64,000 nucleotides of DNA from NCBI RefSeq assembly GCF_003970675.1, contig NZ_CP034562.1:3942001-4006000 (forward strand). The letters are read 5' to 3'. This DNA is from Flammeovirga pectinis (GTDB lineage: Bacteria; Bacteroidota; Bacteroidia; Cytophagales; Flammeovirgaceae). A program made the position numbers and the translations under genes. The notes under the pieces are model-generated. The model ran no database searches, was not told where the DNA came from, and saw nothing but the letters and a program-made list of their open reading frames with translations. This document shows positions 1-64,000 of the stretch, piece by piece; positions within the stretch are counted from its first letter, which is position 1, and the number at the start of each line of letters is the position of its first letter.

Positions 1-1
1 T

Positions 2-688
2 CAGACTACACAAGAAACAATAGATTCTTTAGAAGTAGTTAGACAAATGTTTGCAACCCATTGTATACATTCTGGGTTCTGGCATCGTTTCTCAATGACT
101 GCACATGCACCCGTAGGTTTAAACCCTGAAGAATATAAAGTTGAACAAGATAATTTTGAATTTGAAGGTTTTGCTTGGAATGATTTACCACACAAAGATC
201 CTACGGGAGCAAAACACGAACGCTTTGGTGAAGGGTTACGCAAATCAATCTTTAATTATATGCATGGACTAGAGCTTGATTTACCTGTTCAAAAATGGTT
301 TGATTTTGCTACATCTTCCGCTAGTTTACCACCTACTTTAATAGAAGATAGTCTACTTGAAAATAAAAAACTAGATAAAGACCTTTTAAAACATTCATTA
401 GTATGGCTTGGAAAAACTCCAATGCTAGAACTTGATGAAGATGATGATTGGGCTAAACTGATTTTTATTAATAAAAAAGAAGATTTAGAAATAGAGACAT
501 CTCCAATTTTAGGAGAATGGATTGCAGAACATATTTCTGATTTCAGTATTTATGAAGATGAATATCCAATAGTGGAAGAAATTAAACTCTTATTCGAAGA
601 GGAAACAGGTTTTGAGTTTTCTGAATTAATAGAAAGTGATACTTGGAAAAAATTAAGAGAAAATGGGTTATTAATTATTCGGTTTTAA
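2..688 (+). CDS. Probable radical SAM protein, C-terminal part (5' end outside window)
   Basis: The frame is open from the first bases of the window, so the gene begins upstream and only its last 228 residues are visible. The first visible stretch, with SGFWHRFSMTAHAPVG followed by LNPEEY near residues 24-45, resembles the C-terminal region of B12-binding-type radical SAM proteins of Bacteroidota. The CxxxCxxC iron-sulfur motif would lie upstream and cannot be checked. The rest is acidic and ends in a region rich in Glu and Leu that I do not recognise. A glycosyltransferase gene starts 8 bp after the stop, so the two are probably co-transcribed. The family is inferred from one motif only. It could be another enzyme with a similar tail. 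Confidence 0.5.
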   Translation, partial: QTTQETIDSLEVVRQMFATHCIHSGFWHRFSMTAHAPVGLNPEEYKVEQDNFEFEGFAWNDLPHKDPTGAKHERFGEGLRKSIFNYMHGLELDLPVQKWFDFATSSASLPPTLIEDSLLENKKLDKDLLKHSLVWLGKTPMLELDEDDDWAKLIFINKKEDLEIETSPILGEWIAEHISDFSIYEDEYPIVEEIKLLFEEETGFEFSELIESDTWKKLRENGLLIIRF

Positions 689-696
689 ATTTTTAA

Positions 697-1629
697 ATGA
701 ATAGTGCTACTATTGATATCAGCATAATTGTCCTCACTTTTAATCATGAGAAGTACATTGAAAAATGTATTTCCTCTATTCTTAATCAGCAACACAGTCT
801 GACAATAGAAATAATTATTGGTGATGATGGCTCTTCAGACAAAACAATTGAAATATTAAAGACCTATGCTTTAAAAGAAAATTCTATTAGAGTACTTTTT
901 AAAGGTAATGACAAAGAGTTTTTTAGAAATTCAAAAAGAACACCCGGAGGAAATTTATTACGTTGTTTAAAAGATACAAATGGAAAATTTATAGCTTTAT
1001 GTGATGGAGACGATTATTGGACTGATACTAACAAAATTAATAAAGCCATTAATTTTATAAATTCAGATAAAAATCTAGTTGGTTATTTTCATCATGTTTC
1101 TTCAACTGTAAATACATCTCCTCATCAATTAGGTTCTAAGTTATACGACTTGACTACTTTTCTTGTAGATGAAAATAGACTACAAAGTTCAAGTGCTCTC
1201 CTTTTTAAAAATATTTTTTCGAAAGCGGACTATCAAGATCTTGAGTTTCTATTTAGAGAAAGCTATAAAGTTGATGATGATTTACTATTAATTCTTCTTA
1301 AGAAAGGCACTGTTTATTTTGATGCCAAAGTAATGACATATTATAGAAAGCATAATTCAACTCTTTGGAGCTCCAATTCTCTAATTGATCAAGTACAAAG
1401 TGAAATAGATCATTTAAAGAAATGTTTAATCTTTTTTTCTGAAAATGTTCTTCTTCTAAAGGTTATCAAAAAGAAATTAGAAGATACTTATTTACTAGGT
1501 ATCCTTATTACTTTAAAATTAAGGAAATATAAAATGCTCCCTTTTTTTTATAAAGGAGCACCTATAAACATTACTTCAATTAAAAAAATATTTAAATACT
1601 TTTTAAAAGGACTTTTATTTAGACATTAA
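697..1629 (+). CDS. Family 2 glycosyltransferase
   Basis: This 310-residue protein has the GT-A fold signature of family 2 glycosyltransferases. SIIVLTFNHEKYIEKC opens the nucleotide-binding fold at residues 9-24, IIIGDDGSSDKT follows, and ALCDGDDYW near residue 105 holds the DxD motif that binds the metal and nucleotide sugar. The C-terminal third is basic and hydrophobic (several Lys-rich and Phe-rich stretches), which suggests that it lies on the membrane. The family transfers sugars onto polysaccharide or glycolipid acceptors. Neither donor nor acceptor can be read from the sequence. It follows the preceding gene by 8 bp and converges with a lipoprotein gene that ends 1 bp beyond its stop. 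Confidence 0.88.
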   Translation: MNSATIDISIIVLTFNHEKYIEKCISSILNQQHSLTIEIIIGDDGSSDKTIEILKTYALKENSIRVLFKGNDKEFFRNSKRTPGGNLLRCLKDTNGKFIALCDGDDYWTDTNKINKAINFINSDKNLVGYFHHVSSTVNTSPHQLGSKLYDLTTFLVDENRLQSSSALLFKNIFSKADYQDLEFLFRESYKVDDDLLLILLKKGTVYFDAKVMTYYRKHNSTLWSSNSLIDQVQSEIDHLKKCLIFFSENVLLLKVIKKKLEDTYLLGILITLKLRKYKMLPFFYKGAPINITSIKKIFKYFLKGLLFRH

Positions 1630-1630
1630 G

Positions 1631-2254
1631 CTACATCTGCAAATACGGATTTAGAATATATCCTGCTTCACCAGTTATGAGTTCATAATTTATTATTCTC
1701 TCACCTCCTGTTGGTTTACTATTAGAATCCTCTTCTTTGTAAATTGGAAATACTAATTCAATATCTGAATCTGAAAAAGTAACCTCTTCATGACCCATAT
1801 ATCCTTGTGCTAGATCATCATTTTCTGCAATAGATTGGATATAAATTTTACCATAACTTTCATCTGTAAAAGAGGCTATTCCAATTAAGTTTACATAACT
1901 ACCAGATCCTGCAGATCGTTCTGCTATATACAGCTCTTCATAGCCATCTTTATTAAGATCCAATACGTAAAATTGTTCTATTGGATCTCCTTTGAAAATT
2001 AATATCTCATTCGAATTAGGGAAGTTCATACCTTGTACAGAGATAATACTCGCACTGTTGGTAACTTTTTCTTCAGTTAATGTGAATATCATTCCACTTT
2101 TGGTTTCTATCTTATGCGAAATAACTTGAGGAATTATTTCTTCTTGAGAGTTATCAACATTCAACTCCTTTCCTTTCTGATTCTCTTGATTACAACTCAC
2201 TGTAATTAAGTAAATAAAGGAGATTATCAACAGTGTTTTGGGGTTTACTATCAT
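1631..2254 (-). CDS. Lipoprotein of unknown function
   Basis: The 207-residue product starts with a lipoprotein signal peptide: a hydrophobic core, then LITVSC with the acylated Cys at about residue 21. The middle contains FYVLDLNKDGYEELYIAE, which resembles the calcium-binding-like loops of FG-GAP/VCBS proteins that compare a measured value with a stored quantity. Only one such loop is present, so no propeller can be claimed. The mature protein should sit in the outer or inner membrane facing the periplasm. It lies between a convergent glycosyltransferase gene and nhaD, which is on the same strand, but a terminator separates it from nhaD. Its role is unknown. Confidence 0.7.
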   Translation of the reverse strand: MIVNPKTLLIISFIYLITVSCNQENQKGKELNVDNSQEEIIPQVISHKIETKSGMIFTLTEEKVTNSASIISVQGMNFPNSNEILIFKGDPIEQFYVLDLNKDGYEELYIAERSAGSGSYVNLIGIASFTDESYGKIYIQSIAENDDLAQGYMGHEEVTFSDSDIELVFPIYKEEDSNSKPTGGERIINYELITGEAGYILNPYLQM

Positions 2255-2340
2255 TGTGAATAAATCGTTTATTGGTTATGTAGTATAATTTAATGCTTTA
2301 TACTCAATTGTTATTAACTTTTTAAAGTTTTTTGTAAAAA

Positions 2341-2378
2341 AAGAAAGTTACCAACACGACATGTTGATAACTTTCTTT
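2341..2378 (-). terminator. Intrinsic terminator of nhaD
   Basis: GAAAGTTA and TAACTTTC arms (2343-2350 and 2368-2375) with inner CAAC/GTTG pairing form a hairpin. On the minus strand it is followed by a run of T. It lies 35 bp after the nhaD stop. Confidence 0.8.
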
Positions 2379-2412
2379 TTTTATATGTTCCGATAAACTT
2401 ATACTAAGTTAT

Positions 2413-3795
2413 TCACATTACTAACATTTCTAAATAGAATAACGAGATTCCGCCAACATAACCTAGAGCAGCAATCCAAGCAATGTTTTTAAGGTACCAT
2501 AAAAAGCTAATTCTTTCCATACCCATTGCTGCAACTCCTGCTGCAGAACCTACTATTAAAATACTACCTCCTGTACCAGAAGCATAGGCTAACATTTCCC
2601 AGAATTTACCATCTACTACAAAGTTTGCTAATTCTCCAGTAGAACCATCAGGAGCAATATCATACATACCCATAAATGCAGCTACAATCGGAACGTTATC
2701 AACAATTGCAGATAGCACACCAATTAATGTATTTTGTAAATAAATATCTTGAAAATGCTCTTGCATAAAACCAGCCATCACATTAAGGTGACCTGCTGAA
2801 CTTAATGCTCCAACCGCTAATAAAATACCCATTAAGAACAATACAGTAGGCATATCAATTTTAGATAAAATACGTCCTACATTCAAGTTTCTTTTATCCT
2901 GAAGTGTTTTAGAATGAAGTTTAAAATCTGTAATAAACCACATTGCACCTAGACCTAATAACATTCCAATAAATGGAGGTAAATGAGTATATGATTTAAT
3001 AACAGGAACCATTAATAAAGCTGTAATACCCATTACTAAAACAATTACACGGTCTTTTAATGGAATAAATGCTGCATTTTCATCTTCTGATATCTTTGGT
3101 ATATCTATCTCTCCTTTTAGTTTAAGTGCTAATACTATTAATGGTAAAATCATTGCTACTAAAGAAGGTAAAAATATCTCTTCAATAATTCTAAGTGCAG
3201 TAATTTGACCGCCAATCCAAAGCATAATCGTAGTAACATCACCAATTGGAGACCATGCACCACCTGCATTTGCAGAGATAACTACCATACTGGCAAAATA
3301 CCATCGAGTTTCATCATCTTTAATTAATTTACTTAGTACAGCAACAATTACAATTGTGGTTGTAAGGTTATCTAATGCCGCAGATAAGAAAAATGTCATG
3401 AAAGAAATAATTACCAAAAGTTTCGCTTTATTCGTAACTTTTATTCTATTTGTGATTATTCGGAAGCCTTGGTATTCATCAATAACTTCTACAATAGTCA
3501 TAGCTCCCATTAAGAAAAATACAATAGAAGCAATTTCGGAGAGGTGTTCGGTTAATTCGTGATGCACTAGAAAGTGAACCATCGATTCTTTTGAATTTGG
3601 ATTTACCGTTAACCAGTCTTTCCAAGATTCACTATAACCTAATTCTAAGATTTCTGGTGCTCCAATCGCATAAAGAGCCCATAGACCAGCACCCATTATC
3701 AATGCTGTTGCAGCTTTATTGATATGGATGTTATGTTCTAAAACAATTAATAAATAACCGAAGATAAAGACTTCGATCATGAGGTAGTACATCAT
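2413..3795 (-). CDS. nhaD: Na+/H+ antiporter, NhaD family
   Basis: This 460-residue polytopic membrane protein belongs to the NhaD group of the ion-transporter superfamily. These antiporters expel Na+ (and Li+) in exchange for H+ and are common in marine and alkaliphilic bacteria. Typical features are the loop with VHHELTEHLSEIASIVFF (residues 77-94), the buried-charge segment ALDNLTTTIVIV near residue 140, and NAGGAWSPIGDVTTIMLW at 176-193. About twelve membrane segments can be counted. The gene stands alone, with its own terminator. With nhaC and trkAH elsewhere in the window it fits a salt-adapted cell. Confidence 0.92.
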   Translation of the reverse strand: MMYYLMIEVFIFGYLLIVLEHNIHINKAATALIMGAGLWALYAIGAPEILELGYSESWKDWLTVNPNSKESMVHFLVHHELTEHLSEIASIVFFLMGAMTIVEVIDEYQGFRIITNRIKVTNKAKLLVIISFMTFFLSAALDNLTTTIVIVAVLSKLIKDDETRWYFASMVVISANAGGAWSPIGDVTTIMLWIGGQITALRIIEEIFLPSLVAMILPLIVLALKLKGEIDIPKISEDENAAFIPLKDRVIVLVMGITALLMVPVIKSYTHLPPFIGMLLGLGAMWFITDFKLHSKTLQDKRNLNVGRILSKIDMPTVLFLMGILLAVGALSSAGHLNVMAGFMQEHFQDIYLQNTLIGVLSAIVDNVPIVAAFMGMYDIAPDGSTGELANFVVDGKFWEMLAYASGTGGSILIVGSAAGVAAMGMERISFLWYLKNIAWIAALGYVGGISLFYLEMLVM

Positions 3796-3965
3796 CAGTG
3801 AAAAAAAATATTAAGGTGAAGTTCTAGTACAAGCCACGAAATTAATTGTTGAAGTTTGATAGTTATAGTTTTTATTATAAAATGTTAAAAATTAGTCAAA
3901 AAAATGCTTTAAATACATCAAAATAACCCTATTATACAATTTATTGAACCTAATTATCATAAAAC

Positions 3966-4607
3966 ATGAAAGAATTGACCCTAGATAAATGGAAAAGAAA
4001 GGAACAATTTCACTATTTTAATTCATTCGAAAACCCTAATTTTTCTGTGACCGCAAATATTTGTATTGATGGATTAATACAATTTAAAAAGGAACACACA
4101 GCCTCATTACATTTATTGTATCATTATTTTATGCTGAAAGCAATGAATGAAGTGGAAGAATTTAAGATTAGAATTATTGATGAGAAAATATATGCCTTTG
4201 ATACGGTATATGGAGGAACTACTATTTTAAAAGAAGACGAAACGTTCTCTTTCGTATATCTTGATTGGTTTCAAGACTTTGAAGTATTTTCTAAAGTAGG
4301 TAAAGCTGCTATTCAAAAAATTATTGATGGGGAACCATTTGAGTACAAAGAAAATGATTATCCAATTATTCATTGTACTACAGTACCATGGATTCAATTT
4401 ACAAGTGTACAAAACCCAAATAGAGGAAAAAAATTAGACAATGGAATTCCTAGTGTTGCATTCGGAAAAATATTTAAACAAGAAAATAAAACAATGCTTC
4501 CTATATCAGTACAAGCTCACCATGCTTTATTAGATGGTATTCATATGGGGAAGTTCTTTACTAAAATGGAAGAGTATTGTAGTGCTACGGTATTAAACCT
4601 GAAGTAA
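3966..4607 (+). CDS. Chloramphenicol acetyltransferase homologue (CAT family)
   Basis: The 213-residue protein has the length and layout of classical trimeric chloramphenicol acetyltransferases. The active-site motif HHALLDG lies at residues 185-191, with the second His as the expected general base, and VPWIQFTS at about 139-146 matches the conserved strand of the family. The family transfers acetyl from acetyl-CoA to the 3-hydroxyl of chloramphenicol. Chromosomal homologues may act on other hydroxyl groups, so resistance is an inference. The gene has base composition like its neighbours and no mobile element next to it, so it looks resident. Its last 15 bp overlap the 3' end of convergent mgtE. 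Confidence 0.85.
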   Translation: MKELTLDKWKRKEQFHYFNSFENPNFSVTANICIDGLIQFKKEHTASLHLLYHYFMLKAMNEVEEFKIRIIDEKIYAFDTVYGGTTILKEDETFSFVYLDWFQDFEVFSKVGKAAIQKIIDGEPFEYKENDYPIIHCTTVPWIQFTSVQNPNRGKKLDNGIPSVAFGKIFKQENKTMLPISVQAHHALLDGIHMGKFFTKMEEYCSATVLNLK

Positions 4608-5993
4608 AAATGCCGTTGCAAGACTAAAATAAATTAATAGTCCTGTAATGTCTACTATTGTAGTAATTGCAGGACTTGCTACTACTGCAGGATCGCCATT
4701 AAATTTTCGGACAATTATAGGTAAACCAGCTCCTATTATTGTAGAGGATACCACTTGTAATGCTAACGCCAAAGAAATAATAAAAGCTACATACGATAAG
4801 GTTAATGTTCCTGGTAATAAAGTATCAAAAGATAATAACGATACTTTTATAAAAGCGATAGATGATAAACATACAGCTAAAAGAATAGAGATTCTCATTT
4901 CTTTAAAAGTGATTGTCCACCAATCTTTTACAGTAACCTCTCCCAAAGATAACGCCCTAATAATTACGGTACTGGCTTGACTACCCGCATTTCCACCCGT
5001 ATCTGCTAACATTGGCATGTACAAAGCTAAAATAACCATTTGATCTAAAGCAGCTTCAAAATGATGTAAAATTAACCCAGATATCATTCCAACTATAGCC
5101 AAAGATACCAACCAAACTACTCTTTTTTTAAAGTGTCTAAAAACAGATATATCCATGTATCCCTCATCATCACCTTCATCATTAGAAGAGGTTATACCCA
5201 TCATTTTTTCCATATCTTCTGTCTGTTCGGCAACAATTACTTCAATAGCGTCATCATGCCTTACAATACCTACAAGTTTATGGTCATCATTTAAGATTGG
5301 TAAAGCCACTAAGTCATATTTTTCAATCATTCTTGCAGCTCGTTCTCTATCATCATTTACTTTTGCCGCTACATAATCTACATGAAGAAGGTCTGCTATT
5401 TTATCAGATAGATCGGCTAATATCAGATCTTTTAAAGTAATAAAACCAAGCAATACTTTTTCATCATCTACTACATATACATAGTAAATCATTTTTTTAC
5501 CTGGTGAATCAATTTTAATTTTATCAACCGCCTCCCGAACAGTCATCCAAACTCTAACTGTAGCAAAATCTGTCGTCATTATTCCTCCTGCAGAGTCGGA
5601 ATCATAAGCACTTAATTCTACAACATTACTACGAACTTGCTTGTTTAAATAAGGTAATAAAGAGGTTTGCTCTTCGAGTGTTAATTCTTGATAGAAATCG
5701 GCACGTTCATCTGAACGCATATCTTCAAAAATCTTAGAAAAAGCACGTTTATCTAATTTATTAAAAATTTGATATTGTAAATCGCGAGAAAATTCTCCAA
5801 AAATTTGAGCTTTCTCTTTCTTCGAAAATAATTCAAAAACTAAAAGGAGGTCTTGTTCTTCTAATTTCTCTAAGATTTCTACAATTTCAATTGTAGGCAA
5901 TTTCCCAATTACATCTTTTAATGCATTCCAATCTTCTGTATCAATTAAATCTTTTACAATTTCATAACGCTGATCAATGTTCGTGACAGTCAT
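4593..5993 (-). CDS. mgtE: Magnesium transporter MgtE
   Basis: This 466-residue protein has the full MgtE architecture. A helical MgtE_N domain (about residues 30-130) with repeated FSRDLQYQIFNKLD-type segments is followed by two CBS domains (about 135-255) and five membrane helices (about 285-466), with the conserved LADTGGNAGSQAS loop between membrane helices. The CBS and N domains are the cytosolic Mg2+ sensor that closes the channel when internal Mg2+ is high. The gene is monocistronic, divergent from ribE, and overlaps the CAT-like gene tail to tail by 15 bp. Confidence 0.95.
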   Translation of the reverse strand: MTVTNIDQRYEIVKDLIDTEDWNALKDVIGKLPTIEIVEILEKLEEQDLLLVFELFSKKEKAQIFGEFSRDLQYQIFNKLDKRAFSKIFEDMRSDERADFYQELTLEEQTSLLPYLNKQVRSNVVELSAYDSDSAGGIMTTDFATVRVWMTVREAVDKIKIDSPGKKMIYYVYVVDDEKVLLGFITLKDLILADLSDKIADLLHVDYVAAKVNDDRERAARMIEKYDLVALPILNDDHKLVGIVRHDDAIEVIVAEQTEDMEKMMGITSSNDEGDDEGYMDISVFRHFKKRVVWLVSLAIVGMISGLILHHFEAALDQMVILALYMPMLADTGGNAGSQASTVIIRALSLGEVTVKDWWTITFKEMRISILLAVCLSSIAFIKVSLLSFDTLLPGTLTLSYVAFIISLALALQVVSSTIIGAGLPIIVRKFNGDPAVVASPAITTIVDITGLLIYFSLATAFLLQV

Positions 5994-6205
5994 AAGATTT
6001 AAATATGGTCTTAGTAAGTAAATAGAAAATAAGTAGTCAATAAAAGCTATTTTAAATACACTAAGATTTAAGGGAGACTACTTAAGAAGTTAACTATTAG
6101 AAAACTATTTTTCTAATTCTTTAATGAATAACAAATCAAAATTAAAAGTTCTATTATTAAAAATGACTAAATTGTGTCGTAATAATAATTAAACCATCAT
6201 AATAT

Positions 6206-6796
6206 ATGTTCACCGGAATAATCGAAGCAATTGGTAACATTGTAGATATCCAAAAAGACAAAGAAAATACAATTTTCACTGTTGAATCTCCCCTATCAAA
6301 AGAATTAAAAATTGACCAAAGTCTTGCACATAATGGTGTATGTCTAACTGTTACACACATAGAAGACAACAAACATCAGGTTGTGGCAATTCATGAAACT
6401 TTACAAAAAACAAACCTTGGCGATTGGAAAGTTGGCGATATAGTGAACCTAGAAAGAAGCATGCCTTCGCATGGTAGATTTGATGGACATATTGTTCAAG
6501 GACATGTAGACCAAATTGGTGAATGTATTAGCGTTGTTGATGAACAAGGAAGCTGGAGATTTACTTTCCAATACGATCCATCAACAAAAAATTTCACTGT
6601 TGAAAAAGGTTCTATTTGTGTAAATGGAGCAAGTTTAACTGTGGTCGATGATGCCAAAGGTCAGTTTAGTGTAGCAATAATTCCTTACACATTTGAGCAT
6701 ACTAATTTTCATAAAATTGAAAAAGGCACTAAAATTAACTTAGAATTTGATATATTAGGTAAGTACATTCAAAAGTTAAAAACATTGGATCTATAA
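6206..6796 (+). CDS. ribE: Riboflavin synthase, alpha subunit
   Basis: The 196-residue protein consists of two tandem lumazine-binding beta-barrels. It begins with the near-invariant MFTGIIEAIG, and the second repeat is introduced by MPSHGRFDGHIVQGHVD at about residue 90. It dismutates two molecules of 6,7-dimethyl-8-ribityllumazine into riboflavin in the cytosol. No FMN riboswitch is visible upstream and no other rib genes lie nearby. The following response-regulator gene starts one base after the stop, so the two are almost certainly co-transcribed. Confidence 0.95.
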   Translation: MFTGIIEAIGNIVDIQKDKENTIFTVESPLSKELKIDQSLAHNGVCLTVTHIEDNKHQVVAIHETLQKTNLGDWKVGDIVNLERSMPSHGRFDGHIVQGHVDQIGECISVVDEQGSWRFTFQYDPSTKNFTVEKGSICVNGASLTVVDDAKGQFSVAIIPYTFEHTNFHKIEKGTKINLEFDILGKYIQKLKTLDL

Positions 6797-6797
6797 T

Positions 6798-7499
6798 ATG
6801 ACCAATCTTAAATGTCTTATAGTTGATGACGAAGAAGTATCTCGTATGGTAGTACGTGACTTTATTAAACGCACCGAAGGTTTAGAACTTAGTGGTGAGT
6901 TTGATAATGCTGTATCTGCTTATGACGTTCTTAAAGACACACCCGTAGACCTTCTCTTTTTAGATATAGAGATGCCTCAAATGACAGGAATTGAGCTAGT
7001 ACAATCACTAGAGAAGCTCCCAGAGGTAATTCTTATTACAGGAAGAAGAGACTTCGGGGCTGAAGCGTATGAATACAATCTTACCGACTATTTGATTAAA
7101 CCGATTACTTATCCTAGATTTCTTAAGGCAGTTGAAAAAGCTAAATTATCAATAGAAGATAGTGATCAAAAATTAGTTGAAAATAGTAGCGATGATATTC
7201 TTTATGTAAAGGCTGATCATAAGATTGTAAAACTTGCTCTTAGTGAAATCTTTTTTGTAGAAGCTTTATCAGATTATATGCTGATTAATACTAAGGATAA
7301 AAAATATATTGTGCATTCCACAATGAAAGCTTTGGAAAAGAAATTTCCAGAAAATTTTATTAGGGTGCATCGTTCTTACATCGCTAATCTTGATAAGATA
7401 ACTACTATTGAAGACATGCAGATTGTTATGCCTCAAAAAAGTATTCCTATTGGAAACTCTTATAAAAGTAATTTCCTCTCAAAATTGAACTTCTTATAG
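6798..7499 (+). CDS. LytTR-family response regulator
   Basis: The 233-residue protein has an N-terminal receiver domain (residues 4-120) and a C-terminal LytTR DNA-binding domain (about 135-233). In the receiver, DDEE forms the acidic pocket, LLFLDIEMP holds the phospho-acceptor Asp near residue 56, and the conserved Lys lies in LIKPIT. The LytTR domain shows the family's HRSYIANLDKI. It should bind DNA as a phosphorylation-dependent regulator. No histidine kinase gene is adjacent, so its partner is encoded elsewhere. It follows ribE by one base, and its terminator hairpin begins inside its last codons. Confidence 0.92.
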   Translation: MTNLKCLIVDDEEVSRMVVRDFIKRTEGLELSGEFDNAVSAYDVLKDTPVDLLFLDIEMPQMTGIELVQSLEKLPEVILITGRRDFGAEAYEYNLTDYLIKPITYPRFLKAVEKAKLSIEDSDQKLVENSSDDILYVKADHKIVKLALSEIFFVEALSDYMLINTKDKKYIVHSTMKALEKKFPENFIRVHRSYIANLDKITTIEDMQIVMPQKSIPIGNSYKSNFLSKLNFL

Positions 7500-7527
7500 T
7501 CAATCTTGAGAGGAAATCTCTTTTTAT
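7471..7527 (+). terminator. Terminator overlapping the end of the LytTR gene
   Basis: Perfect 12-bp arms ATTTCCTCTCAA (7471-7482) and TTGAGAGGAAAT (7506-7517) are followed by CTCTTTTTAT. The 5' arm lies inside the coding region. Confidence 0.8.
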
Positions 7528-7554
7528 ATCAAAAACACAAAGTAACTTTTCTAA

Positions 7555-9078
7555 TTATCTACCCGGTTGAGAGTAGTTTACACTAAAATTATAAGTTACT
7601 GTGTCTACTTGTCCCTTTATATCGGTAGCTACTACTTCTAAGGTATATATTAATACGCCTTCATGATCTAATGATTGACGTATTGGGAAACTCACATTTC
7701 CGAACATTACGCCTAAATCTACTGGGTAGGTTGTAAAATCTGTAAATGTAGATGTCATTGGAGCATTATAGCCATAATCATCTGTAAAAGTATATGTTAT
7801 AGATGATAAGCCAACATTCTCGTCTACTTTACCTTCAATACTTATATTTAAATCTTCTGTTAGCGTTAACTCCTGAACGGTATTTTCTGGAATATACTCT
7901 TTCGACTCATTAAATATTAAATCTGTAATATTAATTGATGGTGCTAAATCTTCTCTAGCAACCAAAGAGAACCTAAAGAAGGATGCGTTATCCCATGTTT
8001 GTTCCTGATCTTTCACTTTCACATTTACAAAAATAGTTTCTCCTGCATCTACTCCTGTTTGATTAAAACCAAAGTTGAATGTAGTTAAAGTTGCAAGGTC
8101 TACAGTTGTTGCTCCATCTAAAGCTAAATTAACAACAGGAGCTTCTACAACTGTACCAGCACTACCAACAGCACTTGGAACGCTAATATATGATACTTCT
8201 AGGCGCATAGAATCTAACCCTCCTTCATCTTCAAAAATAAGACTTGAAAGACTAAAGTTTTCACCCGGAAACATTAATACAACTCTATCAGAAGGAATCT
8301 CTATTCCATTCGTTTCTGCATAAGAAACAAACTGAGCTGGAACATCATCACAATTAACATTAATAGACTGTACTTCTGTTTTTACATTACCAAACACATC
8401 TTCCATAGATATTGTAAGGTCATAAACACCATTTGCTAAGCTATCAGAAATAAAGATCTGATTTTCTACAATTGATTCTAACGTTATATTTTCACCATCG
8501 GCTAGAAAATATCTTGGAGAAGATGTTCCTATTTGTACACCAACTTTATTAATTCCAATATTATCAGAAATAAGACCGCTCAGTGCTAAGTATTCTCCTC
8601 TACAATACGCTGTATTTTCTTGATTTCCTTCTATGGCAGACATCACAGTTAAATCACTTAAAGAAGGTGATAATGTATCTGTACCAACCATAAAATAAGT
8701 TGTATCTGCAATTATATTTCCTCCAGTATCCGTATTTCTTAACGCTAAGAAGTACTCTCCAGTAGAAACATAAGCCGGAATCAGGATTGCTGAGTCTAAT
8801 ATTAATAACCTTGCTTGAGTTGTAAAAACTGAATCAAATGTAAACTCTAAATCAGTAGAGTCTAAAGATGCATCTACTTTACCAATTGTTACTTGAGCTT
8901 CCTCAATTAACACATTATCAGTAAAAGTTATGTTCAACTGAAAAGAGTCTTTATAATAATAGGTATCATTCAGAAATGAATCTGAAGATATAGACGGACT
9001 AAAATCATCTTCTAAAGCTATACAAGAGATAAATCCGGTTAAAAACAATATATATAAGGCAACATTTTGAAGTTTCAT
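7555..9078 (-). CDS. Large surface lipoprotein with Ig-like repeats
   Basis: The 507-residue product has a lipoprotein signal peptide with lipobox GFISC, acylated Cys near residue 19. The mature part is all-beta in character. It seems to contain several Ig- or cadherin-like modules of about 90-110 residues, suggested by recurring phrases such as FTDNVLIEEAQVTI, ISDNIGINKVGVQI and VDENVGLSSITYTFTD. These resemble DUF4625-type modules, which also use the pattern D-N/E-x-G/L-I. Such lipoproteins are usually anchored in the outer membrane, with a structural or binding role. No catalytic motif was found. It stands alone, converging with the LytTR gene. Confidence 0.7.
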   Translation of the reverse strand: MKLQNVALYILFLTGFISCIALEDDFSPSISSDSFLNDTYYYKDSFQLNITFTDNVLIEEAQVTIGKVDASLDSTDLEFTFDSVFTTQARLLILDSAILIPAYVSTGEYFLALRNTDTGGNIIADTTYFMVGTDTLSPSLSDLTVMSAIEGNQENTAYCRGEYLALSGLISDNIGINKVGVQIGTSSPRYFLADGENITLESIVENQIFISDSLANGVYDLTISMEDVFGNVKTEVQSINVNCDDVPAQFVSYAETNGIEIPSDRVVLMFPGENFSLSSLIFEDEGGLDSMRLEVSYISVPSAVGSAGTVVEAPVVNLALDGATTVDLATLTTFNFGFNQTGVDAGETIFVNVKVKDQEQTWDNASFFRFSLVAREDLAPSINITDLIFNESKEYIPENTVQELTLTEDLNISIEGKVDENVGLSSITYTFTDDYGYNAPMTSTFTDFTTYPVDLGVMFGNVSFPIRQSLDHEGVLIYTLEVVATDIKGQVDTVTYNFSVNYSQPGR

Positions 9079-9351
9079 AGTATTATTTCAGTTAGTCGTC
9101 GTGCAATTTAATAAATGTTAATCAGAGTTAATAACATTTACTTGTACAATGTAAAAATTTAATTTTTAAAAGATGTATTTAAAATGATCGTTATAAAATA
9201 GAATCAGAAAGGTAACAGCATTATAAATTTTAATTAATTTTTTGATATAACTCTTAAAATAATGGTAAACTGAGGCTTATAACATTAAAAAGCATAAATA
9301 CCTTCATTTAATTTAAAAAAAACTTGATGTTTGTATTGTAGAAAGAAATTA

Positions 9352-9465
9352 ATGACAACAATGTTGAACTACTCTAGTAGTAAAACAAGTCATTTAAAGA
9401 GTAACTATGTTAAGCAGCATAGAAGTCAGATGAATAGATTGAAGAGAGAGCTTGGAGAAGGCTAG
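9352..9465 (+). CDS. Candidate 37-aa basic small protein (or sRNA)
   Basis: An ATG at 9352 opens a 37-codon frame ending with TAG at 9463-9465. The predicted peptide is basic (seven Lys/Arg plus His) and begins MTTMLNYSSSKTSHLK. It lies alone on the plus strand in a 450-bp gap between two minus-strand genes. It is followed immediately by a strong intrinsic terminator whose stem contains the stop codon. The terminator is directional (T run on the plus strand only) and no other plus-strand gene precedes it, so a transcript through this ORF is likely. Whether the product is a peptide or a regulatory RNA cannot be decided from the sequence. No family was recognised, and no clear TAnnTTTG promoter was found. 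Confidence 0.4.
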   Translation: MTTMLNYSSSKTSHLKSNYVKQHRSQMNRLKRELGEG

Positions 9466-9493
9466 TTTTTTTAAAACTAGCCTTCTTTTTTTT
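9456..9493 (+). terminator. Strong orphan terminator
   Basis: Perfect 14-bp arms AGAAGGCTAGTTTT (9456-9469) and its complement (9473-9486), with a 3-nt loop and an 8-T run. It points along the plus strand and serves only the 37-codon ORF or an sRNA. Confidence 0.88.
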
Positions 9494-9532
9494 GATCACT
9501 TTTTCTATTCATCTGCTATTTCAATAATACAT

Positions 9533-9853
9533 TTATTTTTGTTTTTCTATCACTTCCTTTCCCCATAAATCCATAGATATAAGTATCCCTTCTAATGATC
9601 TACCCAGGTCTGTTAACTCATAAACTACTTTTGGAGGAACTTCTGCGTACACTGTTCTTTTTACTAAGTTATCTTCTTCTAACTCTCTTACTGTTTGGGT
9701 AAACATTTTATTGGATACTTCTGGAATTGTTTTCTGAAGCTCACCAGAACGTTGGCCTCCTTCTAAAAGATGAAATAAAACCAATGGTTTCCATTTATTT
9801 CCTATCAAATCCATTGTTAAACGTAGAGAGCATTCATATTTTTTATTAATCAT
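9533..9853 (-). CDS. HxlR-family transcriptional regulator
   Basis: This 106-residue winged helix-turn-helix protein has the HxlR hallmarks. A Cys sits near the N terminus (YECSLRLTMDLIGNKW, Cys at residue 8), then come LRSGEL-like GQRSGELQKTIPEVSNKM in the recognition helix and wing, and LTDLGRSLEGIL near the C terminus. HxlR regulators act as dimers, and the N-terminal Cys often senses quinones, aldehydes or electrophiles. The gene is divergent from a VOC-fold enzyme gene. A perfect 8-bp inverted repeat lies between them, so it probably controls that gene and itself. Confidence 0.92.
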   Translation of the reverse strand: MINKKYECSLRLTMDLIGNKWKPLVLFHLLEGGQRSGELQKTIPEVSNKMFTQTVRELEEDNLVKRTVYAEVPPKVVYELTDLGRSLEGILISMDLWGKEVIEKQK

Positions 9854-9900
9854 CTTATTTTTATTTGTCTAATACTCAGTAATTCACACCTTTTGGTAAC

Positions 9901-9922
9901 TACCTTACTATTTTGTAAGGTA
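9901..9922. promoter_or_regulatory. Candidate HxlR operator
   Basis: The dyad TACCTTAC-6-GTAAGGTA has perfect 8-bp arms. It lies between the divergent HxlR and VOC genes and directly abuts the -33 element of the VOC promoter. Length and symmetry match known HxlR-family operators. Confidence 0.65.
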
Positions 9923-9953
9923 TTGATTAACAGCATATCTATATTTAATTTTG
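9923..9953 (+). promoter_or_regulatory. Bacteroidota-type promoter of the VOC gene
   Basis: TTG at 9923-9925 and TAATTTTG at 9946-9953 (an exact TAnnTTTG -7 element) are spaced by 20 bp. The start codon is 26 bp downstream. A repressor bound at 9901-9922 would occlude it. Confidence 0.6.
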
Positions 9954-9978
9954 TGATAAAGATAATCAAGAAAATAGT

Positions 9979-10491
9979 ATGAATAAAAAAGAAAGTTATC
10001 CAAGATCATTTTCTCATATTGGTATTACTGTACCGGATATTGAGAAAGCTGTAAAATTCTATTCTGAAATTATGGGATGGTATGTTATTATGCCTCCTTC
10101 AGACGTTACAGAAGAAAGTGATACTGCTATTGGCCAAATGTGTATAGATGTATTTGGTACTGGATGGGGAACGTTTAAAATTGCTCATTTATCTACTTCA
10201 GATGGAATAGGTATTGAATTGTTTTCATTCCCTACTACAAAAGCTGAAAAACCTGAGTTTGATCCTTTCAATACAGGTTTATTTCACTTCTGTGTTCAAG
10301 ATCCTAACATTGAGGAATTGACAGAGAAAATTGTTGCTGCAGGTGGTAAACAAAGAATGCCAATTCGTGAATATTACCCTGATTCAAAACCTTATAAAAT
10401 GGTCTATGTTGAAGATCCATTTGGAATAGTTTTCGAAATCTACACGCATAGTTATGAGTTAACCTATTCTTCTGGAGCTTATTCAGAATAG
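9979..10491 (+). CDS. VOC-fold (glyoxalase/bleomycin-resistance type) protein
   Basis: The 170-residue protein has one vicinal-oxygen-chelate domain made of two beta-alpha-beta-beta-beta halves. The first begins SFSHIGITVPDIEKAVKFY with the first metal-ligand His near residue 14. Later come IGIELFSF, FHFCVQD (His near 97) and DPFGIVFEIY, where the last Glu is the expected ligand. The family includes glyoxalases, dioxygenases and detoxifying enzymes. The substrate is not evident. Divergent pairing with an HxlR regulator, which often senses electrophiles, suggests a role in removing a reactive carbonyl or quinone compound. Confidence 0.85.
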   Translation: MNKKESYPRSFSHIGITVPDIEKAVKFYSEIMGWYVIMPPSDVTEESDTAIGQMCIDVFGTGWGTFKIAHLSTSDGIGIELFSFPTTKAEKPEFDPFNTGLFHFCVQDPNIEELTEKIVAAGGKQRMPIREYYPDSKPYKMVYVEDPFGIVFEIYTHSYELTYSSGAYSE

Positions 10492-10503
10492 TTGATAAAA
10501 AGA

Positions 10504-10535
10504 AAGAGGTCACTTCCCATAGGAAATGACCTCTT
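10504..10535 (-). terminator. Terminator shared by convergent genes
   Basis: AAGAGGTCA (10504-10512) pairs with TGACCTCTT (10527-10535), with further TTCC/GGAA pairing. The T-rich tail is better on the minus strand, so it mainly ends the porin-like gene. Confidence 0.7.
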
Positions 10536-10559
10536 AATTGTATATATTTTAAGTTCTAA

Positions 10560-11906
10560 TTAGAAGCTAATTGCTGCCTCTAACATGAAACCATCAAACT
10601 GACCACCTGCGAAGTTTGCATTAGTAGAACCAGTTCCTAAGTAGTTATCATAGTCTTCATACGTTTGTTTGATGTATGAACCTTTTAAAGATACGTTCTT
10701 AGTCATGAACCAACCAGCAGAAAGCTCGTAACGGTTTTGACGAACATCTTGCTGTCCAACACTCCATGCAGTACCATCTTCAAAAGCACCTGCTTCAGCA
10801 GCATTAGTACCCCAAGCTGTATTGTAACGAGCACCTACATTAAATTGTTCTTGATGACCAAAACGGTAAACTAATTCACCTGCTAATTGTTCCCAAGTTC
10901 TGTTACTCATGTTTGGATCTGCTGATACTTCACCTTTTGATAAACCTTGAGAGTTCTCATAAGTACCGAAGAATTCTAAACCGCGGAACTTAACAAATGA
11001 GTTCAACATAACCGCATCAATGTTATTTGTGAAGTTAGGGTTAGCACGACCAGATCTGAAATCATCTCCAGTAGGAACCATCACGTTGTAGAATCTAGAA
11101 CCAGCTCTATCACCTGCATAAAGGTTAGAGTTGTCTAAGTTAGAGTTATGGTAGTAAGATCCTGTTAAACGAACTCTTAAATCATCATTAAGTTGTTTGT
11201 CGTAACCAAGTTTACCATATACAGACCAGTTACCTGTGTGTGTCACACCTTGGTTTAATGCTCCGTTAGATAAACCGAACATACCAATGAAACCATTTTT
11301 CTGAGCATACATTTCCATTGCCATTTCAGTAGCAAATGCATCCATAATTGTGTTACCAATAAAAGCATTACCCATTGTGTAAGCATTGTCTGTACGACGG
11401 AAATGCTGATCACCATAGTTTACTTCCATTTGACCTACTTTAATAGTAACGATATCCATGATATCATCAGCTAATTGAGAGTTCAAGTTTAAGAAGTTCA
11501 AGTTATCAACTTGTAAATAACCACCCATTACCCAAGTATCATTGTGGTGACGAGAAGAAAGGTAAGTTAATAAGTTTACTCTAACACCATCTGCTAACTG
11601 AGCGTCGATTCTTAAATTGGCAGTTGGAAGGTTAACATTTGTGTGAATGTCTTGAAGGTTACCCATAGTGTTACTATGTTGTAAACCTTGCATTTGTAAA
11701 GCAAAGTCACCACCAACACGTACTTTAACACCATCAAATCCAACAGTATCAGATTTAGTTGTTTCGAATACATTTAGACCTCTTTGGTCATTGTATCTGA
11801 AGTATTGAAGATCTCTGTTGAAAAGTGTACTTTGTGCAGATGCGTTACCTGCAAACATTGTAAGAAGTAAAGCAATTACTCCAGTAAATTTGTAAAGATT
11901 ATTCAT
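10560..11906 (-). CDS. Porin-like outer-membrane beta-barrel protein
   Basis: The 448-residue protein has a standard signal peptide ending NASAQ (cleavage near residue 24). The mature sequence alternates polar and apolar residues and is rich in Gly, Asn, Tyr and Phe, as expected for an outer-membrane beta-barrel. It ends in AAISF, with the terminal aromatic residue typical of barrel proteins. No known porin subfamily was recognised. The protein carries a HHND pair near residue 120 and long Asn-rich loops. The choice of favoured codons suggests high expression. A YceI-family gene lies 126 bp upstream on the same strand. Confidence 0.72.
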   Translation of the reverse strand: MNNLYKFTGVIALLLTMFAGNASAQSTLFNRDLQYFRYNDQRGLNVFETTKSDTVGFDGVKVRVGGDFALQMQGLQHSNTMGNLQDIHTNVNLPTANLRIDAQLADGVRVNLLTYLSSRHHNDTWVMGGYLQVDNLNFLNLNSQLADDIMDIVTIKVGQMEVNYGDQHFRRTDNAYTMGNAFIGNTIMDAFATEMAMEMYAQKNGFIGMFGLSNGALNQGVTHTGNWSVYGKLGYDKQLNDDLRVRLTGSYYHNSNLDNSNLYAGDRAGSRFYNVMVPTGDDFRSGRANPNFTNNIDAVMLNSFVKFRGLEFFGTYENSQGLSKGEVSADPNMSNRTWEQLAGELVYRFGHQEQFNVGARYNTAWGTNAAEAGAFEDGTAWSVGQQDVRQNRYELSAGWFMTKNVSLKGSYIKQTYEDYDNYLGTGSTNANFAGGQFDGFMLEAAISF

Positions 11907-12032
11907 GTTTGATAAAAGTTATTCCAATTAGTTAGGAATTAATTAAGTAGATTTAATAAGTAAATTAATATTCTAAATTACACGTAACCAGAACTAATAA
12001 ACTTATATTATTGTAGATAATTTTCTTATTGC

Positions 12033-12587
12033 TTAGATAGATACGTTGTAAACGATCGTTACTTCATCTCCTGTAGTAATTGTGCCAAACATTGCTGTTG
12101 GTGGCTCTACTGAATACTCTGTCATATTAAAAGTAGTTTTACCTTTAAAAGACACTACACCAGATTCAACTGATGATTGAGCTGTTAACGTAACGTTTTT
12201 AGATGCTCCAGCAATCGTTAATTGACCTTCTGCTGAAACAACACCGTTTGCATCAATTGTTGCTTTTGATGACTTAAACGTAATATTAGGATTGTTTTTT
12301 TCTTTTAAAGCTGCGTAAACGTTCTTATCCATAGATCCTTTTCCAGACTTTAAGCTTTTTACAACAAAAGTAAGATCTAATGTGTTTACGGCTGTAACTT
12401 TATCTCCTTCAACACTTACATCTGCTGAACCAGAAATTGATTCAACGTCACAGTGCCAATCATGTAAAGAAGAAGTTCCTTCAACTTTTACTTCACTTTT
12501 GTCATTTAAGATTTCTCTTGATTGTGCAAAAGTTAATGTTGAAAATAGTGAAACTATTAAAAATGTAGATAATAATGATTTTTTCAT
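12033..12587 (-). CDS. YceI-family periplasmic protein
   Basis: The 184-residue protein begins with a signal peptide ending FAQS (cleavage near residue 22). A YceI domain follows: VEGTSSLHDWHCDVES at residues 35-50, a central VKSLKSGKGSMDKNVYAALK, and NITFKSS followed by GQLTIAGASKNVTL. YceI proteins are eight-stranded lipocalin-like barrels that bind an isoprenoid or fatty-acid ligand in the periplasm. Homologues respond to pH or membrane stress. The gene is followed on the same strand by the porin-like barrel gene, so joint expression is possible. A Fur-box-like sequence lies about 215 bp upstream. Confidence 0.9.
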   Translation of the reverse strand: MKKSLLSTFLIVSLFSTLTFAQSREILNDKSEVKVEGTSSLHDWHCDVESISGSADVSVEGDKVTAVNTLDLTFVVKSLKSGKGSMDKNVYAALKEKNNPNITFKSSKATIDANGVVSAEGQLTIAGASKNVTLTAQSSVESGVVSFKGKTTFNMTEYSVEPPTAMFGTITTGDEVTIVYNVSI

Positions 12588-13003
12588 TGTTCTGTAGATA
12601 ATATTAGGTGATAAATTCTATTAATTGATATTAGTAGCTAATGAAGTAGTAGGTGTTAACCTTGTAATGCACTTGCAATTTATAACATTGAAAAACAATA
12701 CAGGTAATAATTATAGTTAGTAAGGGTAAACAAAAACGAATGAATGTGAATTAATTTGTGATTTTCAAAATCAATAATTTCAAAATGATTTTAATCAAAT
12801 AGTTATAATGATATTCATTACCATTACGTAATTGTACAGTTAAAATATCTACTTATAAAGTACCTTTTAACCAACTATATATTAAAATTTTATAACGTAA
12901 CTTTTGGTTATGCTTTCAAATTACAAGTTGAATTAGTACTAAATACGTATTTAATTTACTTCAACTTAAACCATACAACTACTTTGTTATTCTTTTAAAA
13001 AAA
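12588..13003. other. 416-bp intergenic region upstream of the YceI gene
   Basis: No ORF or terminator was found. It is very AT-rich. The one notable sequence is a Fur-box-like site at 12804-12822. Confidence 0.5.
12804..12822. promoter_or_regulatory. Fur-box-like sequence
   Basis: TATAATGATATTCATTACC matches the classical 19-bp Fur consensus at 16 of 19 positions. It lies upstream of the minus-strand YceI/porin-like pair, about 215 bp from the start codon. In AT-rich DNA this may be chance. Confidence 0.3.
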
Positions 13004-13612
13004 TTAGTTCTCGTTTTCTGTAAAACGATTCTGAAAAATTAGAATAAAAGCAACGCCAAGAAAAATTGCTGAGTCTGCAATATTAAATACAGGACTAAAA
13101 AACAGAAAATGATCTCCACCTAAAGCAGGAATCCAAGAAGGAAAATTCCCTTCAACCATTGGGAAATATAACATATCAATTACTTGCCCATGGAACCAAG
13201 GTGTTGAAGACCCCGGAATAACGTTCCCTTCTATCAAAACACCATAGAAAATACTATCCACAGCATTACCTATTGCCCCACCTAATATCATAGAAATACA
13301 AACTAAGAAACCTAAATGAGTAGTATCCTTTTTATACAGTGAATAAATTGCATAAACAATACCTCCAGAAGCTAGAATTCTAAAAAGTGTTAGTAATAGC
13401 TTTCCATATTCATTCCCAAACTGCATTCCAAAAGCCATACCTGGGTTTAATAGGTAATGTAATCTAAACCAATCTCCTATTACATGCACCTCTCCTAGAG
13501 TACCCATTTCCATAAAATTATGGACCAATAGTTTACTTAATTGGTCTATAGCAATTACAAATATGGCAACACTATATATTGTTGTTAGGCTTAATTTTTT
13601 TGTATTTCCCAT
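13004..13612 (-). CDS. lspA: Lipoprotein signal peptidase (signal peptidase II)
   Basis: The 202-residue inner-membrane protein has the four-helix layout of LspA and both catalytic aspartates: one in GNAVDS (Asp119), one in FNIADSAIF (Asp180). LLNPGMAFGM at 54-63 matches the family's conserved NxGxAFG loop. It cleaves signal peptides of diacylated prolipoproteins, of which this window encodes many. It carries the longer loop (about residues 128-168) seen in Bacteroidota homologues. It lies 50 bp downstream of trkH on the same strand and may be co-transcribed with it. Confidence 0.95.
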   Translation of the reverse strand: MGNTKKLSLTTIYSVAIFVIAIDQLSKLLVHNFMEMGTLGEVHVIGDWFRLHYLLNPGMAFGMQFGNEYGKLLLTLFRILASGGIVYAIYSLYKKDTTHLGFLVCISMILGGAIGNAVDSIFYGVLIEGNVIPGSSTPWFHGQVIDMLYFPMVEGNFPSWIPALGGDHFLFFSPVFNIADSAIFLGVAFILIFQNRFTENEN

Positions 13613-13662
13613 CGGTTTTTTACTCCGTAATTTTCTAATTATGTATTCTTTTATTCTCTAGA

Positions 13663-15144
13663 TTAAAATCTACTCCAAAAATAAGGTGTGAAGATAATCA
13701 TTACTGTAAACAGTTCAAGTCTACCTAGCAACATTAAAAATGATAATATCCATTTTGCAGCATCTGGTAAGTGTGCAAAATTATCTACCGGACCAACAGT
13801 ACCAATACCTGGGCCGATATTCCCTAAAGACGTTGCAACTGCTCCTAAAGAAGTCATTAAGTCAACACCTAAAGCAGACATTACTAATATACCCAATCCA
13901 AAGATCAATAAATAGGCCATAATAAAAGCAAGAACATTAAATGTAATCCCTTCTTTAATTGCTTTTTTATTAAACCTTACAGGAATAATTGCTGTGGGGT
14001 GTAATTGTCTTTTTAATTCTATGAATGAATTTTTAAATAAAATGATATGTCGAACAATCTTTACACCACCGGCAGTAGACCCTGCCATACCACCACAAAA
14101 CATTAATACAAATATTATCATGGTTGCAAAAGGTGCCCACGCTGTATAATCAGCAGAAACATATCCCGTTGTCGTTATAATTGATACAACCTGAAACAGT
14201 GCATCTCTAAAAGATTTCTCGATAGTTAAATCAGAAGAAAAAGCAACAACACCACCAATTGCAAGAGACGCTGATATAATAATTCCTGCATAATAACGAA
14301 ACTCCTCATTGGTCCAAATAGCTTTGAACATTCTTTTAAACAAAAAGTAGTTCAACGTAAAGTTAGTACCTGCCAAAATCATAAATACAATAAGTATATA
14401 TTGAATGTATGGAGACATTGATGCAGCACTATCGTTATAAGTAGAAAAACCACCTGTTGCCATTGTAGTTAATGCATGGTTTATAGCATCATAGAAGTTC
14501 ATTCCCCCTGTCATCAAAAGGATTGTTTCTATACCTGTTAAACCAGCATACACCCACCACAAACGTTTGGCTGTTTCTTTTATTCTTGGTTGTAATTTAT
14601 CTGGAGATATTCCGGGAGCTTCGGCTACAAATAATTGCATACCACCAATTCCTAAAAACGGTAATACAGCAACTGCCAAAACTATAATCCCCATTCCCCC
14701 AATCCATTGGGTTAAGCTTCTCCAAAATAAAATACCTTTACCAACAGATTCAATATCTGTTAGAATTGACGCTCCTGTTGTAGAATATCCTGAAATTGTT
14801 TCGAAATATGCATTTGTAAGCGATGGATTTTCTAGGCTAAAAAGATAAGGTAAACTTCCAAAAAATGCCATTACCGTCCACCCAAGCGACACAATAATAT
14901 AACCATCCTTTTTCTTAATTTCCTTTTTATATCCTTTACGTTCGCCATAGAACATAATTAAACCTCCAGAAAGCACAGTTATTAACCCTGCTTCTGTAAG
15001 TGCCCACCAATCACCATCTCCAAAATAAAAAGAAAAGGGTAAACAAGTAAACATAAAGATTCCATTCAGAAGAATTAGAATCCCCATAATTCTAGCAATC
15101 AGTCCAATATTGAAATGATTTTTACGCTGTACGTAGTCTGCCAT
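13663..15144 (-). CDS. trkH: Potassium uptake protein TrkH
   Basis: The 493-residue membrane protein is the K+-translocating subunit of the Trk system. Four pore loops can be picked out: SGYSTTGAS near residue 121, ATGGFSTYNDS near 230, TTTGYVSADY near 325, and SLGNIGPGIGTVG near 440. Each has the selectivity-filter Gly preceded by a small or hydroxyl residue. K+ uptake is driven by the membrane potential and gated by TrkA. trkA lies 15 bp upstream on the same strand, so they form an operon, perhaps continuing into lspA. Confidence 0.95.
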   Translation of the reverse strand: MADYVQRKNHFNIGLIARIMGILILLNGIFMFTCLPFSFYFGDGDWWALTEAGLITVLSGGLIMFYGERKGYKKEIKKKDGYIIVSLGWTVMAFFGSLPYLFSLENPSLTNAYFETISGYSTTGASILTDIESVGKGILFWRSLTQWIGGMGIIVLAVAVLPFLGIGGMQLFVAEAPGISPDKLQPRIKETAKRLWWVYAGLTGIETILLMTGGMNFYDAINHALTTMATGGFSTYNDSAASMSPYIQYILIVFMILAGTNFTLNYFLFKRMFKAIWTNEEFRYYAGIIISASLAIGGVVAFSSDLTIEKSFRDALFQVVSIITTTGYVSADYTAWAPFATMIIFVLMFCGGMAGSTAGGVKIVRHIILFKNSFIELKRQLHPTAIIPVRFNKKAIKEGITFNVLAFIMAYLLIFGLGILVMSALGVDLMTSLGAVATSLGNIGPGIGTVGPVDNFAHLPDAAKWILSFLMLLGRLELFTVMIIFTPYFWSRF

Positions 15145-15159
15145 CTTAAAATTTCTTTA

Positions 15160-16503
15160 TTAACGGAAGAAAGCTTCCACTTTAGAGATACATTCAGGTC
15201 GTGTAAGTACCACAGCCCTATCATATGGTTCAAATTGGAAATCACCCTTAGGAATATATGCTTTTCCTTTACGGATTGCCCCTCCAATAATTGCCGACTT
15301 AGGGAAACCTAAATCTTTCAACTCTTTTTTAGTAACAGGAGAATTTTCATTCACCACAAATTCTAAAACTTCAGCATCCACGCCATGAACGTTTGTTAAA
15401 GAAATAATTTCTCCTCTTCTGATATATCTAAAAATAAAGCTTGCTGCAATAAGTTTTTTATTAATTAAAGTATCCACACCCATATTTTGAGATAAATGAA
15501 TATAATCCATATTCTCTACTAAGGCAATCGTTTTCTGAACACCGTGTTTCTTTGCAACTAGAGATGTAATAATATTTGTCTCTGAGTCGCCAGTAACTGC
15601 AATAAAAGCATCAGCAGTATCAATTCCTTCTTCCTCTAAAAGATCTACGTTTCTACCATCGCCATGTATAACTAATGTATTTGGAAGTTCCTCTGCCAAT
15701 TCTATTGCTTTGTCTCTATCCTTTTCTATTAATACAACATTATATTTATGACTTAATGATCTAGCGGCATAAAAACCAACTTTACCACCACCAAGAATTA
15801 TCAAACGCTTAATTTTCTTTGATAATTTTTTACCTGTAAGCTGAAGAACACTTTCTACACCTTCTGGCTTAGCAATATAATATACATGGTCTCCAAGTTG
15901 AAAGCGAGTATCTCCTCTTGGAATTAATGTTTCATCATTTCTAAGAATAGCTACTGTTAAGAACTTAAAGTCTTTATTTAAATAAGTAGTTTCTTCTAAA
16001 GTCTTACCGCAAAGAGGTTTTTCTTCATCAATAGTAATACCTATTAGAGAAAGTAAACCTTTTTCGAACTCAAAAGTATCTGTAATTGCGGCTTCTTTTA
16101 GTAATCTTTTAATTTCCTTTGTTGCTAACAACTGTGGCGAAATCATTTCATCTACACCCATTCTACGCATATCTAATATATCTCTAGAATGTAGGAGTTC
16201 ACTGTTATTTATACGCGCAATAGTCCTCTTAGCACCTAATCTTTTTGCTACCATGGCAGTTATAAGATTGGTTTCTTCAGATGAGGTTACAGAAATAAGC
16301 ATGTCAGACTTGCTTACTTTTGCTTCTTCTAAAACAGAAAAAGAAGTAGACGAACCTTTAACTGTAGCAACGTCAATATGATTTGCCGCATGATTAAGAC
16401 TTTCTTCGTCTGTATCGATAAGAGTTATATCGTGATCTTCGTGTGCGAGTAGTTTTCCTAAGTGGAACCCTACATCTCCAGCACCAGCGATTATGATTTT
16501 CAC
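15160..16503 (-). CDS. trkA: Trk potassium system NAD-binding subunit TrkA
   Basis: The 447-residue cytosolic protein has two tandem RCK units. The first Rossmann domain begins MKIIIAGAGDVGFHLGKLL with the GxGxxG motif. The second starts RLIILGGGKVGFYAARSL near residue 228. Each is followed by a TrkA_C ligand domain (about 140-220 and 365-447). Binding of NADH/NAD+ or ATP gates the TrkH pore. It forms an operon with trkH 15 bp downstream. Confidence 0.95.
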   Translation of the reverse strand: MKIIIAGAGDVGFHLGKLLAHEDHDITLIDTDEESLNHAANHIDVATVKGSSTSFSVLEEAKVSKSDMLISVTSSEETNLITAMVAKRLGAKRTIARINNSELLHSRDILDMRRMGVDEMISPQLLATKEIKRLLKEAAITDTFEFEKGLLSLIGITIDEEKPLCGKTLEETTYLNKDFKFLTVAILRNDETLIPRGDTRFQLGDHVYYIAKPEGVESVLQLTGKKLSKKIKRLIILGGGKVGFYAARSLSHKYNVVLIEKDRDKAIELAEELPNTLVIHGDGRNVDLLEEEGIDTADAFIAVTGDSETNIITSLVAKKHGVQKTIALVENMDYIHLSQNMGVDTLINKKLIAASFIFRYIRRGEIISLTNVHGVDAEVLEFVVNENSPVTKKELKDLGFPKSAIIGGAIRKGKAYIPKGDFQFEPYDRAVVLTRPECISKVEAFFR

Positions 16504-16595
16504 AGTTATTTACACTTTGATGTTAGAATCAACTTTTCCAATGTTATGGAAATATTAAGGCAAATATAGTCTGATTTTTTGTTTACAAGCAATTT

Positions 16596-18140
16596 TTAAC
16601 CTTCTGCCCAATTATCTCTGTCCAAACTTCTGTACTGAATTGCCTCTGCAATGTGCTCTGCAAGTATCTTTTCACTACCTGCAAGGTCTGCAATTGTTCT
16701 AGAAACCTTTAAAATCCTATCATAAGCACGTGCAGAAAGACCTAACCTGTCCATTGCTGCTTTTAGAAGATTTTTTCCTAAAGGATCTAAACCGCATATT
16801 TTTTTTACAACCTGAGAAGGCATCATGGCATTACAATGTACAGTTGTAGACTGATCTGTAAAACGTTCTTTCTGAATTTCTCTCGCTTTTATTACTCTTT
16901 CACGAATTTCTTGGCTGCTTTCTGCTTCTTTTGTCTCTGTCATTTGATCAAAAGAAACAGGCGTTACCTCAACATGTAAATCTATTCTATCCAATAAAGG
17001 TCCACTTACTTTATTTAAATAACGTTGTACTGCTCCTGGAGGGCAAATACAATCTTTTTCTGGATGGTTATGGTATCCACATGGACATGGGTTCATACTT
17101 GCTATAAGCATAAAGTTAGCGGGAAAATCAACAGACATTTTAGCTCTTGAGATTGTTACCTGTCTTTCTTCTAGTGGCTGTCTCATTACTTCCAGTACCG
17201 TTCTTTTAAATTCAGGTAACTCATCTAAAAATAAAACCCCATTATGCGATAATGATATTTCTCCTGGTTGTGGAATTCCACCTCCACCTACTAGAGCAAC
17301 ATCACTAATAGTATGATGCGGAGATCTAAAAGGTCTTGTAGATATTAGATGAGCATTTTCTTCTAATTTTCCAGCTACAGAATGTATTTTAGTTGTTTCT
17401 AGAGATTCTTGTAATGTCAATGAGGGCAATATGGTTGCTAGTCTTTTTGCTAACATTGTTTTACCAGCACCTGGAGGTCCAATCATAATCACATTATGTC
17501 CACCTGCAGCTGCAATTTCTAATGCCCTTTTCATATTCTCCTGTCCTTGAACCTGAGAAAAGTCAACTTCATAATCATTTAAAGTATCTGAAAACAGCTC
17601 TCTTGTATCAATTTTTAAAGGAGTAATTTCCTTATCACCTTGAACAAACTCAATAGCTTCTAATAAACTTTCTACGGCAATAACATCAAGATTATTTACG
17701 ATAGCAGCTTCCTTAGCATTTTCTTTTGGGAGGATAAATCCTTTAAAACCCTTTTTTCTAGCTTCTATAGCTATGGGTAAAGCTCCTTTAATAGGACGTA
17801 ATTTACCGTCTAAAGAAAGCTCTCCTAAAATCACATAATTGTCCAATTCTTTAGCTCCAATTTGTTCAGATGCCTGAAGAATAGACAACGCAATGGGTAA
17901 ATCAAAGGCAGCTCCTTCTTTTTTAACAGAGGCAGGTGCTAAATTTACCAAAACCTTTTGTCTTGGAATTACATAACCAAAATGTTTTACAGCAGATTCT
18001 ACACGGTGCTCACTTTCTTTAATAGCACTATCTGGCATTCCCACCACGTATAGATTTTTTCCGTTAAGTACATTTACTTCAATCTCTATGAGCGTAGCAT
18101 CTACTCCATAGACTGAACTTCCATAAGTTTTAGAAATCAT
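16596..18140 (-). CDS. comM: YifB/ComM-family AAA+ ATPase (Mg-chelatase-like)
   Basis: The 514-residue protein has the three parts of this family: an N-terminal ChlI-like domain (residues 1-170, starting SKTYGSSVYGVDATLIE), a central AAA+ domain with Walker A GPPGAGKTML near 222 and Walker B VLFLDELPEF, and a C-terminal Mg-chelatase domain. ComM is a hexameric helicase that promotes branch migration during natural transformation, and YifB homologues occur widely also in bacteria not known to be competent. The Cys cluster MNPCPCGYHNHPEKDCICP near residue 350 is typical. It is 35 bp downstream of a TPR lipoprotein gene on the same strand. Confidence 0.92.
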   Translation of the reverse strand: MISKTYGSSVYGVDATLIEIEVNVLNGKNLYVVGMPDSAIKESEHRVESAVKHFGYVIPRQKVLVNLAPASVKKEGAAFDLPIALSILQASEQIGAKELDNYVILGELSLDGKLRPIKGALPIAIEARKKGFKGFILPKENAKEAAIVNNLDVIAVESLLEAIEFVQGDKEITPLKIDTRELFSDTLNDYEVDFSQVQGQENMKRALEIAAAGGHNVIMIGPPGAGKTMLAKRLATILPSLTLQESLETTKIHSVAGKLEENAHLISTRPFRSPHHTISDVALVGGGGIPQPGEISLSHNGVLFLDELPEFKRTVLEVMRQPLEERQVTISRAKMSVDFPANFMLIASMNPCPCGYHNHPEKDCICPPGAVQRYLNKVSGPLLDRIDLHVEVTPVSFDQMTETKEAESSQEIRERVIKAREIQKERFTDQSTTVHCNAMMPSQVVKKICGLDPLGKNLLKAAMDRLGLSARAYDRILKVSRTIADLAGSEKILAEHIAEAIQYRSLDRDNWAEG

Positions 18141-18175
18141 AGTTGTTGTTGAATCGTTTTAGCGAAAGTATAATT

Positions 18176-19297
18176 TTATAAAGATAAACCATCATCATCG
18201 TCAATTGCTTGACTTTCTGTTTCCGAAGATTCATCTGTAGTAATAACTGGAGGTGCATATAACCTCCTAAGTGTTGCTCTAAGATTAGATAATGCAACTT
18301 TAGCATCTTTATACAAAGGATCGATGTCTAAAGCTTTTTCAAAATCTTTTTTAGCTTCTGTATAATTTTTAAAGAAATATTGTTGTGTTAAACCCAGCTC
18401 ATACCATAATTCTTTTATTTCAGGATCTAATTTTAATCCTTCTAAAAATACTCTATTGGCTTCTAAAGGCAATCTCTTTTTTCTATAAAGTCTTCCTAAT
18501 TCTTTAGATGATTTCCAATAAGTAGGTTTTTCTTTTAAAATAGTTTGATGAATTACAATAGCACTATCAATAAGCCCTTCTGATGCTAATAAATAGGCAT
18601 TCTCATAATTAATTGCTGTTGATTTTAACTGTAATCCCATAGCAATAGTTAAAGTCTCTTTTGCTAAAGGTATATTTTTTGATTTAATCGATTGCTCTAT
18701 TATCCCAACATAAGACATTGTATCTGTTGGTAAGATCTCAATAGATTTTCTGTAATTTTTTAATGAGCGTGCAAAGTCTCCTTTCAATGCATACGACTTT
18801 CCAATAGACCTGTAAGTCATGTTATTCTGAGGAACTTCTAATATAGAAGACTTTAAGTAAAATAAAGCACTATCAGGTTGCTCTAAATTATTAAAAGAAG
18901 CACCAATAAACGTTTTTAAATGAGGATGCTTATAGCCTAAACGTATTGCTTTTTCTCCATTCAAAATTGCACTCCTCATATTCCCTAAAAAATAATGAGA
19001 AGACGCACTTAAGAAGTAAAACTCTCCATTTGTACTATCTATTTGTATTGCTTTTTCAGCATTCTCTAAAGCACTACCGTATTCTTTCTTACGAAGTTGA
19101 ACTGAACCTCTAGAAAAGTACAATGCAGGATTATCAGGATCGTTCGAAACCAATTTATCCAAGAATGATAACTGCTTATCAAAAAATTCATCTTCATGAG
19201 CTGTAGCATCAACAAGGCCCTCTAAGGTATCTTGTTCTTTTTGGCAACCAAAAGATGAAATCAGGATAAATATTAATATATAATGGTACTTCGACAT
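18176..19297 (-). CDS. TPR-repeat lipoprotein
   Basis: The 373-residue product has a short lipoprotein signal peptide with lipobox SSFGC (Cys near residue 18). About eight tetratricopeptide repeats follow, from residue 55 to 345, recognisable by ALYFSRGSVQLRKKEYGSAL, EYEFYFLSASSHY-like and LWYELGLTQQYF-like helices. The tail is acidic (IDDDDGLSL). TPR lipoproteins usually act as scaffolds for envelope complexes. No specific partner is suggested by the neighbours. It lies upstream of the comM-like gene and could share its transcript. Confidence 0.8.
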   Translation of the reverse strand: MSKYHYILIFILISSFGCQKEQDTLEGLVDATAHEDEFFDKQLSFLDKLVSNDPDNPALYFSRGSVQLRKKEYGSALENAEKAIQIDSTNGEFYFLSASSHYFLGNMRSAILNGEKAIRLGYKHPHLKTFIGASFNNLEQPDSALFYLKSSILEVPQNNMTYRSIGKSYALKGDFARSLKNYRKSIEILPTDTMSYVGIIEQSIKSKNIPLAKETLTIAMGLQLKSTAINYENAYLLASEGLIDSAIVIHQTILKEKPTYWKSSKELGRLYRKKRLPLEANRVFLEGLKLDPEIKELWYELGLTQQYFFKNYTEAKKDFEKALDIDPLYKDAKVALSNLRATLRRLYAPPVITTDESSETESQAIDDDDGLSL

Positions 19298-19373
19298 TTT
19301 TACACCTTAAATCGTTTATTACTTTGGAGATTGTAAAAATTGAGAAAAGTTTTTGATTTTAAAATTGATCGCA

Positions 19374-19410
19374 TAAAAAAAAGCTCACTTTGGGGAAGAA
19401 GTGAGCTTTT
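19374..19410 (-). terminator. Terminator of the coiled-coil membrane protein gene
   Basis: AAAAGCTCACTT (19379-19390) pairs with AAGTGAGCTTTT (19399-19410). On the minus strand a T run follows. Confidence 0.85.
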
Positions 19411-19429
19411 CTTTTTGATAAAGTAATGA

Positions 19430-20125
19430 TTATGAAAGTTTATTTTCTCTCTTTCTGAGAACACTTAACTCTTTCTTCAATTCTTCACCTTTATTTCTTT
19501 CAGTAACCAATTCTCTACGAACCTGCATTTCTCTTTCTTGAGCACGAGTTCTAAACTCGTCGTACTCACTTTCAATACTGTCGTGATCTTTTTTAATTGT
19601 TACTACTGCTTGATTATTTGCTTGGAATCTTATTAAAAAGACAATCAATACAATTACTAATACAGCAATTACAGTAAATGCTGTATAAAGTACAGAGTAC
19701 TTTGGCATATCAATTCCCATCAATTGGATATAATCACCCAATTCAATAAGTCTGTCTTTCTCGCCTAAACGAGCTTCCATCTCTTTAACTTCTTGTTGTG
19801 CTTGGTCTGTCTCTAAACGAGCAGCTGCTGCATCTTTATAAGCTATTTGTAGAGAGTCATCTACAATAGACCAATAATCATTAAGCCATTCTTGCTTAAT
19901 CATACGGTATTCTTTCCATCTACCACCTCTTTTTGACATATACGTGTATTTGCCATGAAGGGTATTGTCTACAGGTGCAGCTGGTTTAACAGCGGTTTTT
20001 GTTGTTTTCTGCGCCGTAGCAGTTGACGTAGAAGTGCTTGAACCTGCAGTTTCTTGTGCATATGTAGTAGAAAGACTAAATACAAATGCAATCGTTGTTA
20101 CGAACCTAAATATTCTTTTTGACAT
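19430..20125 (-). CDS. Secreted/membrane coiled-coil protein of unknown function
   Basis: The 231-residue protein has a signal peptide ending TYAQ (residues 1-24), a Thr/Ala-rich linker (27-50), then a basic domain (58-90). A first heptad-like stretch (95-130) leads to a single membrane helix (about 144-167), and a long charged coiled coil runs to the C terminus. The N-terminal region would lie in the periplasm and the C-terminal coil in the cytosol. The layout suggests a structural or tethering role, but the family was not recognised. The gene has its own terminator and lies directly downstream of the two tRNA-Gln genes. Confidence 0.65.
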   Translation of the reverse strand: MSKRIFRFVTTIAFVFSLSTTYAQETAGSSTSTSTATAQKTTKTAVKPAAPVDNTLHGKYTYMSKRGGRWKEYRMIKQEWLNDYWSIVDDSLQIAYKDAAAARLETDQAQQEVKEMEARLGEKDRLIELGDYIQLMGIDMPKYSVLYTAFTVIAVLVIVLIVFLIRFQANNQAVVTIKKDHDSIESEYDEFRTRAQEREMQVRRELVTERNKGEELKKELSVLRKRENKLS

Positions 20126-20181
20126 GTTAGTAGGTATTTAAATACTATTCTATTTTACAAATATAGAAATAGAAAGCAAAA

Positions 20182-20216
20182 AAAAAGCTTTACCGAGAAG
20201 TTCAGTAAAGCTTTTT
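20182..20216 (-). terminator. Terminator of the tRNA-Gln pair
   Basis: AAAAAGCTTTAC (20182-20193) pairs with GTAAAGCTTTTT (20205-20216). On the minus strand a long T run follows. It ends immediately after the second tRNA. Confidence 0.85.
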
Positions 20217-20218
20217 GT

Positions 20219-20290
20219 TGTCCGACCAGGTCTCGAACCTGGACTCTTCTGTACCAAAAACAGACGTGTTGCCAATTACACCATCGGACA
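20219..20290 (-). tRNA. tRNA-Gln (anticodon TTG), copy 2
   Basis: Read on the minus strand, the acceptor arms TGTCCGA and TCGGACA pair fully. The anticodon stem TCTGT/ACAGA encloses TTTTGGT, giving anticodon TTG (reads CAA and CAG). The T arm is CCAGG-TTCGAGA-CCTGG. The first pair is U1-A72, as in bacterial tRNA-Gln. The sequence is identical to the copy at 20321-20392, and CCA is not encoded. Confidence 0.95.
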
Positions 20291-20320
20291 AGATTTCAGA
20301 AAAACGTCTCGGTAGATTGT

Positions 20321-20392
20321 TGTCCGACCAGGTCTCGAACCTGGACTCTTCTGTACCAAAAACAGACGTGTTGCCAATTACACCATCGGACA
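20321..20392 (-). tRNA. tRNA-Gln (anticodon TTG), copy 1
   Basis: Identical over all 72 bases to the copy at 20219-20290, and 30 bp upstream of it on the same transcript. The same cloverleaf is visible, with anticodon TTG. Confidence 0.95.
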
Positions 20393-20519
20393 ATCTTTTT
20401 TTTGAGAACTATTTCTCTGAAATGCGATGCAAATGTATGTCGATTATTTTTATTCACCAAACTATTTGAAAAAATATTTCATAAACAAATCTTAATAAAC
20501 AACCTTCGCATTACTATAA

Positions 20520-21050
20520 TCATCTATACCCGTTTCTAATCTCTATATTAGATTTATTTACAAAACGCTGAATATCAGAAACATTATAATCTAAAAAGAA
20601 CTGATTCTCTGTACCATCAAACATTTTAAGCTGTAATTGATACGTACCTACATACCCTAAATAAAAAATAAAAGATGCTGCTATAAATAAAGATAAACCT
20701 GTAAAAAGAGAAAGTGCTCCAGAACTTCCTGCTACTAAAGATAAAGGTCCGCAAATGCCTCCAATCAGAAGAGGTAAAATCAATTTCTTCTTTTTAAGAT
20801 GTAAAGACTTTATATATTTTCTTTCGAATTTTCGGTGTGTGTTAGGTAGACTTACCTCTAAAAAAAGCGTAGAAAGTTTTAAGAAAAAATAAGTATCTAA
20901 TTTACATTCAAGATCATCATTTTCAGAAATGTTAACCCAATTGTATAAATAACTATACGAGTAATAATACTTTTGAGTAGTAATTTCTTGTTCTGACAAG
21001 TTGAATTTTGATTCTTTATCTATATGTGTTTGATAAGATCGCAATGGCAA
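20520..21050 (-). CDS. Small membrane protein of unknown function
   Basis: The 176-residue protein has two adjacent membrane segments (about residues 90-109 and 112-133) between a polar N-terminal domain rich in Tyr, Glu and Lys and a 40-residue C-terminal tail. The loop between the helices is very short (SSGAL), giving a hairpin with both termini on the same side, probably the cytosol because of KKKK just before the first helix. No family was recognised. It is divergent from the HSDR_N-type gene and not part of an obvious operon. Confidence 0.6.
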   Translation of the reverse strand: MPLRSYQTHIDKESKFNLSEQEITTQKYYYSYSYLYNWVNISENDDLECKLDTYFFLKLSTLFLEVSLPNTHRKFERKYIKSLHLKKKKLILPLLIGGICGPLSLVAGSSGALSLFTGLSLFIAASFIFYLGYVGTYQLQLKMFDGTENQFFLDYNVSDIQRFVNKSNIEIRNGYR

Positions 21051-21160
21051 TTTTCAAAGTTTCGTTTATAAATTATTAGTGCTTTCTCAATTTACGTTTA
21101 AGTTCAGTCTTTTTCTTCACATCTTTCTTTCTATTTTTACTTCAAACTTAATTTAAAGAT

Positions 21161-21637
21161 ATGCAAGACTTAAATTTGCCAAAATCTAAGGTGCGTTTAG
21201 AACAAAAAGAGGGTAAAACATATATTTTTGATCCAATCAGAAAAAAAATGTTGTTACTTACTCCAGAAGAATGGGTAAGGCAACAATTTTTACAGATGTT
21301 ACTTTCCATGGGCATATCTAAAGGGTTAGTTGGTATTGAAGGTGGATTGAAAGTTAATAAAATTCAGAAAAGAGCCGATCTATTAATTTTTGATAGAGGA
21401 GGAGCTCCTTTTTTATTAATAGAATGTAAAGCACCTTCTATTAAATTGAGTAATGAAACTTTTAAACAAGTTGCCGCATATAATGCAACAATAAAAGCTC
21501 CTTACATTGGTATAACAAATGGCTTACAACATTATTTTTGTGCTATAAATTTCGAAAATTCTTCTTATGATTTTCTAAAAGAGATACCTTTACCGGAGTA
21601 TGTTAAACAACATGATAAAAATTCGAATGATAAATAA
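21161..21637 (+). CDS. HsdR N-terminal-domain protein (PD-(D/E)XK nuclease fold)
   Basis: The 158-residue protein matches the small stand-alone version of the type I restriction enzyme R N-terminal domain that is widespread in Bacteroidota. FDPIRKKMLLLTPEEWVRQ opens the fold near residue 26. Then come RADLLIF (Asp near 80) and LIECKAP (Glu and Lys of the E-x-K motif near 93-95), so the nuclease-fold active site appears intact. No methylase or specificity subunit lies nearby, so it is not a type I system. Its cellular role is unknown. It overlaps the start of the next lipoprotein gene, which implies translational coupling. Confidence 0.82.
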   Translation: MQDLNLPKSKVRLEQKEGKTYIFDPIRKKMLLLTPEEWVRQQFLQMLLSMGISKGLVGIEGGLKVNKIQKRADLLIFDRGGAPFLLIECKAPSIKLSNETFKQVAAYNATIKAPYIGITNGLQHYFCAINFENSSYDFLKEIPLPEYVKQHDKNSNDK

Positions 21638-22625
21638 AAGTCTATATACATTTCTGTTAATACCTCTATTTTTTAGTTGTGGCGTCAATAAAGAATCAGG
21701 CCCTCGTTTAGAGGTTACCATCCTTCAACCTAGAGTTGATCCTACAACGGCACAAGCTCTACTACTTAAAGGACAGAAATTTGTGTACGAAAGTAAAACT
21801 ATAGGAGCAGATAAAGACAGCTATAAATGGGAAGTAGATAACCAAGTTATAGGTACTTCTTTACTTACTGACAGTATTTCTTATGATACCGAAGGTGTAA
21901 AACAAGCAAGATTTTCTGTTTCTAATGTAGCATTTGATGCTTATGCTGAAATAGAAGTATTAATTGTTAAATACATGGCCTTTTTTGATGACTTAACGCT
22001 TAGCGATAATTCATACTGGGTAGGAGACGCTACAGATGGTTCTTCAACTACTTTTACAACAGGTAATGTAGTTTTACCAAATACATCTCCAAAAGTAGAT
22101 GGGGACAATTCAGATGATTTTTATAATTTCGGCTATTCAAATATCTCAGAATCGTCAGCTACCGATTATGAAAAATACGGTGCTTATCTTAGAGTACCAT
22201 CTGGTAGTAATTATGGACTTGCTAGAATGAAGCAAAGCGACCCTACCATGAATCTTATTTTTGATACAGAACTATACCCTGTAAGTATTTCTATTGCAAA
22301 TAGCCCACTAGTTGTTACAGCTGCAGAAACACTTTTTGAAAATGGTGATACATACATTTTAGAAATTCGCGGAATTAATAGTGCTAACGAACAAACTAAA
22401 GAACTTGCTAGTTTTACATTAATTACTGGAGGAGCTGAAAGTACAACAGCCGTAAATAAATGGACTAAATTAGACTTAGATACTTTAGGTAAAGTGAAAG
22501 GTTTAAATTTTACAATCAATTGTACTAAAAAAGATGAAGATACTGGAGCATTAGATCTAGAAGCTAAATTCTGTCTGGATAACTTATTATTAGTTGAATC
22601 TGAACAAAACTTCAACCCAAATTAA
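21627..22625 (+). CDS. DUF4465 lipoprotein with PKD-like domain
   Basis: From the ATG at 21627 the product has 332 residues and starts with a compact lipoprotein signal peptide (LFFSC, Cys near 17). Upstream ATGs at 21600 and 21612 are possible but would add an odd N-terminal extension. A PKD/Ig-like domain follows (YKWEVDNQVIG near residue 70), then a DUF4465 domain (about 115-330) with FFDDLTLSDNSYW, FYNFGYSNI and FCLDNLLL. DUF4465 proteins are surface lipoproteins of Bacteroidota of unknown role, and some may bind carbohydrate or cobalamin. The start overlaps the previous gene, and the ABC ATPase gene begins 1 bp after its stop. Confidence 0.8.
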   Translation: MINKSLYTFLLIPLFFSCGVNKESGPRLEVTILQPRVDPTTAQALLLKGQKFVYESKTIGADKDSYKWEVDNQVIGTSLLTDSISYDTEGVKQARFSVSNVAFDAYAEIEVLIVKYMAFFDDLTLSDNSYWVGDATDGSSTTFTTGNVVLPNTSPKVDGDNSDDFYNFGYSNISESSATDYEKYGAYLRVPSGSNYGLARMKQSDPTMNLIFDTELYPVSISIANSPLVVTAAETLFENGDTYILEIRGINSANEQTKELASFTLITGGAESTTAVNKWTKLDLDTLGKVKGLNFTINCTKKDEDTGALDLEAKFCLDNLLLVESEQNFNPN

Positions 22626-22626
22626 G

Positions 22627-23289
22627 ATGCTTAAAATAGAAAATTTAGTAAAATCATTTACTACAGATAATGGCTCTCTCGATATAATAAAAGACATTTC
22701 TTTTACAATTAATCACGGTGAGTCTGTAGCTATTGTAGGCGCTTCTGGCTCAGGAAAGACTACATTATTAGGTTTAGCTGCTGGTTTAGATATTCCTACA
22801 TCTGGAAAGGTTTTTATAGATGATGTAGACCTAACTTTATTATCAGAAGATGATAAAGCTGATGTTAGGAATCAAAAAATTGGTTTTATTTTCCAAAATT
22901 TCCAGCTTCTACCTTCACTAACTGCTTTAGAAAATGTAATGACCCCTCTAGAATTACAGGGCAAATCAAACATAAAAAAACATGCTCTTGATATATTAGA
23001 AGATGTTGGTTTAAAAGGAAGAGAAAAACATTACCCAACTCAGCTTTCTGGTGGCGAACAACAAAGAGTAGCCCTAGCTAGAGCATTTGTTAGCAATCCA
23101 AAAATTTTATTTGCAGATGAACCTACAGGTAATTTAGATGACAAAACAAGTGCTCATGTAGAAAACCTCCTTTTTAGAATGAATAAGGAAAATAACACAA
23201 CACTAGTGATTGTTACACATGACCCTCTCTTAGCTAAAAAAGCAGATAGAGTAATTGTAGTAAAAGACGGAAAGATTAAGACTGATTAA
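22627..23289 (+). CDS. ABC transporter ATP-binding protein, LolD/MacB type
   Basis: Starting at the ATG one base after the preceding stop, the 220-residue protein is a complete ABC ATPase: Walker A GASGSGKTTL, Q-loop IFQNFQLLP, signature LSGGEQQRVALARA, Walker B ILFADEPTG and the H-loop VTHD. The phrase QLLPSLTALENVMTPLEL and the length place it in the LolD/FtsE/MacB group, which drives lipoprotein release or mechanotransmission by FtsX-like permeases. No permease gene is adjacent, so its membrane partner is encoded elsewhere. It overlaps the convergent EamA gene by 14 bp. Confidence 0.92.
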   Translation: MLKIENLVKSFTTDNGSLDIIKDISFTINHGESVAIVGASGSGKTTLLGLAAGLDIPTSGKVFIDDVDLTLLSEDDKADVRNQKIGFIFQNFQLLPSLTALENVMTPLELQGKSNIKKHALDILEDVGLKGREKHYPTQLSGGEQQRVALARAFVSNPKILFADEPTGNLDDKTSAHVENLLFRMNKENNTTLVIVTHDPLLAKKADRVIVVKDGKIKTD

Positions 23290-24178
23290 TTTTCTTCTTC
23301 TTTCCACTAATCAAATACACTCCTAAAAATATAAAGACAGCTGCTATTATTTGTACAGCTTTCAACTCTTCATTTAAGAAAAATACAGCTATAAAACCCG
23401 CTATCATTGGTTGAAAGTAAATATAAAAACTAGCAGTACTTGCATTCACAGTCTGCATAGCAATTGCATAGAACAGGTATGCTAAAAATGTATTTCCAAT
23501 TACTACATAACTAATAGATAACCATATATGTGATGGAATCTCTACCCAATTGGTTTGTTCAACATCTTTCCAAGTAATTAATGCTACTATGGGTATTGCA
23601 AACAAAAACACCCACTTCATTAATGTAAAAGGATGATATTTAGCCAATAATGGTTTTGTAATTACTAAATAAATACTGTAAAAACAGGCGTTTATTAATA
23701 CCATAATATCTCCTTCAACAGAGCCTGAATGGAAAGCGATACCATTTAAACCAATCATTAATACTGCACCACTAAGCCCTAAAGCAATACCTATTACTTT
23801 TTTAATGTTTACTTTTTCTTTAAGAAAAATAGCTGAACATATTAATACAATAACAGGAGAGGAGACTACAATTACAGATGCGTTTATTGAACTCGTTTTT
23901 GCTAATCCTTCAAAAAATATTAATTGATTAAAACAGGCTCCAAACATACCTGCAAAAAAAAGTCTTATATAATCTTTCTTGTCTGTTACTTTCTCTTTTA
24001 CCGTAAAGGCATGCAATAAATAAAATAGAAATGCTCCACCTAAAATACGTAAAAATATAAAGGCTTTAGGCCCTATAAATTCGGGCATAGCAATTTTAGA
24101 AATTATAAAATTACATCCATAAATAACCGACGCCGCTAATAAAAAGAGGTGAGCCTGAATTTTAGATACTTTTTTCAT
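23276..24178 (-). CDS. EamA-family (DMT superfamily) transporter
   Basis: The 300-residue protein shows ten membrane segments in two EamA repeats (about residues 10-140 and 152-290). Each repeat ends in the typical KEKVNIKKVIGIALGLSGAV- or NEELKAVQIIAAVFIFLGVYL-type helix. These carriers export amino acids or other metabolites, and the substrate cannot be inferred here. A Lys-rich C terminus is cytosolic. Its ATG overlaps the stop of the cytochrome b5-like gene by one base (TAATG), so translation is coupled. Confidence 0.9.
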   Translation of the reverse strand: MKKVSKIQAHLFLLAASVIYGCNFIISKIAMPEFIGPKAFIFLRILGGAFLFYLLHAFTVKEKVTDKKDYIRLFFAGMFGACFNQLIFFEGLAKTSSINASVIVVSSPVIVLICSAIFLKEKVNIKKVIGIALGLSGAVLMIGLNGIAFHSGSVEGDIMVLINACFYSIYLVITKPLLAKYHPFTLMKWVFLFAIPIVALITWKDVEQTNWVEIPSHIWLSISYVVIGNTFLAYLFYAIAMQTVNASTASFYIYFQPMIAGFIAVFFLNEELKAVQIIAAVFIFLGVYLISGKKKKINQS

Positions 24179-24408
24179 TAATCTTCCAACTCAGCAAAAG
24201 GTTCAAACTTATCAAATACAAATTCTGTATGAGGCGCATCTTTCATTTCTGGTGTAAGATCTTGTCCAGCCCAATGTTCGTAATGTTTACCGTTTCTCCA
24301 AAGACGAGAGTTTGTCATATCATATATTTTACCTTTATAGGCAACCCATATTTCATCTTTATCTTCGCCGTTTCTTAATGCTAATTGTGCTCTAGTGTAC
24401 TTTTCCAT
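24178..24408 (-). CDS. Cytochrome b5-like heme/steroid-binding domain protein
   Basis: The 76-residue protein is a single cytochrome b5-like domain of the progesterone-receptor-associated type. It starts EKYTRAQLALRNGEDKDEIW, then VAYKGKIYDMTNSRLW and GKHYEHWAGQDLT, the usual core. Only one of the two classical heme-ligand histidines has a clear counterpart, as in membrane-associated progesterone-receptor relatives. The longer frame starting at 24450 is rejected because it runs through the lipA terminator. It is coupled to the downstream EamA gene. Confidence 0.85.
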   Translation of the reverse strand: MEKYTRAQLALRNGEDKDEIWVAYKGKIYDMTNSRLWRNGKHYEHWAGQDLTPEMKDAPHTEFVFDKFEPFAELED

Positions 24409-24427
24409 TATTATTTTACTAAAAAAT

Positions 24428-24460
24428 AAATGGCTTTGTAGAACTACCACAAAGCCATTT
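24428..24460 (-). terminator. Terminator between lipA and the b5-like gene
   Basis: AAATGGCTTTGT (24428-24439) pairs with ACAAAGCCATTT (24449-24460), 9-nt loop. A T-rich tail follows on the minus strand. It lies 20 bp after lipA. Confidence 0.82.
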
Positions 24461-24481
24461 TATTATATTCTTAAGGTCAAA

Positions 24482-25375
24482 TTATTTGATTGGAACATTT
24501 ACGTGACGTTCAGCATGATAAGATGAACGTACTAATGGGCCAGATTCAACATATTTGATACCTCTTTTTAAACCTTCTTCTCTAAAGAAATCAAATTTAT
24601 CTGGGTGGATATACTCAATTACTTCATGGTGCATTTTTGTAGGCTGTAGGTACTGACCTAATGTCATAACATGAAGACCTCTTTCTGCAAGATCATCCAT
24701 AATTTTAAACACTTGATCATCAGTTTCTCCTAAACCAAGCATAATACCTGTTTTAGAACGACGACCTTCATCTACAATACGTTTGATATGTTCTAGAGAA
24801 CGCTCATAGTTTCCTTGCGGACGTACAGCACGGTACAGTTCTTTTACTGTTTCCATGTTGTGCGATATTACTTCTTGACCACCCTCGATCATTCTGTAAA
24901 GAGCATCCCAATTTTTACGTGTATCAGGAATAAGAGTTTCTATAGTAGTTGATGGAGATATTTTTTTAGTCTCAATTACTGTTTGATACCAAATTTCTGC
25001 ACCTCTATCTTTTAACTCATCTCTGTTTACCGAAGTAATTACCGCATGTTTCACTTCCATCTTAAAGATGGCGTCAGCAACACGAGCAGGTTCTTCAGTA
25101 TCGTACTCAGTTGGTCTACCTGTGGCTACTGCACAGAATGAACATCCACGTGTACATATATTTCCTAAAATCATAAAAGTCGCAGTACCTTCGCCCCAGC
25201 ACTCACCCATGTTAGGGCAATTACCGCTTTGGCAAATTGTATTCAACTTATGCTGATCTACCAACTTACGTACGTTTGCATATTCTTTCCCGATAGGTAA
25301 CTTCACACGCAACCAATCTGGCCTACGTTTAGGCTTTTCTTTTTTCTCCGAAGAGATTACTGGTAGTTCTATCAT
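24482..25375 (-). CDS. lipA: Lipoyl synthase
   Basis: The 297-residue radical SAM enzyme has both iron-sulfur clusters of LipA: the auxiliary cluster [12 protein letters not shown] (Cys 48, 53, 59) and the SAM cluster CTRGCSFC (Cys 74, 78, 81). The conserved C-terminal RSSYHAE supplies the Ser ligand. It inserts two sulfur atoms into protein-bound octanoyl chains to make lipoate for the 2-oxoacid dehydrogenases. It stands divergent from the nfu-type gene, which is apt because Nfu proteins can rebuild the auxiliary cluster of LipA. Confidence 0.97.
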
Positions 25376-25424
25376 TTAATTTTTCGTTTTCGTTGTGATT
25401 CCCGATGATAATAAGAATCAGCTA

Positions 25425-25432
25425 CAAATTTA
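25425..25432 (-). promoter_or_regulatory. Candidate -7 element of lipA
   Basis: On the minus strand this reads TAAATTTG, an exact TAnnTTTG, 50 bp upstream of the lipA start. The nearest TTG is only 13 bp further up, so the -33 element is not convincing. Confidence 0.35.
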
Positions 25433-25625
25433 CGAACTAGATTTACAATAACGAAACGATGTGCAAAAAAGGATATATTTATCTTTTTTCGCTGATTATG
25501 TTAATTTTGAGTTGATTTAGTGTTTCATTTATCAATTTGTTTTGATTAGAATCTACTAAATGTTTGTTTTGCCAAATATTGTGATTACACACAATCTTCA
25601 AAATTTATAAAAAAAATAACAAGCG

Positions 25626-26228
25626 ATGGAAAATTCAACAACTTCGGGCAGACCAAAGCAGAATATAACGATATACACAGAGGCTAATCCAAACCCTAAT
25701 TCTATGAAATTCATGTTGAGTTTCATGTTATTAAAGGGAGGCGAAAGCTATGATTTCCCAAGTGTAAAAGAAGCAGAAGTTTCTCCTCTTGCAAAAGAGA
25801 TTTTTGAGAAATTCGATATCGTAGATCGTATCTTCTACATGAGTAATTTTATTACTATTACTAAAAAAGACGATACTATTGCATGGATGGAGGTTATTCC
25901 TCAGTTTAAAGAATTTCTTTTAGAATACTTTGAGGCTGAAAAACCAATCTTTGAGGATGTTGACGAAACAATTATCGAAGCAGCAGACTCTGAAGCAATC
26001 AAAAAGATTAAAGGTGTTCTTGATGAATACATCAAACCTGCAGTAGAAATGGATGGAGGTGCTATCAAATTCCATTCTTTTGATGAAGAATCTGGTGTAG
26101 TAAAAGTATTGTTACAAGGTGCTTGTAGCGGTTGTCCATCATCAACATTTACTTTAAAAATGAGTATTGAAAACCTTCTTAAAAGAATGGTTCCTCAGGT
26201 AACTGAAGTAGTTGCAGAGGGTGTTTAA
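25626..26228 (+). CDS. NfuA-type iron-sulfur carrier (NifU family)
   Basis: The 200-residue protein has an Nfu N-terminal domain (about residues 14-100, with EANPNPNSMKFML) and a C-terminal NifU-like domain (about 122-198). The latter has the cluster-binding GACSGCPSSTFTLK, where CxxC binds a [4Fe-4S] cluster in the homodimer. Such proteins deliver clusters to target enzymes such as aconitase and LipA. It is divergent from lipA with a 250-bp intergenic region, and a terminator follows. Confidence 0.92.
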   Translation: MENSTTSGRPKQNITIYTEANPNPNSMKFMLSFMLLKGGESYDFPSVKEAEVSPLAKEIFEKFDIVDRIFYMSNFITITKKDDTIAWMEVIPQFKEFLLEYFEAEKPIFEDVDETIIEAADSEAIKKIKGVLDEYIKPAVEMDGGAIKFHSFDEESGVVKVLLQGACSGCPSSTFTLKMSIENLLKRMVPQVTEVVAEGV

Positions 26229-26243
26229 TTACTTTTAAAGTAT

Positions 26244-26290
26244 AAAAAGCTGTCTTAGAATGCATTATTTTAAGGCAGCTTTTTATTTTT
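26244..26290 (+). terminator. Terminator of the nfu-type gene
   Basis: AAAAAGCTGTCTTA and TAAGGCAGCTTTTT arms (one wobble) with a T-rich tail, 16 bp after the stop. Confidence 0.8.
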
Positions 26291-26306
26291 TTCTTATTTA
26301 AGTTGG

Positions 26307-26355
26307 TTAAAATGCTAGTAGGTGAGTATCTATATTTAGTAATACTTGTTCATTT
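26307..26355 (-). pseudogene. Displaced 3' tail of the mdaB-like gene
   Basis: If the IS at 26356-27672 and one copy of its 6-bp duplication are removed, the frame of the mdaB-like gene continues here. After LLNE it would add QVLLNIDTHLLAF and end with a TAA at 26307-26309. The segment is therefore the severed end of that gene. Confidence 0.7.
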
Positions 26356-27672
26356 CAATACTTCGGTAATTTTTTCAAAATCCCTATAAAACATAAAAAG
26401 CTGTATTTTTGAAGTCCTACCAACAAAAAACAGCTAATTATGGAAAGCAGAGCTTTCATAGGACCAATATTATCAAAAATGTCTGACTTAAGAAAAAGTA
26501 AAGTCAACTTTTTAACAGAATGTTTTATACTCTTCTTGAGTATCAAGGGGAAAATTAATTTTCTTCAGTTATCAAGGTATGGTTCATATAGTGAAAAAAC
26601 TTACCGAAATAATTTCGAATCAGGTTTTTCTTTTTCAGAATTTAATCATCATTTGATCAATGAACATTGTGGTGATGAAAAAATAATAGCTTTCGATCCT
26701 GTTTACCTCAGTAAAAGTGGTAAGAAAACCTATGGTTTAGGGAAATATTGGTCCGGATGTGCTGGTAAAGCTCAAAAAGGATTGGATTTATCAGGTATTG
26801 GAATTGTTGATGTAGAAAGTCGTAATGCCTTTCATTATGATGCAATCCAAACGCCTTCAATTACAGAATTAAAGGAGAAAGGCATGAGTTTAGTTGACCA
26901 TTATGCATCCACTTTGCTTACACATAAAGAGCAATTATTGACGCATTCTAAGTATGTTGTAGCTGATGCTTATTTTGCAAAAGAAAAGTTTGTTCGACCA
27001 TTAGATGAGGCTGGCTTTACTGTACTTAGTCGATTTAGAGGTGATATGAATGCAAGGTATTTATTTGAAGGACCAAAAACAGGAAAACGCGGTAGACCTA
27101 AAAAATTCAACGGAAAAGTAGACTGGAAAAATATTGATCTCGATATTTTTCAGTTAGAAGATGATACAGACTTATATTATTTGTACTCTGCAAAAATTTA
27201 TAGCGTTGCTTTAAAAAGAGAAGTAATGATTGCACTTGTTCAATTTAAAAATCAAAAGCTCAAGCAAAAAATATTCTTTTCAACAGATCTAAATCAAGAG
27301 GCCTTCCAAATTTTCAATTATTACAGATTACGTTTTCACATAGAATTTCTTTTTCGAGATGCAAAACAGCATACAAGTCTTACAGGTTGTCAAGGAATAA
27401 GTAAAAATAAAATTCATTTTCATACTAATATGGCACTTACTTCTGTCTCAATTGCTAAGGCTTTTCATTGGATCAATCAAGAAAAAAAGGAAAGAGGACC
27501 CTTTTCAATGGCTAACATAAAAACACTCTATTTCAATGAGTTAATACTAAAAAAGATTTTTAGTGTATTTCGAATTGATGTAGATGTTGAAAAAAATAAA
27601 CAGCAATTTGAGATGATTCGAAAATTAGGTCAAATTGCTGCTTGAAAAATATATTATTTTACCGAAGTATTG
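26356..27672 (+). mobile_element. Complete IS4-like insertion sequence, 1317 bp
   Basis: The ends are perfect 14-bp inverted repeats, CAATACTTCGGTAA at 26356-26369 and its complement at 27659-27672. Each end is flanked by TCATTT (26350-26355 and 27673-27678), a 6-bp target duplication. One intact transposase gene fills the element. The perfect repeats, perfect duplication and intact gene point to a recent insertion that may still be active. Confidence 0.9.
26440..27645 (+). CDS. IS4-like DDE transposase
   Basis: The 401-residue protein carries a DDE transposase domain. The catalytic residues are probably Asp86 (AFDPVYL), Asp176 (VVADAYFAK) and Glu302 in YRLRFHIEFLFRDAKQ, the Y-(2)-R-(3)-E-(6)-K type signature of the IS4 group. 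An AT-hook-like GKRGRPKK sits near residue 215. The gene is intact and spans nearly the whole element between the inverted repeats. It would cut and paste the 1317-bp IS. The exact ISfinder subgroup was not determined, and the 6-bp duplication is shorter than the classical IS4 value. Confidence 0.92.
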   Translation: MESRAFIGPILSKMSDLRKSKVNFLTECFILFLSIKGKINFLQLSRYGSYSEKTYRNNFESGFSFSEFNHHLINEHCGDEKIIAFDPVYLSKSGKKTYGLGKYWSGCAGKAQKGLDLSGIGIVDVESRNAFHYDAIQTPSITELKEKGMSLVDHYASTLLTHKEQLLTHSKYVVADAYFAKEKFVRPLDEAGFTVLSRFRGDMNARYLFEGPKTGKRGRPKKFNGKVDWKNIDLDIFQLEDDTDLYYLYSAKIYSVALKREVMIALVQFKNQKLKQKIFFSTDLNQEAFQIFNYYRLRFHIEFLFRDAKQHTSLTGCQGISKNKIHFHTNMALTSVSIAKAFHWINQEKKERGPFSMANIKTLYFNELILKKIFSVFRIDVDVEKNKQQFEMIRKLGQIAA

Positions 27673-28250
27673 TCATTTAAAAGTTCTTCATAATTAAGAA
27701 AGTCTATCTCAATACGTGGGTTTTTATTTACATCATAGAAGTGATATGTAAATAAATTTTTCATTCCAATGTATTCATTCATTTTATGGAATCCATACAT
27801 TACTCCATCATCTACACTTCTTCCTTTAAAAAATTCCTCTTCTAACTCAAATGCTTCTAACGGTGCATTCCAAGTTGTAGTTAGAATATATTTTTTATCA
27901 GATAACAACCCACTTCTTCCATAATTTAATTTAGGATTTAACTTAGATGATCTTCCATCTGATCCATAAAATTTTCCTTTCCCTTTTGTTATTACATCAT
28001 CAAGGTATTTCTTAAAACTATTGGGCACAGAGAACCACCAGACAGGAGTATGATAAATAATAATATCTGCCCAACTTATCTTTTGTATTTCTTCTAAAAT
28101 TGAGTACCCTTTTTCAATATTTGTTCTTTGAATAGCGAAATTTGTTTCCTTTTCAAAATAAGCTACCGTTAAATCAGAAATTGATTGATTTAATCTTCCT
28201 TCAGATTCTAGATAACTTTGCCCCGCATTAATATCCAAAATATTTTCCAT
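27654..28250 (-). CDS. MdaB-like NAD(P)H quinone reductase, 3' end replaced by IS
   Basis: From the ATG at 28250 the product has 198 residues and resembles E. coli MdaB (about 193) over nearly its full length: ENILDINAGQ at the start, IIIYHTPVWWFSVPNSFKKY for the flavin-binding loop, LTTTWNAPLEAFE, and MYGFHKMNEYIGM. The family reduces quinones with two electrons using FAD. The last residues NTSVK and the stop codon come from the right inverted repeat of the IS, replacing a native tail of about 14 residues. Core residues are untouched, so the enzyme may still work. The longer frame from 28397 adds a spurious hydrophobic N terminus. Confidence 0.82.
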   Translation of the reverse strand: MENILDINAGQSYLESEGRLNQSISDLTVAYFEKETNFAIQRTNIEKGYSILEEIQKISWADIIIYHTPVWWFSVPNSFKKYLDDVITKGKGKFYGSDGRSSKLNPKLNYGRSGLLSDKKYILTTTWNAPLEAFELEEEFFKGRSVDDGVMYGFHKMNEYIGMKNLFTYHFYDVNKNPRIEIDFLNYEELLNDNTSVK

Positions 28251-28439
28251 TACTAGTTGTTTTATAATTAAAGCAATGTGTTCGCTAATGATTGCAACCT
28301 TATTGCTTAATGAATTTATTAATACAAAAATCGGTAAGAGAAGAATCATAAAATTGTATATTTTAAACATCTTGATAATAGGAGGATTGATTATCAATCA
28401 AATACTATTTTAAAAAGAAAAGCTTTAGCTATAAAATAA

Positions 28440-28471
28440 AAAAAGCATCGAGCTTTCACCCGATGCTTTTT
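28440..28471 (-). terminator. Terminator of the S46 peptidase gene
   Basis: Perfect 11-bp arms AAAAAGCATCG / CGATGCTTTTT with a 10-nt loop; the minus strand continues in T. Confidence 0.88.
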
Positions 28472-28506
28472 ACAGAAATATATTTCACTTATGATATTGC
28501 TATCTA

Positions 28507-30753
28507 TTAATACTTTTTAGGCATTAATGTTTCATAAGGTTTCCCTTTTGGCTTTTTACCATCAACAATTGTCATTTCATTCACAATGTTTCCTGCACCA
28601 TAAACTTTATCAATAATCCAAAGTACATAACGTACATCTACATTAATACAACGTTGTAAGTCTGGCTCAAAAGAAATATCGCCACTCATTGCTTCCCAGT
28701 TGCCATCAAATGCTAAACCAATCAATTCACCATTTCCGTTAATAACTGGAGAACCTGAGTTACCTCCTGTAATATCATTATTAGTAATAAAAGCGATACG
28801 TAATTCACCATTTTGATCTGCATATCTACCAAAATCTTTCTTTACTACACCATCTTTTACTGCTTTAGGCAGAATAAACTCATGGTTATTAGGATCTTCT
28901 TTTTCTAACAAACCTTTTGATGTAGTGTAATATGCATAGAACATTGCATCACCAGGAATATAATCGTTCACCTGTCCGTAAGTAAGACGCATGGTTGAAT
29001 TTGCATTTGGATAGAACGATTTTGTTGGGTTCATTTCACGAATACCCTTTACGTACAATCTATTACCATCAGATACTTTTAACTCTGCTTCTTGTTCAGA
29101 TTGAGCAACACCCATATATGCTTGGAAGAACTCGTTATGCAATTGTGTTAGCATATCTGCTTCATATCCTTCCATTGTTGGAGCATTAATAAATGCTTCC
29201 ATTCTACCTTTATCTGTAAACACAGATGTAGTATATGCCTTTTCTACATAAGCTACATAGTCTCCATCAAACTCTCTATCTATTAATTCATAAATAGCAG
29301 GAACGGGTAAGTTTTTATTTTCCGGACGAGATAATACTTCTTTATATTTCTTTAATAATACTACAGCTAATTCTTTATCTGTTGCATAATCATAGTTTTT
29401 AAAGAAACCTTCTGCTTGGCTTAATGCTGCTTCTTTTGCCGCTTTTAACGATGCTTCTGATGTTTTTTCATCTGCTGCTTCTCCCACAAAACGAGCTGTT
29501 TTTCTTGCTTGCATAACAGCCTCCATACGGAAACCACCTTGTGTTAAAAGAACCATTGCTACACGGCCATCTCTTTTACCATCATAACCCTCTTTCAGCA
29601 TTTCCGTTACATCTCCGTATTCTTTCTTTCTAGTTCCATCAGAAGCTACCCATTTATTAAATGTGCTTTCTTCTGCTTGTTTTTTCTCTATAACATGTTG
29701 GCGTTTTAAACCTTTGGTTTGCCCAATAAAGTATTTCCAATAATTTGCGGTTGATGCATATTTAGAAGCATATTGTAATCTTACTTTAGGATCTGCATCC
29801 ATGTGCTTTCTCCATGTTTTTAAGATAGCATCACGCATTTCTACAAATAGTGGATTAAATACTTCTATTTGTTGCTTAACACCTTCAGAAGTTAAATAAC
29901 GATCTGTTGATCCTGGATAACCCATAATCATAGCAAAATCATCTTTTTGAACTCCTTCAATAGAAACTGGTAAATGATGTTTAGGCTTGTAAGGAACGTT
30001 ATCTTCTGAATATTTTGAAGGCTTGTTCTCCTTATTAGCATATACTCTAAAAATAGAGAAATCACCAGTATGACGAGGCCACATCCAGTTATCTGTATCT
30101 CCACCAAATTTACCTACAGCTTCAGGTGGGTTACCAACTAAGCGAATATCATCAAAACGTTCATAAACAAACATGTAAAACTCATTTCCTTCAAAAAATG
30201 ACTTTACCGATACTTCGTAACTATCGTTATTTAATTCTTCTACTTTCGCAGCTTTAATTTCACCCATTACAGCTTGTGCTTTTTTAGCACGCTCTTCTCC
30301 TGTAAGGCCATCAAGCTCTTTGTTTACTTGAGCAGATACATCATCCATGCGTTGTAAAAAACGAACGAATAACCCGTCAATTGGCTTTTCTTGATCATGG
30401 CTTTTTGCAAAAAATCCATCTGTTAAGTAATCATTTTCTACAGTACTAACAGATTGAATACCTCCGTATCCACAATGGTGATTTGTAAAAATTAATCCTT
30501 GATCTGAAACAATTTCACCTGTACAAAAGCCACCAAAGTGGACTATTGCATCTTTTAGAGAGCTGTTATTTACAGAGTAAATTTCTTCTGCAGTAAGTTT
30601 TAAGCCTTCCTTCTTCATATCTACGTAATTTAAACGCGATACAAACATAGGAAGCCACATTCCTTCATCTAATGGTTTAGCGACACCATGATCTGAGGCA
30701 AATACTTGCGATGACATTATCAATGCAAGGATAAATAATAGACTTTTTCTCAT
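28507..30753 (-). CDS. dpp7: S46-family dipeptidyl-peptidase, DPP7-like
   Basis: The 748-residue protein has a signal peptide ending VFAS (cleavage near 20) and the chymotrypsin-like fold of family S46. The catalytic His lies in TNHHCGYG (near 93) and the nucleophile in GGNSGSPV (Ser about 666). The residue 18 after that Ser decides P1 preference in this family. Here it is Gly (FDGNWEA), as in DPP7, rather than the Arg of DPP11, so cleavage after hydrophobic or aliphatic residues is predicted. It would release dipeptides in the periplasm for amino-acid use. The gene is monocistronic. Confidence 0.93.
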   Translation of the reverse strand: MRKSLLFILALIMSSQVFASDHGVAKPLDEGMWLPMFVSRLNYVDMKKEGLKLTAEEIYSVNNSSLKDAIVHFGGFCTGEIVSDQGLIFTNHHCGYGGIQSVSTVENDYLTDGFFAKSHDQEKPIDGLFVRFLQRMDDVSAQVNKELDGLTGEERAKKAQAVMGEIKAAKVEELNNDSYEVSVKSFFEGNEFYMFVYERFDDIRLVGNPPEAVGKFGGDTDNWMWPRHTGDFSIFRVYANKENKPSKYSEDNVPYKPKHHLPVSIEGVQKDDFAMIMGYPGSTDRYLTSEGVKQQIEVFNPLFVEMRDAILKTWRKHMDADPKVRLQYASKYASTANYWKYFIGQTKGLKRQHVIEKKQAEESTFNKWVASDGTRKKEYGDVTEMLKEGYDGKRDGRVAMVLLTQGGFRMEAVMQARKTARFVGEAADEKTSEASLKAAKEAALSQAEGFFKNYDYATDKELAVVLLKKYKEVLSRPENKNLPVPAIYELIDREFDGDYVAYVEKAYTTSVFTDKGRMEAFINAPTMEGYEADMLTQLHNEFFQAYMGVAQSEQEAELKVSDGNRLYVKGIREMNPTKSFYPNANSTMRLTYGQVNDYIPGDAMFYAYYTTSKGLLEKEDPNNHEFILPKAVKDGVVKKDFGRYADQNGELRIAFITNNDITGGNSGSPVINGNGELIGLAFDGNWEAMSGDISFEPDLQRCINVDVRYVLWIIDKVYGAGNIVNEMTIVDGKKPKGKPYETLMPKKY

Positions 30754-30955
30754 TTCACTAGTATATGGTTAGTAAATAAATCTTATAATTCTAATACAAT
30801 TCTACCAAAAACATAGCACTTATCACATTAGGTCCAAGATTTGCATTGTCTTATACTAAATTTATTCTACTAGATTAGGATAGATTAACTAAATAATACA
30901 CAGTTAGCATCTTAAAATGCTAAATCAAGTGCAAACAAAAAGCACCTACTTTGTT

Positions 30956-32590
30956 ATGACGAAATACAATCAATTACTCTTATTAGGTATAATTCTATTT
31001 TTATCCATAAATTTTAATTGTGGAGCTCAGAATTTTACAACGTATTTTGCCGATGGTAAAGCTGCATACGATCAGCAAAATTTCAACAAAGCAATTCAAT
31101 TTTTTCAAAAAGCAAGACTACAAGGAAAAGAAACAATTGGAGATACGCACCCGGACTATATTTTAGATATAGAATATTTAGCTAAATCTTATCAAGGATT
31201 AAAAGATTTAGGTAATGCTAATATCTATTATATGTCACTTGAAAAACTGTTACAAAAATCCGGTAATACCATTTCTAAGAAGATGGGAGATACCCAAGAG
31301 ATTATTGCTAGCAATAGTGTAATCATGAAAAATTTTGCTCAAGCAGATGTTTATTTTCAAAAGACATTAAGTACTAGAGAGAAAAAAGAAGGTAAAGATT
31401 CTAAAGAGTATACATTATCACTACATAAATATTCTCAGCTTTATCTTAAAGGCAGAAAATACAAAGAAGCAGAAGGTATGTATAGACAATTAGAGCCTTT
31501 AGCAGAAAAGAATTTAAAGGGAACTGCAGATCAAGCTAAAATTTTAGCAGAACTAGCAGAAGTATATTTAGCACTTAAAAGAGTTGATGAAGCTTCTATT
31601 CAATTAAGTATTAGTATTAGTGCTTATGAAAAAACAGATGCTCCTAAATCTAGCTATGTTCATCTGTACTTACAAGAGGCAAATTTATTAGAGAAAGCTG
31701 GTAAAAAAGAAGATGCCATTACTGCTTATTATAAATATATAGAGGTGCTAGAATCTGCATTTGGCATTAAAAATAAAAAGTATGCTACTGAGGTAGAGAG
31801 ATTAGCCATTCATTTTGATGAAAAACTACATTCTCCAATGGATAGCTATAACATGATGAATAAAAAGTTAGCAGCTAATATTACTACCTATTCAGAGAAT
31901 AGTTTACCAGCTGCTATTACCTACATCGAACTCGCTGAGATGGAGATTGATCAAAATAAGATTCCTTTAGCAGAAGAGCATACTGTAAAAGCATTAGAAA
32001 TTTATACTGAATTAGGGAAAGTTAATTCTCCAGATGGAATTGCTGCATCTATTACACTAGCTAGGGTACATAGTATTCTTAAGAAAAATACAGAAGCAGA
32101 AGCAATGTATAAAAAAGCTATTGCTGATACTGAAAAGTATTTATCTACGGAGCATACTACATACGGTAAGTCTTTAGATAGTTTAGCTTTCTTCTTTATT
32201 GAACATAAAAGATTTGAAGAAGCAGAAAAAACTATTGATAAAGGATTAACTGCTAGAGAAAAGAGTGTAGGTAAACAACACATTGATTATGGTAACTCGT
32301 TGTATAGTTTATCTAAACTATATACTGCTCAAGATAGCTTAGAGAAAGCAGAAAAAGCACTTATTAGTGTAGCTAAAGTTAGAGAAGCATATTATGGAGC
32401 ACTAACAGTAGAACATGCTACTTGTATTAAAGAGTTAGGAGATTTATATAAAGGAATGGGAGAGGAGCAACAAGTTAAGGCACTAAAAACATACCGCAGA
32501 GCAATTCATTTATTCGAAGGAATTGGATACAAAAAAAGTGCTATTGTTAAAGAAATCTACAATAGTATTGATGAAATAAATGCTAGGTAA
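30956..32590 (+). CDS. Secreted TPR-repeat protein
   Basis: From the ATG at 30956 the 544-residue protein begins with a signal peptide (hydrophobic LLLLGIILFLSINF, then CGAQ). The upstream ATG at 30917 would add 13 polar residues before it. About ten tetratricopeptide or kinesin-light-chain-like repeats of 40-42 residues fill the rest. Typical phrases are YADGKAAYDQQNFNKAI, HTVKALEIYTELGK and SLDSLAFFFIEHKRFEEAE. It probably acts as a periplasmic scaffold, but its partner is unknown. It is divergent from the S46 peptidase gene and has its own terminator. Confidence 0.8.
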   Translation: MTKYNQLLLLGIILFLSINFNCGAQNFTTYFADGKAAYDQQNFNKAIQFFQKARLQGKETIGDTHPDYILDIEYLAKSYQGLKDLGNANIYYMSLEKLLQKSGNTISKKMGDTQEIIASNSVIMKNFAQADVYFQKTLSTREKKEGKDSKEYTLSLHKYSQLYLKGRKYKEAEGMYRQLEPLAEKNLKGTADQAKILAELAEVYLALKRVDEASIQLSISISAYEKTDAPKSSYVHLYLQEANLLEKAGKKEDAITAYYKYIEVLESAFGIKNKKYATEVERLAIHFDEKLHSPMDSYNMMNKKLAANITTYSENSLPAAITYIELAEMEIDQNKIPLAEEHTVKALEIYTELGKVNSPDGIAASITLARVHSILKKNTEAEAMYKKAIADTEKYLSTEHTTYGKSLDSLAFFFIEHKRFEEAEKTIDKGLTAREKSVGKQHIDYGNSLYSLSKLYTAQDSLEKAEKALISVAKVREAYYGALTVEHATCIKELGDLYKGMGEEQQVKALKTYRRAIHLFEGIGYKKSAIVKEIYNSIDEINAR

Positions 32591-32613
32591 CTACTAGCTA
32601 TTTTTTTGAATAA

Positions 32614-32650
32614 GGAGATAAAGACATGTGTTTTTATCTCTTTTTTTTTG
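32614..32650 (+). terminator. Terminator of the TPR gene
   Basis: GAGATAAA / TTTATCTC arms followed by nine T, about 25 bp after the stop. Confidence 0.82.
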
Positions 32651-32842
32651 ATGAAAATTTAGCTAACTATATTTTTAAACAGAGCCAATAACAATGCACA
32701 GGCACTAGTATTATATTCTTGAGTTACCAAAGGTTTTTACTTTTACTTCTACATCAATTATTATCTTTTTCAAAAAGAGAGCTGTTGATTTAAGAATAAG
32801 CTACAGATAAAAAGACCTCCAGCTTAGAGAAAAATTAGACAT
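32651..32842. other. Intergenic DNA between two terminators
   Basis: Between the terminators of the convergent TPR and rpoD genes. No ORF, repeat or hairpin of note was seen. Confidence 0.5.
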
Positions 32843-32884
32843 AAAAAAACAGCACATCTCCATTTTAAAGATGCGCTGTTTTTA
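32843..32884 (-). terminator. Terminator of rpoD
   Basis: AAAAACAGC-x-CATCT arms form a 15-bp stem with one G-U pair on the minus-strand RNA, followed by T. Confidence 0.85.
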
Positions 32885-32908
32885 TGTTTCTTGAAAGAAT
32901 ATCTAGGA

Positions 32909-33772
32909 TTAACCTAAATAAGGTTTCAATGCTTTACTTCTTGAAGTATGACGAAGACGACGGATTGCTTTTTCTTTAATCTGACGTACACGTTCACGTG
33001 TTAAATTGAATTTTTCTCCAATTTCTTCCAATGTCATTGAGTGCTCACCGTTCAATCCGAAGTATAGTGTTATAACATCTGCCTCACGTTTAGTTAACGT
33101 AGAAAGGGCACGTTGTACTTCTTTACGTAGTGAATCATTCATCAATTCAGTATCAGGCTTTTCCTCCATGTCATTTTCTAACACGTCGTAAAGGTTATTT
33201 TCTTCACCTTGTACGAAAGGAGCATCCATTGATACATGACGACCAGAAATTTTCATAGTGTCAACAACTTCGTTAGTTGTTACATCTAAAACTTCTGCCA
33301 ATTCATCTGGAGATGGCTCACGTTCATAACGTTGTTCCAATTCAGAGAAAGTTTTTGAAATCTTGTTCAAAGAACCTACTCTGTTCAATGGTAAACGTAC
33401 AATACGTGATTGCTCTGCTAATGCTTGAAGAATAGATTGTCTAATCCACCATACAGCATAAGAGATAAACTTAAAACCACGAGTTTCGTCGAAACGTTGG
33501 GCAGCTTTAATTAAACCCAAGTTACCTTCGTTAATCAAGTCACCTAAAGAAAGTCCCTGATTTTGATACTGCTTAGCTACAGAAACTACGAAACGTAAGT
33601 TCGCTTTCGTTAATTTCTCTAACGCAATTTGATCGCCCTCACGAATTTGTTTTGCAAGAGTTACTTCTTCATCAGGTGTTAGCAGGTCAACCTTACCAAT
33701 TTCTTGTAAGTATTTGTCCAGCGATTGTGACTCCCTGTTCGTGATCTGTTTACTGATCTTGAGTTGTCTCAT
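32909..33772 (-). CDS. rpoD: Primary sigma factor (sigma-70/RpoD)
   Basis: The 287-residue protein is the short primary sigma factor typical of Bacteroidota, which lacks most of region 1.1. Region 1.2 begins [16 protein letters not shown]. Region 2 has [20 protein letters not shown] and the melting motif [10 protein letters not shown]. Region 3 follows ([15 protein letters not shown]), and region 4 ends with [19 protein letters not shown]. It directs RNA polymerase to the TAnnTTTG promoters of the phylum. It is monocistronic with a strong terminator. Confidence 0.96.
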
Positions 33773-33912
33773 CCGTTCTTTTTTGCCATTGTTAAGATTT
33801 TATCATCAAACCGATATATAATATAACGTATTTAGACGACAAAAACATTTATATCGAGGTGATTATAAACCGCAAAAAGCGTGCACATAGTAAACCACCT
33901 ACATAATTGACT

Positions 33913-33981
33913 AAAAAAAGACATAAAAAGTTTAGTAAAACCTCAAAATAATTCTTAAGATTCTACTAAACTGTCTTTTTT
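33913..33981 (-). terminator. Terminator of pnp
   Basis: GTTTAGTA / TACTAAAC arms inside an outer AAAAAAGACA / TGTCTTTTTT pairing, with T run on the minus strand. Confidence 0.75.
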
Positions 33982-33987
33982 TTATAA

Positions 33988-36264
33988 TTATCTTCTATTG
34001 AAGCCTCCGCGGTCACCTCTGTCGCCACGATCTCTACGATCGCCACCACCACGGTAACCACCTCTATCACCACCACGGTCAGTACGCTCTCTTCTCTCAC
34101 GTGGAGGAGGAGGAGTAAAACCTTCTGGCATTGGCAATAAAGCCTTACGAGATAATCTGAATTTTCCAGTTTTTGGATCAATCTCCAATAACTTCACATC
34201 CAATTTATCACCTACATTAAGGATACCATCCATACTCTCTGTACGCTCCCAAGAGATTTCAGAGATATGAAGTAAACCTTCTTTACCAGGCATAAATTCA
34301 ACAAATGCACCAAATGGCTGAATTGATTTTACAGTACCTGGGTAAGTTTCACCTACTTCTGCCTGAGCAACAATAGATTTCACACGGCCAACAGCCGCTT
34401 CCATTGCAGTTTTATCAACAGCAAAGAAACTTACTTTACCTTGGTTTTCTACTTCTTCGATTACGATAGTAGCACCAGTGTCTTTTTGGATTTCTTGAAT
34501 TACTTTACCACCTGGTCCGATTACAGCACCGATCATATCCTGAGCGATCATCATAACGAAACTACGTGGAGCATGAGGTTTCAAGTCGTCTCTAGATGTA
34601 GAAATCACTTCGTCCATGATACCACGGATATGTGCTCTACCTCTGTTTGCTTGTTCTAATGCTTTTCTCAACACTTCATATGGAAGACCATCAACTTTGA
34701 TATCCATTTGACATGCTGTCATACCTTTTTCAGTACCTGTAACTTTAAAGTCCATATCACCTAAGTGATCTTCATCGCCTAAGATATCTGATAAGATAGC
34801 ATATTTTAATTCTCCTGTTTCTGGATCATTTTCTGAGATCATACCCATTGCAATACCAGATACAGTTCCTGTGATATTCACACCTGCATCCATTAAAGCC
34901 AATGAACCTGCACAAACTGTTGCCATTGATGACGAACCGTTTGATTCTAAGATATCAGAAACGATACGGATAGTATAAGGATTTTCATTTGCTGGAGGAA
35001 GAACTCTTTGTAAAGCTCTATGTCCTAAGTTACCGTGACCTACTTCTCTACGTCCTGGTCCTCTGTTAGGTCTTACTTCACCTGTAGAAAAACCTGGGAA
35101 ATTGTAGTGAAGGATGAACTTACTCGTTCCAGATCCCATAGCACTATCCAACATTTGCTCGTCCATTTTAGTACCAAGCGTAACTGTTGTTAATGATTGA
35201 GTCTCTCCACGAGTAAATAAAGCCGAACCGTGTGCTGAAGGTAGAACATCTACTTCAGGAACGATAGGACGAACTTGCTCTAAATCACGACCATCTAAAC
35301 GATTTTGCGTATTCAATACTAAATCACGAGAAGCTTTCTTCTCAGCTTTAGCGATATAACGCTTAATCAAAAACATTTTTTCAGCAGTCTCTTCATCTTC
35401 AGGTAAAGTTGCTAAGTAAGCTTTTTTCACTTCTGTGAAAGCTGCTTTACGTTCTGTTTTACCTTTGATTCCTTGAGCTGCTACTGCATATAATTTATCA
35501 TAAAGGGCAGTAAAAACTTGCTCTTTTAACTCCTCGTCTTCTACGTCGCCTACGAATTCTCTGAATCCTTCAACGCCTACTGCTTCTCTTAATTCTACTT
35601 GAACTGCACATTGAGTTTTGATAGCTTCATGACCAATTTTGATCGCTTCAAGCATTTCTTCTTCACCCACTTCTTGCATTTCACCTTCTACCATTGTAAT
35701 GTTTTCAGCAGTTGCACCGATCATTAGATCTAGTACACAACCTTCCATTTGAGCTGGTGTTGGGTTAACGATGTACTCACCGTTTACATCTTTAATAACT
35801 CTAACTTCAGAGATAGGGCCATCAAAAGGAATATCTGTGATTGATAATGCTGCAGAAGCTGCTAAAGCTACTAATGCATCTGGTAACGCTTCTTGATCTG
35901 CAGAAACCATTGATATCATGATTTGAGTATCATGATAATAATCCGAAGGGAATAATGGACGGATAGCACGGTCAACTAAACGAGAAATTAAAATTTCACG
36001 GTCGCTTAAACGTCCTTCACGCTTTAAAAATCCTCCAGGAATTTTACCTGCAGATGCAAATTTTTCTTGATAATCTACTGAAAGTGGCAAAAAGTCAGCA
36101 CCTTCTCTTTTTTCTGGGTTAGAAACGACAGTTGCTAAAAGCATTGTATTTCCCATACGCAAAACGATCGACCCGTCTGCTTGTCTTGCCATTTTCCCTG
36201 TTTCTAAACTGATCTCACGACCATCAGGAAGGGCAACTGTTTTCTTAATCACGTTTTCAAACAT
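33988..36264 (-). CDS. pnp: Polynucleotide phosphorylase
   Basis: The 758-residue enzyme has two RNase PH domains (about residues 5-230 and 310-545), a KH domain with IGAVIGPGGKVIQEI near 565, and an S1 domain (from about 628: GETYPGTVKSIQPFGAFVEF). It degrades RNA 3' to 5' using phosphate. The last 45 residues form an Arg/Gly-rich tail with repeated RGG, RGD and DRG units. Such tails bind RNA and are an addition to the enzyme core. The rpsO-pnp order, conserved in many bacteria, holds here: rpsO lies just upstream on the same strand, with a terminator between. Confidence 0.97.
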   Translation of the reverse strand: MFENVIKKTVALPDGREISLETGKMARQADGSIVLRMGNTMLLATVVSNPEKREGADFLPLSVDYQEKFASAGKIPGGFLKREGRLSDREILISRLVDRAIRPLFPSDYYHDTQIMISMVSADQEALPDALVALAASAALSITDIPFDGPISEVRVIKDVNGEYIVNPTPAQMEGCVLDLMIGATAENITMVEGEMQEVGEEEMLEAIKIGHEAIKTQCAVQVELREAVGVEGFREFVGDVEDEELKEQVFTALYDKLYAVAAQGIKGKTERKAAFTEVKKAYLATLPEDEETAEKMFLIKRYIAKAEKKASRDLVLNTQNRLDGRDLEQVRPIVPEVDVLPSAHGSALFTRGETQSLTTVTLGTKMDEQMLDSAMGSGTSKFILHYNFPGFSTGEVRPNRGPGRREVGHGNLGHRALQRVLPPANENPYTIRIVSDILESNGSSSMATVCAGSLALMDAGVNITGTVSGIAMGMISENDPETGELKYAILSDILGDEDHLGDMDFKVTGTEKGMTACQMDIKVDGLPYEVLRKALEQANRGRAHIRGIMDEVISTSRDDLKPHAPRSFVMMIAQDMIGAVIGPGGKVIQEIQKDTGATIVIEEVENQGKVSFFAVDKTAMEAAVGRVKSIVAQAEVGETYPGTVKSIQPFGAFVEFMPGKEGLLHISEISWERTESMDGILNVGDKLDVKLLEIDPKTGKFRLSRKALLPMPEGFTPPPPRERRERTDRGGDRGGYRGGGDRRDRGDRGDRGGFNRR

Positions 36265-36460
36265 CGTAATTGTGTTGTGTTTAATTCTTTTCTACATACA
36301 AAGCTGATATTTAAGGATCAGGTCCTATCAGCTATTAAAATTCGGCTAGTCAAAGCTAACTTTTTCCAACCCTAAAAATTAGTGATTTTTTATGTATAAA
36401 TCACTTTCTGCCACTTTTCTTTTCGAAATTAATCGATAAAAAAGTTAGTGTATTATACGC

Positions 36461-36491
36461 AAAAAGGGAATTCCAAAAATATGGAATCCCC
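36461..36491 (-). terminator. Terminator of rpsO
   Basis: Hairpin GGG-A-ATTCCA / TGGAATCCCC with one mismatch; the minus strand continues CCCTTTTTG. It may be leaky toward pnp. Confidence 0.72.
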
Positions 36492-36518
36492 TGAGTGGTA
36501 TCTTTATACCAGAAAGAA

Positions 36519-36794
36519 TTACTTTCTGATACCAAGTTCTTTGATAATCGCTCTGTAACGGTTGATATCTTTTTTAGAAAGATAGTCAAGCATCGAACGA
36601 CGCTTACCTACTAACTTCATCAAACCACGACGTGTTGAGTGATCTTTTTTATTCACTTTTAAGTGCTCAGTTAAGTGTGAGATACGCTTAGTGAATAAAG
36701 CAACTTGTGCTTCTGGTGATCCAGTATCTTTTTCACCTTCTTTGCTATGTGCAGCAAAGATTTCTTTCTTATACTCAGGGCTTAAATAATCCAT
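36519..36794 (-). CDS. rpsO: Ribosomal protein S15
   Basis: The 91-residue protein has the expected length and S15 signatures: [22 protein letters not shown] near residue 24 and [21 protein letters not shown] near 51, the 16S rRNA-binding region. It binds the central domain of 16S rRNA early in 30S assembly. A leader of about 125 nt with two hairpins precedes it, which may be the site of autoregulation. pnp follows downstream. Confidence 0.97.
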
Positions 36795-36850
36795 AAAACC
36801 ACAAATTAGTTTTGCGAAAAAACTTGAACTTCACGATAATAATTCCTTTT

Positions 36851-36905
36851 GACAGCGAAACCGCGTGTCGAAATTATCTACCCTCAATTCGTAGTTACTT
36901 CGAAT
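36851..36905 (-). promoter_or_regulatory. Structured rpsO leader (possible S15 autoregulatory site)
   Basis: Two hairpins lie in the untranslated leader: GACA-GCG pairing with CGC-(bulge)-TGTC at 36851-36869, and ATTCG / CGAAT at 36887-36905. The position, 57-111 nt upstream of the start codon, suits a ribosomal-protein leader. Confidence 0.4.
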
Positions 36906-36926
36906 GTTAAATAAAAATTTCGGATG

Positions 36927-36934
36927 CAAAACTA
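36927..36934 (-). promoter_or_regulatory. -7 promoter element of rpsO
   Basis: Reads TAGTTTTG on the minus strand, an exact TAnnTTTG about 130 bp before the rpsO start. No good TTG at the usual spacing was seen. Confidence 0.45.
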
Positions 36935-37046
36935 AGGATCTTTTATAAAAAATCCGAATAATATTCAACATAACTATATTCATTAACGAAAAAACACAAT
37001 ATTCGTAGAATCAAAGCATAGGTTTATCCATTAAAACATTAATAAT

Positions 37047-38456
37047 ATGTCGAATAGGGCTGAAAAATTACCAAAAAAGTTCATCAGTAGATTAGAAGGT
37101 CAACTCTCTGAAGAGGACATAATTGCTTTTAAAGAAGCATTTGATGAGTTTGCTCCTGTATCTTACAGAACAAACCCTTTTAAACCTGCTGAAATTGATT
37201 TTTCAGATATTACACCTGTACCTTGGTGCGACGAAGCTCATTATATTGCTAAACGACCGTCGTTTGCAAAAGACCCTTTAATTTTTGCAGGTGCCTATTA
37301 TGTACAGGAAGCCTCTTCAATGTTTTTATGGCAAGCACTTAAACAACATGCTCCATTAGAAAAAGATATTAAAGTTTTAGATTTATGTGCTGCTCCTGGA
37401 GGGAAAAGCACACTCATCAATTCATTAATTACAGAAAAAAGTTTATTGGTAGCTAATGAAGTAGTTGACAAAAGAGCTACTCCTCTAATTGACAATCTTG
37501 TACGTTGGGGTAACCCAAATACAATTGTAACAGCTAATTATTCTGATAGTTTTACACAATTAAGAGAGTATTTTGATGTAATTGTTGCAGACGCACCATG
37601 CTCTGGAGAAGGGATGTTTAGAAAAGATCCTAAAACAATAGACGCATGGTCACCTATGCTGATTAACTCTTGTAGCGATGTTCAAAAAGAAATAGTTGAT
37701 TATATCCCTAAATCTTTAAAAGCAGGAGGGTTATTTATATACAGTACTTGTACATTCTCTCCTCAAGAAAACGAAGAACGTTTAGAACAAATTTTAGATT
37801 CAGAAGAGTTTGAACCTTTAGAAATTGATCTTGATCCTAGTTGGGGGATCACAAAAATAGAAGTTGAAAAGAATGGTGTAAAAGCTACTGGCTATCGTTT
37901 TATTTTTCATAAAACAACTGGTGAAGGGCTTTTCTTAACTGCATTTATAAAAAAAGGAGAGCCATCAAGACATCAAAAATTTAGTGTATCACCTAAAAAG
38001 ATGAAACAGGTTTTCATGTTAAGAAAAAGAGAATCTGAAGAAATGAGAAAATGGTTAGAGAATGGAAATGATTTTGACTTCTATGAAGAGGAAGATGAAA
38101 TTTATGCAATTCCTAAAAACCTAGTCCAAGATTTCAAGATGTTATTTGTAACTCAAACTGTAAGACATCAGGGAATTAAAATGGGTAGACTTAATAAAAA
38201 GAACAACCAACTGATTCCTGATCACGAACTTGCTGTTTCAAACATTATTGCATCAAATATACCTAGTACTGAAGTTGAATATAGAGATGCTATAGACTAT
38301 TTGAAAAAACAAGACATGAGCATCAAAACTATTCAAGGTGTTAAAGGATGGGCACTTATAAAATTCAAAGGCTTAGTATTAGGCTGGGTTAAAGTACTCC
38401 CAAATAGATTAAATAATTATTATCCAACTGAGCATAGATTAGTGAAGAATGTGTAG
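37047..38456 (+). CDS. RsmF-like rRNA m5C methyltransferase
   Basis: The 469-residue protein is a RsmB/RsmF (NOL1/NOP2/Sun) family enzyme. The SAM-binding motif is LDLCAAPGGKST (near residue 112). The two catalytic cysteines lie in ADAPCSGEGMFRKDP (near 184) and IYSTCTFSPQENEE (near 236). A long C-terminal part with VRHQGIKMGRL and KGWALIKFKGLVLGWVK corresponds to the PUA-like RNA-binding region of RsmF/YebU. It probably makes a 5-methylcytosine in 16S rRNA. The exact position cannot be read. A perfect palindromic terminator follows. Confidence 0.9.
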   Translation: MSNRAEKLPKKFISRLEGQLSEEDIIAFKEAFDEFAPVSYRTNPFKPAEIDFSDITPVPWCDEAHYIAKRPSFAKDPLIFAGAYYVQEASSMFLWQALKQHAPLEKDIKVLDLCAAPGGKSTLINSLITEKSLLVANEVVDKRATPLIDNLVRWGNPNTIVTANYSDSFTQLREYFDVIVADAPCSGEGMFRKDPKTIDAWSPMLINSCSDVQKEIVDYIPKSLKAGGLFIYSTCTFSPQENEERLEQILDSEEFEPLEIDLDPSWGITKIEVEKNGVKATGYRFIFHKTTGEGLFLTAFIKKGEPSRHQKFSVSPKKMKQVFMLRKRESEEMRKWLENGNDFDFYEEEDEIYAIPKNLVQDFKMLFVTQTVRHQGIKMGRLNKKNNQLIPDHELAVSNIIASNIPSTEVEYRDAIDYLKKQDMSIKTIQGVKGWALIKFKGLVLGWVKVLPNRLNNYYPTEHRLVKNV

Positions 38457-38473
38457 TAATACAACTATTCAAG

Positions 38474-38515
38474 AACAGAAAAAGGAATACATTATAATGT
38501 ATTCCTTTTTCTGTT
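38474..38515 (+). terminator. Terminator: 42-bp perfect palindrome
   Basis: Two 21-bp arms meet without a spacer at 38494/38495. The arm starts AACAGAAAAAGGAATACATT. T-rich ends on both strands. It lies 17 bp after the RsmF-like gene. Confidence 0.8.
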
Positions 38516-38807
38516 TTATAGTCTCTTTAAAAACAAGAAACCTTTAAAAACAAAAAAAGCTAGCTGAAGCAGCGAGCTCTTTCCTGTTAAACCTAATTTT
38601 ATTAACCCATTATCAATCAAAAATTTTAAATATTTTTTAATCTTTAATGTCTTATCTGATGTAAATGTAAGAAAAAGTTTATTAATACAAACACTTTCTA
38701 GGTAATTTTATTTACAATTATTAAATAAATCCCATTTTAAACCCTAAAATGGTGTTAAAATGTTAACATTAACATGTTTAATAATCAAAAAACGTGTCGT
38801 TTTTAAT
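38516..38807. other. Intergenic DNA with several dyads
   Basis: No ORF of note. Besides the minus-strand terminator at 38552-38578 it has CCATTTTA-5-TAAAATGG near 38733, ATGTTAA-CA-TTAACAT near 38759, and AAAAACG-3-CGTTTTT near 38787. Confidence 0.4.
38552..38578 (-). terminator. Orphan minus-strand terminator
   Basis: AGCTAGCTG / CAGCGAGCT (one mismatch, loop AAG), followed on the minus strand by seven T. It is about 230 bp beyond the nhaC terminator with no gene in between. Confidence 0.5.
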
Positions 38808-38842
38808 AAAAAAAGAGTACATACCTATTCAGTACATACTCC
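38808..38842 (-). terminator. Terminator of nhaC
   Basis: On the minus strand GAGTATGTAC pairs with GTATGTACTC (two G-U pairs), followed by seven T. Confidence 0.8.
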
Positions 38843-38887
38843 TTCTATATATTTTAAGTAAAACCTTTTGAGGTTTCTTATTACTTT

Positions 38888-40327
38888 CTAATCATCAATT
38901 CTCTTAATCTTAATTTTTAATGCAGCAAATAACACTGTCATTATCGGACTAAGTAGGTTGAAAAAGCAATAAGGTAAATAAGCTCCCGTAGCTACTCCTA
39001 AAACTGTAGACTGTGCTACTCCACACGTATTCCAAGGAACTAATACAGACGTAACAGTTGCTGTATCTTCTAATGTTCTACTTAAATTCTCTGGAGCCAA
39101 TCCTTTTTCTTTAAATGCATTTGCATACATTTTACCCGGTACTACAATTGCTAAATACTGATCTGATGCTGTTACATTAAAGAAAATACAGGTTGATGCA
39201 GCAGAGGCAAATAAGCCAGTTTCACTTGTTACTTTAGAAATTATTGTCTCTGTAATTTTATGTAACATTCCACTTACTTCCATAGCACCTCCAAAAGCCA
39301 TTGCAACCAAAATTAACCATATAGTGTTTAGCATTCCAACCATACCACTTGATGAAAGTAGACCAGATACAATCACATTTTCAGATTCAATAGATACACC
39401 TTCATACATAGATTTCATTAAAACCATGTACGAGCTTTGCCATCCTTCATTCATTCCAGAAGCAATTCTCTCAACAATTTGAGGTTGAACTATAATTCCA
39501 ACAATTGCACCAGCTAAAGACCCAATTAATAATGCAGGTAAAGCTGGCACTTTTTTTATAATCAATACAACTACTAACGCAGGTACTAAAAATAAGAAAG
39601 GTGAAATATTAAAAGATGATTCTAAAGCTACTAATACCTCTTGAACATCTGTTTGAGAGACTGAAGAGTCGTATCCAAATCCAATAATTAAAAATAGGAT
39701 AGCGGCTATTACAAAAGAAGGAACTGTTGTATATAGCATATATCTTATATGTGTAAACAAATCTGTTCCTGCTACTGCTGGGGCTAAATTTGTTGTATCT
39801 GATAATGGAGACATTTTATCACCAAAATAAGCACCACTTATAATTGCTCCTGCAACTAAGCCATCGCTCATACCTAGTGTTTTTCCTATACCTAGTAAAG
39901 CTAAACCAACTGTTGCAATTGTAGACCAAGAGCTACCAGTTGCTACAGATACAATGGCACAAATTATTATTGTTGCAAATAAGAATATTGATGGGTTTAA
40001 TATTTTAAGACCATAATAAACCATAGCTGGTACAATACCACCTAACAGCCAAGTACCTGCTAAGGCACCAATTAAAAGTAAAATTAATATTGATGGCATT
40101 GCTGTACCTATACTATTTACTATGCCATCCATTAAAGTATCCCATGTTACATTTAATCTGAAAATAGCAACACAACCTACAACGGCCGTTGATAACATTA
40201 AAATAACTTGATTTGATCCTGAGAGGCCATCGTCTTTAAACACTAAAACATTTATAGTGAGCATGACGAGTAAGAATAGAATTGGTATAATAGATTCTAA
40301 AAACGTAGGTTTTCTGTGTTCATTCAT
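38888..40327 (-). CDS. nhaC: Na+/H+ antiporter, NhaC family
   Basis: The 479-residue protein has about twelve membrane helices and the NhaC signatures: GALAGTWLLGGIVPAMVYYG near residue 84, SVATGSSWSTIATVG near 126, and GAYFGDKMSPLSDTTNLAPA near 166. The second half has FNVTASDQYLAIVVPG and WNTCGVAQST. It exchanges external protons for internal Na+. It stands alone between two terminators. With nhaD it gives the cell two unrelated sodium exporters. Confidence 0.93.
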   Translation of the reverse strand: MNEHRKPTFLESIIPILFLLVMLTINVLVFKDDGLSGSNQVILMLSTAVVGCVAIFRLNVTWDTLMDGIVNSIGTAMPSILILLLIGALAGTWLLGGIVPAMVYYGLKILNPSIFLFATIIICAIVSVATGSSWSTIATVGLALLGIGKTLGMSDGLVAGAIISGAYFGDKMSPLSDTTNLAPAVAGTDLFTHIRYMLYTTVPSFVIAAILFLIIGFGYDSSVSQTDVQEVLVALESSFNISPFLFLVPALVVVLIIKKVPALPALLIGSLAGAIVGIIVQPQIVERIASGMNEGWQSSYMVLMKSMYEGVSIESENVIVSGLLSSSGMVGMLNTIWLILVAMAFGGAMEVSGMLHKITETIISKVTSETGLFASAASTCIFFNVTASDQYLAIVVPGKMYANAFKEKGLAPENLSRTLEDTATVTSVLVPWNTCGVAQSTVLGVATGAYLPYCFFNLLSPIMTVLFAALKIKIKRIDD

Positions 40328-40393
40328 AGTGACAAAGTTGTTGCGGCAACGCCTTATTTAATCCTGTTTATATTTGTTGTTGGTAAAACTAAG

Positions 40394-40444
40394 AAAAAGG
40401 GCTGTGATTCCTACTCTTTACCATAGAGAGAATCAAAGCCCTTA
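40394..40444 (-). terminator. Terminator of the GAF sensor gene
   Basis: AAGGGCT-x-TGATTC / GAATCA-x-AGCCCTT, 14-bp arms with one mismatch; the minus strand ends CCCTTTTTC. Confidence 0.8.
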
Positions 40445-40487
40445 AGTATTAATTGTATAACTAATGTTAGAGAATATTAAAATTATC

Positions 40488-42287
40488 TTAATTTTTTTCT
40501 ATCTCAGAAATTTCCCTCTCTAATTCGTTAATTCGCTGTTTTTGAGCATCTAACTGATTTCTCAGTTGAATAACTACTCTAGAAGTATCCATATCAGAAA
40601 TACTAGATGCGATAACTTCTGACAATTTTAATAAGAAATCAACCTTATAATCATCAAATTTATTAAATGATGAAATTTCTAAAATTCCGTACATCTTATC
40701 ACTATACATCAATGGCAAGATGGCAAGACTTTTAGGTTTAGCACCTCCCATTCCAGAAGTAATATTGATATAATCATCTGGAACATCTTCAATGTAAACC
40801 ATTTGTTGCTCTTTATATACTTGCCCCAAAAGACCACTTTCTATATCGTATTTTTTAGCTTCATGGCGTTTTTTATCATAAGCGTACATTGCCATTACTT
40901 GTAGTACTTGTTGTTGCTTATTATTTTCTTGAACTAAAATAAAAGTACCCTGACTGGCTCCAATATATTCAATAATTCTCCTTAATAAATTATCAAACCA
41001 TTCTTCTTCGTCTTCCATTTTAACACGTAGAAGTTGGTTAAAATCAGCCATTCCTTGTGTTGCCCAATTTCTTCGGTACTCTTCTTCTTGTACATCTCTA
41101 AATTTATTACGCATCTGAAGTAAATCATTTGCTAGAGGTGTATTTTCAAATCGTTTAAGATAAGTTACATCAACATTTCCGTCTGTAACTTTTTTAGAAA
41201 AATCGTTGGCAGCACTAAACTGCTCATCTACTTCAAATATTTTTGTTGATATCTCTTTAATTTCATCAAAAATATCTTTAGACTCTTCTTTTAATTTATC
41301 TAATTTCTGACCAGCTGATAAAGCAGAAGATATTTTAAATAAGAAATTAAAACGTCTGTTTAACATTCCTGTAAATCTAAAAATAAACCATCCTAAAATT
41401 ACAGATTGTAAAAAGAAGATAAATAAGAATGCCGCTACCATCCATTTAACATAGGTAGCATTATTAGAAAGTACATTTTCAGAAAGGCTTAGAAGACGTA
41501 AGTTTATTTGTCCTTGTAAATCAGAAACTTGCTTCATCAAACCAGAATTTTGTCCTCTTCCAATCGATTTCATTAAATCAACTACTTTATGCATACCAAA
41601 TTGATATGCTGCTAAACTAGCCCTAAGATTTCTAACATCTTGTTCTGTAAAAGAAGAACTTCTTTGTAATTGATAGACCTTTACGATATGCTTTTCAAAG
41701 TTCTCTACACTTTCATCAAAAGATTTAATATATTTTGATTCACCTCTTAATAAGAAATCTTTTTCATTTCTTCTCATTGTTAAGAGTAAGCCTAAGTTGT
41801 AATTAAATCCGGTAGCTTCTATTTTATGAATTTTAGAACGCATATTTCCTATCATTCCCCAATCTTTAAAACCGAGGTCAAGGTATTTACGCATTAAAAA
41901 ATCTTGTTGTGCTTTTAATTGCTCTAAGTCAGCCCTTAAAAATTCCATTTCCTTTGCTCTAGGATCATCCAACTCATCCATTTGCTTTCTTACTTCTTCG
42001 ACTGCAATTAAAGAAGAATCTAAAAGGTTTATGGAACGAACTGTATTTGTACTTTTTCTGTTTTTATAAAATTCTGATGTAATTAAATCTTCTAAGAGAA
42101 AGTTTTTATAATAAATTTCTGACTCTGTATAGAGCGAAGAACATTGTTTAAATTTTTCTGTTAGTTCACTAGTTTCTATTAAAGATTTTGCTGTAAAATA
42201 CACTGTGCCTAAAGTCATAAACAGTAGGGTTGTGTTTACTACAAACAATACAATGAGTCTAAAACGGAAAGTCTTACGAAAGATCAT
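40488..42287 (-). CDS. Membrane GAF-domain sensor without kinase domain
   Basis: The 599-residue protein has two membrane helices (about residues 9-29 and 279-300). They bracket a largely helical periplasmic domain that includes LLTMRRNEKDFLLRGESKY, typical of helical-bundle chemosensory domains. The cytosolic part has a HAMP-like linker, then a GAF domain (about 405-560, from WFDNLLRRIIEYIGASQGTF to FLLKLSEVIASSI) and a C-terminal coiled coil. There is no histidine kinase, GGDEF or phosphatase domain. It may signal through its coiled coil to a separate partner. The gene is monocistronic, next to dxs. Confidence 0.8.
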   Translation of the reverse strand: MIFRKTFRFRLIVLFVVNTTLLFMTLGTVYFTAKSLIETSELTEKFKQCSSLYTESEIYYKNFLLEDLITSEFYKNRKSTNTVRSINLLDSSLIAVEEVRKQMDELDDPRAKEMEFLRADLEQLKAQQDFLMRKYLDLGFKDWGMIGNMRSKIHKIEATGFNYNLGLLLTMRRNEKDFLLRGESKYIKSFDESVENFEKHIVKVYQLQRSSSFTEQDVRNLRASLAAYQFGMHKVVDLMKSIGRGQNSGLMKQVSDLQGQINLRLLSLSENVLSNNATYVKWMVAAFLFIFFLQSVILGWFIFRFTGMLNRRFNFLFKISSALSAGQKLDKLKEESKDIFDEIKEISTKIFEVDEQFSAANDFSKKVTDGNVDVTYLKRFENTPLANDLLQMRNKFRDVQEEEYRRNWATQGMADFNQLLRVKMEDEEEWFDNLLRRIIEYIGASQGTFILVQENNKQQQVLQVMAMYAYDKKRHEAKKYDIESGLLGQVYKEQQMVYIEDVPDDYINITSGMGGAKPKSLAILPLMYSDKMYGILEISSFNKFDDYKVDFLLKLSEVIASSISDMDTSRVVIQLRNQLDAQKQRINELEREISEIEKN

Positions 42288-42330
42288 AATTTAATTTATC
42301 TCTAAGTAAACGGACGCTTAAATTTCAGTC

Positions 42331-42375
42331 AAAAAAATAAGGACTGCTAAAAGCTTTGCTTTTAAAACAGTCCTT
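42331..42375 (-). terminator. Terminator of dxs
   Basis: AAGGACTG / CAGTCCTT arms with an inner TAAAAGC / GCTTTTA stem and a seven-T tail on the minus strand. Confidence 0.87.
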
Positions 42376-42428
42376 ACTTCAAAAATATTGCCTCAATCCA
42401 TAGTTTTATCAAAAACTAGTAGATTTTT

Positions 42429-44369
42429 CTATTTACTCTTAACTAAAACTTTGCTTTTTGACTTCACATTAGAAGACAGTTTTAAAATTGCTTCTAAAAT
42501 ACCATCATGGTCAAAACCTGCTTCTTTCTGAAGCTCCAATTGTTCGCCTTGTTCAATAATTGTATCTGGAATACCAAGACGTACAATTTGCTTATTAGTA
42601 AAGCCGTTGTCCATCATCCATTCTAGAATTGCACTACCAAATCCGCCCATAATTGCACCATCTTCTATAGTAACAACTTTGTCAAATTTAGTAAAAACCT
42701 CATGAAGCATTTCCTCATCAATAGGTTTTACAAAACGCATATCATAATGAGCAGGATTAATACCCTCAGCTTGGAAACGATCTGATAACTGAACAACATA
42801 ATTTCCTATATGTCCAAAAGTTAATACAGCTACGTCTTCACCATCTTTAATTTTTCGACCTTTACCTACTTGTATTTCTTCCATAGGTACTTTCCATTCC
42901 GGCATTACACCTTGCCCTCTTGGGTATCTTATAGAAAATGGAGACGTTCTATGTTTAACAGCTGTATGCATCATGTGTCTTAATTCTGCTTCATTCATTG
43001 GTGCTGCAACCACTAAATTTGGAATACAACGCATAAATGGAATATCATAAGCACCGTGGTGTGTAGCTCCATCTGCTCCTGCAAAACCTGCCCTATCTAA
43101 ACAGAAAATAACTGGTAAATTTTGGATACAGACATCATGAACAACCTGATCATAGGCACGTTGCATGAACGAAGAATAGATATTACAGAAAGGAATCATT
43201 CCTTCTGCTGCTAAACCAGCTGCAAAAGTTACAGCATGTTGTTCGGCAATACCCACATCAATAGCACGATCGGGCATTTCTTTCATCATTATATTTAATG
43301 AACAACCCGATGGCATTGCAGGAGTAATACCCATAATTTTTTCGTTTTCACGTGCCATTTCTAAAATGGTCTCACCAAAAACAGTCTGATATTTAGGTGC
43401 TTGTGGAGTTGTGAAAACCTTTTTCTTAATCTCTCCCGTTAATTTATCAAACTTACCTGGAGCATGCCATTTAGTTTGATCTTTTTCTGCAAGAGCATAG
43501 CCTTTACCTTTTACAGTAACAGCATGAAGAATTTTTGGTCCTGGAATTTTTTTCAAATCTTCCATTACATGAACCAAATGATTTATATCGTGACCATCTA
43601 CTGGTCCAAAATATCGTAAACCTAAAGCTTCAAATAAATTGCTTTGTTCTAATAAAGCAGACTTTAAAGCATTTTCTGCAGCTGATACAGCTTGTTGAGC
43701 ATGTGGTCCAATCTTTTTGACTTTACCCAACATGTTCCAAACTTCATCTTTTATTTTATTATAAAAAGGAGAAGTTGTTATATCTGTCAAGTAATCTTTT
43801 AAAGCACCTTGATTTGGATCAATGGCCATTCTGTTATCATTTAAAATGATAAGAATGTTAGCATCCGATGCACCTGCATGGTTCATTGCTTCAAAAGCCA
43901 TCCCTGCCGTCATAGATCCATCTCCAATTACAGCAATATGCTGGCGATCATCTCCTTTTTCTTTAGAGGCGATTGCCATTCCTAATGCTGCAGAAATTGA
44001 CGTAGATGAATGACCAACACCAAATGTATCGTATTCACTTTCGTCTCTTTTTGGGAAACCTGATAAACCACCATACTGTCTATTAGTATGGAATTGATCC
44101 CGACGTCCTGTAAGTATTTTATGATTATAAGCCTGATGACCTACATCCCATACAATTCTATCATAGGGAGTATTGTATACATAATGCATGGCTACAGATA
44201 ATTCTGTAACACCTAAGCTTGCTCCAAAGTGTCCTCCATAAATAGATACATTATCTATAATATATTGACGTAACTCCTCACACACTTGATATAATTTATC
44301 AAGAGGTAATTTTCTCAAATCCGCAGGATTATCGATTTTGGCAAGAAGTTCACCCGGTTGAATTAGCAT
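42429..44369 (-). CDS. dxs: 1-deoxy-D-xylulose-5-phosphate synthase
   Basis: The 646-residue enzyme is full length. The thiamine-diphosphate region includes GDGSMTAGMAFEAMNH (near 148) and NDNRMAI. The pyrimidine-domain Glu lies in DVGIAEQHAVTFAAGLA (near 372), and the transketolase C domain ends the protein. GAFGGHF-like SIYGGHFGASLGVTEL near residue 43 is also typical. It condenses pyruvate and glyceraldehyde 3-phosphate, the first step of the MEP isoprenoid pathway. It is divergent from leuC, with a recognisable promoter and a leader of about 190 nt that holds two hairpins. Confidence 0.97.
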   Translation of the reverse strand: MLIQPGELLAKIDNPADLRKLPLDKLYQVCEELRQYIIDNVSIYGGHFGASLGVTELSVAMHYVYNTPYDRIVWDVGHQAYNHKILTGRRDQFHTNRQYGGLSGFPKRDESEYDTFGVGHSSTSISAALGMAIASKEKGDDRQHIAVIGDGSMTAGMAFEAMNHAGASDANILIILNDNRMAIDPNQGALKDYLTDITTSPFYNKIKDEVWNMLGKVKKIGPHAQQAVSAAENALKSALLEQSNLFEALGLRYFGPVDGHDINHLVHVMEDLKKIPGPKILHAVTVKGKGYALAEKDQTKWHAPGKFDKLTGEIKKKVFTTPQAPKYQTVFGETILEMARENEKIMGITPAMPSGCSLNIMMKEMPDRAIDVGIAEQHAVTFAAGLAAEGMIPFCNIYSSFMQRAYDQVVHDVCIQNLPVIFCLDRAGFAGADGATHHGAYDIPFMRCIPNLVVAAPMNEAELRHMMHTAVKHRTSPFSIRYPRGQGVMPEWKVPMEEIQVGKGRKIKDGEDVAVLTFGHIGNYVVQLSDRFQAEGINPAHYDMRFVKPIDEEMLHEVFTKFDKVVTIEDGAIMGGFGSAILEWMMDNGFTNKQIVRLGIPDTIIEQGEQLELQKEAGFDHDGILEAILKLSSNVKSKSKVLVKSK

Positions 44370-44403
44370 AACTTTTTTATTTAAATAAACACCTTGTAAC
44401 AGG

Positions 44404-44428
44404 TCTGAAATCGTAATTATATTTCAGA
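44404..44428 (-). promoter_or_regulatory. Inverted repeat in the dxs leader (proximal)
   Basis: Perfect 8-bp arms TCTGAAAT / ATTTCAGA with a 9-nt loop, 35-59 nt upstream of the dxs start codon. Confidence 0.4.
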
Positions 44429-44465
44429 ACGAATTTTTTAAAATTACATAGGTAGTTAAATTTGA

Positions 44466-44486
44466 TACTGTAAATCTTTTACAGTA
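44466..44486 (-). promoter_or_regulatory. Inverted repeat in the dxs leader (distal)
   Basis: Perfect 9-bp arms TACTGTAAA / TTTACAGTA with a 3-nt centre. It could be a hairpin in the leader RNA or an operator. Confidence 0.45.
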
Positions 44487-44569
44487 ATATAATAACCATC
44501 ATATTCTGAATGTAAAACGAACTAATATTAGCAATTGTTTTCAGAATTTGATGATTACGGAAATTGAGA

Positions 44570-44602
44570 CAAAAATAATACAAAGATTTTCTCACTCAGC
44601 AA
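44570..44602 (-). promoter_or_regulatory. Bacteroidota-type promoter of dxs
   Basis: On the minus strand TTG (44600-44602) and TATTTTTG (44570-44577, an exact TAnnTTTG) are 22 bp apart. This gives a leader of about 190 nt before dxs. Confidence 0.55.
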
Positions 44603-44733
44603 TAAGGTGCGAAAATAGTTCTAAATTTCCACTAAATTCTTATACATTCTTGTGAAATTATATATTTCGCAGTGTATAATACAACTGTTTAGAAGATTTT
44701 TTAGAGAAAGAATAGATTTAAAACAATAGATAC

Positions 44734-46134
44734 ATGAGCAACAACAAACCAAGAACACTGTTCGACAAAGTGTGGGACAATCACGTTGTACAAAGAAAAG
44801 AAGGATTTCCAGATGTTTTATACATCGACACACATTTCATTCACGAAGTAACTAGCCCGCAAGCTTTTAATGGTCTCCGTGCAAGAGGAATCCAACTTGC
44901 TCGTGTAGATCAGACTTGGGGTACTGCAGATCATAATGTACCAACAAAAGATCAGCATTTACCTATTAAAGAGGCTTTATCTAGAAACCAAGTTGAAACG
45001 CTTACAAAAAACTGTGATGAGTTTGGTGTAAAACTTTATGGTTTAGGACACCCTTTTCAAGGAATTGTTCACGTAATAGGACCAGAGTTAGGAATAACTC
45101 AACCTGGTAAAACTATTGTTTGTGGTGATAGCCATACATCAACTCATGGTGCATTCGGTTCTATTGCCTTTGGTATCGGAACAAGTCAAGTAGAACAAGT
45201 AATGTCTACGCAATGTACGCTTCAAAACAAGCCTAAAGCGATGAGAATCGTAGTAAATGGTGAGTTACAAGAAGGTGTAACAGCAAAAGACATTGTATTA
45301 TATATTATCGCTCAGCTTTCTGCTTCTGGTGGAACAGGTTATTTTATTGAGTTTGCTGGTTCAGCAATCGAAGCCCTTTCTATGGAAGGTAGAATGACTG
45401 TTTGTAACATGAGTATCGAAATGGGTGCAAGAGGGGGTATTATTGCTCCAGACCAAACTACATTTGATTATGTAGAAGGTAGAGAGTTCTCTCCTAAAGG
45501 TGAAGCATGGGAAGAAGCATTAGCCTACTGGCAATCTTTACCAACTGATGAAGATGCTACTTTTGATGTTGAACATGTTTACAATACAGCAGACATTGCT
45601 CCAATGTTAACGTACGGTACAAACCCAGGAATGGGTATCGGTGTGGATATTGCTGTTCCTGCTCCTGCAAGTGAGTCGGATAAAAAAGCATTAGATTACA
45701 TGGGCTTAGAAGCTGGTGAATCTTTAATTGGTAAGCCGATTGACTATGTGTTTATTGGTAGCTGTACAAACGCTCGTATAGAAGATTTAAGAGCTGTAGC
45801 TGCATTTGTTAAAGGTAAAAAGAAAGCAGACGGTGTAAACGTTTGGATTGTACCTGGTTCTAAACAAGTTGAAAAACAAGCAATTGCAGAAGGTTTAGAT
45901 AAAGCTTTTGCTGCTGCCGGTTTTGAACTACGTGAACCTGGTTGTTCTGCATGTTTAGGTATGAACGAAGATAAAGTTCCTGCTGGCATGTACTGTATTT
46001 CTACTTCAAACAGAAACTTTGAGGGTCGTCAAGGACCTGGTGCTAGAACATTACTAGCTTCTCCACTTACTGCTGCTGCTGCTGCTGTAAACGGTCATAT
46101 TGTTGATGTGAGAGAAGAATTAGCTACTGTTTAA
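44734..46134 (+). CDS. leuC: 3-isopropylmalate dehydratase, large subunit
   Basis: The 466-residue protein is an aconitase-family large subunit of usual length. The [4Fe-4S] ligands lie in [12 protein letters not shown] (Cys near 348) and [11 protein letters not shown] (two Cys near 408-411). [21 protein letters not shown] near 130 is the substrate-binding region. With LeuD it isomerises 2- to 3-isopropylmalate in leucine synthesis. It is the first gene of a leuCDB operon, and leuD starts 20 bp downstream. leuA is not in the window. Confidence 0.97.
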
Positions 46135-46154
46135 TCAAAAGAGACTTTATTAAA

Positions 46155-46751
46155 ATGAAATATATAAAATCAACTTGCGTTCCATTAAACATTGAGAACG
46201 TAGATACAGATCAAATTATTCCAGCTCGTTTCTTAAAGGCTACTACTAAAGATGGCTTTGGTGATAACCTTTTTAGAGATTGGAGATACGACAAACAAGA
46301 TCAGCCTATTGCTGATTTCGTATTAAACCAAGATACTTACAAAGGTGAAGTATTGGTTGCTGGAAAGAATTTTGGTTGCGGTTCTTCTCGTGAACACGCT
46401 GCTTGGTCTATTGATGACTACGGGTTTAAAATCGTAGTATCAAGTTTCTTTGCAGATATCTTTAAAGGAAATGCTTTAAACAATGGATTACTTCCATTAG
46501 TAGTTTCTGAAGAATTCTTAGCAGAACTTTTTGCTGATATTGAAGCGGATCCATCAACATCTTTAGAAGTAGATTTAGAAACACAAACTACTTGGATTTC
46601 TGGTAAAGAAGATAACAAACAGTCTTTTGAAATTGATGACTACAAGAAAATGTGTTTAATCAATGGGTACGACGATATTGATTACATTTTGAGTTTAAAA
46701 GACAAAATTTCTGAGTACGAACAAAACAGAGTCTACGCTTTCAATTGCTAA
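46155..46751 (+). CDS. leuD: 3-isopropylmalate dehydratase, small subunit
   Basis: The 198-residue swivel-domain subunit shows [14 protein letters not shown] near residue 15 and the loop [17 protein letters not shown] near 75, which carries the Ser and Arg that contact the substrate. It assembles with LeuC to form the active dehydratase. It lies 20 bp after leuC and 12 bp before leuB in the same operon. Confidence 0.97.
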
Positions 46752-46763
46752 CAACAAAATATC

Positions 46764-47852
46764 ATGAATAAGAAAATAACAGTTCTTGCAGGTGACGGTA
46801 TCGGTTTAGAAGTTACTGGCATCACACAAAATATATTAGAAATTATTGGAGAGCGTTTCGGACATAAATTCGAATTTTCTCCAGCACTAATTGGTCACTC
46901 AGCAATTGAAGCTACAGGTGAACCTTGTCCACAAGCAACAATTGATGCTTGTAATGCTTCTGATGCAGTTCTACTTGGTGCGGTTGGTATGCCAATGTAT
47001 GATAATAACCCTAACTTAAAAGTACGTCCTGAGCAAGGTTTACTTAAAATCCGTAAGGAGTTAGGTTTGTTCTCAAACATTCGTCCTATCAAATTATTTG
47101 ATGAGTTATTATATACTTCATCAATCAAACCTGAAATTCTTCAAGGTTCTGACATCGTTTTCTTCCGTGAGTTAACAGGTGGCATCTACTTTGGTACTCC
47201 TCGTGAGCGTAACGAAGATGGAACTGAAGCAATTGACACTTTACGTTACTCTAAAATGGAGGTAGAACGTATTGCACGTCAAGCTTTCGAATCAGCAATG
47301 ACACGCCGTAAGAAATTGTGTTCTGTTGATAAGGCTAACGTATTAGAATCTTCTCGTTTATGGAGAGAAACTGTACAAGAAATGACTGCAGAATTCCCTG
47401 AAGTAGAAGTTACACACATGTTCATTGATAATGCAGCAATGCAGTTAATCCGCGATCCTAAGCAATTCGACGTAATTGTAACAGGTAACATGTTTGGTGA
47501 TATCCTTACGGATGAAGCTTCACAAATTGCAGGTTCTATGGGTATGTTACCTTCAGCATCTGTAGGTAATACTATTGGTTTGTATGAGCCTATTCATGGT
47601 TCTGCTCCAGATATTGCAGGTAAAGGAATTGCAAACCCTATTGCTTCTGTTCTTTCTGGTGCTTTATTATTAGATATCTCTTTCGGATTAAAAGAAGAAA
47701 GCGATGCTATCATCAGTGCTGTAGACCAATTCTTAAAAGAAGGTTACAGAACTTTAGATATTGTATCTGAAGATACTGCTGAAGATAAGCGTATGAATAC
47801 GGAACAAACAGGTAAGAAATTAGCGGAGTTACTGTCTGCAGTAACTGCTTAA
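46764..47852 (+). CDS. leuB: 3-isopropylmalate dehydrogenase
   Basis: The 362-residue enzyme begins KKITVLAGDGIGLEV. It has LLKIRKELGLFSNIRPIKL near residue 93, the catalytic RELTGGIYFG near 134, and the C-terminal GLYEPIHGSAPDIAGKGIANP near 270. It oxidises and decarboxylates 3-isopropylmalate with NAD+. It is the last gene of the leuCDB operon and ends at a clear terminator. Confidence 0.97.
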   Translation: MNKKITVLAGDGIGLEVTGITQNILEIIGERFGHKFEFSPALIGHSAIEATGEPCPQATIDACNASDAVLLGAVGMPMYDNNPNLKVRPEQGLLKIRKELGLFSNIRPIKLFDELLYTSSIKPEILQGSDIVFFRELTGGIYFGTPRERNEDGTEAIDTLRYSKMEVERIARQAFESAMTRRKKLCSVDKANVLESSRLWRETVQEMTAEFPEVEVTHMFIDNAAMQLIRDPKQFDVIVTGNMFGDILTDEASQIAGSMGMLPSASVGNTIGLYEPIHGSAPDIAGKGIANPIASVLSGALLLDISFGLKEESDAIISAVDQFLKEGYRTLDIVSEDTAEDKRMNTEQTGKKLAELLSAVTA

Positions 47853-47882
47853 TTTGTACCTTATTTATATTGTTTAAATCTG

Positions 47883-47921
47883 AAACTGATAGTGGTGAAT
47901 AACTCCTATCAGTTTTTTTAT
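47883..47921 (+). terminator. Terminator of leuCDB
   Basis: AAACTGATAG / CTATCAGTTT, perfect 10-bp arms, followed by seven T. Confidence 0.87.
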
Positions 47922-47957
47922 TTCAAAATTTACAGTCAGCTTAACGATACTTATTTT

Positions 47958-48030
47958 CCACTGTTCGTTGTGTTAAGCCGATAGGCGTCACTACGAACTT
48001 GCCCATTGTTTAAGTTTTTAACTTAAAACA
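47958..48030 (-). repeat. RAYT flank repeat, inverted copy (R0)
   Basis: Read on the minus strand this matches the repeats at 48642-48730 and 49335-49425. It shares the GACGCCTATCGGCTTAACAC core and a TTTAAGT / ACTTAAA dyad. It sits just beyond the 3' end of the transposase pseudogene, so the gene lies between inverted flanks. Confidence 0.7.
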
Positions 48031-48041
48031 ATCCTGCATAT

Positions 48042-48591
48042 TCATCCTAAAATATCAACTTCCAAAGGATTATACTTCTTACCATGATAATTAGAAGCAC
48101 TAGAATAAAGATAATCATTTGCATCTTGTACAACCCCTGCATTAATAGGATTATCATGAATCTAATCGTTGCCTTAGTTTTATAGAAGTATCTAATAGAA
48201 TTGGGTGATTATGTTGTTGCCAAAATTGAAACTTTTTATTTCTTGCATTTTTTTGTCCTGCTCTTTGAAACATCCATAGCATCCACTCTTTTCGACTTTC
48301 AACTACATTTTCTTGGATACTTTTAATAATTGCTTCTGAAGTGTATTTTTTGAAATCTCTTAGAATATCAGAGATATCAATATGAAAGCCTTTGGAAATA
48401 ACAAGATGGATATGATTACTCATAATCACATAAGCATGAATTTTTAGTCCCTTCTCTTTTTGACAATACTTTAAACTTTCTAAGATGATATTACGGTATT
48501 TTTCTCTTGTAAATACATCTATTCAATAGACTACTGTCATCGTTACAAAATAGGTCGCTTCTTGATCGTAGAAAGAGTGTGTTCTAGCCAT
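48042..48591 (-). pseudogene. Broken REP-associated tyrosine transposase (RAYT, Y1/HUH type)
   Basis: Starting at the ATG at 48589-48591 the frame encodes ARTHSFYDQEATYFVTMTVVY. It stops at a TGA (48523-48525) where Trp is expected, and continues with IDVFTREKYRNIILESL. The HUH metal motif is intact in MSNHIHLVIS. Near 48157 a frameshift ends this frame, and the remaining family motif HDNPINAGVV and DYLYSSASNYHG is read in another frame to a stop at 48042-48044. Two independent lesions make it a pseudogene. The family moves short palindromic (REP-type) elements as single-stranded DNA. It is flanked by inverted copies of a roughly 90-bp repeat. Confidence 0.85.
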
Positions 48592-48641
48592 GATGAATCG
48601 TTTTAGTTAGTTTTCAATAATTAAATTTAATAATAATGTGG

Positions 48642-48730
48642 TAAATATTATCGTTTATGGTTTTAAGTCTCAGACTTAAATCAGTGGATAAGTTCTTAGT
48701 ACGCCTGTCAGTTTAACACAAAGAACAGAG
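48642..48730 (+). repeat. RAYT flank repeat, copy R1
   Basis: An 89-bp sequence with the dyad TTAAGTC-TCA-GACTTAA followed by TCAGTGGATAAGTTCTTAGT. It is nearly identical to 49335-49425 and inverted relative to 47958-48030. It lies upstream of the RAYT pseudogene. Confidence 0.8.
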
Positions 48731-48769
48731 GAGAGAGATAATATTCCAAATAAAAATATTGATAAAAAA

Positions 48770-49171
48770 TTAATAATTTTGACTATCCTCATCAGTTATA
48801 TCAATAACTTCATATGTTACTTTCTCACATTGAAAGAGTAAATTGGAACTTTCAAAGTCAGGATATGGTTCTGCATCAGTACCATAGGTTGCTCTTAGAT
48901 CTATCACCGTCTTACTATCCTTTTCAATAATAGCAGCTTCCCAAATTTGTAAACGCCCCAACTCATTGTCATAATTATACTTCATATAATCCACCTTATG
49001 ACATGTTATTATTAATTTTTCTTTAACATTAATATCCACAAGGGTAATTATCACTTCGCATACATTATATATATTAAAGTCATAGCGAAATTTATTAGGA
49101 TATATATTAACGGTTATACTCACTATTAAATAATCGTTTAAATCATAACGTTCTTTTATAAAATTCATCAT
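48770..49171 (-). CDS. Hypothetical protein between RAYT repeat units
   Basis: The 133-residue product has no signal peptide or membrane segment. Its first half is beta-rich with many Ile, Tyr and Asn (DYLIVSITVNIYPNKF). The second half is acidic, ending TYEVIDITDEDSQNY. Length and composition recall small cytosolic immunity-type or orphan proteins, but no family was recognised. The gene lies alone between the RAYT unit and its deleted derivative, so it may have been trapped or carried in by these repeats. Two ATGs, at 49171 and 49168, are possible starts. Confidence 0.5.
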   Translation of the reverse strand: MMNFIKERYDLNDYLIVSITVNIYPNKFRYDFNIYNVCEVIITLVDINVKEKLIITCHKVDYMKYNYDNELGRLQIWEAAIIEKDSKTVIDLRATYGTDAEPYPDFESSNLLFQCEKVTYEVIDITDEDSQNY

Positions 49172-49239
49172 TATTCTTTTGGTATAGATATATTAATCGG
49201 ATTTATATTTTTGTAAAATAAGAAATTATCAGAAGGTTT

Positions 49240-49317
49240 CCTCTGCTCTCCGTTGTTTAAGGTACTGTCTTAAAATATCAACATCCAAAAGATTATACTT
49301 CTTACCATGATAATTGG
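49240..49317 (-). repeat. Remnant of RAYT 3' end and left flank
   Basis: Positions 49271-49317 match 48048-48094, the last part of the RAYT pseudogene, with few changes. Positions 49240-49262 are a decayed copy of the left inverted flank. Joined to 49335-49425 they form a unit lacking nearly the whole gene. Confidence 0.65.
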
Positions 49318-49334
49318 AGTTAGTTATAACGCTA

Positions 49335-49425
49335 TAAATATTATCGTTTATGGGTTTTAAGTCTCAGACTTAAATCAGTGGATAAGTTCTTAGTGACGCC
49401 TATCGGCTTAACACGAAGAACAGAG
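49335..49425 (+). repeat. RAYT flank repeat, copy R2
   Basis: A 91-bp near-identical copy of 48642-48730. It differs by two single-base indels and a few substitutions, and keeps the GACGCCTATCGGCTTAACAC core seen in R0. Confidence 0.8.
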
Positions 49426-49582
49426 TAGTTAGTACTTACCATATTCGTACCAACCCAAATTCTTTCATTGGTTGAAAAATATCACCCCTTCGTTGAAATA
49501 ATTCATATTGCACTTCATTCTTTTCTTTATTTGTTATCATCAAGTAAACTACATATTTATCTACTCCATCATCCAACAATCA

Positions 49583-52369
49583 ATGAAGTCTATATTTTTT
49601 CTATTCTTAATTTTTATAAGCCTATCTGCACAAGCGCAAAGCATTCAAATTTCTGGAACAATTACAGGTAATGATACAAAAGAACCTTTAGTGAATGGGT
49701 TGATTACTATCTCGAATGGGGAGCAGAAATATCAGGTACTTTCTAATCTTGATGGACAGTATAAAATTACATTAAAAGAAGCTGGGAAATATACACTTGA
49801 AGCCATGTTTTTAGGGTATAAAAATTATACTTCTGAAATAACAATTACAGATCAAGCTACACAACAATTTGATGTTATTTTGCACTCCATGTTTACTGAA
49901 CTTTCGGAGGTAGAAATTGTTGGAGAAGTACCAATTGTGATTAAAGAAGATACAATTCAGTTTTCATCGAGTAGTTATAAAACACATGAAGATGCCACTG
50001 CTGAAGAACTCGTGACTAAAATTCCAGGGGTGGAAAAGGATAATGATGGAAATATTACGGCAGAAGGAGAAAAAGTTAAGAAAATTTTAGTGGATGGAAA
50101 AGAGTTTTTTGGAGATGACCCTAAAAGTGCTATGAACAATCTCCCTGCAGAAATGATTGATTATGTACAGATTATTGACCAAAAAAGTGATCAGGCAGAG
50201 TTCACAGGCTTTGATGATGGACAAAGAAGTAAAACCATCAATTTTGTGACTAAAAAAGATGCGAAATACGCGTATTTTGGAAAAGCGGAAGCTGGTTATG
50301 GAACGGATGAAAGGTATAGCGCTGCTGGAAATATCAATATTTTCAAGGGCGATCAACGGCTTTCATTTACAGGTTTGAGTAATAATGTCAATCAACAAGG
50401 TTTTATGTCTGACAATCTTACTTCTGGTCCTAAAAGAGGTAGAAGAGGAAAAAGAGGTGGAGGAAATTCTTCTCCTTCAAACAATATAACAGCAAAATCA
50501 AATGGTATTAATACTTCTCATTCTTTAGGAACTAATTATATAGATAAATGGGGTGAAAAAATAGATGTTTCTGGTAGTTATACTTATAAAATTGTAGACA
50601 ATGAAACAGATGAAACGTCTAGTACTGAGTATCTCATCTCGGAAGGTACAAATCAAATTGTTGATGAGATCTTAAATGTAGATTCTCATAAAGAAAATCA
50701 TAATTTAAATTTCAGAATGGACTATAATGTAAGTCCAAATACTACCATAAGAATAAGACCTATTGTAAAATTTGAAAATGGAAATGGAGTCAATCAAAGT
50801 TTATCTACTACTGCATTAAAAGAAGGAGAAAAGCTCAATAGTTCTGCCATGTCAGATTTTAATACGACAAATTCCGCTGATATTAATAATAGCTTTTTAC
50901 TACGTCATAAATTCAATGATAATGGACGAACATTAACTTTAGACTGGAAAGTATATTATCATAATGACGATACTTACCAAGATGTATTTACAAACATCAA
51001 TTACTACGAAAGTAATGGAACAGAAAATGATTCTACAGCTCAAAGGATTTTAGGTGATACAGAAAAATTTAGAACTTCTGCTGATCTTATTTTCACTGAA
51101 AAACTGGCAAAGAATTTACAATTGAAATTGAATTATTTTCAGAGTTGGGAACAGCAAGATGCGGATAGAAAAACATATGATATTATGGATGATGCCAACA
51201 ATGGCGATTTCATTGAAGACCTATCCAATACGTTTACCTCTAAACAAACTATTTATAGACCTGAAACGGGGTTAGTATTCAAAAAAGACAAACTGAATAT
51301 CACAACTTCTCTTCAGTACCAGTATTCCACTTTACATAATGAAAGCATTTATCCAACTTCCGAAACAACTACTACAAACTTCGGACATTGGTTACCTTCT
51401 GTTTTCTTTAATTATTCTTTTTCAAGAAGTAAAAGGATTAAATTTTCGTATCAAAAAAATGTATCCTTGCCTAATGTATCAAACCTACAATCTGTTGTAG
51501 ATTATAGTGACCCTCTAAATATAACTTCAGGAAATCCTTATTTAGAAGGAGAAGACAGCCATGTTTTAAGGTTGAATTTTAAGAATTTCAATATAGCAAG
51601 GAAAGAGCTTTTCTTTGTGAATATCACTGCTCAACAAACAGACAACAAGATTACACAATACACTTTTATTGCACAAAATGATACTACTATTAATAATGTC
51701 CCTCTAAAAAAAGGTTCGTCTTATACCTACCCAATTAATTTGGATGGATATATAAATGCAAGAGGAGTAATGGTTTATTCAAAACCTATCAAACCTATAA
51801 AGACTAATGTATCATCTATAACCACTGCTGGTTATACTCGAAATGTGGGAATAACCAATGATGTCACTTCTTTTACCTACGACAGTTCATTAGGTCAGGG
51901 TGTTAAATTCGCTAGTAATATCAGTAAAAATGTAGATTTTAATATCTCAGGAATGATGACATATCATTGGATTAGCAATAATGAAAATGCATCATTAAAT
52001 GGTAATTATTTACATAGTATGATCAAGACAAGCATTAATGTTGAGCCAATACAAAGGTTGATTCTGAATACTTCATTTATAGGTAATATCTACAATGGAG
52101 ACGATGATCTTATCCAAGATAATATCTATAAATGGAATGCTGCCATTGCTTATAAATTATTCAAAAAGCGACAAGGTGAAATCCGATTTACTGTCTCTGA
52201 TATATTAAATCAAAATAGTAGCATCAGCAGAACAGTTACTGAAAATGCTATTCAGACGAGTACTTATAATGTACTTCCTAGATATTTTATGGTTTCTCTT
52301 ATCTATCGTCCTAAAGGAAAAACAAATCCTAAAAAAGGCGGTAGAGGAAGAGATTTTATGCGTCTTTAA
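49583..52369 (+). CDS. Outer-membrane beta-barrel protein with carboxypeptidase-regulatory-like domain
   Basis: From the ATG at 49583 the 928-residue protein begins with a signal peptide (SIFFLFLIFISLSAQAQS). The longer frame from 49508 adds an implausible N terminus. A carboxypeptidase-regulatory-like beta-sandwich follows (about residues 22-105, ISGTITGNDTKEPLVNG), then a TonB-plug-like domain with VDGKEFFGDDPKSAMNNLPA. The rest is a large barrel of the OMP_b-brl_3 type that resembles TonB-dependent receptors. A GKTNPKKGGRGRDFMRL tail ends it. The ligand is unknown. The LTxxQ-type gene starts 33 bp downstream and is probably co-transcribed. Confidence 0.87.
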   Translation: MKSIFFLFLIFISLSAQAQSIQISGTITGNDTKEPLVNGLITISNGEQKYQVLSNLDGQYKITLKEAGKYTLEAMFLGYKNYTSEITITDQATQQFDVILHSMFTELSEVEIVGEVPIVIKEDTIQFSSSSYKTHEDATAEELVTKIPGVEKDNDGNITAEGEKVKKILVDGKEFFGDDPKSAMNNLPAEMIDYVQIIDQKSDQAEFTGFDDGQRSKTINFVTKKDAKYAYFGKAEAGYGTDERYSAAGNINIFKGDQRLSFTGLSNNVNQQGFMSDNLTSGPKRGRRGKRGGGNSSPSNNITAKSNGINTSHSLGTNYIDKWGEKIDVSGSYTYKIVDNETDETSSTEYLISEGTNQIVDEILNVDSHKENHNLNFRMDYNVSPNTTIRIRPIVKFENGNGVNQSLSTTALKEGEKLNSSAMSDFNTTNSADINNSFLLRHKFNDNGRTLTLDWKVYYHNDDTYQDVFTNINYYESNGTENDSTAQRILGDTEKFRTSADLIFTEKLAKNLQLKLNYFQSWEQQDADRKTYDIMDDANNGDFIEDLSNTFTSKQTIYRPETGLVFKKDKLNITTSLQYQYSTLHNESIYPTSETTTTNFGHWLPSVFFNYSFSRSKRIKFSYQKNVSLPNVSNLQSVVDYSDPLNITSGNPYLEGEDSHVLRLNFKNFNIARKELFFVNITAQQTDNKITQYTFIAQNDTTINNVPLKKGSSYTYPINLDGYINARGVMVYSKPIKPIKTNVSSITTAGYTRNVGITNDVTSFTYDSSLGQGVKFASNISKNVDFNISGMMTYHWISNNENASLNGNYLHSMIKTSINVEPIQRLILNTSFIGNIYNGDDDLIQDNIYKWNAAIAYKLFKKRQGEIRFTVSDILNQNSSISRTVTENAIQTSTYNVLPRYFMVSLIYRPKGKTNPKKGGRGRDFMRL

Positions 52370-52402
52370 TTCTCAAATTTTATAAAAAATAAAAACAACA
52401 TC

Positions 52403-53005
52403 ATGAAAAAATTTATTGTAACAGCTTTTATTCTATGCGTAAGTATAATTGGTTATGCTCAAAGAGGTTTCTCATCATTTTCACCAAAAGAGCTACCTGA
52501 GGTGATAACGGAACAAATGACATTAGATAAGGATACTGAAAAAAAACTGAATAAATCTTATATCAAATTGCAAGAAGATGTAATCAATACAATGATTCTT
52601 GCCAAACAAGAAGGAGAGGTAGATAAAGCAACAATCAAAAAAGAAATAGGAGATATTAGAGCAAAACACCTCAAAAAAGCCAAAGGACTTTTAGATGAAA
52701 AAGATTATTCAACATACAGTTCGTTTGTATTGATGGAACGCAAAGAACGTCAAGAATATATCGTTCAGTTAAAATTAAAACTTACTCCAGATCAGAAAGA
52801 AAAATTTGATGCTATAAATGCTTCGAATGAGCAAGTAATTGCAAAAATCAGAAAGGAACATAGAGGAGATAGAGAAGGAATGAAAGAAGCTTTAATGCCA
52901 ATCATGAAACAACAATATCAAATGTATGCTCAGTTTCTAACAGAAGAACAAATGGAAATTCTTAAATCTTTAAGAAAGATGAAAAAAGGAAGAGAGCAAA
53001 GATAA
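52403..53005 (+). CDS. LTxxQ-type (Spy/CpxP-like) periplasmic protein
   Basis: The 200-residue protein has a signal peptide ending GYAQR (cleavage near 20) and is otherwise almost entirely helical and charged. It contains LTPDQKEKF (near 133) and LTEEQMEIL (near 185), the LTxxQ motif pair of Spy/CpxP-like proteins. These act as periplasmic chaperones or metal sensors in envelope stress. Here it follows the outer-membrane barrel gene by 33 bp, so the two likely work together, for example in assembly of the barrel or in sensing its ligand. The partnership is inferred from position only. Confidence 0.68.
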   Translation: MKKFIVTAFILCVSIIGYAQRGFSSFSPKELPEVITEQMTLDKDTEKKLNKSYIKLQEDVINTMILAKQEGEVDKATIKKEIGDIRAKHLKKAKGLLDEKDYSTYSSFVLMERKERQEYIVQLKLKLTPDQKEKFDAINASNEQVIAKIRKEHRGDREGMKEALMPIMKQQYQMYAQFLTEEQMEILKSLRKMKKGREQR

Positions 53006-53243
53006 TATGCACATTAGAGATGGTAAATAGTAGTTTAAACTGGCAATTGTGTTTCTGTTGTCACTTTTTTTGTACTCTATCCATAAGTATCAATAATCCA
53101 TTTTTATAAAAATTGAAGTGAATTGATATTATTATATGACTATAAATGATATCCTTATTGGGTAAAATTTTGGCTTTTATTCGGAAAAACAAATCCTATT
53201 CACTGCGTTTAAATTGTTATATAAAAACAAAAATTTTAAGACA

Positions 53244-53690
53244 ATGAAAATGAGATTACTACTATCTAAAGTTACATTCTTTTTGACAATTATTTGTTTC
53301 GCTTCATGCACTACAAATAATGAAGTAGAACCAGACTACCCTGTACAAGGTACTATAGATTACCATTATTATATCACAACTTTGGGTGTTGCTGAAAACA
53401 AACAACTTGTCAATGTTTACAATACTGAAAAATCAGAAAAAATAGAAGATCTAAAATTATTCTCAATCGGTAAAAATCAATTTATTAGTGTCTATTTACA
53501 AGATGGTAGTAAAGTTGATATTGTTACTGAAAGAGAGGGTGGAAACTTATATGATATTATTTACGCTAATGGTATTTCAATTGAAGATTTAGGTTATCAA
53601 ATAAGAAGCTATTTTAATGATAATGATGAAGTTATTCTTTTGAAAACATCAATAAAAGTTGTTCATGAGATCCTAAGTAACCAACCATAA
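53244..53690 (+). CDS. Small lipoprotein of unknown function
   Basis: From the ATG at 53244 the 148-residue product has a lipoprotein signal peptide (CFASC, acylated Cys near residue 22). The upstream ATG at 53214 would add ten residues. The mature part is a compact beta-rich domain with an acidic stretch (NNEVEPDYP) just after the lipidated Cys. Family not recognised. It stands alone, followed by one of the strongest terminators in the window. Confidence 0.65.
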   Translation: MKMRLLLSKVTFFLTIICFASCTTNNEVEPDYPVQGTIDYHYYITTLGVAENKQLVNVYNTEKSEKIEDLKLFSIGKNQFISVYLQDGSKVDIVTEREGGNLYDIIYANGISIEDLGYQIRSYFNDNDEVILLKTSIKVVHEILSNQP

Positions 53691-53716
53691 ATAATAAGCT
53701 ATTCTTAGCCTGTTAT

Positions 53717-53785
53717 AAGTTCCAATTTAAGTATATACAAGCCTTTAAAAATTAGGTGTATACTTAAATTGGAACTTCTTTTTTT
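53717..53785 (+). terminator. Terminator with 19-bp perfect stem
   Basis: AAGTTCCAATTTAAGTATA (53717-53735) pairs fully with 53759-53777 across a 23-nt loop, and a T run follows. Confidence 0.85.
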
Positions 53786-54010
53786 AGATAAAAAGAGAAC
53801 TCTACGAAATAGACAACAACTAAAAGAATTGATAATTTAATGGCTCTATTTACTTTATTAAACACTTCCTGCATTTTTTAAATCCATCTACACAATGTTA
53901 AGACCTATCTTTAGTTAAATATCACATTATCAGAGCCAATCAAATTTTATTATTACTTAATTTTAGCATCTTATTAACAACCAGTTCTGAATTTATTTAA
54001 GCTTAAAACG
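53786..54010. other. Upstream region of the TPR regulator gene
   Basis: No ORF or repeat. TAATTTTA near 53956 is one base from a TAnnTTTG element. Confidence 0.4.
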
Positions 54011-55690
54011 TTGAAATCATTAAAAACGAGTTTTACTACACTCATTTTATTTGCAATTACATCTACTATACATTTTGCTAATACTACCGATAGTTTAAAA
54101 CAGAAACTATCAGAAACTTTCAACCCTGTAGAAAGGGGAGAACTAATGTATGAGTTAGGAAATCATTTTCTACGTGTAGATATGAATAGAGCATTAGATT
54201 ATGCAGAAGATGGAATTATGCTCTATAAAGAAAATAAAGACCTTAAATTATTAGGTCAGTTATACCATCTAAAAGGAAATATTCTTCTATTAAAAGGACA
54301 AACTTTAAAAGCTAGAAGTGCTTATTTTGAAGCGATACAGTCTTTCCGTAAAACACACAATAGAGAATTAGAAGTAAGATCTTTAACTAATCTCTGTCAG
54401 GTTTATCAAATTGAAAAAGATTATGATAAAGCTCTTATTGAATACGATAAAGCAATTGAAAATGTAAAAGACCTTTCTATTGACGTACAAAATGAATTAT
54501 TACCTCATCTTTTATTAAATAAAGGTACGCTGTATGATGCAATCAATGAATACGAAAATGCCATTCATCTTTTTAACGAAGTTATTCGAATGTGTACTTC
54601 AGAAAGTCAGCAAATCATGAAAGGAAAAGCATTACATAACCTTTCTAATCAATATGCAAATCAAAAAAGGTATGTTGATGCTCAAGAAGTTTTGGATGCA
54701 TCTTATAAAATTAAACAAGCATTAGGGGATACAAGGGGAGAAATAAACTCATTATTGGCTTTTGCACACATTGCATCTCAGCAAGGGTTTATTAATAAAG
54801 CTGAAACATTTTACATTACTGCCCTTCATAAGGGAGAAACATTAAAATCTCCTGTAGACATTAAAAATGTATATAATAGTCTTTATCTTTTATTCGAAAA
54901 AATTGATACTAAAAAAGCATTCTACTACTTCAGGGAATTCAAAAAAGTTTCTGACGATTTACTAAAGCAAGAATACAGTAAAAGCATTACTGATTTAGAA
55001 GAAGACCAACAAGAAGTTTTAGAGAATATTGAATTAGTACATGAAAAAGAAGAACAGGAAAAAATCACATGGCTATTATCTTGTATTTTTATTGGTATAA
55101 TTCTGTTTATTTTAATGATCTTAAGAGTACAAAGACTAAGAGCAATCAATGCCCAACAGAACGAAGAAAAAGCTACAATTGCCAAAGAATTAGCTATTGT
55201 TGAACATCAATTTACACAGGAACAAAATAATGCTTTACAAAGTCAGGTAGAGTTTAAGGATAAAGAACTTACTACTAATATTATGCACTTGATGCAACAA
55301 AATGAGCTTATCAATAAAGTCTCTGAAGATTTATTACAAATTGATACTTCGTTAGATGCTTCAAACAAAAAGAAAATTAGAGGTATTGTTTACAATTTAC
55401 AAAATGCTAATCAAGGGGAAGTTTGGAAAGAACTAGAATATAGATTTGAACAGGTTCACTCTGCATTTTTTGATAATCTTAATAAAAAGCATCCTACATT
55501 ATCTCCTAACGAAAAGAAGTTATGTGCCTATTTAAAGTTAAATTTAAGTACTAAAGATATTTCAAACATTACGCATCAAAGTGTAAAGTCTATCCAGATA
55601 GCTCGTTATAGATTACGTAAGAAATTAGAAATTACAAACACCGATATAGATTTCCAGACTTTCTTTGATAGTATTGTTGATAGTGAGTAG
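54011..55690 (+). CDS. Membrane TPR regulator with LuxR-type helix-turn-helix
   Basis: The 559-residue protein starts with TTG. It has a signal peptide (residues 1-22), about six tetratricopeptide repeats (35-310), a membrane helix (about 353-374, WLLSCIFIGIILFILMIL), a coiled coil (375-440) and a C-terminal LuxR-type helix-turn-helix (about 495-545). The last is recognisable by LSPNEKKLCAYLKLNLSTKDI and SVKSIQIARYRLRKKL. Sensor TPRs would lie in the periplasm and the DNA-binding domain in the cytosol, so it may transduce a signal directly to DNA. This layout is a known Bacteroidota type; the target is unknown. A small membrane protein gene follows. Confidence 0.85.
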   Translation: MKSLKTSFTTLILFAITSTIHFANTTDSLKQKLSETFNPVERGELMYELGNHFLRVDMNRALDYAEDGIMLYKENKDLKLLGQLYHLKGNILLLKGQTLKARSAYFEAIQSFRKTHNRELEVRSLTNLCQVYQIEKDYDKALIEYDKAIENVKDLSIDVQNELLPHLLLNKGTLYDAINEYENAIHLFNEVIRMCTSESQQIMKGKALHNLSNQYANQKRYVDAQEVLDASYKIKQALGDTRGEINSLLAFAHIASQQGFINKAETFYITALHKGETLKSPVDIKNVYNSLYLLFEKIDTKKAFYYFREFKKVSDDLLKQEYSKSITDLEEDQQEVLENIELVHEKEEQEKITWLLSCIFIGIILFILMILRVQRLRAINAQQNEEKATIAKELAIVEHQFTQEQNNALQSQVEFKDKELTTNIMHLMQQNELINKVSEDLLQIDTSLDASNKKKIRGIVYNLQNANQGEVWKELEYRFEQVHSAFFDNLNKKHPTLSPNEKKLCAYLKLNLSTKDISNITHQSVKSIQIARYRLRKKLEITNTDIDFQTFFDSIVDSE

Positions 55691-55799
55691 TTTTTTATAT
55701 CCTTGTGGTGGTTATTATCAATTACTTACCTTATTTTAGTTGGATAGGTATTAATATGACAAATTGTAAACTTAAAGCAGGCAAATAAAATTCTAAGTC

Positions 55800-56189
55800 T
55801 TGAAAAAATTATACTACAGAAAATTTAAGAATAAATCTATTTATGATTTAGAAGACATTAGTAAAAACACTACTATATATGACCCTATTGCAATTGATGT
55901 AGCTTTAGAATTAATTCACAAAAAAAAGATAGAATATAAGATTCAAACAGAAAGTGATGATAATGCTGGTATGATGCTCAAAGAAGTAAAAGCTTTTTTA
56001 AGTAATTATTCTTGGCGAGAATTATTATCATATTGTGTATCCCTAACAATGATACTCAGTATACAAACTGCTGTAAGCTTCTATCAACATGAGTACTCTT
56101 TAAGTACAACAAGAACACTCTTTCTTCTATTAATTTCTGGGATAGTAATAAATCATATTTTGTACTTTATTAGACTTTATCACGGTTAA
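55800..56189 (+). CDS. Small membrane protein, stop codon altered by IS5
   Basis: The 129-residue product (TTG start) has a polar N-terminal half and two membrane helices (about 76-94 and 104-124). The last residues HG and the TAA stop are taken from the left end of the IS5 element. Without the insertion the frame would end RLY followed by TAA at 57157-57159. The change is thus only two extra residues. Family not recognised. It lies 109 bp after the TPR-LuxR regulator gene and may belong to its transcript. Confidence 0.6.
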   Translation: MKKLYYRKFKNKSIYDLEDISKNTTIYDPIAIDVALELIHKKKIEYKIQTESDDNAGMMLKEVKAFLSNYSWRELLSYCVSLTMILSIQTAVSFYQHEYSLSTTRTLFLLLISGIVINHILYFIRLYHG

Positions 56190-57149
56190 TTTATTAAAGT
56201 TCTGAATCTAATCCTTAAGTTATGTAATCCAACACCTATTTTTATCAGGTAATCATGTATTTCGGAAGACCTAAGGTTTATTTTTTGACTTAAAACTTTA
56301 AGACGTTTCACACCTGAAAAAGCATGTTCCACTCTAATTCTTAAACTGGATATTCCTTTATTAATCTGTTTTTGAAGAGGTGATAGTTTCACTTTTTTAG
56401 ATGTTTTATAGGGGAGAATTACATTTTCGTGTTCTTTATCTGCACCTAAAAAGCCTAAGTCTACAAGTATATTTATAGAGGATTCTTTCACGATAATATC
56501 ATCCCATATACTTTTATCATGGGCACTTCCTTCATAAGTGTTACTGATAAAATGAATGAAACCACTTTCATCTGTGAAAGCAAGGTTTTTAACAGTGTGA
56601 GCCTTCTTCTTTCCACTATAAAACTCCTTTTGAACATCATAATCTATACTTCTATTGATTTGCCTTTCAGTAACATCACAAAGTATTGAATTTAAATTTG
56701 AAGGTATTATAAATGGCTCATTTGAATCGGGTAATAAAAAGCATTTACGTAAACTTTCAATCAGAATTGGTAATAGAAAGTTAACCCATTCACTTACTTT
56801 GGCTTGACTTATTTTAAAGTAGGAACCAAAAAACACCTGTCTAGGATGTTCTTTTAGATAGATTAGAATGAATTCTAATTTTTTGGAACTACCATAAAGA
56901 CTTGAAAGACGAGATTCTTTAAACTTTGGATAAGCTCTTTTCTTTCCTTTTAATGTGTAGTTAGAAATTTTCATTTCAACTTGATATGAAAACTCTTTCA
57001 ATAAAAAATCAAATTCCGTTTGAGTTAATGAGGTTAATGAATTAATTTTATCCAAAATGGCTAAGGTTATAATAGTTTTGTTTGTGTAGGAACTACAAAA
57101 CTAAAACTTTAAGCCATTTTTTCTTTTTATAAGAAATTAACCGTGATAA
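56177..57149 (-). mobile_element. Complete IS5-family insertion sequence, 973 bp
   Basis: The ends are TTATCACGGTTAATTT in inverted orientation (16 bp perfect), flanked by a 3-bp duplication ACT (56174-56176 and 57150-57152). One intact transposase gene fills it. Length, ends and duplication size fit the ISL2/IS1031-like groups of IS5. Confidence 0.88.
56186..57055 (-). CDS. IS5-family DDE transposase (DDE_Tnp_4 type)
   Basis: The 289-residue protein has an N-terminal helix-turn-helix (about 50-95, SSLYGSSKKLEFILIYLKEH) and a DDE domain with Asp127 (ILCDVTERQ), Asp199 (ILVDLGFLG) and Glu243 (RVEHAFSGVK). The motif KEFYSGKKKAHTVKN near residue 144 is typical of the harbinger-like DDE_Tnp_4 group. 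The gene is intact, and its 3' end overlaps the 3' end of the upstream membrane-protein gene in the opposite direction. Confidence 0.93.
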   Translation of the reverse strand: MDKINSLTSLTQTEFDFLLKEFSYQVEMKISNYTLKGKKRAYPKFKESRLSSLYGSSKKLEFILIYLKEHPRQVFFGSYFKISQAKVSEWVNFLLPILIESLRKCFLLPDSNEPFIIPSNLNSILCDVTERQINRSIDYDVQKEFYSGKKKAHTVKNLAFTDESGFIHFISNTYEGSAHDKSIWDDIIVKESSINILVDLGFLGADKEHENVILPYKTSKKVKLSPLQKQINKGISSLRIRVEHAFSGVKRLKVLSQKINLRSSEIHDYLIKIGVGLHNLRIRFRTLIN

Positions 57150-57184
57150 ACTCTATTAAAGGTTTATTGTTAGCTAAATAATTT

Positions 57185-57222
57185 GAGCGTATTGGTTTAA
57201 AGACTAATGCGCTCTTTTTTTT
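57185..57222 (+). terminator. Displaced terminator of the small membrane protein gene
   Basis: GAGCGTATTGG / CTAATGCGCTC (two wobble pairs) with an eight-T tail. It is separated from its gene by the IS. Confidence 0.75.
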
Positions 57223-57307
57223 GTTAAAATGATTAGAAATCGTTAACAGCAAATTGATGCCCAACCCTACGTTGTTATTGTCTTAGCTATGAATAAAATA
57301 GAAAGAC

Positions 57308-58171
57308 ATGAACAAAAATATATACTCAATACTAATAATAGTTTTACTTGGCTTAGGTGCGTTTAGTTGCAATAAAAGTGACGAAAATGTACTTACATTA
57401 GCCCCTAAATTAGAAATTATAAATCATAAAGACATTATAAAAGTATCACCGTTTGATACTGTTTCAGTGGTTTTAAAAGCTGCTGCACAAGGTAATTATG
57501 AGCTGAGAGAAATTAATAATGACGATAGATATTTAAGTAAATTTGGCCTTAATTCTAACTCTAATGGTAAAGTTGCTAATGCAACCTATAAGTTTATTTC
57601 CGAGGGAAAAAAAGGTACTTACGATTATGTTTTTTCTGTAAAATCTACAACCGGACTTATTCAAAAGGTAGTACAAAAAGTAGAAGTAATAACAGATGCG
57701 TCTAGTATTACTATTGATGGTGATAGTTATAAGAAAAAATTTAATGCAGAGGATAAAGTAATACTAACTGGTACGATTACAACTGTTAAAGATTTCTCAC
57801 ATATTTATTTTAGTACAAGTTTGTCTAGAAGTACTGTAGATATCGTTTCTCAAAATGCGATAATACAAAGTAATTACACGAGTAAAAATATTAAAATACT
57901 CGAAACAAAACTTGTAGATATAGATAAGAAGGGTGTAAGAACATTTACATTTAAAATAGAAGTTACAATACCAGATCTTGTTGAACTTAATAATAATTTA
58001 AAATCAACATCCAAATTCCTTAATAATTTAAATGTCTCTAAGGGTGAACCAAATTATTACGATGATTTTTCTATTAAAGTAACTTACACAGATGAAAATA
58101 CAGTGTACTATAATAATAAAGGTAGTCACGATGTATCACAATCTTGGGAACATACTTTTGATATAAATTAA
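57308..58171 (+). CDS. Lipoprotein of unknown function
   Basis: The 287-residue product has a lipoprotein signal peptide (GAFSC, Cys near 21). Two beta-sandwich-like halves follow. The first ends with YDYVFSVKSTTGLIQKVVQKVEV and the second has VILTGTITTVKDFSHIYFS. No catalytic motif, and no family was recognised. It lies just upstream of the three DUF4493 lipoproteins on the same strand, but is separated from them by 230 bp and a hairpin, so membership in the same locus is uncertain. Confidence 0.65.
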   Translation: MNKNIYSILIIVLLGLGAFSCNKSDENVLTLAPKLEIINHKDIIKVSPFDTVSVVLKAAAQGNYELREINNDDRYLSKFGLNSNSNGKVANATYKFISEGKKGTYDYVFSVKSTTGLIQKVVQKVEVITDASSITIDGDSYKKKFNAEDKVILTGTITTVKDFSHIYFSTSLSRSTVDIVSQNAIIQSNYTSKNIKILETKLVDIDKKGVRTFTFKIEVTIPDLVELNNNLKSTSKFLNNLNVSKGEPNYYDDFSIKVTYTDENTVYYNNKGSHDVSQSWEHTFDIN

Positions 58172-58195
58172 TTCTCAATACTAAAGATAATCACT

Positions 58196-58223
58196 AAGGG
58201 TTAGGATCTAGATTCTAACCCTT
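58196..58223 (+). terminator. Hairpin after the lipoprotein gene
   Basis: AAGGGTTAG / CTAACCCTT, perfect 9-bp arms with a 10-nt loop. The T tail is weak. Confidence 0.5.
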
Positions 58224-58404
58224 TACTCATATTTCTTCTCTAAAAAAGGTCTTTAAGTAGTGGATTCCTCTAATTTATAATCATTTATTATATGAAATAC
58301 ACATTTCTGTAAGTAATATTTTGAATTGTTTATTGACTAACGAACTCTACTTAAAAACCTAATAAATAAAACCTATCTCAAATTTATCAAAAACACTCTC
58401 ATCA

Positions 58405-60498
58405 ATGCGTAAATTTTTACATTTAAAAGTTCTGCTTTTAATGTTACTTAGTATATCCTGTTCTAAAAAGGATGAAGTATTACGAAAAGGAACAGTTTCC
58501 TTATCTCTAAATGCTAATAGTAATGTAACAGTCGTTCATTTCCGTCAGGCTTCTTCAATTAATGTGTCATCATTTTCAATTAATATTTTTGATAATAATG
58601 ATAAGTTAGTTAAAGAATTTCCTTCATATAAAGACTTTCCAGATCAGTTTTACCTTAATCAAGGTACTTATAAACTAGTAGCACAATCTAGTCCTGTAAC
58701 TACAGCTGCATTCTCTAGCCCGTATTATTATGGTACTACAGACTTTAAGGTTACAGACCTTAAGTCTACTAAAATAGACCTTACTTGTGTTATTGCGAAC
58801 ATTAAAGCATCTGTAAAATACACCTCAGATTTTATAGATATTTTTGGTGAGGTGTACACAGAAATTGAAAACAAAAGTGGGAAATTGACTTTTGAAAATG
58901 GGGAACTAAAAGAAGGGTATTTTAGCCCGGACCCAATTACAATTAAACTGTATAAAAAGGCAACAAAAAAGCTTCTGATTTCTAGAACATTTAATGATGT
59001 AAAACCTAAGGACTTTTACAGATTTACATTTGAACCTTCAAAAGCAACAGGTGGTATCAGTGTTGTTGTAGACGAAACTGTAATAGATAAGAATGTAGAA
59101 TTTAGAATTCCAGAGAAATGGCTAGAAGTAAATACACCAACAGTACAAGGTGTTGGAATTGATCTAGCTCAAGAACAAGAAATTGTTGAAGGAAACACAA
59201 AACAAACAGTAGTGAAAATTAAAGCAGAAGGAGGAATAAAATCATTAAAAGTATTTGTTAAGTCAGCAAATCTTCTAAATGAAGGATGGCCAGATGCCAT
59301 AAATTTTACTCAACTTTCTCAATCTGATATTGATTTTCTTTTAGATAAAGGTATTAGTTATCCGACTGTTATTAATGGAGCAAACGAAGTCGAAATTGAT
59401 TTTTCAGGATTCATTAATTCTTTAGAAGCCGGACAAGGTGTAGAAGATATATTTAGTTTTGGATTTGATGTAGAAGATAATTTCTATCAGAGGGATGCTA
59501 CAAAATCATTAAACTTAAAAATAATTCCAGCTCAGTTTACAGTTAACTTAGACGAAGGGGATGTTTGGGTTGCTAAAGCAACTATAAATGTAACCATCAC
59601 AGAAGGAAACAAGGATTTTGTGACTGTTTTCTATCAAGAAAAAGGAAAGTCTGTTTGGTTAAAATCAAAAAGTTATACGACATTAAATAATAAAGATTAT
59701 ACTTATTTATTAACGGGGTTATCTTCTAACAAAGAATATCGTGTTAAAGCAGTCTATAATAAGAACTCATCTTCTGAATTAACTTTTAAAACGGAAGAAG
59801 AAAGACAACTACCTAATGCAAAAATGGAAGATTGGTATTATGATGTTGTTGCACCTAGTCATTGGATAGGATATGCAGAAATAAGAAAGTACATACCAAA
59901 CTCAAGAGGTCAATCTAACTGGAGTACCGTCAATGAGAAAACAACAGAACATAGAGGTTCTTTCCGATATAATTATAACTCTTTATCTGGTACTTATAAT
60001 AGTTCAGACTCTTACAAAGGGAGTAATGCAGCAGAAATTGTAACGGTAGGTTTTGGTAGTGGAACTACAAATGCTGGCGGTGCAAGTATAGTTAAGAAAC
60101 GAGCTTCAGGTCAGTTGTTTATTGGTAGCTATTCTTATAGTGGTGGTTCTGAAAGTTTTAATTATGGAATGCCATTTACGTCAAGACCAACATCATTTAA
60201 AGGTTATTACAAATATTCACCTTATGGAAATGATGAATTTTCTGTAGAAATTGTAATAGAAAATAGAGATAATGGAACGGTAACAGAATTGGCCAGAGAG
60301 CAATATATTTCTGGTTCAAAACAAGAAAGTTACACGCAATTTAGTATTCCAATAAATTACTCTAATACTACATTAAAGGCAACACATATGTATGTTGTTA
60401 TAAAATCATCTATTAAAAGTTTAGATACTAGAGTTGTGAATGGTAAACATTTAGGAAGTACACTTCTTGTCGACGAACTCTCATTAAACTACAACTAA
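58405..60498 (+). CDS. DUF4493-FN3-PCMD surface lipoprotein (first of three paralogues)
   Basis: The 697-residue protein has a lipoprotein signal (SISC, Cys near 19). A DUF4493 domain follows (about 28-225) with the phrase YYYGTTDFKV. Next come an Ig-like module (about 255-380), a fibronectin type III-like domain (about 385-466) and a PCMD domain (468-697) with YGMPFTSRPTSFKGYYKYSP. PCMD is a putative carbohydrate-binding or metabolism domain of surface proteins. The protein is probably exposed on the outer membrane. The next paralogue starts 13 bp downstream. Confidence 0.88.
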   Translation: MRKFLHLKVLLLMLLSISCSKKDEVLRKGTVSLSLNANSNVTVVHFRQASSINVSSFSINIFDNNDKLVKEFPSYKDFPDQFYLNQGTYKLVAQSSPVTTAAFSSPYYYGTTDFKVTDLKSTKIDLTCVIANIKASVKYTSDFIDIFGEVYTEIENKSGKLTFENGELKEGYFSPDPITIKLYKKATKKLLISRTFNDVKPKDFYRFTFEPSKATGGISVVVDETVIDKNVEFRIPEKWLEVNTPTVQGVGIDLAQEQEIVEGNTKQTVVKIKAEGGIKSLKVFVKSANLLNEGWPDAINFTQLSQSDIDFLLDKGISYPTVINGANEVEIDFSGFINSLEAGQGVEDIFSFGFDVEDNFYQRDATKSLNLKIIPAQFTVNLDEGDVWVAKATINVTITEGNKDFVTVFYQEKGKSVWLKSKSYTTLNNKDYTYLLTGLSSNKEYRVKAVYNKNSSSELTFKTEEERQLPNAKMEDWYYDVVAPSHWIGYAEIRKYIPNSRGQSNWSTVNEKTTEHRGSFRYNYNSLSGTYNSSDSYKGSNAAEIVTVGFGSGTTNAGGASIVKKRASGQLFIGSYSYSGGSESFNYGMPFTSRPTSFKGYYKYSPYGNDEFSVEIVIENRDNGTVTELAREQYISGSKQESYTQFSIPINYSNTTLKATHMYVVIKSSIKSLDTRVVNGKHLGSTLLVDELSLNYN

Positions 60499-60511
60499 TA
60501 ATACTTCAATT

Positions 60512-61693
60512 ATGAAAATAAAATCATATAGTTATATAGTAATTACAACCTTAACATTAATTTTAATTGGTTGTAATATGCTAGAAGGAGAAACTGAAAT
60601 TCCTTCAGCAAAAGGATCTTTAGCATTAAATATGTCTGGGGATGGGACATTAATTCCTGTCTCATTTTTAAGAGAAAAAAACACAGTAGATGTTTCAAAT
60701 TATTGTGTAGAAATACGAGATACGAATGGTGTTCTTGTAAAGTTTTATGAGAAATATGCAGATGTTCCAGATAAAATAGATATTCGTAAGGGTACTTATT
60801 TAATAAAGGCATCATCTGATTTAAACCAGTTAGATGCAATATTTGATTGTCCTTATTATGAAGGGACAACTACTGTGGAAGTTAAATCTGGGAAAGTAGT
60901 AGAAGCAAAGGTCATCTGTTCACTTATTAATATGAAAGTGAATATTTCTTATTCATCTGATTTTGATACATATTTTAGTACTTATGAAGCTATAGTTACC
61001 AATGGTAAAATTGGTGGAGAATTAATCTTTTCAAAGAATGAGGTGAGAAGTGCTTACTTTTTACCAAGCCCATTGACAATAACTTTAAATGTTACTTCGA
61101 AAGATGGATTAACAAATTTCCGAAAGGAATTTTTAATTAGTGATGTTTCTGCAAAAGATTATCACGAGATAAAGTTTAGCCCTTACATTGGTGTTGGAGA
61201 TGCATCTTTAACTATCAAAATTGATGATAAAATGAATGAAAAAGATGTTGTGATTACAGGACCTTCAACATTACCTCCAGACGCATTAGAGGTTGAAGGT
61301 GATGGTTTTGACATTGGTAAAGAATTTGAAATTAATAAAGGAGAAACTCCTACTGTTAAAATAAATATAGAAGCACCAAAGTTAATTCAACATTTAATTG
61401 TTACAATTGATAGTAGAAAACTAACAAAAGAAGAATTAGTAAAAGTAGGTTTAGATGACACTTTCGATTTGGCAACAATAGACCCCACATCACCTCTTGG
61501 GACTAATTTAAAAAATCTAGGTTTTATTTCAGACGATCCTATTCAAGGTAAAGATAGAATGGTTTTTAATTTAAGTCAGTTTATGCCAATGCTAGCTTTA
61601 TTTGGTGCAGAAACACACCGTTTCAATATTAAAGTTATTGACAAAGATGGTGTAGAAATAGAAAAAACATTGACAATTAAAATAAATGCATAG
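60512..61693 (+). CDS. DUF4493 lipoprotein without PCMD (second paralogue)
   Basis: The 393-residue product has a lipoprotein signal (LIGC, Cys near 21), a DUF4493 domain (about 35-235) and an Ig-like module (about 260-393) similar to the one in its neighbours. It ends where the others continue with FN3 and PCMD domains. Alignment by eye shows shared phrases such as CPYYEGTTTVEV and DEKMNEKDVVI-like stretches. It could be the pairing partner or a minor component in an assembly made with the two PCMD proteins. Coupled to the next gene by an 8-bp overlap if its first ATG is used. Confidence 0.82.
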   Translation: MKIKSYSYIVITTLTLILIGCNMLEGETEIPSAKGSLALNMSGDGTLIPVSFLREKNTVDVSNYCVEIRDTNGVLVKFYEKYADVPDKIDIRKGTYLIKASSDLNQLDAIFDCPYYEGTTTVEVKSGKVVEAKVICSLINMKVNISYSSDFDTYFSTYEAIVTNGKIGGELIFSKNEVRSAYFLPSPLTITLNVTSKDGLTNFRKEFLISDVSAKDYHEIKFSPYIGVGDASLTIKIDDKMNEKDVVITGPSTLPPDALEVEGDGFDIGKEFEINKGETPTVKINIEAPKLIQHLIVTIDSRKLTKEELVKVGLDDTFDLATIDPTSPLGTNLKNLGFISDDPIQGKDRMVFNLSQFMPMLALFGAETHRFNIKVIDKDGVEIEKTLTIKINA

Positions 61694-61697
61694 AAAG

Positions 61698-63794
61698 ATG
61701 AATAATTTTATTCTTAAATACTGTCTTCTTTCAATGATTGTATTGTCATTTGGTTGTCATAAATCAGAAAAAGAAGAAGTAGTTCTAAAAGGAGATTTAT
61801 CAATAGTTATCACTAAAAAATCTTCATTAATAAATGTACTCGCATCAAGATCAGTTGACGTTGCTAACTATCATGTTCAGATTATTAGTAGTAATAAAAA
61901 AGTAGTAAAAGAGTACAATAACTTAAGTGAAGTTCCGTCTTCGATAACATTAAATGAAGGTATCTATACAATTGCTGTTGTTTCTACTAAAAACCAGCAA
62001 GCTGCAATTTTTGATGCCCCTTATTATGAAGGAAAGGAAACAATTAAAGTAAAAGCGAATAAACATACTGATGCTTTAATTACTTGCGGATTGATACAAA
62101 CAAAAATCTCTATTGGGTATACTGAACAAGTGAAAAGTGCATTTAAAAAAATGAATGTTACTGTGAGCAATAAAGGTGGAAGTTTAGTATTTGATAAGGA
62201 TGAAAGCAGAGCGGGTTATTTTAAGCTATCAAATGATAGTACTTTAACACTTTTACTTTCTGTAGAAAATTTAAAAGGAAAGACTTTTACAAAGTCATTG
62301 AAATTAGAACATGTAAAACCTAGAGAGTATTATCATGTTGTTTTTGATCTAGAAGGTAGTGGAGGTTCGTCTAACTTAAAGATTGAAGTGGATGAAAGAA
62401 CAACAGATAAGAAATGGGATTTTGCAATGCCTGTAAATGTGGAAAATATCCCTGTGATATCAAGTAGCACATTTGATTTTGATAATCCACCTTCTTTTAG
62501 AATTGGGGATGGAATACAAGCTGTTATTTCTGTTAGTACTAAATCAACTTTAAAATCTCTTGTCATTCATGTAAATTCATCTTTCCTAAGATTACAAGGT
62601 TTACCTGAATCTTTCGATATAGTGAATATGACACCATCTGTAGCTAATGTATTAACAAGTTTAGGTGTTATTATTACCACTACCCATGATGAAAAAGTTA
62701 TAGACTTATCAGAATTATCGAAGAAATTGCCTATTGAGAATAATGGATTGACAAAGCATGAATTAAAAATTATTGCTACTAATTCTGAAGATATAGGGTA
62801 CGAAAAAAAGGTGTTATTTAATGTAGTTCCTTTAGCCGATATTGCTGTAACAGTTGCAGTTGACCCTTGGGCTAAATTTGCAAAATTATCAGGTTCTTTT
62901 GCTGGTGGAGATGCTACTAATCCTACATTCCAATACAGAGAACTTAATGGAAGTTGGATTACTATTAATGACAATATGAATGTAGTTGGTGATCTATATA
63001 ATTATAAGTTGGAGGGTTTAACTCCTGCTACTGATTATGAATTTCGTGCCTATAGAGCAGATGATGTAACGGGTAGTAGTATGTTATTTACAACGGAAGC
63101 CGAAATTGGTATTGATTTCTTAGATTTTAAGACTTGGACATCAAATGGCAAATATTCATTACCCGGTAATAACCTTTCGTCTACACCTTGGGGTTCAGGA
63201 GATAAAGGGGCTACAGAATTGGCTATTCCGGCCTACTTAAAAACAATTCAACCAATGCCTTCTTTAAATGCAGTAGAATATGCACGTTTAGAATCTAAGC
63301 CAGCACCTTTTGGCTTTAAAGCAGCTGGTTCATTATTTTTAGGAACTGTTCATGGAAGTGGGATCAGTGATGTTGCCATTAATTTTGGTATTCCATTTAC
63401 ATCACGCCCAACGAAATTTAAATTCAAATACCGTTACGACCCTAAGCAATACGAGGGCAAAACAGATGAATTTGATGCCTATATTTTATTACAAGTTAGG
63501 CAGGGTGAAACACGTTATAGATTAGGTACTGCATGGCTCCGTTCTAACAAGAAAGAAACAAATTGGGTAGAGGTGGAACTTCCTATTATTTATGGCGATG
63601 ATCCAAACTTTGCAGGGTACATGCAACCAAAATCAAATTTTGCTGAAAACCGTGAAAACGGATTTTATACACAGACAACTACAAAACCAACCGATTTGAT
63701 AATGGTTTTCTCTTCTTCTGCACATGGAGCAGATAAATCTTCTGCTGCAGTTGGGACTACATTTGATATTAAGGATGTAGAAATACTTTATTAG
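61698..63794 (+). CDS. DUF4493-FN3-PCMD surface lipoprotein (third paralogue)
   Basis: From the ATG at 61698 the 698-residue protein has a lipoprotein signal (SFGC, Cys near 20). An alternative ATG at 61686 overlaps the previous gene. Domains in order are DUF4493 (about 30-225), Ig-like (about 255-380), FN3-like (about 385-465) and PCMD (from about 470, IDFLDFKTWTSNGKYSLPGNN region, with FGIPFTSRPTKFKFKYRYDP). Its architecture matches the first paralogue, but the two are well diverged. The outer-membrane protein gene starts 12 bp after its stop. Confidence 0.87.
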   Translation: MNNFILKYCLLSMIVLSFGCHKSEKEEVVLKGDLSIVITKKSSLINVLASRSVDVANYHVQIISSNKKVVKEYNNLSEVPSSITLNEGIYTIAVVSTKNQQAAIFDAPYYEGKETIKVKANKHTDALITCGLIQTKISIGYTEQVKSAFKKMNVTVSNKGGSLVFDKDESRAGYFKLSNDSTLTLLLSVENLKGKTFTKSLKLEHVKPREYYHVVFDLEGSGGSSNLKIEVDERTTDKKWDFAMPVNVENIPVISSSTFDFDNPPSFRIGDGIQAVISVSTKSTLKSLVIHVNSSFLRLQGLPESFDIVNMTPSVANVLTSLGVIITTTHDEKVIDLSELSKKLPIENNGLTKHELKIIATNSEDIGYEKKVLFNVVPLADIAVTVAVDPWAKFAKLSGSFAGGDATNPTFQYRELNGSWITINDNMNVVGDLYNYKLEGLTPATDYEFRAYRADDVTGSSMLFTTEAEIGIDFLDFKTWTSNGKYSLPGNNLSSTPWGSGDKGATELAIPAYLKTIQPMPSLNAVEYARLESKPAPFGFKAAGSLFLGTVHGSGISDVAINFGIPFTSRPTKFKFKYRYDPKQYEGKTDEFDAYILLQVRQGETRYRLGTAWLRSNKKETNWVEVELPIIYGDDPNFAGYMQPKSNFAENRENGFYTQTTTKPTDLIMVFSSSAHGADKSSAAVGTTFDIKDVEILY

Positions 63795-63806
63795 AATTAC
63801 TAAATT

Positions 63807-64000
63807 ATGGGACTGAAAAATATAATTATAGGATTTCTTTTTTTGTGCTCTCTTTCTTCTTTTGCTCAGGTAATTGAATACGATAGTGCAGGGAATAGAA
63901 TACCTAGAAAAGAGCAGTTTAGTAGATCAATTCCTAATGTAACTTTTGTGCCTGAAGGACAATGGTTAGTTGGGGCAACATTTATGTATTCTGAACATAA
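63807..64000 (+). CDS. Putative outer-membrane protein, 5' part (runs off window)
   Basis: A frame from ATG 63807 stays open to the window end (64 codons seen). It starts with a signal peptide ending SSFAQ (cleavage near 22), followed by RIPRKEQFSRSIPNVTFVPEGQWLVGATFMYSEH. The last part resembles the first strand of outer-membrane barrel proteins that follow DUF4493/PCMD genes in other Bacteroidota. It lies 12 bp after the third DUF4493 gene and is probably in the same operon. Confidence 0.6.
   Translation, partial: MGLKNIIIGFLFLCSLSSFAQVIEYDSAGNRIPRKEQFSRSIPNVTFVPEGQWLVGATFMYSEH

Follow-up and report, generated by a model that had tools for sequence, protein, structure and literature searches.

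Downstream of leuB in the marine bacterium Flammeovirga pectinis lies a broken transposase gene between two inverted repeats, and the question it raises is whether these repeats bound a unit that the enzyme used to move. The genome is 6.68 Mb in three contigs; the locus was analysed within a stretch of 64,000 nucleotides of contig NZ_CP034562.1, called the window below, and bare coordinates refer to it. The order downstream of leuB is a RAYT pseudogene within inverted 75-nt arms, an orphan open reading frame (ORF) and a shrunken copy of the unit (Table 1). A preliminary description had placed inverted flanks round a Y1 transposase pseudogene, and its coordinates are close to those found here. 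We consider it likely that the unit is a dead REPtron of TnpA-Y1 subclass 2.6 (Bertels group 5) with inverted two-hairpin repeats, of a kind that the RAYT would move in relatives. The orphan ORF has no relative among the eight other Flammeovirga genomes (E≤0.001) and no match in Pfam or NCBIfam at E≤0.01; it was considered as cargo, and the eight congeners offer nothing to compare it with.

Table 1. Features of the RAYT locus and the adjoining derivative, in window coordinates.
Feature	Position	Strand	Basis
Left arm: two-hairpin terminal repeat, Hp1 then Hp2	47957..48031	+	Covariance model, 94.6 bits; covariation; copy included in model
RAYT unit, whole	47960..48734		Homology to G006 C1:4117166-4117952, 82% over 788 columns, begins and ends here
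RAYT (Y1/HUH) pseudogene, subclass 2.6-like	48042..48591	-	Low end approximate, set by homology to the G006 gene
Right arm: inverted two-hairpin repeat, degenerate Hp1	48658..48732	-	Covariance model, 64.5 bits; copy included in model
Hp2 of right arm, dyad TTAAGTC-TCA-GACTTAA	48662..48680		
133-aa ORF between RAYT unit and derivative	48770..49171	-	Open reading frame
Internally deleted derivative: 3' end of RAYT gene joined to right arm, left Hp1 missing	49250..49428		
Right arm of derivative (Hp1 and Hp2)	49352..49427	-	Covariance model, 78.0 bits (C1:3991352-3991427); copy included in model

The pseudogene starts with an ATG at 48591 on the minus strand, and its HUH motif (NHIH) is intact near 48400-48417. 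Both lesions reported earlier, a TGA and a frameshift, are present: the premature TGA lies at 48523-48525 (codon 23), and the frameshift is a 5-nt deletion near 48158, seen in an alignment to the gene of the congener G006, the closest intact relative (86% identical). To the earlier account we add that this deletion also removes the codon of the catalytic Tyr. Mutation of that codon to TAG was rejected as an explanation; the TAG belongs to the shifted frame, and what the alignment shows at this point is the 5-nt deletion. Because of the TGA at codon 23 and a deletion that both removes the Tyr codon and shifts the frame, the enzyme of the window copy, judged from its sequence, cannot be active. 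A working copy had been predicted to exist, or to have existed, elsewhere. This holds for the genus, with open RAYT frames (74-86% identical) in six of eight congeners, but not for F. pectinis itself, where the pseudogene is the sole match to the RAYT query at E≤0.01.

The class of the gene can be read from its intact relatives. The G006 RAYT matches Pfam Y1_Tnp and passes the NCBIfam model for REP-associated tyrosine transposases (NF047646; 100.8 bits, cut-off 80). In the PDB, sequence matches at E≤0.01 are limited to 4er8, the E. coli TnpAREP (E 1.7e-5 over the full sequence, with single stretches weak). An HUH motif (NHIH, NHVH or NHLH) and Y-x-H-x-N-P are found in 13 of 13 sequences of the intact RAYT alignment; the window copy keeps the HUH and is without the Tyr codon. 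Subclass 2.6, or group 5, is characterized in the available text of its description by NH[LIV]H, WQ, YIH[QN]NP, a length of about 179 aa and occurrence in Bacteroidetes (PMC6006769). The intact relatives agree with it in length, HUH, WQ and phylum. The third motif reads YIHDNP in the near-clade RAYTs, with D and not Q or N (YTHDNP in L086); YIHQNP occurs in L094, L095 and L097, YIHNNP in L098 and L107, and YIHDNP in L100.

Alignment of 24 F. pectinis arm copies yields a 75-nt unit composed of Hp1, a short linker and Hp2. Hp1 has a 10-bp lower stem, a conserved asymmetric 4x2 internal loop, a 3-bp upper stem and a mostly GNNA-type cap. In this alignment 92.2% of cells are paired, both sides have changed in 11 of 23 pairs, and the covariation score is 0.279 (0.136 shuffled). 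Cells changed on both sides number 48, compared with 17.6 +/- 2.9 expected from shuffles, where cells count related sequences and not independent events. For each of these four measures, none of 500 shuffles was as high; the remaining one of the five covariation measures, further pair types, showed no excess (22, with 21.5 shuffled; 243/500). The slid control leans towards the arm structure because that structure was drawn from the same sequences. The dyad listed in Table 1 had been put forward as a recognition hairpin. It is a real hairpin, the inner one, but the outer Hp1, located at the ends of the unit, is an equal or better candidate for recognition.

The canonical REP feature, GT[AG]G at the 5' foot of the hairpin, is absent from the arms, whose termini instead read YYYYCMCT before GTTC in 82 distinct copies (a set that left out copies below 35 bits or without a TGTT/TATT anchor, so that the T and the stem TT are fixed by the anchor). 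A C stands directly before the stem-side T in 94% of the 82; this T is part of the anchor there, yet it is invariant in the 24 aligned copies. As a sign of single-strand cleavage and strand transfer at the repeats, the C before this T is only suggestive. The GCTTAAC/GTTAAGC boxes of the arms resemble attC core boxes. An integron attC reading was rejected by inspection, as the palindrome opens with GTTC instead of RYYYAAC, and the arms are found in inverted pairs.

The second unit had been described as the end of the RAYT gene joined directly to the same flank, and the alignments bear this out: 49268-49318 corresponds to 48045-48095 (92% identity), and 49310-49428 to 48617-48733 (87%). From these two matches it follows that the derivative lacks the 530 bp lying between two ATAATTA heptamers. 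At its left end a weak Hp2-like stretch (77%) is kept, and the outer hairpin Hp1 is absent. Both parental ends without the gene, as in a MITE, are found in 240-bp gene-less pairs elsewhere (discussed below), whereas the window derivative is without the left Hp1.

It had been argued that a flank with no other copies in the genome, or copies that lack the dyad, would speak against the earlier account. Other copies exist, and those aligned contain the dyad position. A genome-wide search with a 20-mer from the flank core gave 10 matches with up to three mismatches, compared with none for the reversed pattern. The covariance model finds at least 34 arm copies in the F. pectinis genome at E≤0.01; this is a lower bound (150 of 4,946 first-look candidates were scored), and 24 of the 34 built the model and match by construction. 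Across nine Flammeovirga genomes the counts run from at least 21 to at least 125 per genome, again as lower bounds, with 150 first-look candidates scored in each. Outside the genus but within the family, one of nine genomes has arm matches, three weak ones with a best E of 3.9e-4.

The expectation that copies form inverted pairs is borne out in part: pairs occur, but 20 of the 34 F. pectinis copies are not paired tail-to-tail within 900 bp. Neighbours within 300 bp are oriented tail-to-tail in 24 cases, head-to-head in 8 and the same way in 4, counted among the 75 neighbour pairs that 97 arm matches form in the regions examined. Twenty tail-to-tail neighbours have a gap no longer than 60 bp and show the REPIN arrangement of two inverted repeats with a short spacer, recurring, although the arms are not canonical REPs. 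Spacers are 21 or 25 nt in four pairs on F. pectinis C2 and 22 nt in six pairs of G001.

Three arm-rich regions were noted in passing. The densest arm cluster of F. pectinis (C2:112.7-121.6 kb, L047) holds 13 of the 34 copies between unrelated genes, including four pairs whose gaps measure 21 or 25 bp. In G001 (C123:18000-30000, L163), many small minus-strand ORFs surround six 172-bp arm pairs, which have gaps of 22 bp and all fall within 6.3 kb. At F. pectinis C1:4341-4347 kb (L049) there is an array of Rhs-like C-terminal ORFs (named by eye) with small ORFs, and three arms, all on the minus strand, come after these modules. The arm as a boundary of polymorphic-toxin cassettes was considered and set aside; arms follow Rhs-like ORFs at C1:4343-4347k, and elsewhere arms lie in examined DNA that shows no ORF of this type.

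That the flanks are what moves, as first proposed, is best seen in gene-less inverted pairs. Two 240-bp pairs in F. pectinis (C2:870083-870322 and C2:1287417-1287655) are 96% identical, and G006 has a pair that matches the first of them at 97%. Between the two F. pectinis sites, the adjoining 300 bp on each side show no similarity. As far as sequence comparison can tell, such pairs at unrelated sites show that the arms move. The whole RAYT unit is likewise delimited by its arms, as a unit at another locus reveals: it aligns arm to arm with that of the first G006 RAYT, and beyond it, within 600 bp, only the derivative unit matches.

In all eight relatives, the 1.5 kb downstream of leuB has no arm (E≤1e-3) and no RAYT (E≤1e-5). 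In G001, G003 and G005 leuB adjoins an outer-membrane gene; G006 is without the whole 47920-53122 stretch at this place, which is not a clean empty site. The RAYTs of six congeners share one variable region adjoining pfaD, at a distance of about 1 to 23 kb (pfaD is seen in five of the six; the G004 contig, syntenic with G001, ends before it). The syntenic pfaD region of F. pectinis (C1:3185-3193k) has three arms and no RAYT. Because the RAYTs of the relatives share one region, as expected for vertical descent, it is from one case that we infer transposition of the whole unit. With a single relocated case, recombination with DNA of another strain could also have placed the unit at leuB. The RAYT would then not move its own gene, and homologous or illegitimate recombination with foreign DNA would account for the insert, which in its 1.5 kb also holds the orphan ORF and the second unit. 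RAYTs are described, in the available text of PMC8049555, as single-copy, vertically inherited and not copying themselves; the shared pfaD region agrees with this view, to which the leuB unit is one exception that could be due to recombination. We nevertheless regard recombination as unlikely, though a serious contender: homology with the G006 unit does not extend past the arm ends in either direction, and gene-less pairs with the same ends lie at unrelated sites.

The reading of the unit as a REPtron moved by its RAYT also concerns the association of gene and arms. Near-clade RAYTs at six loci in five other genomes have a match to the arm model on each side, in inverted order and at like distances (two in G006, and G005, G001, G004 and G008). 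Here, then, is the RAYT feature of a gene flanked by inverted, genome-dispersed REP-like repeats. In the sixth RAYT-bearing congener, G007, the locus is partly masked by N. This region (C1:2160-2163 kb; L089, L164) contains runs of masked N together with several fragments of RAYTs and may be a duplicated RAYT tract.

Inverted flanks bearing the same cap also accompany three further Flammeovirga RAYT types (7 loci), the two hairpins being judged by eye; L097 has inverted flanks without the cap, L096 has no clear inverted arms, and both arms of L093 match the model yet are unlike each other. Arm similarity rises with protein similarity (Spearman 0.71 over 105 non-independent pairs). The comparison was extended to 80 named Bacteroidota RAYT loci, the best of at least 476 relatives. 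Inverted flanks that score 40 bits or more are present at 51 of these loci, compared with 2 of 80 when flanks were swapped between loci; the gene end was taken at the first in-frame stop, and L167, L174, L200, L211, L220 and L232, cut short in this way, are retained in the count. The cap motif is found at 25 of these best 80 loci, on both sides at 16 (shuffled flanks: mean 1.15 and 0/80), and is shared by a subset of the subclass, not by the whole. A CT lies exactly at the stem foot in 9 of 39 folded arms from the 80 loci and within one base in 14 (12 of 51 arms gave no usable foot); with exact agreement in 9/39 only, a CT-at-foot rule across genera was dropped.

Such pairing of RAYTs with arms, including related arms belonging to the other RAYT types, argues against arms that are passive, whether as terminators or stabilisers at the RNA level or as repeats that another transposase, such as an IS200-type TnpA, has spread, with the RAYT lying between two of them by accident. 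Candidates for another transposase are at hand, as the F. pectinis genome has eight Y1_Tnp matches at E≤0.001, of which seven cover the full length, lie in open frames of 155 aa and score nearly alike, and the one of these seven that was tested is an IS200 TnpA by NCBIfam NF033573 (134.3 bits, cut-off 55). Arms also persist in G002 (33 copies, draft assembly), where the RAYT query finds nothing, and G003 (94 copies, draft assembly) has more distant RAYTs only. Since these two genomes keep copies without a near-clade RAYT, the copies outlast it or do not need it. Rfam gave no match at E≤0.5 in 47800-49600, and with the inverted flanks described above we find passive arms, with a RAYT placed between them by accident, improbable.

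IS200 elements end in subterminal hairpins, whereas the ends of the present unit are inverted copies. An ordinary IS200/IS605 insertion sequence is a highly improbable reading of the unit: it is discrete, has hairpin ends and shows the Y1/HUH fold by Foldseek (ISDra2 TnpA first, 4er8 second, on a modest RAYT model with pLDDT 67.5), but the G006 RAYT falls below the IS200 TnpA cut-off (NF033573; 30.4 bits, cut-off 55) and above the RAYT one, the reverse of the F. pectinis IS200 gene, and carries a YIHxNP-type motif, which separates RAYT from IS200 with its Y---Q in the available text of PMC6006769.

For the REPtron, with the RAYT as putative mover, we would propose the following single-strand mechanism and order of events. 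In working relatives the RAYT would bind single-stranded hairpins and cleave next to them, perhaps at the CT of the Hp1 foot; the scheme is modelled on TnpAREPs, which cleave CT according to the text available (PMC8266576). Stretches bounded by two inverted arms would be mobilised, mostly as short gene-less pairs (REPIN/MITE-like) and at least once as a whole RAYT unit. In the F. pectinis lineage, the RAYT would have gone missing from the region adjoining pfaD, where relatives carry it; a copy would have settled downstream of leuB and then decayed, and a second copy would have shrunk by the 530-bp internal deletion between the ATAATTA heptamers. More broadly, we put forward as a tentative idea, one somewhat short of probable, that group-5 RAYTs recognise a bipartite two-hairpin end and, in Flammeovirga at least, can move their own gene as an IS-like unit, shedding internally deleted and gene-less derivatives. 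If so, group-5 self-mobility would contradict the view that RAYTs never copy themselves, and the subclass would be intermediate between IS200 elements and domesticated RAYTs. Should the whole-unit relocation be transposition, RAYTs would not always be immobile.

Subclass 2.6 with atypical flanks is already in print (PMC6006769); in the available text, group-5 flanks are called atypical secondary structures and were found by manual inspection. The subclass 2.6 (group 5) REPtrons of Bacteroidetes described there share with the present system their length, most motifs, phylum and flanks without GTAG that recur in the genome. What differs is that the flank is here resolved as a two-hairpin 75-nt unit and that one unit is relocated. 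REPINs, as presented in the accessible portions of PMC3116915 and PMC8049555, are likewise pairs of short inverted repeats with a small spacer that recur without the gene, but here there are two hairpins per arm, no GTAG, and the numbers of arm matches per Flammeovirga genome given above. TIRtrons, or TIRYTs, similarly have a RAYT-like gene in long terminal inverted repeats and dispersed TIR families with some dimers (PMC3733652, available text), and subclass 2.1 accounts for 20 of 26 TIRYTs (PMC6006769, available text); the arm consensus here is without their GGGGWSAS motif, and the arms are structured hairpins. The GCGTC stretch at the Hp1 cap recalls CGTC-tagged REPs, whose tag, in the same portion of PMC3733652, is terminal, unpaired and has no associated transposase, whereas here it is internal and RAYT-associated. 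E. coli TnpAREP with its REP (4er8) likewise has CT next to the hairpin foot (PMC8266576, available text); the arms differ from that REP in having no GTAG and two hairpins, not one, and sequence similarity to the enzyme is remote. A literature search confined to open-licence papers brought up no title or opening of an abstract with a description of the two-hairpin arm unit.

The arms offer a concrete, covariation-backed substrate for work on binding and cleavage by group-5 RAYTs. The Flammeovirga series, with the gene intact in six congeners, relocated and dead in F. pectinis and not found in G002, presents stages of gain, decay and loss. Among the named loci, six from Pontibacter (L212, L216, L217, L232, L236 and L241) have inverted flanks of 145-155 columns that are 74-97% identical and contain several hairpins with the cap TTTAGCGNNAGCG or one near it.
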